DNA from: Thermosynechococcus sp.
Lineage (GTDB): Bacteria > Cyanobacteriota > Cyanobacteriia > Thermosynechococcales > Thermosynechococcaceae
NCBI RefSeq assembly: GCF_025999095.1
Contig: NZ_AP024678.1
Location: 1,023,527 to 1,087,526 of the forward strand
Direction: 5' to 3'
DNA: 64,000 nucleotides
Position 1 is the first letter of the stretch. Each line of letters starts with the position of its first letter. Shown piece after piece: positions 1 through 64,000 of this stretch. The notes below the pieces were generated by a model that was not told the origin of the DNA, ran no database searches, and worked only from the letters and a program-made list of their open reading frames with translations. The translations under genes were made by a program, and so were the position numbers.

Positions 1-2
1 TC

Positions 3-77
3 CTGTTTGGGCGCGATCGCCAGATTGTCGCCACCAGTGAGACAGGAAACATCATTTTGAGGGGAATCAGCATCTAG
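3..77 (+). CDS. C-terminal fragment of an unidentified protein
   Basis: The third forward frame is open from the window edge to a TAG at 75-77 and gives about 24 residues ending in ILRGISI. The reading looks like protein, and it carries a HIP1 octamer at 13-20 like neighbouring genes, but the fragment is too short to assign a family. It may equally be a chance open frame. The bases to the left of the window would settle it. Confidence 0.3.
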   Translation: MFGRDRQIVATSETGNIILRGISI

Positions 78-752
78 ATAGAGCCAGTAGGTTCTTTAGA
101 TTAGAGGCAAAGGAGAATACTTTTCTATGCAATAGGATTGCCAATACCACCTCTTACATTAAGCAATATTAAGCAATAGGAAATTAGGTCTTAAACGAGG
201 GGATTGGCTATCCTAAAGCTAAAGTCATCTCAGCAGGCGACCTTCATGGCTTGCCCACTCCTCCTCACAATTACAGAAAGCTCTAAGGAACTGCAACACT
301 ATCTACTGCCATTTTCTATTTAGGTCAATATATTTAGGTCAATGTATTGATGCGACGTGACCCTGTAGCATCGCCAAACTACTATTGTGCGCATCCTCCT
401 TGTGAAAAGGGCTGTACAGCACAAAACCAATGTCCGACAGTAGCAACCCCTGCCGATGCTCTACTGGCTCCAGTAAGCACTTGTCTACACCCCGCCATCG
501 CCACAAGTCCCCCATCACTTGCTAGCTGGACACCTATCGCCAAAAAGGACTCAAGCAGTGATTGGCACTCAAGACACCCCCTGGGACTGCATGAATCAGC
601 CCTCCAGCCCCTTTGACAATACAGAAGCATTCCCTTGCAGAGCCTACCCCCCGTGAACAACTGCCGTCAGTGCCAACCCTGTGGTGGCCAGGTCACTCTT
701 ACTGCCTGTGATTCTATCTGCAGCGATCGCCCGTACTCAGTGCGGGCAACCT
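78..752. other. Long intergenic region, no convincing gene
   Basis: This 675-base stretch separates the left edge from the end of pyrG. Two overlapping opposite-strand open frames of about 90 codons exist (347-616 plus, 382-660 minus); neither resembles a known family. The plus frame is cysteine-rich at its start (C-x4-C-x3-C-x5-C) but then becomes low in structure-like content, so I do not call it. A small inverted repeat GCCCG/CGGGC at 729-747 lies just beyond the pyrG stop, without a T run. No tRNA or repeat array was seen. Confidence 0.4.
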
Positions 753-2399
<1,647 letters not shown>

Positions 2400-2457
2400 C
2401 TAAACCCCAGAGGGCATACTCATCAAAACCTACGCCCCTATTCTCGCATATTGCGGC

Positions 2458-2802
2458 TTAGGAGAAATTATTCACCAATTTCTTGACGACTTGGGATTGC
2501 TCCTCAATGCGCTGCCTCAGCCGCTGACAGACTAAATCACACAGCGGAAAAATTGTCGGGTCGGCAATTTCGTAATAGACGGTAACCCCTTGAGGCTGTC
2601 GGCGCACCAGACCAGCCTGGGCAAGGGTTTTCAAGTGCTTTGAGACATTGGCCTGCCCTAACCCCGTCTCTTGAATAATCTCCGAGACATTGCGCCGTCC
2701 TTGTTTTAGGGCACAGAGCACTTGCAGGCGGCTCGGTTCCGACAGCACTTTGAAATACTCGGCAACGTGGGTGAGCAACTCAGGGGAAGGGAGGTCAACC
2801 AT
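2458..2802 (-). CDS. ArsR/SmtB-family transcriptional regulator
   Basis: A 114-residue winged-helix protein. Residues about 15-30 (LSEPSRLQVLCAL) and the helix-turn-helix around 38-70 (VSEIIQETGLGQANVSKHL) are typical of ArsR regulators, which bind operator DNA as dimers and usually release it when a metal or another ligand binds. The ELCVCDL metal-binding motif of ArsR and SmtB is not present, and there are only three cysteines, two of them in the last third, so the signal it senses cannot be stated. It has a divergent-looking AT-rich upstream region with an 8-base direct repeat at 2830-2848 that could be its own operator. The neighbouring minus-strand radical SAM gene upstream is a possible partner. 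Confidence 0.85.
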   Translation of the reverse strand: MVDLPSPELLTHVAEYFKVLSEPSRLQVLCALKQGRRNVSEIIQETGLGQANVSKHLKTLAQAGLVRRQPQGVTVYYEIADPTIFPLCDLVCQRLRQRIEEQSQVVKKLVNNFS

Positions 2803-2829
2803 CGGAGGTATCGCACATTAGGACCATAG

Positions 2830-2848
2830 ATTAATATATTATTAATAT
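2830..2848. promoter_or_regulatory. Paired 8-base direct repeat upstream of the ArsR-type gene
   Basis: ATTAATAT occurs at 2830-2837 and again at 2841-2848, separated by ATT, so the repeat period is 11 bases, about one helical turn. It lies 28 bases upstream of the regulator start in an AT-rich promoter-like stretch. Such spacing fits a protein-binding site (autoregulation is the simple guess), but low-complexity AT sequence could give this by chance. Confidence 0.35.
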
Positions 2849-2930
2849 AGTCTAGGTTAGCAATTCTTTCATATAGCTGCACAGTAAGTAAAGTACTTTA
2901 CCCTAGAGAGGGGAAATCCCGCGAGAAGCC

Positions 2931-4616
2931 TTAACGCAGTTTTACTGGCAACTTGATGGCAGGTTTAGGCGAGTCAGATGTTGTCTTTTTTGGGCGTAGC
3001 CGTTGGGCATAGAAGGAGGCCGCTTCATCACCGCGGGCACATTCTTGGGCAAAGTGAATCAGATGATGCCCCACCACACCCACGTGGATCACTTGTTCAA
3101 TCTGGCCTTTTTTTAGGGCAGGCCATGCCAGTTTCCAGAAGGTTTTGCGGTAGCTCCCCCAAAGTCCCACGTGCCAGAGGAGATTTTTCATAATCCGCAG
3201 TCCCCGCAGGATATTTTCACGGCTGAGGCGAGCTGGACTATTGGGCACTGCAATGCGGTTGGGATAGGTGTGTTCCATTTGATAGGCAAATCGCTCGTAG
3301 AGAAATTCCGGCTCATAGGCTGTTGTGATAGTGCGGCGCCACATTTCCACCACTTCTTCGTAGGGCATGAGGAACTCAACATTGGACTCGCGGCTTTCGT
3401 CGTGGTTGAGGCGGCCTTCCGCTTCCAAGCGACGCCAGAGGGGAGTATGAGGCAGGGCGTGCAGCAGGTTAATCGTCAGTGTGGGGATGTGGGAAGCGCG
3501 AATAAACTCAAGGATGCGATCGCCCGTTTCTGGCGTGTCCGTATCAAAGCCAATAATGATGCCGGAGACCACTTCCATGCCATAGCGATTTAAAGTTTGC
3601 ACAGCCTCCAAAATTGGCATACTCAGGTTTTGATCCTTGTGGATAGCGTGGAGAGCTTCAGGTTCTGGGGTTTCAATGCCACAGAAAATCGTACAGAAAT
3701 AGGCTTCCCGCATCATTTCTAGCAGTCTGGGGCTTTGAGCAATATTCAGTGTTGCTTCGCAGGCAAATTGCAGCGGGTAGCCATTGGCCTTTTGCCAGTC
3801 AATAAGATGGGGCAGCAGTTCCATGACAGCGCGGCGATTGCCAATGAAGTTATCATCCACAAAATAGACCGCCCCCGGATTCCCTGAGGCCAGCATGGTG
3901 TCCAATTCCTTGAGGATCTGCTGTGGCGTTTTCAAACGCGGATTGCGGCCATAGAGTTCAGGGATGTCGCAAAACTCACAGCGAAAGGGACAGCCACTGG
4001 AAAACTGAACACTGCCGAGAAAATAGTTTTCCATGCGCACATGCTGGTAGGCCGGCACAGGAAATTCACTGAGGGGCAAGCGAGCAGTGGTTTCAAAAAT
4101 GAGTTGCTGGGGTGGACGCTGGCTACCGTATTCATCAAAGTAGGCAATCATCTTGTCGGTAGCATCCCCCAGTTCCCCTACATGGAGAATATCCACATCG
4201 GGATAGTATTCGGGACAACTGGAGACCGAGGGCCCGCCAAGGGCAGTGAGCTTACCATGACGATGGGCAATTTCGTTGATTTCTAAAATTTGTGGCCGCT
4301 GAATGTGCATGCCACTGGTAATGACAATATCAGCCCAAGCATAGTCAGCATCGGTTGCTGGGCGTACATTTTCATCAATCAGGCGCACCTCCCACGATTC
4401 TGGAAGATAGGCGGCCACTAGCAAAATCCCTTGGGGTGGCATAAAGGCGCGTACCGTACCCATGAGGGGGTAGGCGTGGTGAAACGTGCCAAAGGAGCGG
4501 CTGTAGCGGGGAAAAATGCAGAGGATGCGGCGATGGTTACGGGGGGTATAGGGGACTCGACCACTGGTCATCTCAGGAACCAGTTTTATCTCATCGGTGC
4601 TCCGACTGAGGTTCAT
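2931..4616 (-). CDS. B12-binding-domain radical SAM protein, HpnP-like
   Basis: A 561-residue enzyme with an N-terminal cobalamin-binding-type domain (about 28-170, beginning RILCIFPRYS and containing the MPPQGILLVAAYLP stretch at 59-72) followed by a radical SAM core with the 4Fe-4S motif C209-x3-C213-x2-C216. The C-terminal third (about 400-530) resembles the DUF4070 region of such enzymes. Family members use S-adenosylmethionine radicals, often for methylation of unreactive carbons. The N-terminal wording recalls the hopanoid C-2 methylase HpnP, which is a reasonable but unproven guess from memory. No hopanoid genes lie next to it. The gene is monocistronic by appearance, with the regulator gene 128 bases downstream. 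Confidence 0.8.
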   Translation of the reverse strand: MNLSRSTDEIKLVPEMTSGRVPYTPRNHRRILCIFPRYSRSFGTFHHAYPLMGTVRAFMPPQGILLVAAYLPESWEVRLIDENVRPATDADYAWADIVITSGMHIQRPQILEINEIAHRHGKLTALGGPSVSSCPEYYPDVDILHVGELGDATDKMIAYFDEYGSQRPPQQLIFETTARLPLSEFPVPAYQHVRMENYFLGSVQFSSGCPFRCEFCDIPELYGRNPRLKTPQQILKELDTMLASGNPGAVYFVDDNFIGNRRAVMELLPHLIDWQKANGYPLQFACEATLNIAQSPRLLEMMREAYFCTIFCGIETPEPEALHAIHKDQNLSMPILEAVQTLNRYGMEVVSGIIIGFDTDTPETGDRILEFIRASHIPTLTINLLHALPHTPLWRRLEAEGRLNHDESRESNVEFLMPYEEVVEMWRRTITTAYEPEFLYERFAYQMEHTYPNRIAVPNSPARLSRENILRGLRIMKNLLWHVGLWGSYRKTFWKLAWPALKKGQIEQVIHVGVVGHHLIHFAQECARGDEAASFYAQRLRPKKTTSDSPKPAIKLPVKLR

Positions 4617-4685
4617 CGCCCACCACTCCTACCTACACGCACTTTTCAACAGGTATAGCCTACAAATGCGGCTATCGCCTAGGTT

Positions 4686-5473
4686 TTAGTACCCTTTGGC
4701 ACTAAAGTCCAGTGTGAGGGGAATCTCTACCCGCTCAATGTGGGTTTTAAATGTGCCATCGGGGTATAGCGATAGATGACGAAAACCGGGACCCACGGGT
4801 TCAAGGGAAAATTCAGGGGCGCGGGGCAAAAACTGGATACAGGTGGAGGGACAGCCGAGATACGTCACCCCTTGCCGCTCAGCTGCTAAATTCTTGATGG
4901 ATGTGGCCGAAGAGGACGAGCTTCACCTGCCGATGGCGAATCTAATACGGCAAAAAGGTGCTCAGGGTTTTGTAGGCGGCTACTATCGAGCCAAGGGGTA
5001 CCGGTCTCAAAGGGGGGATGGTGCAGGGCAATGAACGTGGGCCGATCGCCCGTGTGACTCAAGGTTGCATCTAGCCAACTGAGGGTCTCAGGACTCAATT
5101 CACCATGAACTTTGCCATCCGCTTGGGAACTGAGGAGCAGGCCTTGCCAAGTCCCAAGATTGACGTGGCGATCGCCCCGTAGCGGCGGACGCTCTAGCGC
5201 CGGCACCATTGCCCTTGGCTCATCATGGTTGCCGGGAATCCAGTATACGGGACAGGTAAAGTCCCCAAAGGCGGTGGCCAAACGCTCGTAGGTTGCAGGA
5301 ACCGGTTCTTGGGCCAAGTCTCCCGTCAGCAGTAGGGCATTGGGACTGTGGCGGCGAACTGCCTCTAAAACAGCGGCCAGGGATTGAGCCGTAGGCAGGC
5401 CAAGGAGTCTGCCTTCATCGGTGGCAAATAAATGCAGATCGGATAACTGGATCAGGTAAAGGGGTTCATTCAT
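4686..5473 (-). pseudogene. cpdA: Frameshifted CpdA/Icc-type 3',5'-cyclic-nucleotide phosphodiesterase
   Basis: The first 180 or so codons encode a class III metallophosphoesterase: D-x-H in SDLHLF (11-16), GD at 51-52, GNHD at 81-84 and LHHPP near residue 150. The opening frame then runs to an early stop at 4886. One base forward, the frame restores KLVLFGHIHQ, the conserved last metal-binding motif, and one more base forward restores ERQGVTYLGCPSTC and the C-terminal beta strands to a stop at 4686. Two single-base shifts within about 60 bases therefore split a gene whose joined length (about 262 residues) is normal for CpdA. CpdA hydrolyses cAMP, so a real lesion would affect cAMP turnover. 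Sequencing error is the alternative. Confidence 0.85.
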
Positions 5474-5516
5474 AAGCTCGTTGAGGTCTGGGAACGCTGT
5501 AGCCCGAATGCTCAGG

Positions 5517-6530
5517 CTACTTCATCTGATCAACCACCTTAACGCTGACAGACGTTGCTGACTCCCGCAAGCGCGTGGATAAGGGGAGTTGTTGCCACCA
5601 CTGCCCAAGCACTTGGCGCTGATTAATGAGGTAAATGCTAACGAGTGTCAGACCCACTCCTAGTAACTGAACCTGACTCAGGGTTTCCCCCAAGAACCAA
5701 TGCCCAAAGGTGAGAGCAAATACTGGGGTGAGAAACGTCAGGGCACTGAGACTGGTGAGATTCCCCTTGGCAGCGAAATAGAAAAAGACACCGTAGGACA
5801 GCGCACTACCAAAGAGAGTCGCATAGCCAAGGTGGAGGAGATCCGACCCCTGGAGGGCTGCCCAAGGCGCTGGGGTATTTAAGCTCGGCCAGATCAACAG
5901 CGGCAACCCGCCCAAGACCATGTGCCAGCCGGTAGCGACCACGGGATCGGCATGGTTTGCCAAGGGGCGCATTAAAATGGTGCCCACTGCCATTGAAAGC
6001 GCCGCCAACAGCATCCACAGCTCACCGCGCTGCCACCACTGTCCCCAGGGCATTCCTTGCCATGCTGTGGGTTGCTGGAGCAGGGTTAACAGATCGTCCC
6101 CTAGACCAATGCTGCTAATGCCCACCAAGCCAAGGAATAGTCCCAGCCAGCCCCAACCGCCAACCCGCTCTCCATAGAGCCAGCGAGACAACAGTGCCAC
6201 CGCTAGGGGTTGGGAGTCAATCATCACAGAGCCAAGACCGGCGCCCGTTTTGGAGAGGCCAGTGGCCAGAAGCCCTTGAAATAAAAAGCCATCCACAAGG
6301 GCAAAAAGCGCAATCCATCCCCAGGCGCGCAGGCCAGTGGGCTGGGGCTTACCGCGGGCGATCGCCACCACTAAAACTAGCAGACCTGCCGGCACAAGGC
6401 GCACACCAGCAACCCACAGCGGCGAGGTATGGGGCATGACCTCCTTCATGGCCACCATGGCCGTTCCCCAAAAGAAAAAGGGGGAGATTAAAATTAAGCG
6501 TTGCCAGAGTGCGGTCACGGGCGTTGCCAA
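5517..6530 (-). CDS. EamA-family (DMT superfamily) transporter
   Basis: A 337-residue integral membrane protein with about ten hydrophobic segments arranged as two EamA repeats. The first repeat opens with FFFWGTAMVAMKEVMP, a typical start of the family, and the second repeat begins around residue 170 (ELWMLLAALSMAVGTIL). Members export metabolites or drugs, and the substrate cannot be deduced. A C-terminal soluble tail of about 30 residues follows the last helix. It is transcribed toward the broken cpdA-like gene, 43 bases away. Confidence 0.88.
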   Translation of the reverse strand: MATPVTALWQRLILISPFFFWGTAMVAMKEVMPHTSPLWVAGVRLVPAGLLVLVVAIARGKPQPTGLRAWGWIALFALVDGFLFQGLLATGLSKTGAGLGSVMIDSQPLAVALLSRWLYGERVGGWGWLGLFLGLVGISSIGLGDDLLTLLQQPTAWQGMPWGQWWQRGELWMLLAALSMAVGTILMRPLANHADPVVATGWHMVLGGLPLLIWPSLNTPAPWAALQGSDLLHLGYATLFGSALSYGVFFYFAAKGNLTSLSALTFLTPVFALTFGHWFLGETLSQVQLLGVGLTLVSIYLINQRQVLGQWWQQLPLSTRLRESATSVSVKVVDQMK

Positions 6531-6678
6531 GCCAGGAGAATGTTAAGGATTATTGCAATTCGTATCCTTAAATTATAATCCTGCCGTGGGCAACGGCAAC
6601 TTCAGGAGGGAATTGTCAACTTGATTTGCTATAACGAGTTCTAATGACCTCCCTGGCATCCTAGGGAAATTTCAGGCA

Positions 6679-8553
6679 GTGGGTGAGGAGCCGCAGCAGG
6701 AGATGAAAGCACTAGAGGTTTGGCAACGGTGGTTCCGGCGGGTTCCTAAGTCAGCGGCGCTAGCGATCGCCCCCGTGGAGACAACAGTCACTGAATCGAT
6801 GCCCTCCCGCTGGCAAGTCTATCGTCAACGACTCATGGCCTATGAGGGGTGGCCTTGGCTTATCCCCTTTTTTATCTCCGGGGCAACGCTCATGGCGGCC
6901 AGTGCTTGGCTATTGCTGTTACCCCCCTTGCCCGATTGCCGTCAGCCCGTCTTGATCATGAGCGATGGCGATCGCCTCTACTGCGCCGATCAAGCAGCCC
7001 GCCACGGCAACCTAGCTTCCCTGGCTCAGGCACTGCAAACGGTCAGTGGTTGGTCCCAAAATCACCCCCTCTTTCCCCAGGCCCAGCGGCGGGTTGATGA
7101 ATGGTCGGCTGCCCTCTTGGTCGTCGCCCGCCAACAGTTGAGCCAAGGCAATATCAAACTGGCAAGGCTGCTCCTGAAAAAAATCCCCACCACCGCAGCG
7201 AGCTACTCCCAAGCCCAAGAGCTACTAACCGCAACGCATGGGGGAGAAGGTGGAACCTTATTGGCGACAGCTGAGGCGGCCCTGCGCCAGCAGGATTGGG
7301 GATTGGCTTTGCTGCAAGTGAAACTCATGAACCAGCTGGGTACTGACTACTGGCGCGAACAGGCACAAAAGCTCTCGGTGCGCATCTCCCAAGAACAGGA
7401 TGCGTGGGTACAACTGGTGCAGGCTCGGGATTTGGCGGCTTGGTTGACGGCCAATGAACTGGCGGAGGCAGTTATGCTGGCTCTGAAAATTTCCCCAGAG
7501 GCGGTTGTCTATCCCCAGGCCCAGGCGGATATTCGCCGTTGGCTTCCTGAAGTGTTTGCGTATGCTGAGGAACGCTTAGCGGCCGGCGATCGCGAGGGGG
7601 CCTTAGCCCTTGTTGAAAAAATTGCCCCGGCTCTCGATGTTTCCTACCACGATCGCCCAATCGTCATCCTCGGTCAGGCCAAAGCCCTTGCGGCGAAGGG
7701 AACGGTTCTCGGTTACTGGGAGGCGATCGCCCGCGTGCAGCAGATTCCTACTACTGACCCCTTCTATGAATTGGCCCAAGCCTACCTCAAAACCTGGCAG
7801 CAACAGTTGCGCAACCAGCAGCAGCTGCAGTGGGCGACGTGGCTTGCCAATACCCGTTTGCGCTGGGGCTATGCGTTGGCCATTGCCCAGGCGCAGCAAG
7901 TCCCCCTTGGTCAGTCGCAGCGGGATCAAGCGCAGGCCTTAATTGCTCTTTGGCAGCGGGATCTGGCCACAATTGACGAACGGCCCTTGCTCAATGCCGC
8001 GATTGCCTTTGCAGAGCAGCAGCAGTATCGAACTGCCCTTGAAGTTCTCAAACACTTCCCCAACAAGGCAGTCCTTGCCCCCCTAGTGGCCAAGTACCAC
8101 GATCAGTGGCAGGAAACACTGGAGGCGATCGAGGATCGGCCAATTCTGGATCGGGCGATGCGCTTAGCACAGGCGGGGAAGTTGGAAGAGGCCATCGGCA
8201 CTGCAGAGCGAATCGCACCGGGTCGTGCCCTTTACCGTGAAGCTCTCAACAGAATTTGGCAGTGGGATTATGAACTGGCGCAGCGCCAGCGCCCACCAGC
8301 AGTTTCCACAACCCCCTGGTGGGAAAGCCCAAGCCCCACTGAGCCTACCCCCTCGCCAGAGCCCCCTGCCCCAGCCGCCCCCCCAGCGGCGGCAGTCACA
8401 CCCTCGCCACCGCCTGAGGTTGCTCCTACCCCTACCCCCGAAGCCACGGCTGCCCCTGATCCTGCCAGGGCGACCCCTACCCCAGAGGCCACTCCTGAGC
8501 CAGCGCCTGCGCCGCCCCCGGCGGACCAACCTGAGCCATCCCCCACCCCCTAG
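6679..8553 (+). CDS. Membrane-anchored helical-repeat protein with Pro/Thr-rich tail
   Basis: A 624-residue protein of unassigned function. One clear membrane helix at about residues 56-82 follows a basic cytoplasmic-type N-terminus. Residues about 95-540 form repeated helix pairs of TPR-like character (for example [19 protein letters not shown]-type and [19 protein letters not shown]-type units). The last 80 residues are almost pure Pro, Ala, Thr, Glu and Ser, built of PTPE-like steps. The GTG at 6679 is taken as the start; an in-frame ATG at 6703 is an alternative. It precedes proS by 52 bases on the same strand. Cyanobacterial homologues are likely, but I do not recognise a named family. 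Confidence 0.75.
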
Positions 8554-8605
8554 GGATACGAGTCGTCGTAAAATAAAAGCTTTGTGCAGTATCAGTTGCC
8601 CAGTC

Positions 8606-10414
8606 ATGCGCCTATCGCAAATGCTCTTTGTGACGCTTCGCGATGATCCCGCAGAAGCGGAAATTCCCAGCCACAAATTACTCCTGCGGGCGGGATATAT
8701 TCGACGGATCGCCAGTGGCATCTATAGCTATCTGCCTTTGATGTGGCGAGTGTTGCAAAAAGTGAGTGCAATTGTTCGCGAGGAAATGAACCGCAGTGGC
8801 GCCTTGGAATGTTTACTGCCGCAACTGCAGCCCGCTGAGCTGTGGCAAGAATCGGGACGCTGGGATACCTACACTAAAGCCGAAGGAATCATGTTTTCCC
8901 TGACGGATCGCAGCGATCGCCAGCTGGGACTGGGGCCCACCCATGAGGAGGTGATCACTGCCCTGGCCAAGGACTTGATTCGCTCCTATCGGCAGTTACC
9001 GGTGCACCTCTACCAAATTCAAACGAAATTCCGCGACGAGATTCGCCCCCGCTTTGGCCTAATGCGGGGACGGGAATTCATCATGAAGGACGGCTATTCC
9101 TTCCACGCCGATATGGCCAGTCTCAAGGAAACCTATCAGCAGATGTATGACACCTACAGCCGGATTCTCCGGCGCTGTGGCCTGACGTTTCGAGCCGTGG
9201 AGGCCGATTCGGGTGCGATCGGCGGATCGGGTTCCCATGAGTTTATGGTGTTGGCTGCCGCCGGTGAAGATGAGGTGCTCTATACTCCTGATGGCCGATA
9301 CGCTGCCAATGGGGAAAAGGCCGTTTCGCTCCCCCCTGACGCGGTGCCGACAACCTACAAAAAGGTGGCGACGCTGGATACCCCCAATGCAGCGACGATT
9401 GATGCCCTGGTTGAGCAGTTGCAGTGCCATCCTACGCAAATTGTGAAAAATGTGCTCTATCGAGCAGTCTTCGATAATGGGCGAGTGGGTCTTGTGCTGG
9501 TGAGTATTCGCGGCGATCAAGAGGTGAACAGCGTCAAGCTGCACAACACCCTCACTTCCCTTGCGCCCAATTACGGGGCAACAAAACTGCTGGATCTGCG
9601 GCTGGCAGATGCCAATACAGCCCAAGAGTGGGCAGCCACCCCCATTCCCTTTGGTTACATTGGCCCTGATTTAGAAGATGCTGTTATTAAAGCCGATTCC
9701 CAAATTATTCCCCAGTGGATTCGCATTGCCGATCCCACTGTCACTGAGTTGAAGCGATTTATTACGGGGGCAAATCGGGATCAACAGCATCGTGTCGGGG
9801 TCAATTGGGGGAAATCCTGTCCCTTGCCGGCCATTGTGGCGGATGTGCGCAAAGCCCAGGCGGGCGATCGCGCCTGTCACGATCCAACCCAGCACCTAGA
9901 AACCGCCCGTGGCATTGAGATTGGCCATATCTTCCAGTTGGGAACCAAGTACTCTGAGGCAATGAAGGCCACCTACACCAATGAACAGGGGGAAGAGGTG
10001 CCCTTGGTCATGGGCTGCTATGGCATTGGTGTTTCTCGCTTGGCTCAGGCCGCAGTAGAACAGCACCACGATCACAACGGCATTATTTGGCCGCTGGCGA
10101 TCGCCCCCTATCAAGTGATTATTGTGGTGCCCAACATTGAGGACCAACAGCAAAGGCAGACGGCCACTGATCTTTACGAGCAGCTTCAGGCGGCAGGGAT
10201 TGAGGTGCTCCTCGACGATCGCGATGAGCGGGCAGGGGTGAAATTCAAAGATGCGGATTTGATTGGCATTCCCTATCGGCTAGTGACGGGACGCGCGATC
10301 GCCCATGGGGAAGTGGAACTGGTGATTCGGGCCACCGGTGCCAAGTCCAGCCTCCCGCTAGCCGAAGTTGTGGGTTATCTTCAAAGGGAAATTGCTCAGC
10401 AGCTCAGCACATGA
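8606..10414 (+). CDS. proS: Prolyl-tRNA synthetase
   Basis: ProS charges tRNA-Pro with proline. The ATG at 8606 gives 602 residues beginning [15 protein letters not shown], matching the usual bacterial-type N-terminus; the frame stays open 127 codons further upstream, but that part overlaps the preceding gene and is low-complexity. Class II motif 2 is visible at about residues 150-165 ([17 protein letters not shown]), followed by the ProX-like editing insertion domain, motif 3 in the [10 protein letters not shown] segment, and a C-terminal anticodon-binding domain. The stop overlaps the start of a methyltransferase gene by four bases (ATGA), indicating coupled translation. Confidence 0.97.
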
Positions 10415-11040
10415 TTCTCACCCCCCAACAGCGCACAAAACTAGATAGCCGTAGGGATGATCTCTTTTACGCGACAGCGCGCTTTGTCACCCATGTGGAC
10501 GGGTTCTTTTTGGCTCGCCTCACGGAGCTCTATCGCCAATACTTGCGGCCACAGATGCGAGTCTTAGACCTAATGAGTAGTTGGGTGTCGCACTTACCGC
10601 CAGAGCTGTCCTTTCAAGAAGTGGTGGGGCACGGGATGAACGCCACGGAGCTAGCCCGCAACCCCCGGCTGGATCGTTATTTTGTTCAGAATCTCAATAA
10701 AGAGTTGGCCTTGCCCCTAGAGGATGCCAGTTTTGATGCCGTGTTGATGGCGGTGTCGGTGCAGTACCTCCAATATCCTGAGGCAACTTTTACGGAAATT
10801 GCCCGCATCCTTAAGCCCCAGGGGGTAGTTATTGTCAGCTTCTCAAATCGCATGTTTTTTGAAAAAGCGATTCAGGCGTGGCGTGAGGGTAGCGAGGGCG
10901 ATCGCCTGCAGTTGGTGCAAACCTATATCAACAGCATTCCTTCCCTCAAGGTGATCGAAACGCATCTGCCTCGCCCTTGGTCTTGGTTGGGACTTACCGA
11001 TCCCTTCTATGCAGTTGTTGGTCAAAAACAGGCGGCCTAA
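10411..11040 (+). CDS. Class I SAM-dependent methyltransferase-like protein
   Basis: A 209-residue protein with a Rossmann-type methyltransferase fold: motif I region at [10 protein letters not shown] (about 50-59), an acidic turn after beta 4 ([17 protein letters not shown]) and a post-IV segment [17 protein letters not shown]. The usual GxGxG of motif I is replaced by LMSSW, so SAM binding may be altered. Its substrate is unknown. It starts inside the proS stop codon and its own stop overlaps the next start by one base, so proS, this gene and the next are probably one operon. Confidence 0.8.
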
Positions 11041-11612
11041 TGGTTCAAGGGGGAGTCTATGAGCAGTTTCGTGGTGCCCTCCTTGGACTCCTCTGGGGGA
11101 TCGCTAAAGAGCATGGTAATCTAGCGCAGACACTGCCCCACCAATGGTTAACTCGCAACCAAGGGGAGTGGCTAGTTCAGCTGCCACAGTTGTTGGCATC
11201 ATGGGATCAACCTTTGGTTCCAGTCCCCGAAGGGCTGCAGGAGATTCAAGCCCTGCTCCATGAGTACCTAGAAGCAGCTTGGGCGCCTGAGCCTTTGCCT
11301 GTCCCCCCCGAGAGAGGGGACATGCTCCGCTATGCCTTGGCGATCGCCCCTTGGGACTTAGAACTGGCCCATCAAATTGTCAGCAAACACCAACCCAGTG
11401 CCGCTTTGCGCTTAAGCTGTCTTTTTGGTGCCTATTGGGGGGCATTGGCCCTACCCCTAGGTGCTTGGGAGTATTGGACGCCCACCGTGGCTGAAGTGCT
11501 CAGGAAGGTGATGGCGCAATGGACAGGGGGGATGGGAAACGAGATTGGGATTGCCCCCCAGGCCAGACTACAAAACTGGCGAAGAAACTGGACTGGGAAC
11601 ATAGCGCTCTAG
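11040..11612 (+). CDS. Hypothetical protein, weakly ADP-ribosylglycohydrolase-like N-terminus
   Basis: About 190 residues starting at the ATG that shares one base with the previous stop (TAATG). The N-terminus [11 protein letters not shown] recalls the opening helix of ADP-ribosylglycohydrolases ([15 protein letters not shown]), but the metal-binding aspartates of that family are not visible and the protein is much shorter, so no enzymatic role is claimed. A second helix with [15 protein letters not shown] has the same flavour. Its 3' end overlaps the end of murA on the other strand by 45 bases, an unusually long convergent overlap. Confidence 0.6.
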
Positions 11613-12887
11613 CTGTGCGCCCAAACCCCGCAATTTGGCTTCGATTTGCCAGTAGCCCCGATCTAAGTGCTGCAAACCATAGACGTGGGTTTCCCCGCGG
11701 GCAGCGAGTCCAGCAACGACTAAAGCCGCTGTGGCGCGCAAATCTGTACCTGTTACCGGTGCACCGGAAAGATAGCGCACCCCGCGAATGGCAGCGTGAT
11801 TCCCCTTGACGCGAATATCGGCACCCATGCGATTCAGTTCAGGCACATGGCCAAAGCGATTTTCAAACACGGTTTCACTGACTAAACTATTCCCCTCACT
11901 AATGGCCAGCAACGTCATCATCAGCGCCTGCATATCCGTGGGAAAGCCGGGGTAGGGGAGCGTTTCAATGTCGGTGGCACGATAGCGCTGGGCAGGGGTG
12001 AAGCAGACGCGGGTGGGATCGGGAAATTCGATCTTCGCTCCCATCTCTTCGAGCTTGGCAACCACAGGCGTCAGGTGACTGGGAATCACAGGCGCAAGAG
12101 TAATTGCCGAGCGGGTGACAGCAGCGGCCAAGAGAAATGTACCCGCTTCGATGCGATCGGGGATGATTTCGTATTCAGTGCCGTGGAGGCGATCCACCCC
12201 AACAATCGTGATCGAATTGGTGCCGGCGCCATAGATTTTGGCTCCCATCGTGATACAGAAGTTGGCCAAATCCACCACTTCGGGTTCTTGGGCAGCATTT
12301 TCAATCGTGGTTTCCCCCTCGGCAAGGGTGGCAGCCATCATTAATGTTTCGGTGGCACCGACGCTGGGATAGTCCAAGTAAATCCGCGTTCCTTTAAGTT
12401 TGGTCGCACTGGCGGTGACAACACCGTGATCAATGGTGACTTCGGCACCCATGGCTTGCAGACCACGCACATGCAGTTCCACCGGACGGGCGCCAATGGC
12501 GCACCCCCCCGGCAAGGGGACGCGGGCAACACCCAACCGTGCCACCAAAGGGCCAATGACAAAAAAACTTGCCCGCAGTTGGCTAACGAGGGTATAGGGG
12601 GGATCGTTGGTATTTAATGCTGTGGCATCAATGGCGATCACCTCACTCCCAAGGCGTTGTACCTTGACCCCCAAGGCCTGTAAAATTTTTCCCAGGCGGC
12701 GAATATCTGCTAGATCAGGCACGGCACGGAGAATCGTTGTATCCGCTGCGAGGAGTGCCCCCGCCATCAAGACCAATGCTGAATTCTTGGCTCCGCTAAT
12801 CCTCACCTCACCCGATAACCGATAGCCCCCCTGAATCTTGAGGTGTGCCTGCTCTGTGGTCAGCGGCGTTGTGGTCGAGGCTAGCAT
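11568..12887 (-). CDS. murA: UDP-N-acetylglucosamine 1-carboxyvinyltransferase
   Basis: MurA transfers enolpyruvate from PEP to UDP-GlcNAc, the first committed step of peptidoglycan synthesis. At 439 residues it is slightly longer than the usual 420, because of N- and C-terminal extensions. Lys34-Asn35 in SGAKNSAL and the catalytic Cys129 in [11 protein letters not shown] are present; a cysteine here implies fosfomycin sensitivity in principle. The repeated inside-out barrel halves are evident, with [10 protein letters not shown] in the second half. It is convergent with the upstream hypothetical gene and divergent from the coiled-coil gene on the right. Confidence 0.97.
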
Positions 12888-12999
12888 ATTTCACTCTCAC
12901 AGCCAAAAGAATTCCAAGCGATTATATCCTATCAGTGCGGATTTTATGCAAAGATCAACAGAAAAAAGACGGTTGTTGTGCAAGTAATTTAATCCTTTG

Positions 13000-13431
13000 A
13001 TGGAACCTCAAAATCTCAGCGATTTCCTGCGGCAAGAGCTAGCTAAACAGGGTCAAGCGCCCCGCAAGCGGAGTCGCCACCAGCCCACTAAGGCAGAACT
13101 AGAGCAAGAACTGGCCACCCTCAAAGCAGCCTTAGCAGCCGTAGAAGCTGAGAAAACCGCTCAGAGCGCCCAGATAGAGCAACTGCAACAGGAATTACAA
13201 AGGTGGCGCGATCGCGCCCAAGCCCTAGAAACAGACCTTCAGGAACTGCAAACCCGTCATCAAGCGCTAGAAGCCGAATTTGAAGAGGCCAAGGCAGTCA
13301 TTCGCCAACTCACTGTCCCGCAGCCTTACCGTTTCGAGGATGTGGGATTTAAGCCCCTCGTCAATGAAATTCCTACCCCTAATCCCAACACCTCTCCCCT
13401 TGGGGATGCGGAAATGGGGTGGTTTGACTAG
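13000..13431 (+). CDS. Small coiled-coil protein
   Basis: A 143-residue protein from the ATG at 13000 (a TTG one codon earlier is less likely). A basic segment KRSRHQPTKAELEQEL leads into a long heptad-rich coiled coil (about residues 28-105) packed with Gln, Glu, Ala and Leu, and a short acidic Pro-rich tail ending MGWFD. I do not recognise the family; DNA- or partner-binding through the basic head is speculation. It is divergent from murA, 112 bases away. Confidence 0.7.
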   Translation: MEPQNLSDFLRQELAKQGQAPRKRSRHQPTKAELEQELATLKAALAAVEAEKTAQSAQIEQLQQELQRWRDRAQALETDLQELQTRHQALEAEFEEAKAVIRQLTVPQPYRFEDVGFKPLVNEIPTPNPNTSPLGDAEMGWFD

Positions 13432-13589
13432 GGATCGTCCGAGCCCTTCGGAGACTCTTTGAGAAGATTAAAAAAATGTAAAGGCAGATAAATCAATTAT
13501 TAAAATTCCCGCAGCGGTAATCTAATGTACATTTCACAAATCTGTATTAGCCTTAAGTTATTGCCGATTCCTGCAGAGCCACAGTTTTC

Positions 13590-16175
13590 ATGAATAATCC
13601 CGCCACACCTAACGGTTACCCTGTTAATTCAGTCTCCCACACCAACCCTGCTGCCAACGACGAACACTGCGATTTGTATATCGAGAGCGATCGCACAGGG
13701 ATGACAGTGCAAACCCTGAAGCGCGCCTTTGTTGATAATCTCCACTACATCCAGGGCAAGGATGCCATGTTTGCCACACCCTACGACTACTTCATGGCCC
13801 TGGCCTACACGGTGCGCGATCGCCTGCTGCATCGGCGGATTAAAACCGCCCAAACCTATTTTGAGCAGGATGCCAAGGTGGTCTATTACCTGTCGGCAGA
13901 GTTTCTCATTGGTCGCTTGCTCCTGAACAACCTAATTAACGTCGGCCTCTACGAGCAAACCAAACAGGCCATGGCCGATTTTGGCCTTGACCTGAATGAA
14001 CTGATGGAGCGTGAACCGGAACCGGGGCTAGGCAATGGCGGTTTAGGACGCTTGGCGGCTTGTTTCCTCGACTCTCTCGCGACCCTTGAAATTCCCGCTG
14101 TTGGCTACGGCATTCGCTACGAGTTTGGCATTTTTGAGCAAATTATCACCAATGGCTGGCAGCACGAAGTCCCCGACAACTGGTTGCGCTTTGGCAACCC
14201 CTGGGAGATTGCCCGTCCTGATTATAACGTTGAAGTTAAGTTTGGCGGTTATACCGAAGCCTACACCGATGCCCAAGGGCACTACCGCGTCCGTTGGCTC
14301 CCCAGCACTACCGTTTTTGGCACGCCCTACGACACGCCCATTCCCGGCTATGGCAAAAATACGGTGAACACGCTCCGTCTGTGGAGTGCCCGTGCAGCCC
14401 AAGACTTCAACCTTCAGGTGTTTAACGCGGGGGACTACACCCAAGCAGTCTCTGAAAAAACCTTTAGTGAGAACATCTCGAAGGTCCTCTACCCCAACGA
14501 CAACACCCCCCAGGGGAAAGAATTGCGGCTGCGGCAACAGTATTTCTTTGTCTCCTGTTCATTGCAAGACATTATCCGCCTCTACTTGCGTCGGCACACC
14601 AGCTTTGATGCCTTCCCCGACAAGGTGGCCATTCAGCTCAACGATACCCACCCCGCTATTGCTGTGGCTGAACTGATGCGATTGCTGGTGGATGAGTACC
14701 AACTGACGTGGGAAAAAGCGTGGGACATCACCCAGCGCACTTTTGCCTATACCAACCACACGCTGCTGGCGGAAGCCCTTGAACGCTGGTCGGTGGATCT
14801 CTTTGGTCAACTGCTACCACGCCACTTGGAAATCATTTACGAGATTAACTATCGTTTTCTGAATGAAGTTCGCCTCCGCTACCCTGGCAATACCGCGCGG
14901 TTGGCACGGATGTCCCTGATTGAGGAAGGTTATCCCAAGCAGGTGCGCATGGCGCATCTGGCCTGTGTTGGCAGTCATACGGTCAATGGCGTGGCAGAAC
15001 TGCACACAGAGCTGATCAAACAGGAGCTGATGCGGGACTTCTATGAGATGTACCCAAACAAGTTCCAGAACAAAACCAATGGCATTACTCCCCGCCGTTG
15101 GCTCCTGATGAGTAATCCCCGCTTGGCCAGTCTGATTACCGAAACGCTGCAGAGCGATCGCTGGATTACCCACCTTGAGGACCTGCGCGGCCTAGAACCC
15201 TACGCGAGTGATCCCGCTTTTCAGGCGAAGTGGCAACAAATCAAACAAGCCAACAAAGAGCGCTTAGCGGAGTACATCTGGCGCAACAACCAAATCGAGG
15301 TGGATCCCTACTCCCTCTTTGACATTCAAATTAAGCGCATCCACGAGTACAAACGTCAACATTTGGCTGTCCTCCACATCATTACGCTCTACGAGCAGAT
15401 CAAAGCCAACCCGCACATTGACATTCAACCGCGCACATTTATTTTTGGCGGCAAGGCAGCTCCCGGCTACTTTATGGCCAAGATGATCATCAAGCTGATC
15501 AATTCGGTGGCCGATATGGTCAACCACGACAGCGATGTGAATGGTCGCCTCAAAGTGGTGTTCCTCAGCAACTACTCTGTCTCCCTTGGGGAAATGGTTT
15601 ATCCTGCCGCAGATCTGTCGGAGCAGATTTCTACCGCCGGCAAGGAGGCCTCTGGCACTGGGAATATGAAGTTTGCCCTCAACGGAGCGCTGACCATTGG
15701 CACGCTAGATGGCGCAAATGTGGAAATCCGCCAAGAAGTGGGGGCAGAGAACTTCTTCCTCTTTGGTTTGACAGCTCAAGAGGTGATAAGCCTAAAAGCA
15801 GAGGGCTACAATCCCCGCGAGTACTACAACAGCAACCCAATGCTCAAGAAAGTGATTGATAGCCTCATTTCCAATTACTTTAATCCCCGCGAACCAGGGC
15901 TGTTTGAGCCTATTGTCAGTTCCCTGCTCAATGAGGATCCATATATGCTCTTGGCGGACTACCAATCCTACGTGGACTGTCAACAACGAGCAGCTCAGGC
16001 CTTTCGCGACAAAACCCACTGGACACAGATGTCTATTCTCAATGTGGCGCGCATGGGCAAATTCTCCAGCGATCGCACGATTGCCGAGTACTGCAAGGAC
16101 ATCTGGCGCGTTGAACCTGTTCCTGTTTCCTTGGACACGTGTCGGCCTGCTTTTCGCCCTAGCCGCATCAGTTAG
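13590..16175 (+). CDS. glgP: Glycogen/alpha-glucan phosphorylase
   Basis: GlgP releases glucose-1-phosphate from glycogen using a pyridoxal-phosphate cofactor. The 861 residues are normal for the GT35 family with a short variable N-terminal extension (first 30 residues). Conserved blocks include EPEPGLGNGGLGRLAACFLDS-type active-site sequence near 140-160, IQLNDTHPAIAVAELMR, and the cofactor-lysine region EASGTGNMKFALNGALTIGT around 685-705. Cyanobacteria use it to mobilise glycogen in the dark. It stands alone, with a 158-base AT-rich leader. Confidence 0.97.
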   Translation: MNNPATPNGYPVNSVSHTNPAANDEHCDLYIESDRTGMTVQTLKRAFVDNLHYIQGKDAMFATPYDYFMALAYTVRDRLLHRRIKTAQTYFEQDAKVVYYLSAEFLIGRLLLNNLINVGLYEQTKQAMADFGLDLNELMEREPEPGLGNGGLGRLAACFLDSLATLEIPAVGYGIRYEFGIFEQIITNGWQHEVPDNWLRFGNPWEIARPDYNVEVKFGGYTEAYTDAQGHYRVRWLPSTTVFGTPYDTPIPGYGKNTVNTLRLWSARAAQDFNLQVFNAGDYTQAVSEKTFSENISKVLYPNDNTPQGKELRLRQQYFFVSCSLQDIIRLYLRRHTSFDAFPDKVAIQLNDTHPAIAVAELMRLLVDEYQLTWEKAWDITQRTFAYTNHTLLAEALERWSVDLFGQLLPRHLEIIYEINYRFLNEVRLRYPGNTARLARMSLIEEGYPKQVRMAHLACVGSHTVNGVAELHTELIKQELMRDFYEMYPNKFQNKTNGITPRRWLLMSNPRLASLITETLQSDRWITHLEDLRGLEPYASDPAFQAKWQQIKQANKERLAEYIWRNNQIEVDPYSLFDIQIKRIHEYKRQHLAVLHIITLYEQIKANPHIDIQPRTFIFGGKAAPGYFMAKMIIKLINSVADMVNHDSDVNGRLKVVFLSNYSVSLGEMVYPAADLSEQISTAGKEASGTGNMKFALNGALTIGTLDGANVEIRQEVGAENFFLFGLTAQEVISLKAEGYNPREYYNSNPMLKKVIDSLISNYFNPREPGLFEPIVSSLLNEDPYMLLADYQSYVDCQQRAAQAFRDKTHWTQMSILNVARMGKFSSDRTIAEYCKDIWRVEPVPVSLDTCRPAFRPSRIS

Positions 16176-16246
16176 GTCAGTGGTCTTTAGGTGACTGCCG
16201 CTTTTGCTCTACACTAGGGCAAGTCTCAAGCAGTGGAACGAAATGA

Positions 16247-17512
16247 ATGGCGGGAATCGGCGCAGCCCTACGGGTTTTTCAAAGTCGCAAAATGGCGGCA
16301 CTGCTCTTGTTAGGTTTTTCGTCAGGGTTGCCCCTGTTTCTCACCAGCCGAACACTGCAAGCCTGGATGACCGTTGAGGGCATTGACTTGACGGCCATTG
16401 GCCTCTTTAGCCTGGTGGCGTTGCCCTACTCCCTGAAGTTTCTCTGGTCACCCTTGCTGGATCGCTATAGGATTCCCTTTTTGGGACGGCGGCGGGGCTG
16501 GTTGCTGCTGATTCAGGTGCTGCTGTTGGGGGCGATCGCCCTGATGGCGGTGCAGGATCCCAGTAGGAGCCTGCAGCTGTTGGCGATCAATGCCTTCGCT
16601 ATTGCCTTCTTGAGCGCCAGTCAAGATATTGCTGTGGATGCCTACCGTGCCGATGTCCTCGAACCCCTTGAAATGGGAGCAGGTGCGGGTATTTATGTCC
16701 TTGGCTATCGCATTGCGCTTTTGGTCACCGGTTCCCTCGCCTTGATCCTTGCGGATCAACTGCCCTGGCCAGTGGTTTACGCCCTGATGGCGCTGCTTAT
16801 GGTGGTGGGCATGGTCACTACCCTTTGGGCACCAGAACCAGAGGTGCATCCCCCGGCTCCTCCGTCATTGGCACAGGCAGTCATTCGACCCTTCCTTGAT
16901 TTTTTCCAGCGCTACGGCTGGGGAACGGGGTTAATTATCTTGCTCTTTATCTGCCTCTATCGCTTGGGGGATGCCCTCACGGGCAACATGATGACTCCTT
17001 TCCTGTTGCAGCAGGGCTTTAGCCAAACCCAAATTGGCGCCGTACAGGGGGGGGTGGGGCTGATTGCCACCCTCTTTGGCGCCCTTGTCGGGGGAGCGGT
17101 GATCAGTCAAATTGGTATTCACCGTGCCCTGTGGATTATGGGGGGATTGCAAGCTTCTAGCAATATCTCCTACTTTGCTTTGGCCAATGCCGGTGCCAAT
17201 CCAACAGTGATGGTGGCTGCCATTGGCATTGATAACTTCTGCGGTGGGCTGGCGATCGCTGCTTTGACGGCTCTTTTAATGAGTCTTTGCAACCCCCAAT
17301 TTAGTGCCACACAGTATGCGCTGCTTTCTAGTCTCTTTGCTTTTAGTCGGGATATCCTGGCGGCCCCTGCGGGTAAAGCGGCAGAAATGATGGGGTGGCC
17401 ACTCTTTTTTCTCTTTACAATTGGCGCTGCCTTACCAGCGCTGCTGCTTTTGCCGTTTTTTGCGCCTTGGCAAGCAAGGCCAGCCTTTCCCCGCCCCGGC
17501 AGTGATGATTGA
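16247..17512 (+). CDS. AmpG-like MFS transporter
   Basis: A 421-residue, 12-helix major facilitator protein. The N-terminal part has the AmpG signature: GFSSGLPLFLTSRTLQAW (about 24-41), then LVALPYSLKFLWSPLLDR at the second and third helices and the SASQDIAVDAYRAD segment. AmpG imports peptidoglycan-derived GlcNAc-anhydromuropeptides in proteobacteria; relatives in cyanobacteria have not, to my knowledge, been given a proven substrate. It precedes aroB by a few dozen bases on the same strand without obvious functional relation. Confidence 0.85.
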   Translation: MAGIGAALRVFQSRKMAALLLLGFSSGLPLFLTSRTLQAWMTVEGIDLTAIGLFSLVALPYSLKFLWSPLLDRYRIPFLGRRRGWLLLIQVLLLGAIALMAVQDPSRSLQLLAINAFAIAFLSASQDIAVDAYRADVLEPLEMGAGAGIYVLGYRIALLVTGSLALILADQLPWPVVYALMALLMVVGMVTTLWAPEPEVHPPAPPSLAQAVIRPFLDFFQRYGWGTGLIILLFICLYRLGDALTGNMMTPFLLQQGFSQTQIGAVQGGVGLIATLFGALVGGAVISQIGIHRALWIMGGLQASSNISYFALANAGANPTVMVAAIGIDNFCGGLAIAALTALLMSLCNPQFSATQYALLSSLFAFSRDILAAPAGKAAEMMGWPLFFLFTIGAALPALLLLPFFAPWQARPAFPRPGSDD

Positions 17513-17545
17513 AAATACATTGAAAATACAAAATACCGAGTGTCG

Positions 17546-18673
17546 ATGTCCCCAGCAAATCCGACAATGACAACGCTGATTCCCGTTCCCCTTGGTGAGC
17601 ACTCCTACTGGATTGCCATTGGTGCCAACAGCCGGCGGCAGTTGCCTGCCCTTTTGGCCGAATATACGCCCTTGACCCCGCAAGCCCCCGCCCTCATTGT
17701 GTCTAATCCACAAATTTGGCGGCACTACGGCACGGATGTGCAAGAGGCATTAACACAAGGGGGCTGGCGGGTTGTTCCCTGCATCCTACCGGCGGGGGAA
17801 CGCTACAAAACCCTCAGAACTGTTGAAAAAATTTATGATGCTGCCCTAAGTCAGCGTTTAGAACGGGGTTCCACCCTCTTTGCCCTTGGCGGTGGTGTCA
17901 TTGGCGACATGACTGGCTTTGCGGCAGCGACATGGCTGCGGGGAATTGCGGTGGTTCAGATTCCCACCAGTCTGTTGGCGATGGTGGATGCGGCCATTGG
18001 CGGGAAAACAGGGGTAAACCATCCCCAAGGCAAAAATCTCATTGGTGCCTTTCATCAACCCCGTCTGGTGGTCATTGATCCCGATGTTTTGGCAACCCTG
18101 CCCCCGCGAGAATTTCGTGCTGGCATGGCCGAGGTAATTAAGTACGGCGTTATTTGGGATGCTGAGCTATTTGATTTGTTAAGTCAGCTGCCGCGCTTGG
18201 ATCGCATGGGTGCTTTGCCCTCTGAGCAGTTGATCCAAGTCCTGCAGCGTTCCTGCCAAGCGAAGGTGGATGTAGTTAGCAAGGATGAGCGGGAGGCGGG
18301 GCTGCGTGCCATTTTGAATTATGGGCATACGATTGGCCATGCCCTTGAAAGTATGGGCAATTACCGGCTCTTGAACCACGGCGAGGCGGTGGCCATTGGT
18401 ATGATTGCCGCTGCGGAACTGGCTGTGGCCTTGGGATATTGGTCAGCGGCAGCCGCCGCTGCCCAACGGGCACTGATTCTCAAAGCAAAGCTGCCAACAA
18501 CGATCCCCGCCCACTTTGATGTGGAGGGACTGCTGGCACTCCTGCAGCACGACAAGAAGGTTCAGGCGCAAAATGTACGGTTTATTCTCCCCACCGCCAT
18601 TGGTCATGGGGAAATTTTTGATCAGGTACCGGCAGAACTGATTCGAGAGACACTCCATCGCCTGCAGGCCTAG
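17546..18673 (+). CDS. aroB: 3-dehydroquinate synthase
   Basis: AroB converts DAHP to 3-dehydroquinate, step two of the shikimate pathway. The NAD-binding glycine loop [15 protein letters not shown] and the substrate/metal region with [21 protein letters not shown] and [10 protein letters not shown] are present, including the expected glutamate and two histidine zinc ligands. The start is uncertain among GTG 17540, ATG 17546 and ATG 17567; the last gives [10 protein letters not shown], closest to the usual N-terminus. Total length about 370 residues is normal. The 3' end overlaps the opposite-strand small gene by four bases. Confidence 0.96.
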
Positions 18674-18903
18674 CTAGAGGGTGGGGTATCTAGCAAACAT
18701 TTTTTGCTGGCTTTTAATTCTTTCCAGAGATTTTTAATTTGCCTATAGGCTTCCTGCGGGGAGAGTTTGCCGCTGTTTTCGAGGCTGGCAATGTAGCTCA
18801 CGCGGGTCGCAAATTCCTGCAAGTTGGCGTCAAATAAAAAGTTTTCAGGTGTAAACTTACCATGGTAACGGCTCTGGGGATATAAAAACTCGTATTTATC
18901 CAT
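18670..18903 (-). CDS. Small conserved cyanobacterial protein
   Basis: A 77-residue soluble protein opening [22 protein letters not shown], with a helical second half ([20 protein letters not shown]). The opening matches a small cyanobacterial family of unknown function that I remember as DUF7219-like, an attribution I hold weakly. It is divergent from the gene at 19164, and a Pho-box-like repeat lies only 27 bases upstream of its start, so phosphate control is possible. Confidence 0.75.
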
Positions 18904-18929
18904 TGCTTATCTATCCTTTGCCGGCAGGC

Positions 18930-18959
18930 GTTAACCTATTTTTAACCTTATTTTAATCA
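18930..18959 (+). promoter_or_regulatory. Pho-box-like triple repeat
   Basis: Three 8-base units GTTAACCT (18930-18937), TTTAACCT (18941-18948) and TTTAATCA (18952-18959) are separated by exactly three bases. This is the layout and consensus of the cyanobacterial PhoB/SphR binding site (tandem YTTAACCT every 11 bases). It sits in a 260-base divergent promoter region, 27 bases from the start of the minus-strand small gene and about 205 from the plus-strand gene at 19164. The third unit is degenerate. Binding is inferred from pattern only. Confidence 0.6.
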
Positions 18960-19163
18960 ATTTTCCCTGGCGTCACTGTAGCTGCTGTAACAAAACTCTG
19001 ATCTCCCTAGGGGTAAAACGGGGTTTTGTTAACAAATATTAGCAAAAAATTAAGCATTATTAACTTCGATTGATTAAATAAAGCAGACTTATCACACTAC
19101 ATAAGGGAAGCGTGATCCCTAGCGATCGCCCGATATCAATGCTGTGATTTAGGAAATGGGTAA

Positions 19164-19598
19164 ATGATGCACGGACTCTCCTTGGCTCCCCGTTATCGCT
19201 TAGATGATGTTGATCCTTGGCTTTTGGGAATTGATCCCAGTCGTCACTATTGGCTGCAAGTCAATGGAGATCCCCAGCAGCGGGTGGCCATTCCGGGAGT
19301 CTGCGTCCAGAGCATCTCCGAGCTACGGGAGATCATGGCGGCGGTGCGATCGCTCCTACCGGGGCAGCAATTGCAAATTCAGCGGGCGGCTACCTGCTTA
19401 GAAATTCACTGTGTTGCTGAAAATCTGCTGGCGATCGCCCACCCTGTTGCTGGTGCGCCCGTTTGGCATCTTTTTGATCGCGAAACCCTCGAAAGTTTAG
19501 TGATGAGTGCCCATCCCCACTGGCAATGCCGGCCTGAGGACGTGGAGTTGGGGCGGCAGCAATTGTGGCAGTCCTTTCAGTTACCAGTGGCTGCCTGA
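19164..19598 (+). CDS. Hypothetical protein
   Basis: A 144-residue soluble protein with tandem ATG codons at 19164 and 19167. It is rich in Leu, Gln, Trp and His, has no signal peptide or membrane helix, and no motif I recognise. The 3' end overlaps the end of nusB on the other strand by 22 bases. The gene is preceded by a long AT-rich region with a HIP1 octamer and, further up, the Pho-box-like repeat at 18930-18959. Confidence 0.65.
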
Positions 19599-20215
19599 GC
19601 CGTGTTAAGGACTTCGCTAATCCGTCGCAGCACGCCATTGATAAAGCGGTGGCTGCCCTCATCGCTATAGCGTTTGGCCAGTTCAATAGCCTCGTTAATT
19701 GCCACCTGCTTAGCGACCTCAAGGTAACGCATTTCGACTACAGCAATTTCAATAATGGCACGATCTAGCTGCGTCAGCCGCTCCAATTGCCAATCCACCA
19801 TTGAGCGATTTACCAGTTCTTCAATCTCCGTTTGGTATCGCTGTAAACAGCGAAGGAGGGCGATCGCGTAGGCCTGAACCTCCTCCTGATGGGCAAAGTA
19901 GAGGATCTCAGGTAAATCCAGAGCAGCGCCTATTTTGTTCAAGCCCTTTTCCGCCCGCTGCAGGGCATCCTGCAGCACCATCTGTGCCTTTTCCAGGTGG
20001 GGCAACTGGAATTCACTGTGCCGGAGCAGGCGTTGACTTTCACTAAGTTCGGTGCCGGCCTGTTCGAGGGTATCGCGCACATCACTCGCCAGTGTACGTA
20101 CAGCCATCAGGATCAAACTGCGGCAGTCGCTTTCATCCAGCAGTTTCGGTTGGCGTAACAGTTGAGCGGCACTGAGCAACGCAAGTTCCCGAGCAACGCG
20201 GCGAGCGGTGGTCAT
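19577..20215 (-). CDS. nusB: Transcription antitermination protein NusB
   Basis: NusB with S10 (NusE) binds boxA RNA and helps antitermination, chiefly of rRNA operons. The ATG at 20215 gives 212 residues opening [17 protein letters not shown]; a TTG at 20239 would add eight. The C-terminal half has the conserved NusB core: [54 protein letters not shown]. The N-terminal half carries an insertion of about 70 residues compared with the 140-residue E. coli protein, as is common in cyanobacteria. Confidence 0.95.
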
Positions 20216-20257
20216 AGGTTCATCCTTCAGGGAGGGCAATAGCAGTCTTTTTCTAGC

Positions 20258-21403
20258 TTAGCGGTTGCTGCCACTGCGGGCACGGTGAAAGGCCAAACTG
20301 CTGTAGAGCATGAAGGCGGCATCCCAAGGACTGTCCTCACGGCGAAAGAGGTGAATATGCGGGGGGATTTTACTCAAGAGTTCTGTAAAGTCCAAGGCGG
20401 TTTCTGCAAAGCTGGTAAAGTCTTGCCAGACGGGGCGATCGCCACAGTGCTGCTGCCAAAGACTCGATAACTGCCGCCACTTCGCCCATGAGGTATTTTG
20501 ATCCAAATGCAACTCACTCTGGATTACCTCTGCCACTTTACTCAGGGGAATCCCTTGGTGAAACTGGTAACCACCGCGATAAAAGCGCAGGATTTGATTT
20601 TGCTGCAACAGGTGGAGATCACAGCACTGGGCATGATCCTGAATTTGTTCTTTGCGGGTGACTTTCCCTTGGCGATCGCGGTCGAACACCTGCTCAAAAA
20701 TCGGCAGCAACCCCTCCACTCGCTGGCTGACCTGTGACCAAGTAAACGTAAACTCCACTGGCTCTGAGGATAGGGAAGTGGTACACACCACACGCGGCTG
20801 TGGCTCTAAGGCTGCAAAATAACGCACCTGCAGGACGGGTGTGGCCGTCAGCGCCTCAAGGGGGACACAAAAGAGGGCAAACCCCTGCTGCTTTAGTTCT
20901 TGGCAATAAACGGTGAGTTCCGCAAAGTTGCCCGTGCGGATCAAACGCCAGCCCTGCGACGGGATCAAAAGGCGCGCCGTGTAGGGATCAATCTTAAACA
21001 TGGTGGCCAAAAGGCGGGCAAGAAGCAGCCGCTGCTCCGAGGCGGTCACCCCTTCGAGGATCAGAACGCCCTGCTGCTCTACCCCCAAGACAGTATGGGT
21101 TTCTAAAATGGCCTGCTGCCGCTGCTGTTGGCGAATTTGCTCAATTTTTTCAAGGCCGCGCCGTGCCATTTGCATCAGCTTGGGGCCACAGTTTAGCCGC
21201 AGTAATTGGCGAAAGTCTGACTCAGCCGCCTCTAGCCGGTTTGTCTTGAGATAGAGTTGGCCTCGGCATAGAAGTACACGGGCATCCCCCGGAGGCAAAG
21301 TAGCCAGCAATTGCTCTGCCTGCTGAAAATTTCCTTGATCCAAGGCTGTCAAAACCTCAGTCAGCATCGCCAGCGCCCCCAACATTTTTTCTATTTTAGG
21401 CAA
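20258..21403 (-). CDS. TPR-like repeat protein of unknown function
   Basis: A 381-residue protein. Residues about 10-100 form helical pairs of TPR type (LTALDQGNFQQAEQLLATL, then GQLYLKTNRLEAAESDFRQLL). The remaining 280 residues are soluble, with no signal peptide and no motif I can name. An internal ATG at 21385 is an alternative start that removes the first six codons. It lies between dnaJ (6 bases) and nusB (42 bases) on the same strand, so it is likely cotranscribed with the chaperone genes; a role in protein quality control is only a guess from position. Confidence 0.7.
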   Translation of the reverse strand: MPKIEKMLGALAMLTEVLTALDQGNFQQAEQLLATLPPGDARVLLCRGQLYLKTNRLEAAESDFRQLLRLNCGPKLMQMARRGLEKIEQIRQQQRQQAILETHTVLGVEQQGVLILEGVTASEQRLLLARLLATMFKIDPYTARLLIPSQGWRLIRTGNFAELTVYCQELKQQGFALFCVPLEALTATPVLQVRYFAALEPQPRVVCTTSLSSEPVEFTFTWSQVSQRVEGLLPIFEQVFDRDRQGKVTRKEQIQDHAQCCDLHLLQQNQILRFYRGGYQFHQGIPLSKVAEVIQSELHLDQNTSWAKWRQLSSLWQQHCGDRPVWQDFTSFAETALDFTELLSKIPPHIHLFRREDSPWDAAFMLYSSLAFHRARSGSNR

Positions 21404-21409
21404 TACTCC

Positions 21410-22531
21410 CTAGCCACCAAATAGACTGCCGAGGAAGCCCTCTAAACCGCCTTTGCCCAGGCGCTCACCGCGAATTTTCGCCAATTTCTCCAGCAGCTCT
21501 CGCTCCTCATGGGTGATATGGGTGGGAATTTCGACATCAACGGTAATGAGGTGATCGCCCCGCGCCACGGGATTGCCTACCCGGGGAACACCGCGACCTT
21601 CTAGGACTAACACGGTCCCGGGTTGGGTCCCTGCGGGAATTTTCAGTTCTGCCTCCCCATCCACCGTGCTGACGGGAATCCGACAGCCCAGAATCGCTTG
21701 CAGGTAGCTAATTTTAATCCGCGACAGGATGTTGTTGCCTTCGCGCTGAAACTCAGGATCAGGTTGAACAAAAAGATAGACGTAGAGATCGCCAGGAGGC
21801 CCTCCCTGCAAACCGGCATCCCCTTCCCCTGAGACCCGCAGCCGCGTGCCGTTGTCCACCCCAGCGGGAATGGTAATTTTTAGCTTTTTGCTGACTTGGA
21901 TATGGCCTTGGCCGCCACAGGACTCACAGCGATCTTCAATCACCACGCCGGAACCGCCACAGGTTGGACAGGTGGTTAGCTGGGTAAAACTGCCAAAGGG
22001 GGTTCGTGCCGATCGCCGCACCTGACCAATACCACCACAGGTACTACAGGTCACTGGTCGTGTGCCGGGCTTTGCCCCTGTGCCTTGACAGGTCTTACAG
22101 GTTTCCAAATGGTTAATGCGAATTTCCTTTTCACCGCCAAAAACGGCTTCGCGAAATTCCAGTTTCAGGTCATAGCGTAGATCATCACCTCGAGTCGGTC
22201 TTTGCTGCCGCCGACTGCCAGTGGCAAAGCCCCCAAAGAAGGTTTCAAAAATATCGGCGAAGCCACCCATATCGCCAATACCAAAGTCACTAAAGCCAGC
22301 AGCTCCGACACCACTCACGCCGGCTTCGCCAAAGCGATCGTAGTTGGCTCGCGCTTGGGGATCCGAGAGCACCTCGTAGGCGCGGTTGATTTCCTTGAAC
22401 TTTTCTTCAGCGCCCGGTTCTTTGTTGACATCGGGGTGATACTTGCGAGCCAAGCGCCGATAGGCCCGTTTTAATTCTTCAGCATCTGCAGACCGTGAGA
22501 CACCTAGGATCTCATAGAAATCACGAGCCAT
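21410..22531 (-). CDS. dnaJ: Chaperone DnaJ, type I
   Basis: Co-chaperone that delivers clients to DnaK and stimulates its ATPase. The start [11 protein letters not shown] is taken at 22531 (an ATG two codons earlier is in frame). All type I parts are present: J domain with HPD at about 34-36, a Gly/Phe-rich linker, and four zinc-binding repeats [24 protein letters not shown] and CESCGGQG around 140-210, then the C-terminal substrate-binding domains. It follows dnaK by 17 bases and is certainly in the same transcription unit. Confidence 0.97.
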
Positions 22532-22548
22532 AGCCACCGTTACCTAAA

Positions 22549-24504
22549 TTAATCAACCGCTTCATAATCTGAAACAACTGTTTCTTCATTATCGCTGATT
22601 ATTGTGGCCTCACTATCTAAAACTTGAGTTGCTTGGGAACTCATCGTAGCTCCCCCTATTGTCGGGGTTGAGGTCATCATTGAACCGCCTGCCGTCTGTT
22701 GATACACCAGGCTCCCCAAGGTGACTAAGGCCTGCTGCAGGGCTTCCATGCGCTTGCGAATTTCATCGGGGGTAATGTTGTCATCCACCATCGCGGCCTG
22801 CATACTCTGAACCACTGGCTCAATGCGTGCCCGCAGATCTGGGGTCAGGGTAATGCCATGGTTTTTGATTGTTGATTCATAGCTGTAGAGCAGAGCATCC
22901 GCTTGGTTGCGCAGTTCGGCAATCTCTTTCTTGATTTGGTCTGCTTGGGCATAAATTTGCGCTTCTTGACGCATGCGCTCGATTTCCATGCTGCTGAGGC
23001 CACCGCGATTGGTGATGCGCACACTTTGTTGGCGGCCCGTGGCGCGATCGACGGCAGACACACTCAGGATACCGTTGGCATCAATATCAAACGTAACATC
23101 AATTTGCGGCACCCCCCGCGGGGCGGGGGCAATCCCCGTGAGTTCAAAGCAGGCCAGTTGTTTATTGTCCTTAGCAATGGGGCGCTCCCCTTGATAGACG
23201 GCAATTTCCACCACCGTTTGGCCATCGCTAGCGGTGGAAAAAGTCTGAGTTTTACTGGTGGGCAGGGTAGTGTTGCGTTCAATAATTTTTGTAAATACAC
23301 CGCCCAGGGTTTCCAGCCCCAACGAGAGGGGCGTGACATCCAGCAGCAGGAGATCTTTGACGGTGGTTTCCTTGCCCAGAATCCCCCCTTGAATGGCGGC
23401 ACCTATGGCAACTGCTTCATCGGGATTAACAGAGCGATCGGGATTTTTGCCACAGAATCGCTTCACCAACTCCTGAATAGCGGGAATACGGGTAGAACCA
23501 CCGACGAGTAATACGCGGTCAATGTCTTCAACGGTAAGGCCGGCATCGGCGATCGCCTGCTGCATCGGTTCGAGGGTGGCCTGCACCAAGTGGGCGCAGA
23601 GTTCCTCAAATTTACTGCGGGTAAGTTCCATTTCAAGGTGCTTAGGCCCCGTTTCATCAGCGGTAATGAAGGGCAGGTTAATGGAAGTACTCAGGGTGCC
23701 CGATAACTCCACTTTTGCCTTTTCGGCAGCTTCGCGGAGGCGCTGCAGGGCCATTTTGTCCTTGGAGAGATCGATTCCCTCCTGCTCCTTGAAGCAGGCC
23801 AAGAGCCAATCAAGAATACATTCGTCAAAGTTGTCGCCCCCTAGGTGATTGTTGCCAGCTGTGGAGCGCACCTCAAAGACCCCATCCCCCAGTTGCAGAA
23901 TCGAGACATCAAAGGTGCCACCGCCCAAGTCAAAAACCAGAATGGTTTGATCTTGATCCTGCTTGTCAATGCCGTAGGCCAAGGCGGCGGCGGTGGGTTC
24001 ATTGATAATCCGCAGCACCTCTAGGCCGGCGATCGCCCCCGCATCTTTGGTCGCTTGGCGCTGCGCATCACTAAAATAGGCCGGCACCGTAATTACGGCT
24101 TGGGTCACGGGTTCCCCTAGATAGGCCTCCGCATCCTGCTTCAACTTTTGCAGGATCATGGCCGAAATTTCTTGGGGGGTGTAGGGGCGATCGCGAATCT
24201 GCACATCCACCATGCCATCGCGACCTGGCACACAGGTGTAGGGGACGCGGGCACGCTCTTCAGCGGTCTCTTCCCAACGGCGACCAATAAACCGCTTGAT
24301 ACTAAAAATGGTGTTTTCAGCATTGGTGACAGCTTGTCGCTTAGCCAGTTGACCCACCAGCCGTTCGCCCGATTTGCCAAAGGCGACAATACTCGGGGTG
24401 GTCCGCCCGCCCTCTGCACTGGGGATCACGACGGGATTTCCCCCTTCTAGGACCGCCACACAACTATTAGTCGTTCCCAAGTCAATACCAATGACCTTAC
24501 CCAT
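22549..24504 (-). CDS. dnaK: Chaperone DnaK (Hsp70)
   Basis: ATP-dependent Hsp70. The ATG at 24504 gives [21 protein letters not shown] as the opening, with 651 residues. Phosphate-binding and connection motifs ([31 protein letters not shown]) and the substrate-binding domain ([15 protein letters not shown]) are intact. The C-terminal tail is acidic and Ser/Thr-rich (ending SDYEAVD), not the EEVD of eukaryotes. Cyanobacteria carry two to three dnaK copies; the number in this one cannot be fixed here. grpE is not adjacent. The genes dnaK-dnaJ-TPR-nusB run in one direction. Confidence 0.97.
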
Positions 24505-24549
24505 AGCCGTAATCGCCGCTTCCAAAAACGCGCTGTTAAGAGGAGACTC

Positions 24550-24580
24550 CTTGCAAAGAAGACTTCTTGCAAAAAGTCTT
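24550..24580 (-). promoter_or_regulatory. Repeat element in the dnaK leader
   Basis: Upstream of dnaK, CTTGCAAA occurs at 24550-24557 and 24566-24573 (16-base period), and an inverted repeat AAGACT/AGTCTT spans 24559-24580. No CIRCE (TTAGCACTC-N9-GAGTGCTAA) element is seen, so HrcA control is not supported. The repeats could form a leader hairpin or a regulator site; this is only a pattern. Confidence 0.3.
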
Positions 24581-24689
24581 AACTCTTTAGGTTAGAATGC
24601 CGCAATGATGATGCTATCCTAACACCTGAACTCAGGGCAAAAGTATCTAGGAATAATCTTAGTCAACTGGCACAGGGTTGACCACAGGC

Positions 24690-25229
24690 CTAGTCGCGAA
24701 TCAGCGCCACTGCTACACGGTCATTGCCCTGAGCGGTAATGGTTACCCGAATGTTCGGGCCAAAGAACGTCTGCATCTTGGCTTGCTTTGCTTGCCACAC
24801 CTCAAGGGGAACCGCCGGGGAGTCAAATTCCAAAATTAATGTATAGGCGCCATCGGTTAGCGTCTCGGCGATCGCCACCAAGACAGGACGCTCGACATTC
24901 GAAGGACTCAGGCCTAAACTAGCCAATGTGCTATCGAGGTGGGCTTCTTGACCATAACGATAGCGGGTCACATCCCTGCGGATTTGGGTTTGGGTGGCTG
25001 TGGCTTGGGCACGGCCGGCGATCGCCGCTGGGGTCGGGGCTTCACGATAGGGCACCGGCTTCAGTTCTGCCGCCTTTAAGGCCAATCCGCCCAACAGTAG
25101 GGGCACACCATAGAAAAAGCCAGCTAGATTCAAGGTGGCATTCCCCGCCGCATAGGCCGCTACCCCCACCCCCGTCAGCAGTAAACCGACAATGAGCCCC
25201 AACGTTCCCAGCGATATAGACCCCACCAT
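24690..25229 (-). CDS. DUF2854 membrane protein
   Basis: A 179-residue protein with two hydrophobic helices near the N-terminus (about 7-30 and 35-52) followed by a soluble domain. The pattern GLIVGLLLTGVGVAAYAAGNATLNLAGFFYG-type, LLLGGLALKAAELKP, and the later LDSTLASLGL stretch fit DUF2854, found in cyanobacteria and plant chloroplasts, function unknown. It follows the YajQ-like gene by 13 bases. Confidence 0.85.
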   Translation of the reverse strand: MVGSISLGTLGLIVGLLLTGVGVAAYAAGNATLNLAGFFYGVPLLLGGLALKAAELKPVPYREAPTPAAIAGRAQATATQTQIRRDVTRYRYGQEAHLDSTLASLGLSPSNVERPVLVAIAETLTDGAYTLILEFDSPAVPLEVWQAKQAKMQTFFGPNIRVTITAQGNDRVAVALIRD

Positions 25230-25242
25230 GGCCCTTCAACCC

Positions 25243-25734
25243 TTAACGATAATTGGTAAATTGTAATGGCACGGGATAATCTTCCGTTTTCAGGCGTTGA
25301 ATTACCGCTTGTAGATCATCCTTTGACTTGGCACTGACTCGCACCACATCCCCTTGGATTGAGGCCTGCACCTTCTTAAATTCATTGCGGATGAGCTTGC
25401 TAATTTCCTTGGCTAGTTCTGAATGGATACCGCGCCGCAATTTAATAAACTGTTTGACCCGTTGGCCCCCCGCTGCCTCCACAGGCCCATAGTCAAAGAT
25501 TTTCAGAGACAGCTGCCGCTTCGCTGCCTTCTGCTGCAGAATTGTTTGTACTGAATTGAGTGTAAACTCACTCTCGGTGTGAATCGTCAGTCCCTCTTTT
25601 GTCAGTTCAAGGGTAGTCTGGGTATCCTTAAGGTCATAGCGGGCTTTGATCTCTCGCTCAGTCTGATCCACCGCATTGACCAGCTCTTGCCAGTCAAAAT
25701 CACTCACAATATCAAAGGAAAACGTGCTTGCCAT
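25243..25734 (-). CDS. YajQ-family nucleotide-binding protein
   Basis: A 163-residue soluble protein matching UPF0234/Yaj[21 protein letters not shown] opening, then [26 protein letters not shown] and [18 protein letters not shown]. Members bind nucleotides, and some bind cyclic di-GMP and partner with transcription factors. Two ACT-like halves are expected. It begins two bases after the binding-protein gene's stop region, so the three genes 27023-24690 may form an operon. Confidence 0.93.
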
Positions 25735-25736
25735 GC

Positions 25737-27023
25737 CTAGGGTTTTTGGGGATTCACCTGACCAATTACCTTTAATTTACCGTCATTGGTGACCTCCCAA
25801 ATGTCATAGACGCCCACAACATCGCCATTTTCATCAATATCCACATTGCCACTGGCGCCTTGGTAGTTAATATCTTTACCTTGCCGCAGTAAAGCTAGCC
25901 CGGCGCACACATCATCCACTTCTTCCCCTGGTGGATTGGCCACCTCTCGCACCTTGCTGCGAATCCCTTCACCGGTATTTTGTCCGGCGGCCTGGGCAGC
26001 CAATACAAGGAGCGCGGCGGCATCCCAAGCCTGAGCGCCAAAGGCAGGGAGATCACCACCTTTTTTTGTTCTCCAGAGTTTTTGCAGTTCAGCGAGAGCT
26101 TTACCATCGGCACCGGGAACGGTGCCCTTGGCGCCGGCAATAATGTATTTGCCATCGGGAGTGCGTCCCACTTGCTCTGGGAAACTTTCAGACTTCACAC
26201 CATCGGTGAGGAGAATGGCCACGTTTTGGGTAAGGCCTTGCTCAAAAGCGGATTTTAGGAGCAAGCTGCCAGTTTCCGGATACAGAATGGCCACCACAGC
26301 ATCCGGTTTGCCGCCAAAGGCAGCAGCGGCCTCTGTTGTGAAGGTGGTTGCCCGCTCATCATAACGGGTCGGGCGGTCTTCATTGATCACTGTGCCCCCT
26401 AGGGCTTTAAAAGCACGGGTAAATTCCTGCTCAAAGCTGCGGCCATAGTCGTTGTTGATGACAACTGTAGAAACCCTTTGATAGCCTTGCTGTTTGGCCA
26501 GTTGGGCGAGGGCTTGGGCTTGGTAGTTATCAGGGGGAGCAGTACGTGCCCAATAGCCCTTAAAGTCCCCTTTCTTAGCCCGTTCTGTGAGCAGTGTACT
26601 AGTACTGCCCGGCGAAATCAACATCACCTGACCGCGGGTGGCAATATCGGCTGCGGCGTTCGAGACACTGCTGCCAAAGGAGCCAACCACCCCTGCGACT
26701 CGGTCAATCTCGACCAGCTTCGTCATTGCTTCTGCCCCAGAGGCGGGATTAGATTGATCATCGGCAGCAATGAGCGTGACGGGCTGGCCATTAACACCAC
26801 CACAGGCATTGACGGTTTCCACCAGCAGGGGCACTACCTCAGCAATGGGGGTTCCCACGGAGGCGAGGTCACCGGTTGCGGGCAATAATGAACCAATGCG
26901 CAGCCCTGCTGCTGTGGGAGTGGTGGTAGTAGTATCCGCCTCGCAGGCACCAATGGTAAAGAGAAGGAGTAACCCTGCCAAAATTTTGGCGGCTGCCCAT
27001 CCGCTTGACGGCTGTTGACCCAT
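25737..27023 (-). CDS. Branched-chain/neutral amino acid-type ABC substrate-binding lipoprotein
   Basis: The ATG at 27023 gives a 428-residue lipoprotein with a signal peptide ending in the lipobox FTIGAC; the longer upstream start is less likely. The mature part is a Leu/Ile/Val-binding-protein-type periplasmic domain ([52 protein letters not shown]). It resembles NatB of the cyanobacterial N-I neutral amino acid transporter. No permease or ATPase gene is adjacent, which is usual for this scattered cyanobacterial system. Confidence 0.85.
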
Positions 27024-27102
27024 AGCTATACAGTCTCGCAATTTGCCAGAATCCTACTGCAACTAGGGAGATATTGCAATGCACGGAGACGAGACCTTGG
27101 AC

Positions 27103-27137
27103 AAAAAAAGGGGCATTCCGACATCACCAGCCCCTTT
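27103..27137 (-). terminator. Rho-independent terminator
   Basis: AAAGGGGC (27107-27114) pairs with GCCCCTTT (27130-27137) around a 15-base loop. Read on the minus strand the stem is followed by a run of T, so it terminates the minus-strand gene ending at 27166. Confidence 0.8.
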
Positions 27138-27165
27138 GCATCTAATGCTCTGTGAATGAGTTTTC

Positions 27166-27507
27166 CTAGGTCGAGGGACGAACTTGCCGCGCCATGTTCA
27201 AGAATGCAGCCATATTGGCTCCCGGACGCCGACGGGCAAAACGGGTGTAAGGAACACTGGGAACAACAGGGGTAGGTGTGGGTTCTGCGGGAGCGGTGGC
27301 AACGGCTTGAGCGGGTTGAGGCGCCGCAGCAGGTTCAGGGGTCGGAGCAGGTTCTGTTGCTTTAGTAGGGGTTGGCGGTGCAGCAGGGGCAGCCGTATTG
27401 CCATCTAATTCAATGTAAAATTCGCCCTTTTTGCCCAAGCCAAAGAGTTTGGCGATCGCCCCCAATAGACCAAAGATAGGACCAAACAGTTTCTTCAACA
27501 GATTCAT
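27166..27507 (-). CDS. Small amphipathic-helix protein with Pro/Ala-rich linker
   Basis: About 113 residues from the ATG at 27507, chosen because GGGAGG sits seven bases upstream; a longer frame to 27660 lacks protein-like character. The N-terminus NLLKKLFGPIFGLLGAIAKLFG is a possible membrane-surface helix, then a KKGEFYIELD strand, a Pro/Ala/Thr-rich linker of about 50 residues (with PTPE-type repeats), and a basic end with FARRRPGANMAAFLNMARQV. It looks cyanobacteria-specific; no function is assigned. A terminator follows. Confidence 0.75.
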   Translation of the reverse strand: MNLLKKLFGPIFGLLGAIAKLFGLGKKGEFYIELDGNTAAPAAPPTPTKATEPAPTPEPAAAPQPAQAVATAPAEPTPTPVVPSVPYTRFARRRPGANMAAFLNMARQVRPST

Positions 27508-27808
27508 CTCAAAGCCTCCCAAGCGGTCGTTATGCGTGCAGGTAGTAGAGGGTACAGCTCCAAGGCGTCCTGAAGCTGTTGAGACTTTATTATCGGACGG
27601 CAGGTGGCACCAATCAACCTGAAAGCGCCTGTGCATCCCTATTTCTATAAAGTGGGACACATCAAGGGGAGGCCAACCTCTAGGTTTTCACAGTTTTCAG
27701 GGTGTTCTACCCCTGGGAAAAGGGCTGTAGCTGAATGTGGAAAGTCTGAGAGGGCTTATGTTACATTTTTCAAAGTAAAGCAGCGGTTTCGCAGGACTAA
27801 TCACTCTT

Positions 27809-28456
27809 ATGAACAAAGTTTACGACTGGTTTGAGGAACGCCTCGAAATTCAGGCGATCGCTGACGATATCACCAGCAAGTATGTGCCGCCCCACGTAAA
27901 CATTTTTTACTGTCTTGGTGGCATTACCCTCACCTGTTTTCTCATCCAATTTGCCACAGGCTTTGCCATGACGTTTTACTACAAACCTACGGTGGCTGAA
28001 GCCTTTGCTTCTGTGCAGTACATCATGAATGAGGTCAACTTTGGCTGGTTGATCCGCTCCATTCACAAGTGGTCCGCCAGCATGATGGTCTTGATGATGA
28101 TTCTGCACGTCTTTCGTGTCTATCTTACCGGTGGCTTCAAGAAACCCCGCGAACTCACTTGGGTGACGGGTGTGGTCTTGGCGGTGATTACCGTCAGCTT
28201 TGGTGTCACGGGCTACTCCCTGCCTTGGGACCAAGTGGGCTATTGGGCGGTCAAAATCGTTTCCGGTATCCCTGCAGCGATTCCCGTGGTGGGTGACCAA
28301 CTGGTGGAACTGATGCGTGGTGGTGAAAGTGTTGGTCAAGCCACCCTCACTCGCTTCTATAGCTTGCACACCTTTGTGCTCCCTTGGTCGATCGCCGTCT
28401 TTATGCTGATGCACTTCTTGATGATTCGTAAGCAGGGCATTTCGGGTCCCCTGTAA
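27809..28456 (+). CDS. petB: Cytochrome b6
   Basis: Core subunit of the cytochrome b6f complex in the thylakoid membrane, carrying electrons from plastoquinol in photosynthetic and respiratory transport. 215 residues, the normal length, with four membrane helices. The heme b-ligand histidines lie in [23 protein letters not shown] and LMHFLMI, and Cys35 (FYCLGG) is the expected covalent link to heme c(n). It is followed by petD, 105 bases downstream. Confidence 0.99.
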
Positions 28457-28561
28457 TTTAGGCATCAAGAAATGTAACAGAGCCTGCTATTTTTAGCGGT
28501 TCTACTTGTTATGCTCCAAGTAATCTCCCCCTTGCTGACCCTCTAGGAGAACGATTGATTT

Positions 28562-29047
28562 ATGGCAAAAGTTTTGAAAAAGCCTGATTTGACCAATCCG
28601 GCACTGCGGGCAAAGCTGAAAAAAGGCATGGGCCACAACTACTATGGCGAGCCCGCTTGGCCCAATGACCTGCTCTATATCTTCCCTGTGGTGATTATGG
28701 GCACGATCGCCCTTGTGATCGGGCTGGCGGTGATGGATCCTGCCATGGTGGGTGAACCGGCGGATCCCTTTGCCACCCCCTTGGAAATTTTGCCAGAGTG
28801 GTATCTCTATCCCACCTTCCAGATTTTCCGGGTGGTACCCAACAAGCTGTTGGGTGTGCTCATCAATGCCTCCATTCCCTTGGGCTTGATGCTGATTCCT
28901 TTCATTGAAAGTGTCAATAAGTTTCAAAACCCTTTCCGTCGTCCTGTGGCCATGACGGTCTTCCTCTTTGGCACACTGGTGACGCTGTGGCTGGGTATTG
29001 GTGCAGCTTTCCCCTTAGATAAGTCCCTCACTCTTGGCCTGTTCTAA
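28562..29047 (+). CDS. petD: Cytochrome b6f complex subunit IV
   Basis: 161 residues with three membrane helices; works with PetB to form the quinone-oxidation site. The PEWY motif of the Qo site is present at about residues 78-81 ([11 protein letters not shown]), and the N-terminus [30 protein letters not shown]-type matches the family. It is cotranscribed with petB and followed by a terminator at 29073-29102. Confidence 0.99.
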
Positions 29048-29072
29048 GCACCTAGAAAATACGCCATGACTT

Positions 29073-29102
29073 GCGCATCTAGCAATGCTGGGTGCGCTTT
29101 TT
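29073..29102 (+). terminator. Rho-independent terminator of petBD
   Basis: An 11-pair stem (GCGCATCTAGC with GCTGGGTGCGC, including G-T pairs) with an AAT loop at 29073-29097 is followed by TTTTTAATTT. The position, 25 bases after petD, fits its terminator. Confidence 0.8.
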
Positions 29103-29631
29103 AATTTGAATGTTGCGGGTCAATTTTTTCAATAAACGGGCGAATTTCATTGAGATCGATGTAACGATCAGTGGCGTTGCGCAGTTCCCGCGCAATCATC
29201 CCTTCGGTGGAAACAACTGTGATATGGGTGTTTTTGGAACGCAGCAGCTCGATCGCTCGCTCAAAATCACCATCGCCGCTAAAGAGAACCACGCGATCGT
29301 ACTGACCAACGGTATTGAACATATCAATCACAATTTCAATGTCTAAATTGGCTTTTTGGTAGTACCTGCCAAGGGTTTCGTCGTAGTATTCTTTCAACAG
29401 CTTTGTGCGCACGGTATAGCCAAGGTTAATGAGTGCATCGCGAAACGAACGCTGATCTTGCATATCCTTGAGGCCGGTGTACCAAAAAGCATTCACCAAT
29501 ACAATGTTGGGATCGCGGGTGAAGAATTCGAGAACGCGACGGGGATCGAAAAACCAGCCGTTTTTCTGCTGGGCATAGAACATATTATTGCCATCGATAA
29601 AAATTGAGAGCCGTTCTTGAAAGGGAAGCAT
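29101..29631 (-). CDS. NYN-domain protein of the LabA type
   Basis: 176 residues with a PIN-like NYN fold: LSIFIDGNNMFYAQQKNG (acidic first motif, D13), IVLVNAFWYTG, DIEIVIDMFNTVGQYDRVVLFSGDGDFE (catalytic-type acidic residues) and a C-terminal IDLNEIRPF. The family includes LabA/LalA, which affects circadian-clock output in Synechococcus elongatus; the length fits. Possible RNA-cleaving activity is known for relatives, not shown here. It ends at the petD terminator, convergent to petD. Confidence 0.88.
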   Translation of the reverse strand: MLPFQERLSIFIDGNNMFYAQQKNGWFFDPRRVLEFFTRDPNIVLVNAFWYTGLKDMQDQRSFRDALINLGYTVRTKLLKEYYDETLGRYYQKANLDIEIVIDMFNTVGQYDRVVLFSGDGDFERAIELLRSKNTHITVVSTEGMIARELRNATDRYIDLNEIRPFIEKIDPQHSN

Positions 29632-30017
29632 AATTAGGGGGAACCTATGGATCAGTAATGTATGGGTAATAGGAGAACAGTTGACAGAAGCTTGAATAGG
29701 GGATGGGTTTTATAGATTTCCTTAGGAGAGCGCTTAACAGGATTCAAAAGAAGAGGAGCCCGCCCATCAACAGGTAACAGGGTAAAAACATACGAACAGT
29801 TCTGCGATTGCTAGTAATCAGACAAATAAAAGTTGGCTATTAGTTCAGTGGGAACACTTTTAAGAAAGAGAAAACATTTATTAATGCTTTTTTAATCACT
29901 GCAATCTATTTTAATGGAACTCCATAGGAGATGCTACAGTTTTTTCCTTGGCGATCGCCCCTTAAAAGGCCAAAAAGGGGGCAGTGCCCCCAATCGTTAA
30001 CGTTTTCCCACAAATTT
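29632..30017. other. Intergenic region between NYN gene and secreted protein
   Basis: About 386 bases with no gene. It is AT-rich and holds the start region of the NYN gene on the minus strand, and the terminator at 29972-29991 of the secreted-protein gene near its right end. Stretches around 29820-29930 are A/T-rich and promoter-like, but I see no convincing element. Confidence 0.5.
29972..29991 (-). terminator. Rho-independent terminator
   Basis: GGGGGC (29977-29982) and GCCCCC (29986-29991) form a short perfect stem with a three-base loop; on the minus strand it is followed by TTTTTGG. It sits 27 bases after the stop of the secreted-protein gene and likely ends its transcript. Confidence 0.75.
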
Positions 30018-30491
30018 TCAATACCGGGCACGTACTGGTGGAGCCGGCATCGCTGCTGGGCGGGGTGGGGGGGCAAAGAGGGGCGGTTGCGAGGGTGGCA
30101 GCGACGACTCCACCATCAAATTACAGGGAAAAGGCGTACCGTACATCGAGGTACAGAAGGGACTATCGAGATCACGGGTGCGAATGGGGGGGTGATTGCT
30201 TTGCTGATACCATGCATCCGTAGAAAAATAGTTAATTTGCTGTGCTCGGTTGCTGATGTCATTATCCCGATAGGTGGGTGCACCAAAGGTAAAGGCGGCA
30301 TCGCCAGCGATCGAGTCATCCCGCCAGTATCCCTGCGTGCCACTGATGCGATCAATAGCCTCTGGTAGGGTGGGTTGGCTAATAGGAAGCTGATTGAGAT
30401 CAACAGTTTGGCGGCGGCTTTGGGCAGTTGCCGGAGCGACCACCGCTGCCACCATTGCCACGCATACCAGTGGCACCAATTTCATGCCCAT
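30018..30491 (-). CDS. Putative secreted protein
   Basis: 157 residues with a good Sec signal peptide (basic start MGMKLVP, hydrophobic core, cleavage near APATAQS). The mature part is polar with Asn, Gln and Pro, two cysteines (SPFCTSMYGTPFPCNL), which may form a disulfide, and a Pro-rich C-terminus. I do not recognise a family; it may be periplasmic or outer-membrane associated. It is divergent from recQ, and 11-base repeats lie between them. Confidence 0.7.
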   Translation of the reverse strand: MGMKLVPLVCVAMVAAVVAPATAQSRRQTVDLNQLPISQPTLPEAIDRISGTQGYWRDDSIAGDAAFTFGAPTYRDNDISNRAQQINYFSTDAWYQQSNHPPIRTRDLDSPFCTSMYGTPFPCNLMVESSLPPSQPPLFAPPPRPAAMPAPPVRARY

Positions 30492-30576
30492 AGGTTCATC
30501 TCCATAAGCGTTTTACACTTCGGCAACAGTGATAGGTCTAAGGGGTGTTAGGCATCCTAGGATTTTTTGCTTAAAA

Positions 30577-30598
30577 TTATTCTAAATTTATTCTAAAT
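30577..30598. promoter_or_regulatory. Direct-repeat element between recQ and the secreted-protein gene
   Basis: TTATTCTAAAT occurs twice back to back, 11 bases apart, at 30577-30598. The period equals one helix turn, as for OmpR-type response-regulator sites, and the element sits in the divergent promoter region. It might also be a slippage repeat of AT-rich DNA. Confidence 0.3.
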
Positions 30599-30685
30599 TG
30601 ACTTCTCTTGCTGCCTCCAGAAGACTGTGCCGCTTTCTGCAGCGCTGACAATTCTTAAAATGATCTCAGGGTTTAGGCCAGTGTA

Positions 30686-32137
30686 ATGCCAGACGCCGAT
30701 TTAAAGCCGATACAGGCCGCCCTACGACATTACTGGGGCTATTCTGAGTTGCGATCGCCCCAAGCAGCGGTGATGACCGCACTCTTGCAACGACGGGACG
30801 CCTTAGTTGTCCTGCCGACGGGCGCGGGCAAAAGTCTTTGTTTTCAGTTGCCAGCCGTGCTTCAAGGGGGCTTGACGTTGGTGATCTCACCACTCCTTGC
30901 CCTCATGGAAAATCAGATCGCTGAATTGCGGCAACGGGGTCTTGCGGCCGCCGCCTATCACAGTGAACTGCCCAGCAGCCAACGCCGCCAGATTCTGTCG
31001 CATCTGCGGGACTACCGTTTGCTGTATCTTTCGCCGGAGTCGCTATTTTCTAGCCCGCTTTGGCAATCCCTCTGTTCAGGGCCGGTGCAACTCAATGGCT
31101 TGATTGTGGATGAAGCCCATTGCCTTGTGCAGTGGGGCGATCGCTTTCGACCCGCTTATCGTCGCTTGGGAACGGTGCGACCGGCCCTGCGTCAATGCCA
31201 ACCCCAGCACCCCCCTTTCCCGATCGCGGCCTTTACCGCCACTGCCGCTCCCCATGCCCAACGCACTCTCATTGAGGTTTTGGGTCTAGAACAGCCTGTG
31301 CAGATCATTCACAGCCCCTATCGTGCCAATCTCCATTTGGCCGTACGTTCTGTGTGGAGTCGGGGGTATCGCCGCCATTGTCTTCGGCAATTTCTCAAAC
31401 AGCAGGGGAGGACCTCAGGATTGATCTATGCCCGCACCCGCCATGACTGCGAAACGATTGCCACTTGGCTGCAGGGGCAGGGGCACTGCACCACCGCTTA
31501 CCATGGTGGGCTACCGGCAGCACAGCGACGCCAAATTGAGAGCGATTGGTTACAGGGCAAACTGCCTTTTGTGGTCTGTACTAATGCCTTTGGTCTAGGA
31601 GTCAATAAACCCAATGTGCGTTGGATTTGCCACTATCAGCCGCCCCTGCAACTCAGTGAATATCTCCAGGAGGTGGGGCGCGCTGGGCGAGATGGTCAAC
31701 CGGCACAGGCCCTGCTTTTGGTGAGCGATCGCTGGGGTTTGGATCGCGAAGATCAACAGCGTTGGTATTTTTTTCAGCGCCAAAGTCAAGACACCTACAA
31801 TCGCGCCATGGCACTTCAGACGCAGCTGCCCCTCAGGGGCAATCTGCAGCAACTGCGGCAACACTTTCCTGAGGTGGAACTGACGCTGGCGTTACTGCAT
31901 CAACAGGGGAGCCTCCGCTGGCAAGACCCCTTTCACTATTGCCGTCACCCCTTGGCCCAGGTGCCCTCCCCGCCCAAAGACACGCAAGAACAGTTGATGC
32001 AAGCATTTGTCTATCACCGGGGCTGCCGCTGGCAGTTTCTCCTCCAAGCCTTTGGTTTTGCCACTGAGGCAAGGGGATGGCATTGTGGCCATTGCGATCG
32101 CTGTTACGCCCCCAGTCATCCCTGTAAAATACCGTAA
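30686..32137 (+). CDS. recQ: RecQ-family ATP-dependent DNA helicase
   Basis: 483 residues, a short RecQ. Superfamily 2 motifs are clear: Walker A PTGAGKSLCFQLP (about 51-63), DEAH box IVDEAHCLVQWGDRF, FTATAAP, and motif VI EVGRAGRDGQ. The zinc-binding end is partly present (CGHCDRC), while the HRDC domain is absent, as in the shorter family forms. It unwinds recombination and repair intermediates. No operon partner is apparent; the following gene starts 142 bases later. Confidence 0.93.
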   Translation: MPDADLKPIQAALRHYWGYSELRSPQAAVMTALLQRRDALVVLPTGAGKSLCFQLPAVLQGGLTLVISPLLALMENQIAELRQRGLAAAAYHSELPSSQRRQILSHLRDYRLLYLSPESLFSSPLWQSLCSGPVQLNGLIVDEAHCLVQWGDRFRPAYRRLGTVRPALRQCQPQHPPFPIAAFTATAAPHAQRTLIEVLGLEQPVQIIHSPYRANLHLAVRSVWSRGYRRHCLRQFLKQQGRTSGLIYARTRHDCETIATWLQGQGHCTTAYHGGLPAAQRRQIESDWLQGKLPFVVCTNAFGLGVNKPNVRWICHYQPPLQLSEYLQEVGRAGRDGQPAQALLLVSDRWGLDREDQQRWYFFQRQSQDTYNRAMALQTQLPLRGNLQQLRQHFPEVELTLALLHQQGSLRWQDPFHYCRHPLAQVPSPPKDTQEQLMQAFVYHRGCRWQFLLQAFGFATEARGWHCGHCDRCYAPSHPCKIP

Positions 32138-32213
32138 ACTTAGAGATTTTAGAGATTTTTTCAACGGTGACTTTGTGTACACTGGCACATAGAGCAGTCG
32201 GTTTGCTGTTACC

Positions 32214-32235
32214 GGGGAAAAGTTGGGGAAAAGTT
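32214..32235. repeat. Tandem 11-base repeat
   Basis: GGGGAAAAGTT is repeated twice directly (32214-32224, 32225-32235) in the gap between recQ and the FxLYD gene, about 44 bases before the latter's start. It may be a slippage duplication or a regulator site. Confidence 0.4.
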
Positions 32236-32278
32236 TTGTCAGCAGTGATTCTGTTGCTACCAAGTAAGGGTTGCGGCC

Positions 32279-32977
32279 ATGGGGCTACTACAAGTTGAGC
32301 AAATTCGTGAAACCCTGCAGGATATACTTTCAGAACATGCCGTTGTTGTTCAAGTCAATCAGTTTCGCAACCAATTAAACATTGTTTTGAACAAGCGCCC
32401 CGGCACCGTTGCCCACTACTGTGCCCTGGTGGATCTCCTCAAGTCTCGCTTGGGACAGTTTCACCTCGACGATATTGCCCGCATTAAAATTATTGGCCGC
32501 ATACAAGGTTCGCCTAAACCCGATTGGGAAGAGGTTATTGATCTGCGTCCCCCCAACCCCGCTTTAGCTGCCCCTGTGTATGCTTCCTCTGCCCCGTGGG
32601 TGGTGGCGATCGCCGCTGGGGTGGTGAGTTTACTGGTGATCTTTAGTTATCATCTCGGTCAGTGGCAGCAACAGCAACGAATGCAGCCGTTGATTGGCAG
32701 TACCCTGGGGCAAGAGGGCGTCACCATGACCGATTTTAAGTGGCACCTCGAGGGCGATGCCCTGTTTATCGTGGGCGTTCTGAAAAACTACACTCAAGAG
32801 CACTTGCGCATGATTCAGGCGGATTTTGAACTCCTGGATAAGGCGGGGCAGCAAGTCGGTGCCGTTTCGGTACAGGTCTATGGCCTTGGCCCCGAGGAAA
32901 CCTGGCACTTCCGTGAACCTGTGGGCAATCATCAAGCAGTGCGGGCCCGACTAGTAAAATTACAGTCATTCCGTTAA
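32279..32977 (+). CDS. Membrane protein with FxLYD-type C-terminal domain
   Basis: 232 residues. A soluble N-terminal region (1-95) precedes a single membrane helix at about 103-123 (APWVVAIAAGVVSLLVIFSY), then a C-terminal domain (about 150-232) with GDALFIVGVLKNYTQEHLRMIQADFELLDKAG-type sequence, resembling the FxLYD domain found in cell-envelope proteins. Function unknown. It is followed closely by the CbbY-like gene, 33 bases on. Confidence 0.7.
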   Translation: MGLLQVEQIRETLQDILSEHAVVVQVNQFRNQLNIVLNKRPGTVAHYCALVDLLKSRLGQFHLDDIARIKIIGRIQGSPKPDWEEVIDLRPPNPALAAPVYASSAPWVVAIAAGVVSLLVIFSYHLGQWQQQQRMQPLIGSTLGQEGVTMTDFKWHLEGDALFIVGVLKNYTQEHLRMIQADFELLDKAGQQVGAVSVQVYGLGPEETWHFREPVGNHQAVRARLVKLQSFR

Positions 32978-33010
32978 TTTTTTGCCTAAAAGGGTTCAGA
33001 AAAATTCTCT

Positions 33011-33796
33011 ATGGCTCACCTCAAAGCCCTCATTTTTGATGTGGATGGCACCTTAGCAGATACGGAGCGGGATGGCCATCGTCTGGCCTTCAACAGGGCC
33101 TTTGCTGCGGCCGGTCTAGATTGGGAATGGGATGTTTCCCTCTATGGTCAGCTGCTGGCGGTGGCTGGGGGTAAGGAGCGGATGAAGTATTACCTTGATT
33201 GCTTTCGTCCCGATTGGCCACGCCCCCAAAATTTGGATGCTCTGATTGCCGATTTGCACCAGGCCAAGACCCGCTATTATACGGAGCTCTTAGCCGCAGG
33301 AGCAATTCCCCTGCGGCCGGGGGTCAAGCGGCTCCTTACAGAAGCCCGTGAAGCGGGATTACGGCTGGCGATCGCCACCACCACAACCCCAGAAAATGTG
33401 ACTGCCCTCTTGGCAAATGCCCTTGCTACCGATGGCGTCAGTTGGTTTGAGGTTATTGCCGCCGGGGACGTGGTTCCGGCCAAGAAACCAGCCCCCGATA
33501 TTTACTTCTACACCCTTGAAAAGATGCGCCTCTCCCCCCAAGAGTGCCTGGCCTTTGAGGATTCGGCCAATGGGATTCAGGCCGCCACCGCCAGTGGCCT
33601 AGCGACCATTATCACGATTACTGACTACACCAAGGATCATGATTTTCGTGATGCCGCACTTGTTTTGGATTGCCTAGGGGAACCGGACTATCCCTTTCAA
33701 GTTCTGCGCGGTGAGGTGGGTTGGACAACCTATGTAGATGTGCCCCTATTGCGATCGCTGCACCAGCAGTGGACAAGCACGGTGAGTCAGCGCTAA
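33011..33796 (+). CDS. HAD-superfamily phosphatase, CbbY-like
   Basis: 261 residues with the HAD motifs: nucleophile and acid in DVDGTLADTE (D10 and D12), the threonine of motif II in IATTTTP, lysine in VPAKKPAPDIY and the acidic motif IV FEDSANGIQAA. Similar CbbY/GPH enzymes of phototrophs dephosphorylate xylulose-1,5-bisphosphate, a Rubisco inhibitor, but the substrate here is not fixed by sequence. The CAP domain occupies about residues 15-90. Confidence 0.88.
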   Translation: MAHLKALIFDVDGTLADTERDGHRLAFNRAFAAAGLDWEWDVSLYGQLLAVAGGKERMKYYLDCFRPDWPRPQNLDALIADLHQAKTRYYTELLAAGAIPLRPGVKRLLTEAREAGLRLAIATTTTPENVTALLANALATDGVSWFEVIAAGDVVPAKKPAPDIYFYTLEKMRLSPQECLAFEDSANGIQAATASGLATIITITDYTKDHDFRDAALVLDCLGEPDYPFQVLRGEVGWTTYVDVPLLRSLHQQWTSTVSQR

Positions 33797-33859
33797 TTTT
33801 CTGGCCACAGCGTTTTACATTGAATATTACCCCCTTAGTCTGAGAATGAAGGAACATAA

Positions 33860-34141
33860 ATGTACACGATTGATTTAGTTCTGCGTCATGTCCCCATGCC
33901 CGTCAGCATTGAACGCAAAGAGAGTGCGGCAGCCCTGGCAGCCTATCAGCAAATTCAGCAGGCCATGGCCAGTGGCACGCCCTCTATCCTCGAACTGACG
34001 TGCGATCGCCAAGTAGGCAAGAAGTTAACGGTGCTCACCTCAGAAATTGTGGCCGTGCAAATGGCTGATAAGGATGCTCCCGCCGGTGTCACCAGTCGTG
34101 GGGGATTCTTTGCTCAATTGGTGCAGCAAACCAGCAACTAA
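33860..34141 (+). CDS. UPF0367-family protein
   Basis: 93 residues, soluble, opening MYTIDLVLRHVPMPVSIERKE and continuing ALELTCDRQ-like to LTSEIVAVQMADK. This matches the cyanobacterial UPF0367 family as I remember it; the function is unknown. A stop and 33-base spacing separate it from the phosphatase upstream. Confidence 0.85.
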   Translation: MYTIDLVLRHVPMPVSIERKESAAALAAYQQIQQAMASGTPSILELTCDRQVGKKLTVLTSEIVAVQMADKDAPAGVTSRGGFFAQLVQQTSN

Positions 34142-34292
34142 GAAATAAGGTTCTCAATCAAGTTTGGTTTTTCGGCGCAAGGGTGATTCTTTGCCGTTAG
34201 GATACTAAGCAGACTGATCCGTAGGGGAACGTCAAGCAAGTCCTCCCCGTCTGAAAGTCAGGTATCTGTGGTGTTTTGTAATAGGGTTGTCT

Positions 34293-34859
34293 ATGGTGAA
34301 GCGTTTCCTGCCGGTTCTGATTCTGTTGGGGTGTAGTCTTGGTCCTGTGACCCCCGCCCTTGTGCGCGCCCAAGCCAATCAGGGCTTTACGTTTACATTT
34401 GGTGACGGGCCGACTGGACGACAGCAGTTGCAATACCACTTAGATAACGGCACCCCCGGCTTCATGGGCGATCGCTATTGGCTGCGTCTGGGGCAGCAAA
34501 AAGTGGCCATCAACCGCATTAATATTACCTATCCTGACTATTACACTGGCATCATTGATCCCAAGGGCATTGAAGTGCGCATCGGGGGTAATCGCGGCAA
34601 CAGCTTCTTCCAGTTTCGCCGTGACCTGGGTCAGAAAATCCCACTTGCTGAAGTGTCGGTTGACCGCGATAATCGCGTCATTGACATTGTGCCTGCGGAA
34701 GTGATTCCGGCTGGAACCCCTGTACAGGTAATCCTCAACAATGTCCGCAACCCCAACAATGGCGGCATGTACTATTTCAATGCCCGCATTGGTTCCCCTG
34801 GGGATATTCCCCTGATGCGCTACGTTGGCACTTGGATTCTCAGTATTGCCAACAACTAG
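34293..34859 (+). CDS. DUF2808 secreted protein
   Basis: About 188 residues from the ATG at 34293 with a signal peptide (VKRFLPVLILLGCSLGPVTPALVRA) and a mature domain containing HDUF2808-type features: INRINITYPDYYTGIIDPKGIEVR and DIVPAEVIPAGTPVQVILNNVRNPNNGG-type segments. Cyanobacterial DUF2808 proteins are periplasmic or cell-envelope proteins of unknown role. The gene stands alone and converges with the acyltransferase gene. Confidence 0.85.
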   Translation: MVKRFLPVLILLGCSLGPVTPALVRAQANQGFTFTFGDGPTGRQQLQYHLDNGTPGFMGDRYWLRLGQQKVAINRINITYPDYYTGIIDPKGIEVRIGGNRGNSFFQFRRDLGQKIPLAEVSVDRDNRVIDIVPAEVIPAGTPVQVILNNVRNPNNGGMYYFNARIGSPGDIPLMRYVGTWILSIANN

Positions 34860-34974
34860 GGCTTGGTCATTTAGCAACAGTCCCCCGCTAGTGGAGAGCG
34901 ATCGCCCCTGCTCTTTCTAGGGCGCTTCAGCCGATTCGGGGGGGCGCCGGGGTTTGACATAGATTACCGGCTCT

Positions 34975-36348
34975 TTAAGCCTCGGTGGCAACAATCAGGG
35001 CTTCAAATTGTTGGCGAATCTGGTCAGTCACTTCCTTGACGGCTTGCCGTGCCCCCTGGCGATCGCGCCGATACAGAGGCCAATAGCTCTCTAAATTAAG
35101 AGGCTTGCCGACGCTGAGGCGCACCTGCCGCAACCCCACCAAGCGATTTACATTTGGTCTTTTTCCCTCCAGCCAATCAAACGTGCGCCAGAGAATCAGC
35201 ACGATATCCGCAAAGCGATCAATTGTGAATTTCTCACGGATGTAGCGGCCCGTCATTGAGGTAAATCGCTCCGCAAGACGCATGTGACGTAATCGCACAT
35301 TGGCTTCCTCAGCCAACCAATCGGCTAAACAGCGCTCTACGGCAGAAAGCTGTGCCAAATCACTGCGAAACATCCGCTCCCAAGCAGCCTGCTCAATCCG
35401 GCGGCAGCGGCTCACAAAGTCTTCGCTGGGCTTAAGACCAAAGTAGGACTCCGCCACCACAAGGGCACTATTGAGGAGTCGTTGAATTCGGGCCGCCAAT
35501 TCAGCATTGGGGGAGTCAAAGGGGGGCAGTTCAGGAAAATTTTGACGATAGGAGGTGGCATAGAAGGCCTCTAGGCGCTCCAAAAGGTGCATTGCTAAAT
35601 TCAGCAGGCGGCGGTAGAGGTCTTCCGGCTCGGTACTGCCGGAATCGGTGGGGCACCCAAGGCGGTTCTCCAGCTGGGCTATGAGCACTGCCATACGCTC
35701 CCAAGAGGGCTGACTAAGCCTGTACTGAATGCCAATGGGAAGGATGACCACAGGGAGCGATCGCCCCGCCTTGGCCAAATCTTCCAGACACCAAAATCCC
35801 AACTGGGCCACCCCCGGTTCCAAGGGTGCCACCAATTCGTTGTGTTCATTCGTTGCTCCCTCCGGTGCCGCCGCTAGGGGAAATCGTCCCTCTAGAAGCA
35901 ACTCCCGCGCCGCTCGCAGGGCTTGGCTATCGAGCTTGCCGCGCATGATTGAAATCCCCCCCAACCGCGAAAAGAGCCAACCAATCTGCTCCCCTGCCCA
36001 GAGGGGAATCCCGCGATCGTAGAGAAAATACCCGTTTGTGGGGGGCCGCAAGGAAATGCCCAGCCGCCGTGCTGTTTGCGGCAGTAGATGCCACATCAAA
36101 TAGCCCATGACCAACGGATCATCCGTACAGGGATGGCGAAAGGCAATGAGGAGCCGCAGCTGTCCCTGCTGAAACTGCTGGTAATAACGGGCAAGGGTCT
36201 CCACATTCACCCCTTCAACCCGCTTGAGACCAAGGCCATAGCGGATGTAAAAGGGCAGGAGCCGCGCTACTGTCCACCAGACGGGGTAGCTAAACCGCTG
36301 GGGCAGAAAATGCAACGGAGGTTGGGCAGTGGCAACCACACTGGACAT
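34975..36348 (-). CDS. PlsC-type lysophospholipid acyltransferase
   Basis: 457 residues. The LPLAT active-site motif H-x4-D is seen as RHPCTDDP (about 68-75) and the later EGATNEH (PEG motif) at about 165, so it should transfer fatty acyl groups to a glycerolipid. At 457 residues it is much longer than E. coli PlsC (245) because of a C-terminal helical domain of about 200 residues. No clear membrane helices. It is transcribed convergent to the DUF2808 gene and just downstream of hslO, 26 bases away. Confidence 0.85.
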   Translation of the reverse strand: MSSVVATAQPPLHFLPQRFSYPVWWTVARLLPFYIRYGLGLKRVEGVNVETLARYYQQFQQGQLRLLIAFRHPCTDDPLVMGYLMWHLLPQTARRLGISLRPPTNGYFLYDRGIPLWAGEQIGWLFSRLGGISIMRGKLDSQALRAARELLLEGRFPLAAAPEGATNEHNELVAPLEPGVAQLGFWCLEDLAKAGRSLPVVILPIGIQYRLSQPSWERMAVLIAQLENRLGCPTDSGSTEPEDLYRRLLNLAMHLLERLEAFYATSYRQNFPELPPFDSPNAELAARIQRLLNSALVVAESYFGLKPSEDFVSRCRRIEQAAWERMFRSDLAQLSAVERCLADWLAEEANVRLRHMRLAERFTSMTGRYIREKFTIDRFADIVLILWRTFDWLEGKRPNVNRLVGLRQVRLSVGKPLNLESYWPLYRRDRQGARQAVKEVTDQIRQQFEALIVATEA

Positions 36349-36374
36349 GATGCAGACTCCTCACGGACAAGGGT

Positions 36375-37274
36375 TTAGACTGAGGCAGTGGCCAACTCCG
36401 CAATCAACTGCTCCAACATCGGCTGATCCGCCCAATAGACGGCATTACAGAACTGACAGGTGGCTTCTGCCTTCGCCTCTGTGGCTAGAATATCTTTTAA
36501 TTCTGCCTCCCCTAACAGCTTGAGTGCCCCTAACATCCGTTCGTGGGAACAGCCACAGTGGAAGCGCACCATTTGCCGTTGGGGCAAGATTTGCAGATCC
36601 AGATCCCCTAAGAGTTCCTGAAAGATATCTGGCAGTGTCCGCCCTGCCTGTAGCAGTGGTGTAAAGCCCTGAAGATTGGCCACCCGTTGTTCAAGGGTCG
36701 CGATCAGGTGTTCATCATTGGCAGCTTTGGGTAGCACCTGTAACATCAACCCACCGGCAGCAGTCACCCCGGCCTCTTCGACAAAAACCCCCAACATCAG
36801 GGCGGAGGGGGTTTGCTCTGAGGTAGCGAGGTAGTAGGTGATATCTTCAGCAATTTCGCCGGAGACTAGCTCCACGGTGCTGGAATAGGGGTAGCCGTAG
36901 CCAAGGTCGTGGATGACGTAGAGATATCCCTGATGGCCCACCGCCGCACCCACATCCAGTTTGCCCTTGGCATTGGGGGGCAGTTCAACACTAGGGTACT
37001 GCACATACCCACGAACGGTGCCATCGGCACCGGCATCGGCAAAAATGGTTCCTAAGGGACCGTTGCCCTGAATGCGCACATTCACCCGTGCTTGGGGCTG
37101 TTTGAAACTAGCGGCAAGAATTAAGCCGGCGGCCATGGTTCGCCCCAACGCCGCTGTGGCCACGTAGGACAGTTGGTGACGTTTGCGGGCTTCATCAGTG
37201 AGTTGAGTGGTAATGACACCTACGGCACGGATGCCTTCGGCCGCAGCAGTTGCTCGCAACAGAAAATCGGCCAT
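36375..37274 (-). CDS. hslO: Redox-regulated chaperone Hsp33
   Basis: 299 residues from the ATG at 37274, giving MADFLLRATAAAEGIRA; a longer frame upstream to 37457 is not protein-like. The redox switch is present as C-x-C (HCGCSHERM) and C-x2-C (CQFCNAVY) near the C-terminus, binding zinc when reduced and forming disulfides under oxidative stress. The family holdase activity is well known. It is divergent from mazG; a GTTACATTTAGTGTGACA-like sequence lies upstream. Confidence 0.95.
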   Translation of the reverse strand: MADFLLRATAAAEGIRAVGVITTQLTDEARKRHQLSYVATAALGRTMAAGLILAASFKQPQARVNVRIQGNGPLGTIFADAGADGTVRGYVQYPSVELPPNAKGKLDVGAAVGHQGYLYVIHDLGYGYPYSSTVELVSGEIAEDITYYLATSEQTPSALMLGVFVEEAGVTAAGGLMLQVLPKAANDEHLIATLEQRVANLQGFTPLLQAGRTLPDIFQELLGDLDLQILPQRQMVRFHCGCSHERMLGALKLLGEAELKDILATEAKAEATCQFCNAVYWADQPMLEQLIAELATASV

Positions 37275-37486
37275 GTTCAACCTACGAAATGTTTTGTTAC
37301 ATTTAGTGTGACATACTCCCACCACTGACCAGAGCAAAATGGGGCAAAAAACCTTCAATCCTGCCTTTGGTGATCGATCCAGTCCAGCCAGCCAGTGGTT
37401 AAGACTGGGGAGACCCCTAGCACTGGGGCTGGAAAATTGGCGATGATAGGCAAGCAATAGTCATTCAGCGTCCAGTCATTCCGCCT

Positions 37487-38581
37487 ATGGCCATGCCCCT
37501 CACTGTCTTGCCTGCCACAACCGTTTTGACAGAAGCGATCCAATTGCCTCAGGGCGGCTTGATTACCGAGATTCCGACGCTGGCGATCGCCCACCGTTTG
37601 GCACAGCAGTTGCGCCGCCATTGGCCCTTAGAGACGCCCTTAACGCTGATTGATGCGCAACACCAGAGTATCCCCCTGACCCTTGGGGAATTGGCGGAGC
37701 TCACCGACGCCAACTGTCCTTTACAGCTCTATGTGCCGCCCCCCTTGCCAGAGGCCTTGACGCAATTTCAACGCCTGATTGATGTGGTAAGGGAACTACG
37801 CCATCCGGAGCGAGGCTGTCCTTGGGATTTGCAGCAAACCCCCACCAGTCTCATTCCCTATGTTCTTGAGGAAGCCTATGAAGTGGTACATGCCCTGCAG
37901 GAGGGAGAGGCGGGGGCGATCGCCGAAGAATTGGGAGACCTGTTGCTTCAAGTTGTTCTCCAGAGTCAACTGGCCCAAGAAGCCGGTCAATTTACCCTTG
38001 CTCAAGTCCTTCAAGGAATTACCGAGAAACTGATCCGTCGCCATCCCCACGTCTTTGGTGAAGTAGCACTCACCACTGCTCAAGAGGTGCGGGAGCAATG
38101 GGAGCAAATCAAAGCGGCTGAAAAAGGGACCAAAGACCCCCTCCCCCTGAGTCAAAAGCTGCAACACTATGCCCGTACCCTCCCACCCCTGATGGCGGGG
38201 ATGAAAATTGGTGAGGGAGCTAGTCGCGCTGGCCTAGACTGGCCGACTATTAGCGGTGCATGGCAGAAATTTTACGAGGAACTGGCGGAGTTTCAGGAGG
38301 CGCTTTTGCAAGGGAATGCTGAGCAACAGACTGCGGAATTGGGAGACCTCCTCTTTAGTGTGATTAACCTCGCCCGCTGGTGCCAACTGGATCCTGTTCA
38401 TGCCCTGCAACAGACCTATCAACGCTTTATTCAACGCTTGGCGTGCATTGAGGCGGCCATTGATCGCCCCCTGGAGACCTACACCCTAGAAGAACTCGAA
38501 GCCCTTTGGCAACAGGCCAAGGTACAGCTAGCCGCAGATAACCAGCCAAACCCTAGAGAACCTGACTCTGAAGGGGCCTAG
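37487..38581 (+). CDS. mazG: Nucleoside triphosphate pyrophosphohydrolase MazG
   Basis: 364 residues, with about 95 extra N-terminal residues before the two MazG-type repeats. The repeat signatures are CPWDLQQTPTSLIPYVLEEAYEV with EELGDLLLQVVL in the first, and ELAEFQEAL with AELGDLLFSVINLARW in the second; EExxE-type glutamates and D bind magnesium. MazG cleaves non-canonical or damaged nucleotides. It overlaps the end of the next minus-strand gene by four bases. Confidence 0.95.
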   Translation: MAMPLTVLPATTVLTEAIQLPQGGLITEIPTLAIAHRLAQQLRRHWPLETPLTLIDAQHQSIPLTLGELAELTDANCPLQLYVPPPLPEALTQFQRLIDVVRELRHPERGCPWDLQQTPTSLIPYVLEEAYEVVHALQEGEAGAIAEELGDLLLQVVLQSQLAQEAGQFTLAQVLQGITEKLIRRHPHVFGEVALTTAQEVREQWEQIKAAEKGTKDPLPLSQKLQHYARTLPPLMAGMKIGEGASRAGLDWPTISGAWQKFYEELAEFQEALLQGNAEQQTAELGDLLFSVINLARWCQLDPVHALQQTYQRFIQRLACIEAAIDRPLETYTLEELEALWQQAKVQLAADNQPNPREPDSEGA

Positions 38582-40327
38582 TCCGCTGCCGCCATTTCCA
38601 CTTTCAGTTCATCGAGATTCCACAGGGCCCCCCCCAGGGCCGTGGGCTGGGCACCAATGACATGATTGCGAAAAGCGGTGAGGGAGAGGGGATTCACCAG
38701 GTAGATAAAGGGGAGATATTCTTGGGCCAGGCGTTGGGCTTCAGCATAGATTTGCTTGCGTCGTTCCAGATTTAGCTCCTGGGCGCCTTGGACATACAGA
38801 TCACTGATGCGCTGCTCCCAGTCAGCGACGACTCGGCCCGTAATGGGTGGTTGATTCGGTGACGGTTGCTGATTGAATGTGTGCAAAAGGCCATCCACGC
38901 GCCAGATATTGGCCCCGCTATTGGGCTCATTGCCCCCCCCGGTAAAGCCGAGGATATGGGCTTCCCACTCGAGGGAATTGGAGAGGCGATCCACAAGGGT
39001 ACCAAAGGCCAAAAATTGCAGATCCACCTGCATGCCGATCGCCCCCAAGTCCTGCTGAATTTGCGTTGCTATCGCCTCACGGATTTTGTTGCCAGCATTG
39101 GTTATCAGTGAAAAGCGGACGCGGTTCCCCTTGGCGTCAAAGAGGCGACCTTGATCGTCGTAGCGGAAGCCTGCCTCCTGGAGTAATGCCTTGGCTTTGG
39201 CCACATCGTAACTGTAGGTGGGCAGCCCCTGCGCCGGCGAGAAGTAAAAGGGACTTTGGACGGGAATCGTTGAATGTTGGGGCGCCCCTAGACCTTGGTA
39301 GATGTTGTTAATCATCCGCTGGCGATCGAGGGCATAGGCCACTGCCTGACGGAACCGCACATCATTAAACCACTCGGACTTCACGGGATCCACCAGCGGC
39401 TTGCCATTGCGCCGCCCGCGATTGAGATTAAAGCAAAGGAAGAGGGTGTTGGGACTTGGCCCACTATTGTAGATGCGTGAACTGGCCGCGCTTTTCCTCG
39501 CGTTTCAAAAGGGCAAACATCTCAGGGGTGATGGCAAATAAATCCAGGCCGCCTGAGCGAAACTGCAGCATGGCGGTGTCGGTGGATTCCACAATTTGCC
39601 AAATAAAGCGTTCCAGATGGGGCAGCGGCGATCGCCAATAGAAGGGATTGCGGCGAAAAATCAACCGCTGGCCATTCACATAGCGATCCATGACAAAAGG
39701 GCCATTGCCGACAATTTGCCGCGGGTCGGTGTCTGTGCCCCACATAGACAGGAACTTCAACCGTCCTTGGCTATCCCGCTGTCGTACCGCTTCCCGCAGC
39801 AGATGGGCGGGCAAAATCGGTAATCCAGCATTGCGTAAAAAAGGCGCAAAGGGTTCCGGGAGCTTAAAGGTGACTTGGCGATCGCCTTGGGCCGTCACTG
39901 CCGGCAGCAGCCCCTTCTGGCCAATGCGGAGAATATCGCGGCTACTGGTGGGAATTTCAGGATTGAAGTAGATTTCATTGTAGGTAAAAACCACATCCTC
40001 ACTGGTGAGGGGCACACCATCCGACCATTTCAGATTCGGCCTGAGTCGAAAGACAATTTCGAGGGTGTCAGGCTTAATTTCCCAAGATTCAGCAAGGGCA
40101 GGCTCTAGTTCACCCGTGAAGCCATTTTCTTGAATTAACCCTGTGTAGAGATAGCCAAAGACATTGGGGGATTCTTGGCTCAGGGCATAGTTAAAGGTTT
40201 TCGGGTCTGAGGTGACGGCGGTCACCAATTGGTTGCCACGGGGCGTAATCAGCCCAGCACAGCTTCCAAGGCTAAGGGTGCACAGATAAACCAGCAGCGC
40301 AATCAGAGGCCATCGCCACCAGCGCAT
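38578..40327 (-). pseudogene. Frameshifted peptide-type ABC substrate-binding lipoprotein (SBP family 5)
   Basis: The ATG at 40327 starts a signal peptide with lipobox LGSC (Cys at residue 22) and reads 286 residues to a stop at 39464. One base forward the frame continues as IYNSGPSPNTLFLCFNLNRG and on through VKSEWFNDVRFRQAVAYALDRQRM to the stop at 38578. The joined length, about 582 residues, is normal for family 5 peptide-binding proteins, so a single-base shift around 39470-39485 breaks an otherwise good gene. The start overlaps the thiS stop by one base (TGATG). Sequencing error is a fair alternative. Confidence 0.88.
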
Positions 40328-40563
40328 CAGCCGCCACCGACAATTGTGACAATTTCCAAGCGATCGCCCGCCTGTACATAGGTCGTTTCCCAAAACTGCC
40401 GATGTAAAATCTCACCATTGTATTCGATGGCAACCAGGCGGGGATGAATATTGAGTAGATTGCAGAGTTCTGGAATCGAGAGCGATCGCCTCAGGGTGTG
40501 AGGAGTGCCATTGACATGAACGACGATCGCTGGCTCAGCAGGAACCATGGCTGTAGGGGTCAA
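40327..40563 (-). CDS. thiS: Sulfur carrier protein ThiS
   Basis: 78 residues (a shorter start at the internal Met gives 73). The MoaD/ThiS ubiquitin-like fold is indicated by VHVNGTPHTLRRS and the C-terminal Gly-Gly-Gly after TIVGGG, where the thiocarboxylate forms for thiazole synthesis in thiamine biosynthesis. Spaced six bases after trxA, and its stop overlaps the start of the binding-protein gene, so trxA-thiS-SBP look cotranscribed. Confidence 0.88.
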   Translation of the reverse strand: MTPTAMVPAEPAIVVHVNGTPHTLRRSLSIPELCNLLNIHPRLVAIEYNGEILHRQFWETTYVQAGDRLEIVTIVGGG

Positions 40564-40569
40564 TTTGAC

Positions 40570-40893
40570 CTACAGGAACTGGGCAAGAGTCGCCTCAATT
40601 TTGGTTTTTGGCACCGCGCCTACCAAAATATCCACCTTTTGGCCGCCCTTAAAAATCATCAGCGTCGGGATACTGCGAATACCAAAGTCAGTCGCCACCT
40701 TAGAGTTTTCGTCAGTATTGACCTTGACGACCTTGACCCGGCCCTGATATTCATTGGCGATTTCATCAACAACGGGTGCCACCATGCGGCACGGCCCACA
40801 CCAAGGCGCCCAAAAGTCCACCAATACGGGAATATCGCTATTTAATACTTCTTGCTCAAATGTAGCATCTGTAACGGACAGTGCACTGGACAT
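40570..40893 (-). CDS. trxA: Thioredoxin
   Basis: 107 residues with the redox motif WCGPC at about 31-35 ([14 protein letters not shown]) and the cis-proline loop IPTLMIF. It is a typical m-type cytoplasmic thioredoxin that, in cyanobacteria, links ferredoxin-thioredoxin reductase to enzymes. It is divergent from psaX, with 214 bases between. Confidence 0.97.
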
Positions 40894-41067
40894 AAACAGA
40901 ACCCTTATAGTGAATCAGCAACCTTAAAAATATACTCTAGCAACCTTGAGGCTGACCTTGGGCTTTGGATTATTTTTTAATTTTCCAGACCCTAGGCAGT
41001 CTAGCTCGCGACTAGGTTTGATTTGCAGTATATCACGTCCCCTTCCGCGGACAGCAGACCATTGGCC

Positions 41068-41073
41068 TATAAT
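41068..41073 (+). promoter_or_regulatory. psaX: Candidate -10 box of psaX
   Basis: TATAAT lies 35 bases upstream of the psaX start in AT-rich sequence. No matching TTGACA is found at the expected -35 distance, so assignment rests on the -10 only. Confidence 0.4.
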
Positions 41074-41107
41074 AAAATTGCCGTTTCCTATCAAGAGGAT
41101 GTCAACT

Positions 41108-41218
41108 ATGGCAACAAAATCTGCAAAACCCACCTATGCTTTCCGCACCTTCTGGGCTGTGCTGCTGTTAGCCATTAACTTCTTGGTTGCCGCCTACTAC
41201 TTTGGCATCCTCAAGTAG
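41108..41218 (+). CDS. psaX: Photosystem I subunit PsaX
   Basis: A 36-residue protein, MATKSAKPTYAFRTFWAV..., with one membrane helix (about 14-32) ending FGILK. As I recall, this matches the PsaX subunit in the photosystem I structure of Thermosynechococcus almost exactly; it is a minor single-helix subunit known from only some cyanobacteria. An AGAGG sequence lies about 12 bases before the ATG. A tandem repeat and a hairpin follow. It is strong support for the genus. Confidence 0.9.
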   Translation: MATKSAKPTYAFRTFWAVLLLAINFLVAAYYFGILK

Positions 41219-41244
41219 GACGTTAGACTAAGACGTTAGACTAA
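41219..41244. repeat. 13-base tandem duplication after psaX
   Basis: GACGTTAGACTAA occurs twice directly (41219-41231, 41232-41244), beginning right after the psaX stop. It is probably a recent slippage or duplication event in the 3' untranslated region. Confidence 0.75.
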
Positions 41245-41251
41245 GTATCGA

Positions 41252-41269
41252 GGGGGCACCCTAGCCCCC
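41252..41269 (+). terminator. Hairpin, probable psaX terminator
   Basis: GGGGGC (41252-41257) pairs with GCCCCC (41264-41269) across a six-base loop. The following bases AATTATT are only weakly T-rich, so it is a probable rather than certain terminator; it also lies before the convergent YccF gene. Confidence 0.55.
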
Positions 41270-41298
41270 AATTATTGGCTTATTCACATTATTCACAC

Positions 41299-41682
41299 TC
41301 ACCTCAACTGGCGGCCAAAGGGCAGTAATCCTAAAATCATTAGTTTGAAGTGCTGCTGCGCAAAGGGCAGGCCAATAATGGTCACTGCCAAGAGCAACCC
41401 CCAAAAGAGGTGATTCAGGGCAATGCCCCAGCCCACGATCAAAAGCCACAGGATATTAAAAATCATCGTTAGAGTGCTATTGGCATCAGGCGCCTCAACA
41501 ATTTGCTTGCCAAAGGGGAGTAGGGTACTCCAACCCAGTTGAATGGCTTTAATCCCAAAGGGGATGCCAATGATCGTCAGGCACAGCGTCACACCGCCAA
41601 GCATATAGCCAATGCCCGTCAGGAAGCCGCCAAAGATCAACCAAATGATATTGCCAAGAAGACTCATGAGCCGCTGCTCCAA
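41299..41682 (-). CDS. YccF-domain membrane protein
   Basis: 127 residues with two similar hydrophobic halves: LLGNIIWLIFGGFLTGIGYMLGG and TLTMIFNILWLLIVGWGIALNHLFWG, each followed by a GIP/GLPF motif. This is the YccF family of small inner-membrane proteins of unknown function. An in-frame ATG five codons in (at 41667) is an equally plausible start. Confidence 0.85.
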   Translation of the reverse strand: MEQRLMSLLGNIIWLIFGGFLTGIGYMLGGVTLCLTIIGIPFGIKAIQLGWSTLLPFGKQIVEAPDANSTLTMIFNILWLLIVGWGIALNHLFWGLLLAVTIIGLPFAQQHFKLMILGLLPFGRQLR

Positions 41683-41717
41683 ACATTGCCTAGGCCCACT
41701 CTAGCAGCCACCTAGTA

Positions 41718-43412
41718 CTATTTTGGTAGCGTAATGCGGAATCCGGGGGGAAGATAGTCCTCCCCTAAGTAGTTGCTGGGAATCGTGCTGGTGTTGCCAT
41801 CCCGCAGTGCTAAATAGCTCGGTGACATGATTTCAATACCTGCTTCATTGCAGGCATCTTGGAGGTTTTGATGCAATTCAGAAAGGGTATAGCGCAGCTC
41901 CTGCCAGTTACGGGTGTAAACATTCAGCTCATAGGTGACGTGGTAGTCATTTAGGGCAGTTTGCAGGACAAAGGGGGGAGGATCGTCAAGGATGTTGGCG
42001 GTGCGGCGGCCCGCCTCAACCATGACCTTATAAACATCGCGCCAAGGGACATCATAGCCAAGGGTAATCGTGGTTTGCACAATCAAGGGCTGGTCCATTT
42101 CGCGAATGGCCACAGCATAATTGATGACCGTGTTGTTGAGCAGTGATGAGTTGGGGACTGTAATCACCTGATTGTTGAAGGCACAAATGCGGGTGACAAG
42201 GAGTGTTTTTTGTACCACAATCCCCTTGACATCCCCGATTTGGATGAGGTCGCCCACCTGAAAGGAGCGAGTATAGATGAGAATGACGCCACCCACGACG
42301 TTGGCGATCGCCGAGGTGGAACCCAAGGAAAAGAGAATCCCCAAAAACACAGAAATACCTCGGAAGGCTGGGGAATCAAAGCCAGGTAAGTAGGGAAAGA
42401 CAACGACTGCCGCCAAGGCAATAATTAAAATTTGCAGCAAGTTGTAGGTGGGTTTTGCCCAATCAGTATAAAAACCGGGGATGACGAGGCGTTCACTTTC
42501 AATCGCGCTAAAAATCGCCCGCACCCCTTTCAAGATGTAATAGGTGATGGCAACAATGGTGGCGATCGCCACCAAATTAGGGAGATAGTTTCCAATACTC
42601 GTGAGAATAAATTCAAGGGAACCCAGGAAGTGATTGAGAAAATTCTTGCCAAAGGCGCGCGTCCAGGGAAAGAGATTAAAAACAAATGTCAGGTACAGAT
42701 AGAGAATAAATAGCAGCAGCGCCAGCCGGCTAAACTGCAATATCCGCAATAGCCAAAGCTCAACCTTTTCCCGAGAAATAATCTCAAAATTTTGCAGGCG
42801 CAAGGGGGGAATCCGCTCCCCACCCCAGCGGCTCACCGGTGGGAAAATCTTACCAGAGATGCGAACCACCACCGAACAGAGCATCAGCGTCAGAGTCGTT
42901 GCTAAAATCGCAAAAATAGTATTTTTGAGCAGGTTTTGGGGAACCCGATCTTGGCGATAACGGGTAATGGCCTCACGAATGCGCTGGGCCAGTGCGATCG
43001 CTACTTCTGCTTGACTTTCTGGGCGATCACCCACATCCGCTTTTGTAATGGTGACGAGGGGGCGGTTCCCTTGAACAACCGTAACATTGTCGCGATCGCC
43101 CACTCTTTTGATGGTAATGCTGTCAACGGGGATATCTTCATCCTCTGCCACTTGTCGGATACGGCGTTGAATCGCTGCGGCCCGCTCCTCGGGGGTAAAG
43201 GAGCCAACCCCTTCGCGCACCTCAAGCAAAACCTCGCCATCGAGGGTAACTGGGTATTCCTGAATCTCAGCCGGGGCTGGGGGGGCTTGGGCATCTTGCG
43301 CCATTAGGGGCCAGTGTGTCTGCGCCGCCACCAGCAAAAAAGTCAAGAACAGGCCCAGGAAAAAGCGCGGCTTTGTCATAGATGGCGAGGATGCAGGCAG
43401 TTCATTCTCCAT
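41718..43412 (-). CDS. MscS-family mechanosensitive ion channel
   Basis: 564 residues. A signal-like N-terminal helix (about 16-36) and a periplasmic domain of about 100 residues precede several membrane helices. The pore helix and beta domain of MscS are clear: SLGSTSAIANVVGGVILIYTRSFQVGDLIQIGDVKGIV and TVPNSSLLNNTVINYA. These channels open with membrane tension to relieve osmotic downshock. It is 42 bases downstream of the peroxiredoxin-glutaredoxin gene on the same strand. Confidence 0.9.
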   Translation of the reverse strand: MENELPASSPSMTKPRFFLGLFLTFLLVAAQTHWPLMAQDAQAPPAPAEIQEYPVTLDGEVLLEVREGVGSFTPEERAAAIQRRIRQVAEDEDIPVDSITIKRVGDRDNVTVVQGNRPLVTITKADVGDRPESQAEVAIALAQRIREAITRYRQDRVPQNLLKNTIFAILATTLTLMLCSVVVRISGKIFPPVSRWGGERIPPLRLQNFEIISREKVELWLLRILQFSRLALLLFILYLYLTFVFNLFPWTRAFGKNFLNHFLGSLEFILTSIGNYLPNLVAIATIVAITYYILKGVRAIFSAIESERLVIPGFYTDWAKPTYNLLQILIIALAAVVVFPYLPGFDSPAFRGISVFLGILFSLGSTSAIANVVGGVILIYTRSFQVGDLIQIGDVKGIVVQKTLLVTRICAFNNQVITVPNSSLLNNTVINYAVAIREMDQPLIVQTTITLGYDVPWRDVYKVMVEAGRRTANILDDPPPFVLQTALNDYHVTYELNVYTRNWQELRYTLSELHQNLQDACNEAGIEIMSPSYLALRDGNTSTIPSNYLGEDYLPPGFRITLPK

Positions 43413-43454
43413 TTTGGGTAAAATCCTTGCCTGCCGCTGCTTTAGCCAAAATCC

Positions 43455-44189
43455 TTAACAATGGGTGGCCAAGTATTCCGCCAGCGCCTCGGAACCGCCA
43501 ATATATTTGCCGTCAATAAAGACTTGGGGAACTGTTGTTGCGCCGGTAACGGCTTGGAGCGATCGCAGGCTAGCCCCCTCACCGATGACAATCTCATCGT
43601 AGTGAATGCCCTTTGCCGCAAGCATCGTTTTGGCCTTGGCGCAGTAGGGACAGCCCCGCTTCGTAAACAGGGAGACACATTGCCGCTTGTAGTTGGGGTT
43701 GAGGTAGCAGAGCATTGTTTCCGCATCCGAGACCTTAAAGGGGTCGCCGGGTTCTTCGGGTTCAATGAACATTTTCGCAATGATGCCATCCTTCACCAGC
43801 ATTGAATAACGCCAAGAGCGTTTACCAAAACCAAGGTCTTCCTTATCCACCAGCATTCCCATGCCGGCGGTAAATTCACCATTACCATCGGGAATCAGAC
43901 GCACATTCTCTGCCTGTTGGGTTTTGCCCCACTCATTCATGACAAAAGCATCATTGACGGAAATGCAGAGGATATCATCCACGCCACATTCACGAAACAG
44001 AGGTGCCAATTCGTTGTAGCCAGGGAGATGGGTTGAAGAACAGGTGGGCGTGAAGGCACCCGGCAAAGCAAACACAACAACGGTTTTGCCGTTGAATAGA
44101 TCATTGGTGGTCACATTGACCCATTGATCGCCTTCGCGGGTGCGAAAGGTAACTTCAGGAATACGTTGGCCTTCACGGTTGGGTAGCAT
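43455..44189 (-). CDS. Peroxiredoxin-glutaredoxin hybrid
   Basis: 244 residues. The N-terminal Prx5-type domain (1-160) has the peroxidatic Cys in [13 protein letters not shown], and the C-terminal glutaredoxin domain (170-244) has [11 protein letters not shown] and [14 protein letters not shown]. Such fusions use glutathione to reduce peroxides in one polypeptide and occur in bacteria with high oxidative load. It diverges from the P-type-ATPase-like gene and precedes the MscS gene. Confidence 0.95.
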
Positions 44190-44233
44190 GGTGGAATCCT
44201 CTACGGAACGTTGCTTTCTAAAGCGTAGTCGTT

Positions 44234-46087
44234 ATGACTTTGTTTTGTCAAGTTGTTATGGAACAGCAAATTGTTCATGCCACAACAGGGCGGGTGCGCT
44301 TTCGAGTGCCGCGCGTGCAACGGGATCCTGCCTATGGCAAGTTATTGGTGCAGTTGCTGGAGTCTTTGGCAATTGTTGAGCAGGTGCGTCTCAATCCGCA
44401 GGCAGCGACAGTGGTGGTGCAGTATCAGCCCCATTTGCTCGATGAGGCGGCAGTCTATGAACGTTTGAATCAGTGTTTTGAACAGGCAATGGTGGCCATG
44501 CCGCAGCCCTTTCCGGAGAGTGCGGCTCCTGCGGATGCGATCGCCCTTGAAGACTACGAAGCACAGGTAGAGGCGGATGCTCGCCTTGAAACCGATTGGG
44601 AACGCTTGGGGCTGCCCTTGGTGGCCTTAGGGGTCTCGCTCCTCAGTGCGCCCTTGGAATTGCCCTTCGCGGTTGTCGGGGCTACGGTCTTGGCCAGTGC
44701 CTGGCCTTGGTTTCAGCGGGTGGGGCAGCAGATGAGTCAGGGGCATCCCCCCAATGTAGATCTGCTCGATAGCCTCTGGATGGTACTGCATACTGTCAAT
44801 GGCCAGTTCTTAGCGCCTGCATTGAAGACCACGTTGGCCGGGGCACGGGCAGATGTGCGCGATCGCCAGCGACGGCAACAGGTGCAGCGATATCCCAGTG
44901 TCTTGATGGCTCACTATGAACACCTGACGGTGGAACGTCAGGGTCACTTCCTCACGATTGAAACTCAGGAGTTGCAAGCAGAGGATCTGCTGTGGTTGCA
45001 GCCCGGGGATGTTGTGCCTGCGGATGGCCGCGTTGTGGCGGGATTGGCAGAAGTGGAGCCTGCCCACTTTGAACCCTCCCGACAGGTGTGGATCTGCCGC
45101 CCCGGCGATGCCCTCTATGCAGGCTGTCAAATTCTTACGGGACAGGTTCAACTGTGGGTGATCCGCAGCGGTTGGCAAACGCGCCTTGGTTTAATAACGG
45201 ATCTGCTGCACACTGAACCGGTCTATGACAGTGCCCTTGCCCACCAACAGGGAGAATTTGCCCGCCATGCGGTGCTGCCAACGCTTGCCCTCAGTAGTGC
45301 CCTCTGGCTGACCACGGGTGCCTATGGACCCGCGATCGCTCCCCTACAATTTGACTTTGGCAGCGGTGTGCAACTGTCACTGCGGACGGTGATGCTCTCG
45401 GCCCAGGTATTCGCCGTACAACAGGGGGTGTATCTACCCACTGCCGGTACGTTAGAACAACTGGCGCAACTGGAGAGCTTAGTGATTGATGCTCGCGCAG
45501 GTCTGCCCCAGCCTCAAGAGGCCCAAATCCTGATTCAGCAATTGCGACAGCTTGGCCTTGATATCTATCTGCTTCAAGATCAAGTTCAAGATCAAGGTAG
45601 GCCCCTTGAGGGGACCACAGAGGTCACGGGCGATCGCCTCCCTGAGCTTCAAGCCTATCTCGTGGGTAAGCGGCGGCGGGTCGGCTGGATCAGCTTTGGT
45701 GAAACCTGCTCCTGTCCTGAACCCCCATGGTTACCGATTCGCTGGCGGCCTCCTACCTTTGACCCCAATGCCAAAGTGGTTGTTCTTTTGGACGGCGACT
45801 GGTCTGCCCTTGGCCGTGGCATTGCCATTGCCCGCGATGCCCTAAAGCGAACCTATCAAAATGTAGCCCTGATTGCTCTGCCAAATTTAGCGGTTACCTT
45901 TGGCGGCATGTTTTTGGGCTTGCATCCTGTGGTCAATGTCGTCACCAACAACGCTGCTGCCTTTATTGCTGAGTTTTGGCATGGAAACTCAACCCAGTTT
46001 CGTACTGCCCTATTGCCAAGCGTGTCAACGACCGTCCCCCTGCGATCGCTGCCCCTAGACTCTCCTCAACTGGCGGTGGCCTCATAG
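44234..46087 (+). CDS. P-type ATPase-like protein lacking catalytic motifs
   Basis: 617 residues (or 609 from ATG 44258). An N-terminal metal-binding-like domain (about 10-80: ATTGRVRFRVPRV, with no CxxC) and an actuator-type domain with LWLQPGDVVPADGRVV (about 254-268) are followed by membrane segments near 345-400. Where the phosphorylation motif DKTGT should be, the protein has VIDARAG with Asp419 kept but Lys-Thr-Gly-Thr lost; the TGE of the actuator loop and the CPC membrane motif are missing. The GDGxND motif appears degenerate as LLDGDWSALGRGIAIA. It is thus a P1B-like pseudoenzyme, perhaps a regulatory or binding protein. Substrate unknown. Confidence 0.8.
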   Translation: MTLFCQVVMEQQIVHATTGRVRFRVPRVQRDPAYGKLLVQLLESLAIVEQVRLNPQAATVVVQYQPHLLDEAAVYERLNQCFEQAMVAMPQPFPESAAPADAIALEDYEAQVEADARLETDWERLGLPLVALGVSLLSAPLELPFAVVGATVLASAWPWFQRVGQQMSQGHPPNVDLLDSLWMVLHTVNGQFLAPALKTTLAGARADVRDRQRRQQVQRYPSVLMAHYEHLTVERQGHFLTIETQELQAEDLLWLQPGDVVPADGRVVAGLAEVEPAHFEPSRQVWICRPGDALYAGCQILTGQVQLWVIRSGWQTRLGLITDLLHTEPVYDSALAHQQGEFARHAVLPTLALSSALWLTTGAYGPAIAPLQFDFGSGVQLSLRTVMLSAQVFAVQQGVYLPTAGTLEQLAQLESLVIDARAGLPQPQEAQILIQQLRQLGLDIYLLQDQVQDQGRPLEGTTEVTGDRLPELQAYLVGKRRRVGWISFGETCSCPEPPWLPIRWRPPTFDPNAKVVVLLDGDWSALGRGIAIARDALKRTYQNVALIALPNLAVTFGGMFLGLHPVVNVVTNNAAAFIAEFWHGNSTQFRTALLPSVSTTVPLRSLPLDSPQLAVAS

Positions 46088-46105
46088 AGGGAAGGCATCC
46101 AGGGG

Positions 46106-46282
46106 TTAATAGCGCTGCTTCAAAAATGTGAGAACCGACCAAAGCCCCGTAAACCAACTGGCAAGGGCAAGGGTTAGGAAAATTCCCCCCGGCAGCATCG
46201 TCAGCCAACCGATTCCTCTTAACACGTAGAGAATGAGGAAGATGCTAAAACAGGCAGCAAAAGCATAATAGGCAAGGCGCAC
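46106..46282 (-). CDS. Small membrane protein
   Basis: A GTG at 46282 begins a 58-residue frame ending at 46106. It is strongly hydrophobic, with two probable membrane helices (AYYAFAACFSIFLILYVL and PGGIFLTLALASWFTGLW) joined by a short polar loop, and ends in a basic LKQRY. An upstream ATT could be an even longer start. Length, hydrophobicity and lack of stops in a noncoding-looking region suggest a real gene; it is convergent to the P-type-like gene, 19 bases away. No family is assigned. Confidence 0.6.
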   Translation of the reverse strand: MRLAYYAFAACFSIFLILYVLRGIGWLTMLPGGIFLTLALASWFTGLWSVLTFLKQRY

Positions 46283-46680
46283 GGCAAATTCAGTAATGAA
46301 GTGTTATAGTGATCTCGTAATGTAAGGGCATGGGACTTGTCAACAGTGAAACAATTGACGTTGATGGGCTATCCCAACATCGCAACTTGGTATCTCGAAA
46401 TGGGGTTGCGCCAGCGGCGAGCAGCCATCCCTGCACTGTCGGTTGTGGATAATTGCGAAGGACCGAGTATGAACTGATCGGCCTGCAACTGGAGGTTCAC
46501 ACCGTTGTGAACTGGGTCGATCAGAAGTGTTGAGCGTGTTCGTCACTGTTACTGCACTTCAAGTTTTTAACAACTTAAACCAATTAGACACCCCTCAGCG
46601 GGCTCAGCAGTGCTGCGGTTAGGAATGTTCCTGCCTGAGTGGCTGGACCGGCTGTGGAATTAGCTTGCGAGGAACGACCG
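46283..46680 (+). other. Leader region of the deoxyhypusine-synthase-like gene
   Basis: About 400 bases without a definite gene. A GTG-started 43-codon frame exists at 46346-46477 but has no known relatives that I can name. Near the right end, CTCAG (46603-46607) can pair with CTGAG (46635-46639), enclosing the local hairpin AGGA/TCCT at 46621-46632, which could be part of a leader RNA fold. GAGG sits ten bases before the gene start. Confidence 0.35.
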
Positions 46681-47844
46681 ATGTCTGCATTTGCTACCCC
46701 CATTACCCCCGCACCTATTCCCGATAACATCAGCTTGACAGAATTAGTTGACAAATACTTCACCGCCTATAACTCAGCACGGCTACGGGAAATTTGCCAA
46801 CTCCTGAGTCAACGGGTGTTTAAGCCAGAGGTGACGGTTGGCCTGAGCCTCTCAGGGGCGATGACCCCCACGGGGTTGGGCATCTCAGCCTTAGCGCCTT
46901 TAGTGCGGGCTGGCTTTGTCGATTACATCATTAGCACTGGGGCAAACCTCTACCACGACATCCACTATGCCCTGGGCATGGATCTCTATGCGGCACATCC
47001 TTTTGTCGATGATGTGCAACTGCGCAAAGAAAGCAAAATCCGCATTTATGACATTATCTTTGACTACGATGTGCTCCTGGAAACCGATGCCTTTTTGCGG
47101 CAGGTGCTGCGCAGTGAAACGTTCCAACGCCGCATGGGTACAGCTGAGTTTCACTATCACTTGGGGCGCTACGTGCGCGAACTGGAGGTGCAGCGGGGAC
47201 AGCCCCATTCCTGTTTGTTGGCCACGGCCTATGAGTGCGGTGTGCCCATTTACACCTCCTCGCCGGGGGATAGCTCCATTGGCATGAATGTGGCGGCGAT
47301 CGCCCTCGAAGGATCAAAACTGATGATTGACCCCGCCATTGATGTCAATGAAACCGCCGCCATTGCCTACTTTGCCCGTGAAGCCGCTGAGGGCAAGGGC
47401 AAAAGTGCCGCCTTGATTATTGGTGGTGGCAGTCCGAAAAACTTCCTGCTGCAAACCCAGCCCCAGATCCACGAAGTGTTAGGGCTCGAGGAACGGGGGC
47501 ACGATTACTTTATTCAGATTACCGATGCCCGTCCGGATACCGGTGGCCTGTCGGGTGCCGTGCCCAGTGAAGCGGTCAGTTGGGGCAAAGTGGATCCCCA
47601 AGGGTTGCGGGATACCGTCGTTTGCTACACCGATAGCACGATCGCCCTCCCCATTCTCACCGCCTACTGCCTCAATCGCTGTCAACCCCGTCCTCTGAAA
47701 CGGCTCTACGATCGCCGCGGCGAAATGGTCGAACGCCTCCAGCAGCTCTACCTGCAAGCCCAACTTCAGCATAAGGTGAAGGAGCTACCCACTGAAGCAC
47801 CTGTAGCCACCTATCCCTGTGGTACGCCGATTCCTCGCCGTTAG
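46681..47844 (+). CDS. Deoxyhypusine-synthase-like protein
   Basis: 387 residues from the ATG at 46681, the first with a good upstream GAGG. It resembles the deoxyhypusine synthase family ([46 protein letters not shown]-type; and [21 protein letters not shown]). The true enzyme modifies eIF5A, which bacteria lack, and bacterial relatives are thought to make homospermidine or related polyamines. The active-site lysine cannot be confirmed by eye. Its end overlaps the Mn-transporter ATPase gene by four bases, convergent. Confidence 0.85.
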
Positions 47845-48587
47845 TCACAGCGCCGGGGGATCCTCAGGGATCCCTCGAAGGCGCGGGCTAGATTTTCTGG
47901 CGTAAATACCTCACTGGTGCGGCCATAGGCTAGGATGCTGCGGTTCACTAGCACCACCTGATCACAGAAGGTGGTGATCGAGGAGAGATCGTGGGTAGAG
48001 ATGAGAATTGTGTGCCCTTTCTGCCGCTCCGCCATGAGGAGATCAATCATCAGTTTCTCCGTTTTCACATCCACACCGGCAAAGGGTTCATCCAACAGCA
48101 GCACCTGTGCTTCTTGGGCAAAGGCCCGAGCAAGAAACATTCGTTTCTTTTGTCCGCCGGAGAGTTCGCCAATTTGGCGCTGCCGCAAGGGCCAGAGTTC
48201 CACCTGCTCTAGGCTTTCCCGTACCCGTTGGCGATCGCGCCCCCGCGGTTGGCGCAGCCAGTTCATCTTGCCGTAGCGTCCCATCATCACCACATCCCAG
48301 ACCCGCAGCGGAAATTGCCAATCCACATCTTCACTTTGGGGCACATAGGCCACAAGGGACTGCCGTTGTACCTGCTGGCGGGGTAAGCCATGAATGCGCA
48401 CCTGACCGCGGATGGGCTTGACAAATCCCATGATGGCCTTGAAAAGGGTGGATTTACCGGCACCATTCATGCCCACAACCCCACAGATCGTGCCGGCGGG
48501 CAGTTGCAGCGTTGCCCCATGGAGGGCGAGATGGCGGTGATAGGCCACCGTTACATCTTGTAAATTAATGGCAGGGCTAGAAATCAT
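47841..48587 (-). CDS. Metal ABC transporter ATP-binding protein (Mn/Zn type)
   Basis: 248 residues with Walker [10 protein letters not shown] (about 39-47), signature LSGGQKKR and Walker [13 protein letters not shown], followed by H-loop STHDL. Family placement next to a metal-binding protein gene gives a manganese-type (MntA-like) call. It overlaps the binding-protein gene by four bases upstream, so they are translationally coupled. The expected membrane permease gene is not found downstream, where the deoxyhypusine-synthase-like gene converges. Confidence 0.92.
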
Positions 48588-49531
48588 GGGGCTGTCCTCC
48601 CGCTGAGACCACGGATAAAGGTGTTGATGTTGTACTTGAGTAGGTCAAGGTAAGTCGGGGCATTTCCCTCAGGGGGCGATAGGGAATCCACATAGAAAAT
48701 GCCAGCAAATGTAGCGCCAGACTCCCGTGCCACCTGTCGTTGGGGATTTGCATTGACGGTACTTTCGCAAAAGACCGCGGGAATCTGTTGCTGTCGCACA
48801 ATGTCAATCACCCGCGTGATTTGGCGGGGTGTCCCCTCCTGATCGGCATTCACTGGCCAGAGATACACTTCTGTAAGGTCATAGTCGCGCGCGAGGTAGG
48901 AGAAGGCACCTTCACAGGTGACGATGTAGCGTTTGTGGGCAGGAAGGGTAGCAAGGGCTTGACGTAGCTCTTGATCAAGGGCGCGAATTTGGGCTTTATA
49001 GGCTTTGGCATTGGCGGCATAGATCTCGGCGCCAGCAGGATCGAGGTCTGTGAGAGCCTTGCGAATATTGTCAACATAAATCAGGGCATTCTGGGGGGAC
49101 ATCCAAGCGTGGGGGTTGGGTTGTCCTCGGTAGGTATCCTCTTGAATGGGAATGGGGCTAATTCCCTTTGTGAGCGTGACACGGGGCACATTTGGTAGGC
49201 TGTTGTAGAAGCGATCGCCCCAGCGCTCGAGGCCAAGGCCATTTTCTAAAATGAGGGCAGCTTCCTGTCCCCGCACCAGGTCACTGGGGGTAAATTCATA
49301 GCCGTGAACTTCCGCTCCCGGTTTAATCAGTGACTCTACCCGCAGGCGATCGCCTGCCACCTGCTGCGCCATATCGGCAAGGACTGTAAACGTGGTCAGC
49401 ACTAAGGGGCGTTCATCCCTATTGGTTTGGGTGGGGCGGGTTTCTTGGCGATTCTCCGGGGCTGGGACTCCACACCCACCCAGCAAGAGAATTCCTACCA
49501 GTAACCACCTCAGACCACGCATGGTGGGCAA
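48584..49531 (-). CDS. Metal ABC transporter substrate-binding lipoprotein (MntC/ZnuA type)
   Basis: 315 residues with a signal peptide and lipobox LGGC (Cys20). The metal ligands expected in the family are visible: His in EVHGYEFTP, His in NPHAWMSP, Glu in CEGAF and Asp in YVDSLSP, fitting a Mn-binding cluster A-I protein. It delivers Mn2+ (or Zn2+) to a membrane permease; Mn is needed for photosystem II. Start codon: ATG at 49531, with another in-frame ATG three codons on. Confidence 0.92.
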   Translation of the reverse strand: MPTMRGLRWLLVGILLLGGCGVPAPENRQETRPTQTNRDERPLVLTTFTVLADMAQQVAGDRLRVESLIKPGAEVHGYEFTPSDLVRGQEAALILENGLGLERWGDRFYNSLPNVPRVTLTKGISPIPIQEDTYRGQPNPHAWMSPQNALIYVDNIRKALTDLDPAGAEIYAANAKAYKAQIRALDQELRQALATLPAHKRYIVTCEGAFSYLARDYDLTEVYLWPVNADQEGTPRQITRVIDIVRQQQIPAVFCESTVNANPQRQVARESGATFAGIFYVDSLSPPEGNAPTYLDLLKYNINTFIRGLSGRTAP

Positions 49532-49665
49532 CCTTTCATAATTCTTTCATAATTCTCAGCCTAACACAGGATGCCGCGGAAAATGAAGGAAAAATGAAAA
49601 GCTCCCCCTTGGAGGGCGATCGCCCCGTCCGATACACTGAGGGGAGACAGTCATGGAAAGAAACG

Positions 49666-50772
49666 GTGAAAGGACGGACACGCTGGCTTGCTTTTCTGGT
49701 GATCCTGCTCCTGTGGTTGGGGACATGTCTGGCCTCGCCGCGGGCGATCGCGCTGCCTGTTGAACCTCCATTAATTGCTGCCCTGCCCCAAGGGAATGCC
49801 ATTACTGATCCCAAAGCCCTGCTCCGTTGGGCCTTACCTATTGACAATCCAACGGTGCGAGAACTGCAAAGGGATCTGGAACAAATCTCTTTTTGGGTGC
49901 GGGGCAAACAGTGGTCAAAAATTGCCAGCAACATCAGTAAGGCGAAAACCATTATCCGCGATCGCGCCGATGAACTCCTCAGCAGTATCCCTGCCGAGCA
50001 ACAGGAGGCTGCCAAAACACTATTGGCCGAGTTAGAGACTGCCCTTGATACACTCCAGGAGGCCGCCAAAGCTAAGGATCGCAGTCAACTCTTGCCCGCC
50101 AAAGCAGCCGCCCTCGACAAAGTCGGGGACCTAGAGGCTATGATGGTGCAAAACTTTAGCTATACGCCCCCCAAAGGCTATGAGCACCTGCCGCAATTGT
50201 TAGGTCGGGCAACCGTAGAAATGGAAACCACCAAAGGCAAGCTGACGATAGTTGTTGACGGCTACAGCGCACCCCTGACCGCGGGTAACTTCGTGGATTT
50301 GGTACAACGCCACTTCTACGACGGCCTGCCCTTCACCCGTGCCGAAGAATCCTATGTCCTGCAAGCAGGAGATCCACCGGGACCAGAGGTGGGGTTTATC
50401 GATCCTAAAACCAATGAGTACCGCGCCATTCCCTTGGAAATTCTTGTGGAAGGGGATAAGTATCCCCTCTATGGCATTACCCTTGAGGATGCAGGACGCT
50501 ACCTAGAACACCCCGTATTGCCCTTTTCCGCCTATGGCACGGTTGCGCTGGCACGGCCCAACGATGATCCCAACGGTGGCTCGTCACAATTTTTCTTTTT
50601 GCTCTTTGAACCCGAGCTGACCCCAGCAGGGTTAAACCTCTTGGACGGTCGCTACGCCGTCTTTGGCTATGTTGTGGAGGGAGAAGAAACCCTGCGGCAA
50701 CTGCGGCAAGGGGATAAAATTCTCTCAGCTAAGGTTGTAGACGGGCTTGAACATTTGGTGCAGCCCACCTAG
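49666..50772 (+). CDS. Cyclophilin-type peptidyl-prolyl isomerase, TLP40/CYP38-like
   Basis: About 368 residues from the GTG at 49666, chosen because it gives a basic start and signal peptide (WLAFLVILLLWLGTCLASPRAIA); an ATG at 49594 with an AAGGA upstream is an alternative. A helical region (about 50-170) precedes a cyclophilin domain (200-368) containing GNFVDLVQRHFYDGLPFTR, GGSSQFFFLLFE and LDGRYAVFGYVVEGEE. It corresponds to the lumenal CYP38/TLP40, needed for photosystem II assembly in plants. It marks the right end of the native segment. Confidence 0.9.
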   Translation: MKGRTRWLAFLVILLLWLGTCLASPRAIALPVEPPLIAALPQGNAITDPKALLRWALPIDNPTVRELQRDLEQISFWVRGKQWSKIASNISKAKTIIRDRADELLSSIPAEQQEAAKTLLAELETALDTLQEAAKAKDRSQLLPAKAAALDKVGDLEAMMVQNFSYTPPKGYEHLPQLLGRATVEMETTKGKLTIVVDGYSAPLTAGNFVDLVQRHFYDGLPFTRAEESYVLQAGDPPGPEVGFIDPKTNEYRAIPLEILVEGDKYPLYGITLEDAGRYLEHPVLPFSAYGTVALARPNDDPNGGSSQFFFLLFEPELTPAGLNLLDGRYAVFGYVVEGEETLRQLRQGDKILSAKVVDGLEHLVQPT

Positions 50773-50775
50773 GCC

Positions 50776-50790
50776 CCCTACTAGTTAGGG
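50776..50790. other. Short palindromic hairpin at the island boundary
   Basis: CCCTA (50776-50780) pairs with TAGGG (50786-50790) around a five-base loop, just after the cyclophilin stop and before the island's first gene. No T run follows, so terminator function is not claimed. No att-like duplication was recognised. Confidence 0.35.
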
Positions 50791-50794
50791 CAGC

Positions 50795-51724
50795 ATGAAA
50801 AGTTATTCAGTGACTACGGGTATTATGAATAACCAACCAAACTTACTTGATATCTCAAGCATCGCTTCCACCCGGGCCAAACCACGATTGAGCATTGGCA
50901 TGCCAGTATATAACGGTGCCAAATTTATTCGTGACGCTCTCGATTCATTATTGGGACAAAGCTTTACCAATTTTGAACTGATCATCTCAGATAATGCCTC
51001 AACGGACGAGACCGAGGCCATCTGCCGCGAGTACGCAGCAAAAGACAGCCGGATAAGGTATGTCCGCCAAACGCACAACAGGGGCGCAGCTGCCAACTTT
51101 AAGTATGTTCTAGATCAAGCAGTTGCCGAATACTTCATGTGGGCCGCTGCAGACGATGTATGGGATAGGGATTGGGTTGCTGCACTCTTGCCTATAGCCG
51201 TTAAAAATTCTTGCCTTGCATTCGGCAGTATCCGAACAATAGATGAAGTCGGTACCCTAATTAGCCACCCTGCAAACAACGGCACTTTTACTTATTCCGG
51301 AAGTAAACCGTTGCGTCGCTTAAAGTACGTACTAGAACCCAATTTTCTCGGAAAAGCCAACCCAATTTATGGGATTTTTCCAAAAAAAATTATAGGTGAC
51401 GACGCAATAAACATCCTTTCTTCAGGACTCTGGGCTGCCGATACGCACTTCTTGTACCATATCCTAGGGAAGTGCGACATTAAGTCCACTAAAGAGGTGT
51501 TTCTCTATAAGAGAATTCACAGCCTAGGTGCCAGCAACCCTGAACATTCAGATTTTGACCGTGCTGTCGCCAACCTGAGAGGTTACGGAGCACAGAGTAG
51601 CATCTTCGAGCGCATTCTTTTGGTGTCCCTTCTCCCAGTTGCCCCCCTTGCACGTATTTACGGTATGTTCATCCAGGTGAAGCGCCAGATTGAAGAGGCG
51701 ATGTTTTTGAACTCTAGGGTATAA
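50795..51724 (+). CDS. Family 2 glycosyltransferase
   Basis: 309 residues with the GT-A start LSIGMPVYNGAKFIRDALDSL, the NDP-binding DNASTD (about residues 67-72) and the acidic motif AAADDVWDRDWVA. It should add one sugar to a glycan repeat or lipid carrier in the cytoplasm. Its first 130 residues closely match those of the N-terminal part of the gene at 59435. A start at 50825 would remove 10 codons. It is more AT-rich than the following rfb genes. Confidence 0.9.
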   Translation: MKSYSVTTGIMNNQPNLLDISSIASTRAKPRLSIGMPVYNGAKFIRDALDSLLGQSFTNFELIISDNASTDETEAICREYAAKDSRIRYVRQTHNRGAAANFKYVLDQAVAEYFMWAAADDVWDRDWVAALLPIAVKNSCLAFGSIRTIDEVGTLISHPANNGTFTYSGSKPLRRLKYVLEPNFLGKANPIYGIFPKKIIGDDAINILSSGLWAADTHFLYHILGKCDIKSTKEVFLYKRIHSLGASNPEHSDFDRAVANLRGYGAQSSIFERILLVSLLPVAPLARIYGMFIQVKRQIEEAMFLNSRV

Positions 51725-51862
51725 TCGCTTCTCAGTTGTATTGCAGAATTGGCATGCAGATGCTTCAGTAGGCAGCAAAGCTGCTCCTAGCGCTCCAGAA
51801 AATGTACCATTGGGCTTCGCCACTTAAATATCTTGACCGCCTGCGTTTGAACTAGGGATTGA

Positions 51863-52050
51863 ATTTGGGCTGCGTATGCAGCCTTGATTGCCACAGTTAA
51901 ACCCTTCGAGGTGCAGCAGGTGGTTGGTCTATTTGGGCACCCACTGGTACAGCCTTTGTTCGATACGACCAAACCCAACAGTATGCCGAGAAAAGTCTCG
52001 GATATAAGCCGGCCATAAATCTGGTATTCTCGTATTGGCGTTTTTTGCTT
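51863..52050 (+). pseudogene. Relic of GDP-L-fucose synthase C-terminus
   Basis: In one frame 51890-52018 reads VQQVVGLFGH then PLFDTTKPNSMPRKVSDISR, matching the conserved fucose synthase end VFDTSKPDGTPRKLLDVSR. A shift later, the adjacent frame gives SLGYKPAINL, matching ALGWKPKI-type sequence. The rest of the gene is missing and the frame is broken, so it is a decayed copy. The other bases between 51725 and 52108 show nothing recognisable, apart from weak promoter-like AT stretches before rfbF. Confidence 0.6.
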
Positions 52051-52108
52051 CCCTTACTAGTGGCCTTATAGCATCATATTGCGGCTACACCGATTAGTCA
52101 AACTAACA

Positions 52109-52882
52109 ATGAAAGCTGTTATACTTGCTGGTGGCTTAGGCAGCCGCATCTCCGAGGAAACTCATCTTAAACCAAAGCCGATGATTGAAATTGGTGGTAA
52201 GCCAATCCTGTGGGACATCATGAAGATCTACTCTGCCCACGGTGTGCACGACTTCATCGTCTGCTGTGGCTACAAGGGATACGTGATCAAAGAGTATTTC
52301 GCCAACTATTTTCTGCATATGTCTGATGTTACTTTTGACATGGTGCATAACACGATGGAGGTACACAGGCGGCAGGCCGAACCATGGCGAGTGACCTTGG
52401 TGGATACGGGGGAAGACACCTTAACCGGCGGTCGCTTGAAACGCGTCGCCGAATATGTGCGCGCAGAAAACGCTTTTTGTTTCACCTATGGCGACGGTTT
52501 GGCGGATATAGACATCACCCAGGAAATCGCCTTTCACAAAAGCCACGGGAAGCTGGCGACTGTCGCAGCCGTTCAGCCACCCGGGCGTTATGGCGCATTG
52601 CAAATGGACGCCAGTAAGGTCACAGGCTTTACAGAAAAACCGCGTGGAGATGGCGGGTAAATCAATGGGGGTTTCTTTATCCTGTCACCAAAGTGCATAG
52701 ATTTCATCGAAGGGGATGCAACCAGCTTCGAGAGCGATACACTGGTTCGCCTTGCGAACAGGGGCGAGCTGATGGCGTTCGCGCACCACGGTTTCTGGCA
52801 GCCGATGGACACGCTCCGCGACAAGAACCACCTCGAGGGGTTATGGAATTCCGGCAAGGCCCCCTGGAAAGTGTGGACATGA
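52109..52882 (+). pseudogene. rfbF: Glucose-1-phosphate cytidylyltransferase, interrupted
   Basis: The ATG at 52109 opens AVILAGGLGSRISEETHLKPKPM, the nucleotidyltransferase signature, and joins alpha-D-glucose-1-phosphate to CTP, making CDP-glucose. The frame hits TAA at 52658-52660 in place of the usual tryptophan (GDGG-stop-INGGFF); after it the same frame continues INGGFFILSPKCIDF to a TGA at 52880-52882. Without the stop it is 257 residues, the normal RfbF length. The stop overlaps the rfbG start by four bases. Truncated protein would lose the C-terminal third. Confidence 0.85.
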
Positions 52883-53954
52883 ACAGCTTCTTTTGGCAGG
52901 GCAAGCGGGTTTTAATCACCGGCCACACGGGTTTCAAAGGCGGGTGGCTTGCCCTGTGGCTACGCGAGCTCGGAGCCACGCTATGTGGCATTTCGCTGCC
53001 ACCTGCAACACAACCATGCCTCTTTGAGCTCGCGCGGGTCGGGGAAGGCATGGAAAGTCACTTCATCGACATTCGTGATGTGGAAAGCCTCGCGCGCACC
53101 GTCCGCAAATTTGCCCCCCAGATTGTCGTCCATTTGGCGGCGCAGCCGCTGGTGCGTGCCAGCTATCGCGATCCGCTGCTGACCTTTGCGACCAATATCA
53201 TGGGAACCGCTCAGGTGCTGGATTCCCTTCGTGGGCTGGATTCCGTGCGTGTGGCGGTTTTCGTGACCACCGACAAGGTCTATGAAAACCGCGAGTGGCC
53301 CTACCCCTACCGTGAAACGGACTCCCTGGGCGGTCATGACCCTTACAGTGCGAGCAAGGCGGCGAGTGAACTCGTCGTGGCCAGCTACCGCGAGGCATTC
53401 TTACGCGAGCAAGGGATAGCAGTCGCCACCGCACGGGCGGGCAACGTCATCGGCGGTGGTGACTGGTCTGAGGATCGGCTCATTCCAGATGCGATCCGCG
53501 CGTGGCAATCGGGAAAACAGCTTTTCGTGCGTCGCCCAGAGGCGATCCGACCTTGGCAGCATGTTCTCGAACCGCTCTATGGCTATCTGGTTTTGGCCGA
53601 GAGGTTGTGGGACCAGCCACACTTAGCCGGGGCATACAATTTCGGCCCTGATCCCGCCGAGGCCGCCACTGTGCGCGCAGTTATCGAGTATGCCCGCGCT
53701 GCCGTGGCCAGGTACAAATAGACTTCGCCGCTGCCCCCGAGGGTCCGCACGAAGCCCATTGGCTGGCGCTGGAAACGGTTAAGGCACGTGCCACCCTAGG
53801 TGTCAGACCCCGATGGAACCTGGCCACTGCCATCAGGCGCACCATATCGTGGTACAAGGCCCTGAGCCAAGGAGCCGATGCGCGCGCATTGTGTCTTGCC
53901 GATATCCTCGATTATCAGCAAGGCATTAGCCAAGGAGGGGAGAGCCCTCAATGA
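52879..53954 (+). pseudogene. rfbG: CDP-glucose 4,6-dehydratase, frameshifted
   Basis: SDR-family dehydratase opening NSFFWQGKRVLITGHTGFKGGWLALWL with the glycine motif (GHTGFKGG), and the YxxxK catalytic pair in YSASKAASE. The frame ends at 53719-53721, but a one-base shift near 53712 restores QIDFAAAPEGPHEAHWLALE on to a TGA at 53952-53954. The joined length is about 358 residues, typical. RfbG makes CDP-4-keto-6-deoxyglucose. The lesion removes about 80 C-terminal residues, so activity is doubtful. Confidence 0.85.
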
Positions 53955-54511
53955 GCCGTTTTACCATTACCGCAACTCCCCTAGCCGGGCTTATGGTGCT
54001 TGAACGCCATCCTCGTATGGATGCACGGGGCTACCTTGAGCGGCTTTTTTGCATTGATGAGCTGAAAACGTTGCTCGCAGGCCGAACCATCCTACAAATC
54101 AACCACACATTCACGGCGCAAAAGGGCACTGTGCGCGGCCTGCACTTCCAGCATCCGCCACACGCGGAGATGAAATTCGTCCACTGCCTGCGCGGTGAAG
54201 TGTTCGACGTCGCGGTGGACCTGCGCAAAGGGTCGCCGACCTTCTTGAAATGGCATGCCGAGGTACTCACACCTGATAATCACAAGACCCTCGTCATTCC
54301 TGAAGGCTTTGCCCACGGCTTCCAGACTCTCACCGACGATTGCGAAATGCTCTACTTCCATACCGCAGCCTACCATCCCAACGCGGAAGCAGGACTTCAT
54401 CCCCTTGACCTGCGTCTCGCTATCCATTGGCCGCTGCCGGTGGCGCAGCTCTCAACGCGTGACGGGAACCATCCGATGCTGGATGACCGGTTCGAGGGGC
54501 TCGTGTTATGA
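53951..54511 (+). CDS. RfbC-type 4-keto-6-deoxysugar 3,5-epimerase
   Basis: 186 residues in the cupin family of dTDP-4-dehydrorhamnose 3,5-epimerases. The catalytic His region is in HTFTAQKGTVRGLHFQ (about 57-72), and the lower conserved piece VIPEGFAHGFQTL is present. In this setting, after CDP-sugar genes, it may epimerise a CDP- rather than dTDP-linked intermediate; sequence alone does not decide. Its start sits in the rfbG tail, and its stop overlaps the next start by four bases. Confidence 0.85.
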   Translation: MSRFTITATPLAGLMVLERHPRMDARGYLERLFCIDELKTLLAGRTILQINHTFTAQKGTVRGLHFQHPPHAEMKFVHCLRGEVFDVAVDLRKGSPTFLKWHAEVLTPDNHKTLVIPEGFAHGFQTLTDDCEMLYFHTAAYHPNAEAGLHPLDLRLAIHWPLPVAQLSTRDGNHPMLDDRFEGLVL

Positions 54512-55734
54512 AATGCCGCCACTGTGGCTCCCCGCTTGATCTCGTGCTGATCGACTTGGGTGCCCAACCTCCCTCGAACGCCTACCTCACTCCGGATGCA
54601 TTGCGCGCGCCGGAGCGGTGGTACCCGTTGCGGGTCTTGGTTTGCGAACACTGCTGGCTGGTGCAAACGGAGGATTTCACGCGCGCCGAAGAACTGTTCA
54701 GTCCCGATTACGCCTATTTCAGCGGCTTCTCCACCTCGTGGCTTGCCCACTGCAAACGCTTTGTCGAGGAAGCCAGCCAACGTTTCGGGCTGGGGCCTGA
54801 GAGCTACGTGGTCGAGGTGGCCGCCAATGATGGCTATCTCCTGCAATACGTGCAGGCACACGGCATCCCTTGTCTTGGCATCGAGCCCACCGCGAGTACG
54901 GCTGCCGCCGCACGGACCAAAGGCATTGCCATCGTCCAGGATTTCTTCGGGGTTCGCCTAGCCCAAACGCTCGTCAGCGAGGGCAAGCAAGCCGATCTCA
55001 TGATTGCCAACAACGTGCTCGCCCATGTGCCCGATATCAACGACTTCGTGGGGGGCTTTTCAATCCTGCTCAAGCCTCGCGGGGTGGCCACCTTTGAATT
55101 TCCGCATCTATTGCGGCTCATCGTCGAAGCGCAGTTCGACACCATCTATCACGAACACTTCTCCTATCTTTCCCTCACCGCCGTCGAACGCATTTTCTCC
55201 AGTGTGGGGCTGATCGTCTTCGACGTGGAAGAGCTGCCCACGCACGGCGGCAGCCTGCGGGTCTATGCCCAGCGTGCCGATACGGGTACATACCCAAGGA
55301 GCATTCGTGTCGATGCCATGCTCGAAAAGGAGCGCGCCGCCGGGCTTATGGACAGCGCGACCTATTCCGGCTTTCAGGCGCGCGCCGAACGCATCAAGGA
55401 CGACTTCCTCGGCTTTTTGCTCACGGCAAAGCGCGAGGGCAAGCGCGTCGCCGCTTATGGGGCGGCCGCCAAGGGCAACACGCTGCTCAACTTTGCTGGC
55501 GTCAAGCCAGATCTTCTCCCTTTCGTCGTAGACAGAAACCCTGCCAAACAAGGCAAGTATCTACCTGGCAGCCGCATTCCCATTGTGGGGGAGCAAAAAC
55601 TCGAGGCAACCCGGCCAGACTACATCGTGATCCTACCCTGGAATCTCCGCGAGGAGATCATGGCTCAGCTCGTTTATGCTAGAAGTTGGGGCGCGCGTTT
55701 CGTGACGGCGGTACCGAAGCTGGAGGTTGTATGA
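54508..55734 (+). CDS. Nucleotide-sugar C-methyltransferase
   Basis: 408 residues. An N-terminal zinc-type motif with C3-x2-C6 and a second Cys pair near residue 48 (VCEHCW) precedes a SAM-binding core VVEVAANDGYLLQYV (about 107-121). A C-terminal domain with AYGAAAKGNTLLNFAG follows, a pattern of NDP-hexose C-3 methyltransferases such as TylC3/NovU. It should place a branch methyl on the 4-keto-6-deoxy sugar from rfbFG. The next gene begins four bases inside its stop. Confidence 0.88.
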   Translation: MKCRHCGSPLDLVLIDLGAQPPSNAYLTPDALRAPERWYPLRVLVCEHCWLVQTEDFTRAEELFSPDYAYFSGFSTSWLAHCKRFVEEASQRFGLGPESYVVEVAANDGYLLQYVQAHGIPCLGIEPTASTAAAARTKGIAIVQDFFGVRLAQTLVSEGKQADLMIANNVLAHVPDINDFVGGFSILLKPRGVATFEFPHLLRLIVEAQFDTIYHEHFSYLSLTAVERIFSSVGLIVFDVEELPTHGGSLRVYAQRADTGTYPRSIRVDAMLEKERAAGLMDSATYSGFQARAERIKDDFLGFLLTAKREGKRVAAYGAAAKGNTLLNFAGVKPDLLPFVVDRNPAKQGKYLPGSRIPIVGEQKLEATRPDYIVILPWNLREEIMAQLVYARSWGARFVTAVPKLEVV

Positions 55735-55895
55735 AATCCCGCATCCTTTATACCAAGCCATCGATCACCGAACTTGAAGTCCGTTATGCAACCGAGGCCG
55801 CTGCCAATGGCTGGGGCGAGCGGTGTTATGAATACATCGAGCGCTTCGAATCTCTGTTCAAGAAATACCTGGGTGTCGAATTCGCTATCAGCTAA
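55731..55895 (+). pseudogene. DegT/DnrJ/EryC1/StrS aminotransferase, N-terminal stub
   Basis: Starting at ATG 55731, 54 residues read RILYTKPSITELEVRYATEA, then YIERFESLFKKYLGVEFAIS and a stop. This matches the first helices of the PLP-dependent sugar aminotransferases, which normally run about 370-400 residues. After the stop the sequence changes to unrelated DNA before the next gene at 55981, so the rest was deleted. Without it the amino step of a deoxysugar path cannot take place from this locus. Confidence 0.75.
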
Positions 55896-55980
55896 CACAA
55901 AAGCTTCCTCGCGCCAGTGAAAGGAATGGTCTGTCGCCTATTTTTATGTGTCAAACCCTTCAATTTCTCGGAAGTAGTAA

Positions 55981-56469
55981 ATGCTTGTAATTCACCCGAC
56001 TGCGACAATTTCACCTCTTGCAGATGTTGAAGACTCGGTACGTGGTACGTTGATCAGCATCGGGGCCCGCTCAGTCATTGATGCTTTCGTGAAGATCAAG
56101 CCGGCAGGCGGCACCGGACATTTGCGGATCGGTGAAGACTGTATCATAAACTCTGGTTGTGTTCTTTATACCGGAAATGGCATAACGATGGGAAATAGTG
56201 TGCTTGTCGCAGCAAACTGTACTTTTGCCCCTGTTAATCACCAATACCAACGACGAGACCTGCTCATTCGCCAGCAAGGATTTTGTCCGAGCAAGGGTGG
56301 CATTGTCGTCGAGGATGATGTCTGGATCGGTGCGAACTGCGTGATCCTGGATGGGGCGATTCTGCGCCGTGGATGTGTGATTGGCGCCGGATCGCTTGTG
56401 CGCGGAGAAATTGCCGCGTATTCGATCAATGCTGGCCAGCCGCTCGCGGTAATTGGGTGGCGGAAATGA
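55981..56469 (+). CDS. Hexapeptide-repeat acyltransferase
   Basis: 162 residues of left-handed beta-helix type: repeated hexad-like steps such as LRIGEDCIINSGCVLYTGNGITMG and VVEDDVWIGANCVILDGAILRRG, and a loop with histidine (APVNHQYQRRD). It should transfer acetyl or another acyl group from CoA to a sugar. Its base composition is lower in G+C than the rfb genes, suggesting a different origin. The stop overlaps the epimerase start by four bases. Confidence 0.85.
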   Translation: MLVIHPTATISPLADVEDSVRGTLISIGARSVIDAFVKIKPAGGTGHLRIGEDCIINSGCVLYTGNGITMGNSVLVAANCTFAPVNHQYQRRDLLIRQQGFCPSKGGIVVEDDVWIGANCVILDGAILRRGCVIGAGSLVRGEIAAYSINAGQPLAVIGWRK

Positions 56470-57311
56470 AAAAAGAAGTGTTTACTGTGCTTGGTGCGGG
56501 AGGTTTTGTCGGCCAAGCCCTGACCCAGTGGTTGCGACATCGCGGCCATGATGTGCACACCCCAGAGCGCCAATTGTCGCCTAACGAATTGGTGACAAAA
56601 CTAAGTGGTCATGTGGTGTACTGTATTGGCCTGACCTCTGACTTTCGTAGAAGGCCATGGGATACAGTGGACGCGCATGTCTGCATGCTGCGCCACGTGC
56701 TTAGCCACGGTGAGTTTTCTTCGTTCACCTATCTATCCTCAACTCGCGTTTACCTTGGCGGTCAGGCAGGGAACGAAGGGGCAGCCCTGACAGTGCAACC
56801 AGAGCTAGCTGACCAATTGTATAACGTGTCCAAGTTGCTAGGAGAGTCTATGTGCCACACGGCTCATTCTGCGGAGCGCCCTGTTCGTGTGGTTCGTCTT
56901 TCCAATGTTGTAGGTGGCGATCTTTCGTCAGAAAATTTTATATATACGCTGCTCCGTGAGGCGCTGACAAGAGGGGTTATTCAACTAAATAGTAGCCTGG
57001 ACTCATCGAAAGATTATATCGCCATAAGTGATGTGGTTCGCATGATTGAGCGGATTGCTGTTGCCGGGCAAGCTCGTTGTTACAATTTAGCGAGTGGGCG
57101 ACAAATCACGAATGCTGAGATTGTTGAGGCAATAACTAGACTTACTGGCGCAAGAGTCATTGTGGCAGATAATTCGCCACAAATCGTGTTTCCGCAGATT
57201 GATATTGGCCGGCTAAAAAGTGAATTCAATTTTACTCCATCGTCCCCGATAGAGAGTCTTGAAGAGATTGTGGCGTTACTTAAGCAAAATATTCAAAGGA
57301 GCAATTCATGA
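56466..57311 (+). CDS. SDR-family NAD-dependent epimerase/dehydratase
   Basis: 281 residues from the ATG at 56466, within the previous stop. It has the Rossmann start VFTVLGAGGFVGQALTQWL, a serine/threonine catalytic region LSSTRVY and the active pair YNVSK. It is an extended SDR acting on a nucleotide sugar, of unknown specificity. It forms a coupled pair with the acyltransferase gene and is followed by the CmcI-like gene, whose start it overlaps by four bases. Confidence 0.85.
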   Translation: MKKEVFTVLGAGGFVGQALTQWLRHRGHDVHTPERQLSPNELVTKLSGHVVYCIGLTSDFRRRPWDTVDAHVCMLRHVLSHGEFSSFTYLSSTRVYLGGQAGNEGAALTVQPELADQLYNVSKLLGESMCHTAHSAERPVRVVRLSNVVGGDLSSENFIYTLLREALTRGVIQLNSSLDSSKDYIAISDVVRMIERIAVAGQARCYNLASGRQITNAEIVEAITRLTGARVIVADNSPQIVFPQIDIGRLKSEFNFTPSSPIESLEEIVALLKQNIQRSNS

Positions 57312-58102
57312 GCCAAAGCGACAATACCCATGCAACTAGCTTCGATATAGAAAAATCTGCAAGAATAGCAAAATACCCAGATGAGTTGGTGTGGATTGAT
57401 AAGTCACACAGTTGGCTTATAAGTGCATTTAAAAATCGATATATGTATAACTTTGAGATCTTAGGTCGGCCAATTATACAAATACCGATCGATATCGTGG
57501 CTATGCAGGAGCTCATCTGGCAGATCAAGCCGGACCTCATCATCGAAACCGGCATAGCCCATGGTGGGTCGCTCATTTTGTACGCATCCATGCTCGCACT
57601 GCTGGATGTGTGCGAAGCGGCGGAGGCAGGTACTACCCTTGACCCTAGGCAAAGCAGGCGCAAAGTGCTGGGCATCGACATCGAGATTCGCCCGCACAAC
57701 CGCGCCGCCATCGAGGCGCACCCAATGGCACACCGCATCCAGATGATCGAAGCCTCCAGCATCGCGCCAGAGACCATCGAGCAGGTGAGGGAGATTGCCC
57801 GTGGCTACCAACGGGTGCTCGTTTGCCTCGATTCCAATCACACCCACGACCATGTGCTGGCAGAGCTGGAAGCCTATGCGCCGCTGGTGAGTGTGGGCAG
57901 CTATTGCGTGGTGTTCGACACGATCGTCGAGGACCTGCCCAAGGAGCTTTTTCCTGATCGCCCCTGGGGGCCGGGCAACAACCCCAAAACGGCGGTATGG
58001 GAGTACCTTAAGAGCCATCCAGAGTTCGAGATCGATAAGAGTATCCAGCACAAGCTCCTCATCACCGTCGCGCCAGATGGGTATTTGAAACGCGTCAGGT
58101 AG
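57308..58102 (+). CDS. CmcI-family protein (cephalosporin-hydroxylase-like methyltransferase fold)
   Basis: 264 residues matching the CmcI/rhamnosyl O-methyltransferase family (PF04989): GRPIIQIPIDIVAMQELIW, IIETGIAHGGSLILYASML (SAM-site like) and LVCLDSNHTHDHVLAELE. Members methylate sugars or beta-lactam precursors, so O-methylation of a glycan is plausible. Hand-counted G+C is 37% in the first 180 bases and 61% further on, so the gene itself seems mosaic. The next gene starts 8 bases later. Confidence 0.82.
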   Translation: MSQSDNTHATSFDIEKSARIAKYPDELVWIDKSHSWLISAFKNRYMYNFEILGRPIIQIPIDIVAMQELIWQIKPDLIIETGIAHGGSLILYASMLALLDVCEAAEAGTTLDPRQSRRKVLGIDIEIRPHNRAAIEAHPMAHRIQMIEASSIAPETIEQVREIARGYQRVLVCLDSNHTHDHVLAELEAYAPLVSVGSYCVVFDTIVEDLPKELFPDRPWGPGNNPKTAVWEYLKSHPEFEIDKSIQHKLLITVAPDGYLKRVR

Positions 58103-58109
58103 CGGGTCG

Positions 58110-59400
58110 ATGGCGCTGAAACGCAACCTCATCGCCAACTACGTGGGCCAAGGCTGGGCGGCCGTGATGGGGGTGCTCTTCATCCCTGTTTACATCCACC
58201 AGCTTGGCATCGGCGCGTGGGGGTTGGTGGCCTTCGTGAGTACACTGCAGGCATGGCTGCTGTTGCTAGATCTGGGGCTCACGCCAACCATCAGCCGGGA
58301 GATGGCAAGATATACGGGGGGGCAGCATACCCCGGCTTCCATCCTTGGCCTTCTGCGGGCTTTCGAGACTGTCTACCTGGGCATCGCGCTTTTGGTTTGC
58401 ATTGGCGTGGCCGTTGCCGCAGGTTGGATTGCAGAATGGTGGCTCGGCGACGATGGCCTGCCAAAAGCACACGTGTTGGCTGCTCTGCAGATCAGTGGCG
58501 TCCTGCTGGCTGGGCGTCTGCTCGAGCAAAGCTATCGCGGTGCTTTGCGGGGTCTGCAGCGCCAGGTGTGGCTAAACGTCGTCGATGGAGCGCTTGCCAC
58601 GCTTCGTTGGGGCGGTGCCGCTCTGTTAGTCTCGTTCTTGCCCAAGGTGGAAGCGTTTTTCGCGTGGCACGCAGGGATTTCGATCCTATCGGTGGCAGTG
58701 CTTTATCGCAAGACACATCGCCTACTGGCCATCTCGGGCAAACAGAAGCCACACGCTGATTTCCGCTTGCTCTGGTCCATTCGTCATATCAGCGGCGGTA
58801 TGGCGATGATCACCCTCCTTGCGCTGCTGCTCACCCAGGTGGACAAGCTTTTGCTAAGCAAGCTGCTCACCCTCGATATGGACAGGCAACGCAGCCATCG
58901 CAGCTGAAGCGGCACCCATCCTGACGCTGCTCGCGCTCGGCACGATGTTCAATGCCTTCATGCACGTGCCCTACCAGACACAATTGGCTTACGGCTGGAC
59001 GAGCCTGGCGGTCAAAACCAACCTGGTCGCGGTTGCACTTCTGCTGCCCGCGATCGCGATCCTAGTGCCCAGATACGGTGCGATCGCCTCTGCGTGGGTA
59101 TGGTGCATTTTGAATGCGGGTTACGTGCTGCTGCCGATCCATTTTATGTATCGGCGCCTGCTGACACGAGAAAAGGCGGCGTGGTACTGGCATGCGGTCA
59201 TCAACCCCTTGCTGATTGCAACCCTGCTCCTGAGCTTGGTCAAGGCGTTTCTGCTTCCGTTAATTCTCATCCCTTTGGCGCAGATCGGAGCGATCGCCGC
59301 CACCGCAGCTGTTTGCGGAATGGCGATCTGCCTCGTGTCGCCCGCGCTCAGACCAACGCTGGTTGCTTTCGTGCGGAAATGGCAGCCGGCTGCGCAGTAA
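58110..59400 (+). pseudogene. Polysaccharide flippase with internal deletion
   Basis: Residues 1-257 (ALKRNLIANYVGQGWAAVMG onward) are the N-terminal half of a Wzx-like oligosaccharide flippase up to DKLLLSKLLTLDM. A sudden jump then gives a 1-base-shifted frame, TGNAAIAAEAAPILTLLALG, continuing as MFNAFMHVPYQTQLAYGW to the stop at 59400. About 90-100 codons normally between these parts are missing, and the frame is not kept (stop at 58905-58907). So the gene is probably non-functional. The two parts meet near 58880-58885 with a short shared ATGG/TGG. Confidence 0.85.
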
Positions 59401-59434
59401 GGCAATTATTCATTACTATTCATTACAGGAGATC

Positions 59435-60757
59435 ATGCAGATGACAGACATGCAACAGACGACGCCAAGCGTCAGCATCGGAATGCCCGTTTACAACGGA
59501 GCAGGTTTCAGCCGGCAAGCGCTGGATTCGATCCTGGCCCAGACATATCCTCATTTCGAGCTGATCATCTCGGACAATGCGTCTACGGACGACACGGCGG
59601 AAATATGCCAAGAGTACGCATCAAGAGATTCCAGGATTCGTTACGTGCGGCAGGAGAAAAACATTGGTGCAGCTTGCAATTTTCGCTATGTATTGGATGC
59701 AGCAACCCATGATCGATTCATTTGGGCTGCGGCGGATGATTGGTGGGATCAGGATCGCCTGGAGCATCTTGTGCAGGCGTTAACACCCGAAAACGCCGCA
59801 GTCGTTGGCACTATACGCCGCTATGTTGATGGCGTTCCCTATGCGGAATACGTGCCGGTCACGTTCGAGAAGGGTGCATGGTGGCGATATTTGATGCGCG
59901 AGGAGGCAAGATGCGAAAAGGTTTACTATGCCAACGGTCTGTTGCCCGCTGCGACGCCGTTGGCGATCATGCTGGGTGTCTTCGCCTGGGGCGCATCCGG
60001 CGGTTGGCAGGTGCTGGCTGTCGCGCTCACGGCAGGGGCCGCCATCGAAAGCGGGCTGCTGCTGATCGCGCTCGCGCGGATGGGGTTGCTCGCGTGGACG
60101 GCTGACTTCAAGACCGCCGCGCCCATCCTCTCGGCGAGCCTGGGACTGCTGCCTGGCACTTTTGTCATGGCGTTTGGGCCCCTGATCGAGCAAGCCATCG
60201 CTGCCGGCTTGGGCGAAGGTTCCAACGCTGCGCTCACCTACGGCTACAAGCTCCCAGCCGCCGTGCAGAGTATCTTGGTCACCGCGATTGGCATCACCGC
60301 CTTGCCTTATTTTTCAGCCCAGATCGGGCAAGGCCGACATGCCTACAGCCTGCACAGCCTGAACAAGCTCACGCTGGCGCTGTTGACCGGTGGTGCGCTG
60401 CTGGCGCTGCCGCTGGGCCTGTTCTCGGCCGAGATCGCCGCGCTGCTCTACCAGCGTGGCGCCTTCGACGCATCGGCCACGGCGCGCGTAGTGCCGATCC
60501 AGCTAGCTTATTTTATCCAGATCCCTTTCGCGCTGGTGACCATGCTCGGCATCAAAGCCGTGGCTGCGCTCAGGCGCAATGGGTTGCTCAGCCTCTACAC
60601 CGCGCTGGGTGTGTTGCTACAAGCCCTGCTGGCCTATGCGCTCGCCACGCGCCATGGTCTGCCCGGCATCGCCTGGGCGGCCGTCATCGTCTCGGCTCTG
60701 ATGACCATCACGACTTACCTTACCACGCGCGGCACGCTGCGCCGACTGTCGCCATGA
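59435..60757 (+). CDS. Chimeric ORF: GT2 glycosyltransferase N-part fused to MurJ-like C-part
   Basis: 440 residues from the ATG at 59435 (AGGAG lies just upstream). Residues 1-170 are family 2 glycosyltransferase (SIGMPVYNG, DNASTDD, AAADDWWDQD), closely related to the gene at 50795. After YYANGLLP at about 59930-59947 the reading switches, in frame, to the C-terminal half of a MurJ/MviN-type flippase: AALTYGYKLPAAVQSILVTAIG and LLYQRGAFDASATARVV, with about eight membrane helices. Both halves are incomplete, so it is likely a deletion fusion. It might yet make a membrane-tethered protein. The next gene starts within its stop (ATGA). Confidence 0.8.
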   Translation: MQMTDMQQTTPSVSIGMPVYNGAGFSRQALDSILAQTYPHFELIISDNASTDDTAEICQEYASRDSRIRYVRQEKNIGAACNFRYVLDAATHDRFIWAAADDWWDQDRLEHLVQALTPENAAVVGTIRRYVDGVPYAEYVPVTFEKGAWWRYLMREEARCEKVYYANGLLPAATPLAIMLGVFAWGASGGWQVLAVALTAGAAIESGLLLIALARMGLLAWTADFKTAAPILSASLGLLPGTFVMAFGPLIEQAIAAGLGEGSNAALTYGYKLPAAVQSILVTAIGITALPYFSAQIGQGRHAYSLHSLNKLTLALLTGGALLALPLGLFSAEIAALLYQRGAFDASATARVVPIQLAYFIQIPFALVTMLGIKAVAALRRNGLLSLYTALGVLLQALLAYALATRHGLPGIAWAAVIVSALMTITTYLTTRGTLRRLSP

Positions 60758-61866
60758 AAAAAGTCTGCCTATTCAACTTCCCGCCGATGGAAAACTTCCA
60801 CGGCTATCGCATCGAAAGCTTCGACCCCTTGTCCTATTTCCCCAAGGGGGCGCGCTGGTCGCTGATGGATTTGATCATCTGGGGCCTGAACGGCTGGGAT
60901 CAGCGGCGGTCGCTTTTCGACTTTGGCGCGGCTGGCGTGGATCGGCTCTACCGCGAACGCAACCCGCACTACATGCGCATGGTCGGCGATTTCATCGACC
61001 GCTTTCGTGACTTCGATCTGATCGTCATGAGCACCTACAACTTCATCCACCCCGAGGTGCTGGTGCGTGAACTCAAGAAGCCCGTCAAGGTGCTCGGCTT
61101 CATCGATGATCCTTTGTCTACCTACCTGCGTGGAATTCCTTATCTTTGGGCATTCGATGGCGCCTTCTTCATTTCACCGGGCTATATCGACGACCTTCTT
61201 TTCGAAGACGCCATCCGGCGGTGGACCGATAAGCCGGCCACTTGGTGGCCGTTGGTTCCGTTTCCCTATCAGCGGCCCGCGAACGCGGACGAAACCTTCT
61301 TCCGTAACCGTGACGTCGATATCGTCTATGTCGGCAATCCCAGCGCATCGAAGGTCGAACGGCTCATCCGGCTAAAACGTCATTTCGGGGCCCGGCTGCG
61401 CGTTCATGGGCGCTGGCCGTTCAAGGGATATGCTGGCTTTGTACGCGGCTTGTTCGGCAAACCGGTGTATCCCCACCGGGTCACGAGCCTGACCGGAGAG
61501 CAGCGCACACAGCTTTACTGGCGCGCCAAAATCGGCTTCAACATGCACGTCTCGGATCATCCTTACGAGACCGGCAACATGCGCATGTACGAAACCCCGG
61601 CGCATGGAATGATGATGGTCTGCGACAAGGCGGCCGCCGATGCACATGCGCGGATATTCGCGCCGGGCACTGAGGCCATTTATTACGACACGCTCGCAGA
61701 GGCCATCGAACTGATGGAGCACTACCTTGACCACGACGAGGAACGCATTCGGATCGCAAGGGCGGGATACGAGCGGTATTGGCGGGATTATGAGTGGGAA
61801 GCCAACTTGCTTAGATTTCTTGGATGGTGTGAAACCATTCGAACATCCGAGCAGGGTAACGCGTAA
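60754..61866 (+). CDS. Glycosyltransferase (CgeB-like)
   Basis: 370 residues, with a Rossmann-like C-terminal half (VDIVYVGNPSASKVERLI; then AKIGFNMHVSDHPYETGNMRMYETPAHGMMM near 255-290), which holds the His/Glu/Pro-Gly type donor site of GT-B enzymes related to CgeB. The N-terminal half is less conserved. It should transfer a sugar to a glycan acceptor; specificity is unknown. GC-rich, coupled to the previous gene. Confidence 0.75.
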   Translation: MKKVCLFNFPPMENFHGYRIESFDPLSYFPKGARWSLMDLIIWGLNGWDQRRSLFDFGAAGVDRLYRERNPHYMRMVGDFIDRFRDFDLIVMSTYNFIHPEVLVRELKKPVKVLGFIDDPLSTYLRGIPYLWAFDGAFFISPGYIDDLLFEDAIRRWTDKPATWWPLVPFPYQRPANADETFFRNRDVDIVYVGNPSASKVERLIRLKRHFGARLRVHGRWPFKGYAGFVRGLFGKPVYPHRVTSLTGEQRTQLYWRAKIGFNMHVSDHPYETGNMRMYETPAHGMMMVCDKAAADAHARIFAPGTEAIYYDTLAEAIELMEHYLDHDEERIRIARAGYERYWRDYEWEANLLRFLGWCETIRTSEQGNA

Positions 61867-61872
61867 CAGAAC

Positions 61873-62577
61873 ATGGAACCTATGACATTAGATCAGCAAA
61901 AGATTTGGGATTATTTCCAAAACGAGGGGATTGATTCCTTTGCGCGGAGCTCTGGGCGTCTCGAGTTTCTGGTCAGACGTCTTTCTCCAGGTTCACGAGT
62001 TCTAAACATTGGTATTGGGAATGGTGCTTTGGAGCGAATGGCCCTTGCGAAGGGTGTAGATATCTGGAGCCTTGACCCAAGCGAACGAGCGATTGAGGCG
62101 TTGAGATCTGCGCTTGGGTGGGGCGAACAAGCACAAGTGGGTGTCAGCCAAGCGATGCCGTTTCCCGATGATTACTTCGATGTGGTCATCATGTCGGAGG
62201 TTCTCGAGCATTTGGCGGACGATGTATTTGAAGCGACTTTGTTCGAGGTAGCGAGAGTCTTGCGTCCAGGTGGCCGATTTATTGGCACTGTGCCAGCCCG
62301 AGAAAAACTAGAAGATTCGATTGTCGTTTGCCCGAATTGCGGTCACAAATTTCACCGCTGGGGTCATTATCGTAGTTTTACGGTTGAAACCCTCGCGGCC
62401 AGCTTGAAACAGCATTTTGCAGTCGAGGCTGCCTATGAAACATTTTTCATAGAGTGGGAGTCTGTTGGGTGGTGGCGCAAGATACAAGGCCTGATCAAGA
62501 AATTCTTGTCGTGGCGTGGTATTGGAACTTATGGAATTTGCCGGAATATTTACTTTTGCGCACGAAAGCAAAGCTAG
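61873..62577 (+). CDS. SAM-dependent methyltransferase with Cys motif
   Basis: 234 residues with motif I VLNIGIGNGALERM (about 45-58), then FPDDYFDVVIMSEVLEHL as motif post-II and VLRPGGRFIGTVPA as motif IV. Between them a C-x2-C (VCPNCGHKFHRWGH, about 160-173) may bind zinc. Substrate unknown, likely a glycan or lipid-linked sugar. Lower in G+C than its left neighbour. Confidence 0.85.
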   Translation: MEPMTLDQQKIWDYFQNEGIDSFARSSGRLEFLVRRLSPGSRVLNIGIGNGALERMALAKGVDIWSLDPSERAIEALRSALGWGEQAQVGVSQAMPFPDDYFDVVIMSEVLEHLADDVFEATLFEVARVLRPGGRFIGTVPAREKLEDSIVVCPNCGHKFHRWGHYRSFTVETLAASLKQHFAVEAAYETFFIEWESVGWWRKIQGLIKKFLSWRGIGTYGICRNIYFCARKQS

Positions 62578-62592
62578 CCGGGAGAATGGATT

Positions 62593-63342
62593 ATGTCCAA
62601 TCTAGTTAAGGTGCGTACCGAGGAATTCAATTATGTTAAAAAATTCTTTCTGCCAGGAATGAGTGTTCTTGAAATTGGTGGCGGCTCTGGCTATCAGGCT
62701 AGTCTAATAGCGTCTACCGGGGCATCCGTCGTTAGCATCGATGTGGCGAAGCCACTACCAGGAGTGGAAATTTATTTCCCTGTGCAAATTTATGGTGGGG
62801 CGACACTTCCTTTCCCGGATAACTATTTCGATGTGGTGTTCTCCTCTAATGTTCTTGAGCACATCCAGGATTTGAGAGCAACGCTTTCTGAAGTGCGGCG
62901 AGTGATGAAATCGGATGGTATGGCAATACATATCCTCCCGACCTCTGCGCGGCGCGCCTGGACGAGTCTTTCGCATTACGTTCATATTGCTAGACGACTT
63001 ATCGGTCTGGTTTGCCGACGATATTACGTAATAAATACACCAGCCGTGCCCCGTGATCCAGGATGTGCACATCATGGCACTTGGGCAGCCATAAAACGGG
63101 TATTTTGGGACGGACCTCACGGTGAATACCCTTCCGCCATTTCAGAGCTTTGGTATTTCAGTCGCCGGCGCTGGTTAAAGGTGTTTCAAGAGAACGGCTT
63201 CGACTTAATTTGGGATCAGCCTAGCGGAATTTTTTATACAGGCTACGGTGTGTTTCCAGCCATATCCATAGGGAGACGCCAGGCACTAGCACGTGTCCTC
63301 GGCTCGGCTACTCGAGTGTTCGTTTTACGAAAGGCAGCATGA
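62593..63342 (+). CDS. SAM-dependent methyltransferase
   Basis: 249 residues with motif I MSVLEIGGGSGYQASLIAS (about 24-42) and motif II-like FPDNYFDVVFSSNVLEHIQDL; then MKSDGMAIHILPTS. It is a class I methyltransferase of the Methyltransf_11 type. Together with the preceding gene it suggests two methylations of the glycan. The stop overlaps the next start by four bases. Confidence 0.85.
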   Translation: MSNLVKVRTEEFNYVKKFFLPGMSVLEIGGGSGYQASLIASTGASVVSIDVAKPLPGVEIYFPVQIYGGATLPFPDNYFDVVFSSNVLEHIQDLRATLSEVRRVMKSDGMAIHILPTSARRAWTSLSHYVHIARRLIGLVCRRYYVINTPAVPRDPGCAHHGTWAAIKRVFWDGPHGEYPSAISELWYFSRRRWLKVFQENGFDLIWDQPSGIFYTGYGVFPAISIGRRQALARVLGSATRVFVLRKAA

Positions 63343-64000
63343 GTCGTACCGTTTTTCTTGTGCGCAAACTCGATCCTGGCGGCGCAGAAAGACAACTTGT
63401 GGCATTGTCCCGTGGACTCAAAGAACGGGGGCGCGACGTTAATGTCGTCTTGTTTTACCAAGGTGGGGTCTTCGATGCCGAGCTCTCCGCCGCTGGCGTG
63501 CCTTTGCATTTCGTTGGTAAGCAAGGACGCTGGGATGTCGCTGGCTTCTTGTTGCGCCTCACGCGAATCCTGCGCACGTTGCGGCCAACCACGATCTATT
63601 CCTTTCTCGACATGCCGAATGTGCTGGCTTCCTTGCTGTGGCTGCTGATTGGCCGCCCTCGGCTAGTGTGGAGCATACGCGCCGCGGGAATGGAAATGCG
63701 CCACTATGACTGGCTAGCAAGGCTGGTGGCGAAGCTGGAGGCGGCGCTAAGTGGGACAGCCGATGTCGTTGTCGCGAATTCTCAGGCCGGGAGGTCATGG
63801 GGTATTCGCCGGGGTTTTCCGCCCGGACGGATCGTGGTCATCGAAAACGGAATCGACACGGCGCGCTTCAGGTTCGACTCGCTCGGGCGTCAGCGCGTCC
63901 GCAGCGAATGGAAAATCGGCGCTGACCAAACGGCAATAGGGCTTGTGGCGCGCCTGGATGTCATGAAGGATCATCGCAACTTCCTCCAAGCATGTGCCTT
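63339..64000 (+). CDS. GT4-type glycosyltransferase, cut by the window edge
   Basis: Open from the ATG at 63339 to the last base, 220 codons. The opening VFLVRKLDPGGAERQLVALSRGL is the donor/acceptor lobe start of GT4 enzymes, with GGAER, and later VVIENGIDTARF and IGLVARLDVMKDH match the linker and UDP-sugar lobe. The reading is continuous with no stop. The C-terminal half lies outside the window. Confidence 0.88.
   Translation, partial: MSRTVFLVRKLDPGGAERQLVALSRGLKERGRDVNVVLFYQGGVFDAELSAAGVPLHFVGKQGRWDVAGFLLRLTRILRTLRPTTIYSFLDMPNVLASLLWLLIGRPRLVWSIRAAGMEMRHYDWLARLVAKLEAALSGTADVVVANSQAGRSWGIRRGFPPGRIVVIENGIDTARFRFDSLGRQRVRSEWKIGADQTAIGLVARLDVMKDHRNFLQACA

Follow-up and report, generated by a model that had tools for sequence, protein, structure and literature searches.

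A 440-aa open reading frame (ORF; 59435..60757, + strand) was characterized in a 64,000-nucleotide stretch (contig positions 1023527-1087526) of the genome of a hot-spring cyanobacterium, hereafter called the window; features given below as start..end lie on the + strand. The ORF joins the N-terminal half of a GT2 glycosyltransferase in frame to the C-terminal half of a MurJ-like flippase. It is very probably a scar of illegitimate recombination or deletion in a mosaic, decaying cell-surface polysaccharide cluster, and its product is probably non-functional. Most likely, the fusion represents a harmless leftover of DNA loss, and no new enzyme arose from it.

Composition of the fusion ORF

The ORF lies inside a surface polysaccharide cluster and contains no internal stop over its 440 codons, up to the stop at 60757. 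Two ATG codons (59435 and 59441) could serve as the start, with AGGAG just 5′ of them, and the stop overlaps the start of the next gene in the sequence ATGA (60754-60757). Pfam analysis assigned residues 14-135 to PF00535 (GT2; E value, 1e-30) and residues 164-431 to PF03023 (MurJ; E value, 5e-11; profile positions 127-399 of 451), which bears out the sequence-only reading that a GT2 half and a MurJ-like half share one uninterrupted frame. The G + C content is 52.9% in the GT2 half vs 65.6% in the flippase half, and this contrast is consistent with separate origins but does not prove them. Whole-genome search showed that the fusion ORF is single-copy in the host genome.

The GT2 half (59435..59908; residues ~1-158) was delimited by Pfam and by an alignment with relatives, and it corresponds to the nucleotide-binding part of the enzyme. 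In the alignment with 27 GT2 relatives, the ‘DNASTD’ and ‘ADD’ motifs are retained and ‘WAAADD’ lines up with the relatives; the N-terminal nucleotide-binding half with its DXD-like motif is thus present. The C-terminal segment of a complete GT2 domain, which carries the acceptor/catalytic-base region, is absent, and flippase sequence stands in its place. The GT2 part measures ~158 aa vs 285–309 aa in intact relatives, so that ~150 C-terminal residues are missing, among them the acidic segment that relatives conserve beyond their YG[LI] motif. An [SAN]D..(L/F)L segment past the junction, conserved in nearly all aligned relatives, is absent from the fusion. Partial coverage of PF00535 was considered as proof of truncation and was rejected, since intact relatives of the subfamily also match just profile positions 1-123 of 168. 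The case for truncation therefore rests on length and on the alignment with intact relatives.

An intact GT2 gene of 309 aa in the same window (50795..51724) shares 59% identity over 121 aa with the GT2 half, confirming the paralogy that had been proposed from the sequence, and it is the sole other DNA match of the fusion in the host genome (66% identical). In-genus paralogues aside, the best match to the GT2 half is the GT2 of locus L075; identity to the intact 308-aa GT2 of L075/L048 is 48–49% through residue ~164. The likeness to the GT2 family (PF00535; subfamily of L075 and window 50795) thus amounts to 48–59% identity over the first ~120–158 residues. The C-terminal part of GT2 found no match in the host genome (best E value, 0.23).

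The flippase half (59915..60757; residues 161-437) represents the last 60% of a MurJ-like protein of the MOP flippase superfamily, starting from the TM4-5 loop, and the first ~166 residues are absent. Residues 159-437 of the fusion share 55% identity with residues 167-447 of the flippase of L023, a locus from a Proteobacteria MAG that represents MurJ-like flippases of polysaccharide clusters. When the L023 flippase was aligned to T. africanus MurJ (5T77), the fusion was found to start at 5T77 residue ~147-150, and TM1-4 are therefore gone; the missing residues 1-166 are equivalent to 5T77 residues up to about 146. Homology to the C-lobe (TM7-12) is present, and a complete N-lobe (TM1-6) is not. 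Arg24 and Arg255 of MurJ are essential, and Arg24-Asp25-Arg255 is a proposed substrate-binding triad (PMC6465408). The R24 and D25 positions (5T77 numbering) disappeared with the missing N-terminal residues, and lysine occupies the R255 position in the fusion. Against the NCBIfam murJ equivalog, the fusion scored 57 bits, far under the cut-off of 235.55. Thus, although the fusion resembles the MurJ/MviN lipid II flippases (PF03023, TIGR01695; 5T77) over the matched profile positions, it differs from them in its missing TM1-4, its lysine at an essential arginine and its low score. Even the intact L023 flippase scores only 122, so the flippase of this cluster is unlikely to be a genuine orthologue of murJ.

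The first 166 residues of the flippase are absent from the host genome, where a query with the intact flippase matched nothing besides the fusion itself and the host's ordinary murJ on the chromosome. Nothing close to the flippase half was detected in 291 cyanobacterial genomes (best other E value, 8e-26), and among 369 genomes of the class of L023, no second close flippase was detected besides that in L023’s own genome. IMG/VR and plasmids yielded no relatives of this half.

Position of the junction

The junction is contained in the interval 59819..59917, which extends from the end of confident GT2 homology to the start of MurJ homology, and sequence comparison places it most likely near 59900-59917. 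GT2 similarity in the fusion is strong up to residue 128-135 and weak up to ~158. Consistent with this, residues 129-160 showed a weak fit to GT2 (10 of 300 shuffles) and no fit to the flippase. Similarity to the L023 flippase begins at residue 159-161, and a profile built from seven flippases aligned to the fusion from residue 161 (match residues 161-432). The string EKVYYANGLLPAATP scored 48 against the L023 flippase, a value matched by 0 of 300 shuffles, and 14 against GT2, which is lower than the shuffle mean.

The sequence-only reading had placed the end of GT2 homology at GLLP. This boundary is off by roughly 10–50 codons: NGLLP is identical in the fusion and in the intact L023 flippase, so the junction must be earlier than GLLP, which belongs to the flippase side together with EKVYYANGLLPAATP. 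The interval 59,900-60,000 that had been suggested for PCR barely includes the junction. No remnant was detectable around the junction in any frame. A join by NGL microhomology, with the GT2 motif K....YG[LI]F aligned to KVYYANGL, was also considered and rejected, since the profile and shuffle tests place this string on the flippase side; microhomology at the join is unproven.

Intact relatives and the decaying cluster

Complete counterparts of both halves were found in other genomes. In L023, a complete 450–461-aa flippase is followed by a glycosyltransferase (PF13524), two methyltransferases and a GT4, and the window genes from 60754 share this order, with protein identities of 80, 70, 57, and 54%, respectively. 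These include a full-length, intact glycosyltransferase (PF13524; 60754..61866) directly downstream of the fusion and two intact methyltransferase genes (61873..63342) in the same order as 3′ of the intact L023 flippase. In G516, a second genome of L023’s class, locus L075 carries a complete wzx whose end overlaps the complete 308-aa GT2, and this order, wzx and then GT2, is that of the window at 58110 and 59435. At the right edge of the window, the GT4 gene (63336-64000 and L073:25-876) retains 336 of its 378 residues and breaks off at 64331. Beyond the window, this GT4 is followed by ~3 kb of gene fragments, including GT2 and aminotransferase pieces, and then by core genes.

Compared with G021 and L023, several genes near the fusion are broken, by lesions that are independent of one another. 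Directly upstream, a wzx-type flippase gene (58110..59400) is split into two ORFs; 28 nt stand in place of residues 241-323 of 497, with a change of frame, leaving it ~83 codons short of the 497/507-aa copy that is intact in G021, a genome of the same genus (L044:8888-10411). A ddhA/rfbF-like nucleotidyltransferase gene (52079..52879) contains a premature stop at a Tyr position (GDGG*INGG), after which homology resumes in the same frame, and an intact 267-aa copy is present in L044. The adjacent ddhB-like CDP-glucose 4,6-dehydratase gene (52882..53950) has a frameshift near 53706, and homology goes on in another frame. A DegT aminotransferase stub (55731..55895; 74% identical to L023) retains the first 54 of 368 residues. 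Another DegT fragment lies outside the window (L073:3149-3439).

Between G021 and the window, DNA identity is 80% over 50000-55678 and 73% over the methyltransferase-wzx part. The wzx of G021 is intact, other genes lie to the right of it, and G021 has no fusion. Because the left and wzx parts are shared with G021 and the right-hand genes are like those of L023, the window locus is, as judged by these comparisons, a mosaic of a genus-shared part and an L023-like part, with the fusion at the seam. The left border of the polysaccharide island, a PPIase gene, is common to the window and G021, and the right-hand genes differ.

The same architecture was not found elsewhere. No fusion spanning both halves was detected in 29 family genomes, in plasmids or phages, or in a scan of genomes from 84,980 species, which is sensitive to near relatives only; within the reach of these searches, the fusion is thus confined to one genome and does not form a family.

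Origin and coding potential of the fusion

From the ORF, intact parents, missing pieces and neighbour decay observed here, we infer the following order of events. In the ancestor, a complete GT2 gene would have come after wzx, and to the right of these a complete gene for a MurJ-like flippase would have preceded the glycosyltransferase (PF13524) and two methyltransferases. A deletion may then have removed the segment from mid-GT2 to the loop that precedes TM5 of the flippase, or two clusters of this kind may have recombined at that point; either event would have joined the two halves. Coding sequence of at least ~0.9 kb is missing, with ~150 codons from GT2 and ~166 from the flippase. The in-frame join is presumed to be due to chance, as a random join is in frame one-third of the time. 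In the predicted product, the GT-A fold would be incomplete and the flippase part would lack TM1-4, so the protein is probably inactive both as a glycosyltransferase and as a flippase. Since the flippase stop overlaps the next start, the in-frame join could let ribosomes reach the intact downstream glycosyltransferase, and such continued translation is a possible reason for the persistence of the fusion.

Gene decay and deletion in surface polysaccharide clusters are well documented, for example in Salmonella O-antigen islands (PMC6712391). Like these Salmonella rfb islands, the window cluster is mosaic in content, has lost genes and includes pseudogenes, but it differs in that the two ends of a single deletion fall in two different genes, with an in-frame join and a long ORF. 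Features of a pseudogene or deletion scar were found at this locus, namely, parents that are intact elsewhere, lost pieces that are absent and neighbours that are decaying. Translocation in place of loss was rejected, as the lost GT2 and flippase pieces occur nowhere else in the host genome.

The fusion had been described earlier as a possible deletion artefact. The deletion is upheld by the intact parents, the absence of the lost pieces and the variously broken neighbours; an error of assembly or sequencing, in which complete GT2 and MurJ-like genes are really present and the assembler skipped the intervening DNA, is very unlikely. The several broken adjacent genes could resemble a low-quality stretch of sequence, and to that extent they would fit such an error. 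However, the host genome is a single contig of 2,497,893 bp with 99.99% completeness and 0.02% contamination, the halves are not linked by a long repeat, with only the 66%-identical GT2 paralogue as another DNA match, and the lost pieces are absent from the rest of the genome. The lesions are also mixed (nonsense, frameshift, deletions and stubs) and are found only in non-core polysaccharide genes, and the stretch from 60754 to 63342 is intact. Because the parents are intact elsewhere, the lost pieces are absent and the neighbours were broken independently, the fusion is better explained as a biological scar than as an assembly error.

Some observations run counter to the reading of the fusion as a scar. 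The 440-codon ORF is intact, with a plausible ribosome-binding site and an overlap with the next gene, and translation of the fusion is therefore possible. In addition, the flippase N-terminus and the TM4-5 loop are cytoplasmic; as the flippase half starts in this loop, a membrane-anchored cytoplasmic GT2 is topologically possible. C-terminal membrane helices occur in many real GT2 enzymes. Together with the retained nucleotide-binding part and DXD-like motif, these features would suit a functional chimeric glycosyltransferase, in which the GT2 is mounted on eight flippase helices and transfers sugar to a lipid-linked acceptor. This explanation is nevertheless very unlikely, given that the ~150 missing GT2 residues include the [SAN]D..(L/F)L segment, the fusion occurs in no other genome searched and the cluster is decaying. 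The odd membrane glycosyltransferase offered as an alternative in the sequence-only reading has no support, since both domains are cut, catalytic or substrate-binding parts are gone and no second genome with the fusion was found. A translated and working enzyme of this kind, whose new architecture would have come from a single in-frame deletion between the GT2 and flippase genes, is also very improbable.

As a scar, the fusion ORF is of minor importance alone, but it provides a clear example of decay and recombination in a polysaccharide cluster. An in-frame scar of this kind can get through automatic annotation as a two-domain protein, and the fusion should not be annotated as ‘membrane glycosyltransferase’ or ‘lipid II flippase MurJ’.

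Finally, the fusion could be maintained as a translated leader with no enzymatic activity, serving to couple its own translation to that of the next glycosyltransferase gene, as the ATGA overlap is like that in intact L023 and the downstream glycosyltransferase and methyltransferases are intact, but this is highly improbable, since chance alone gives an in-frame join one-third of the time and the deletion in the upstream wzx is out of frame.
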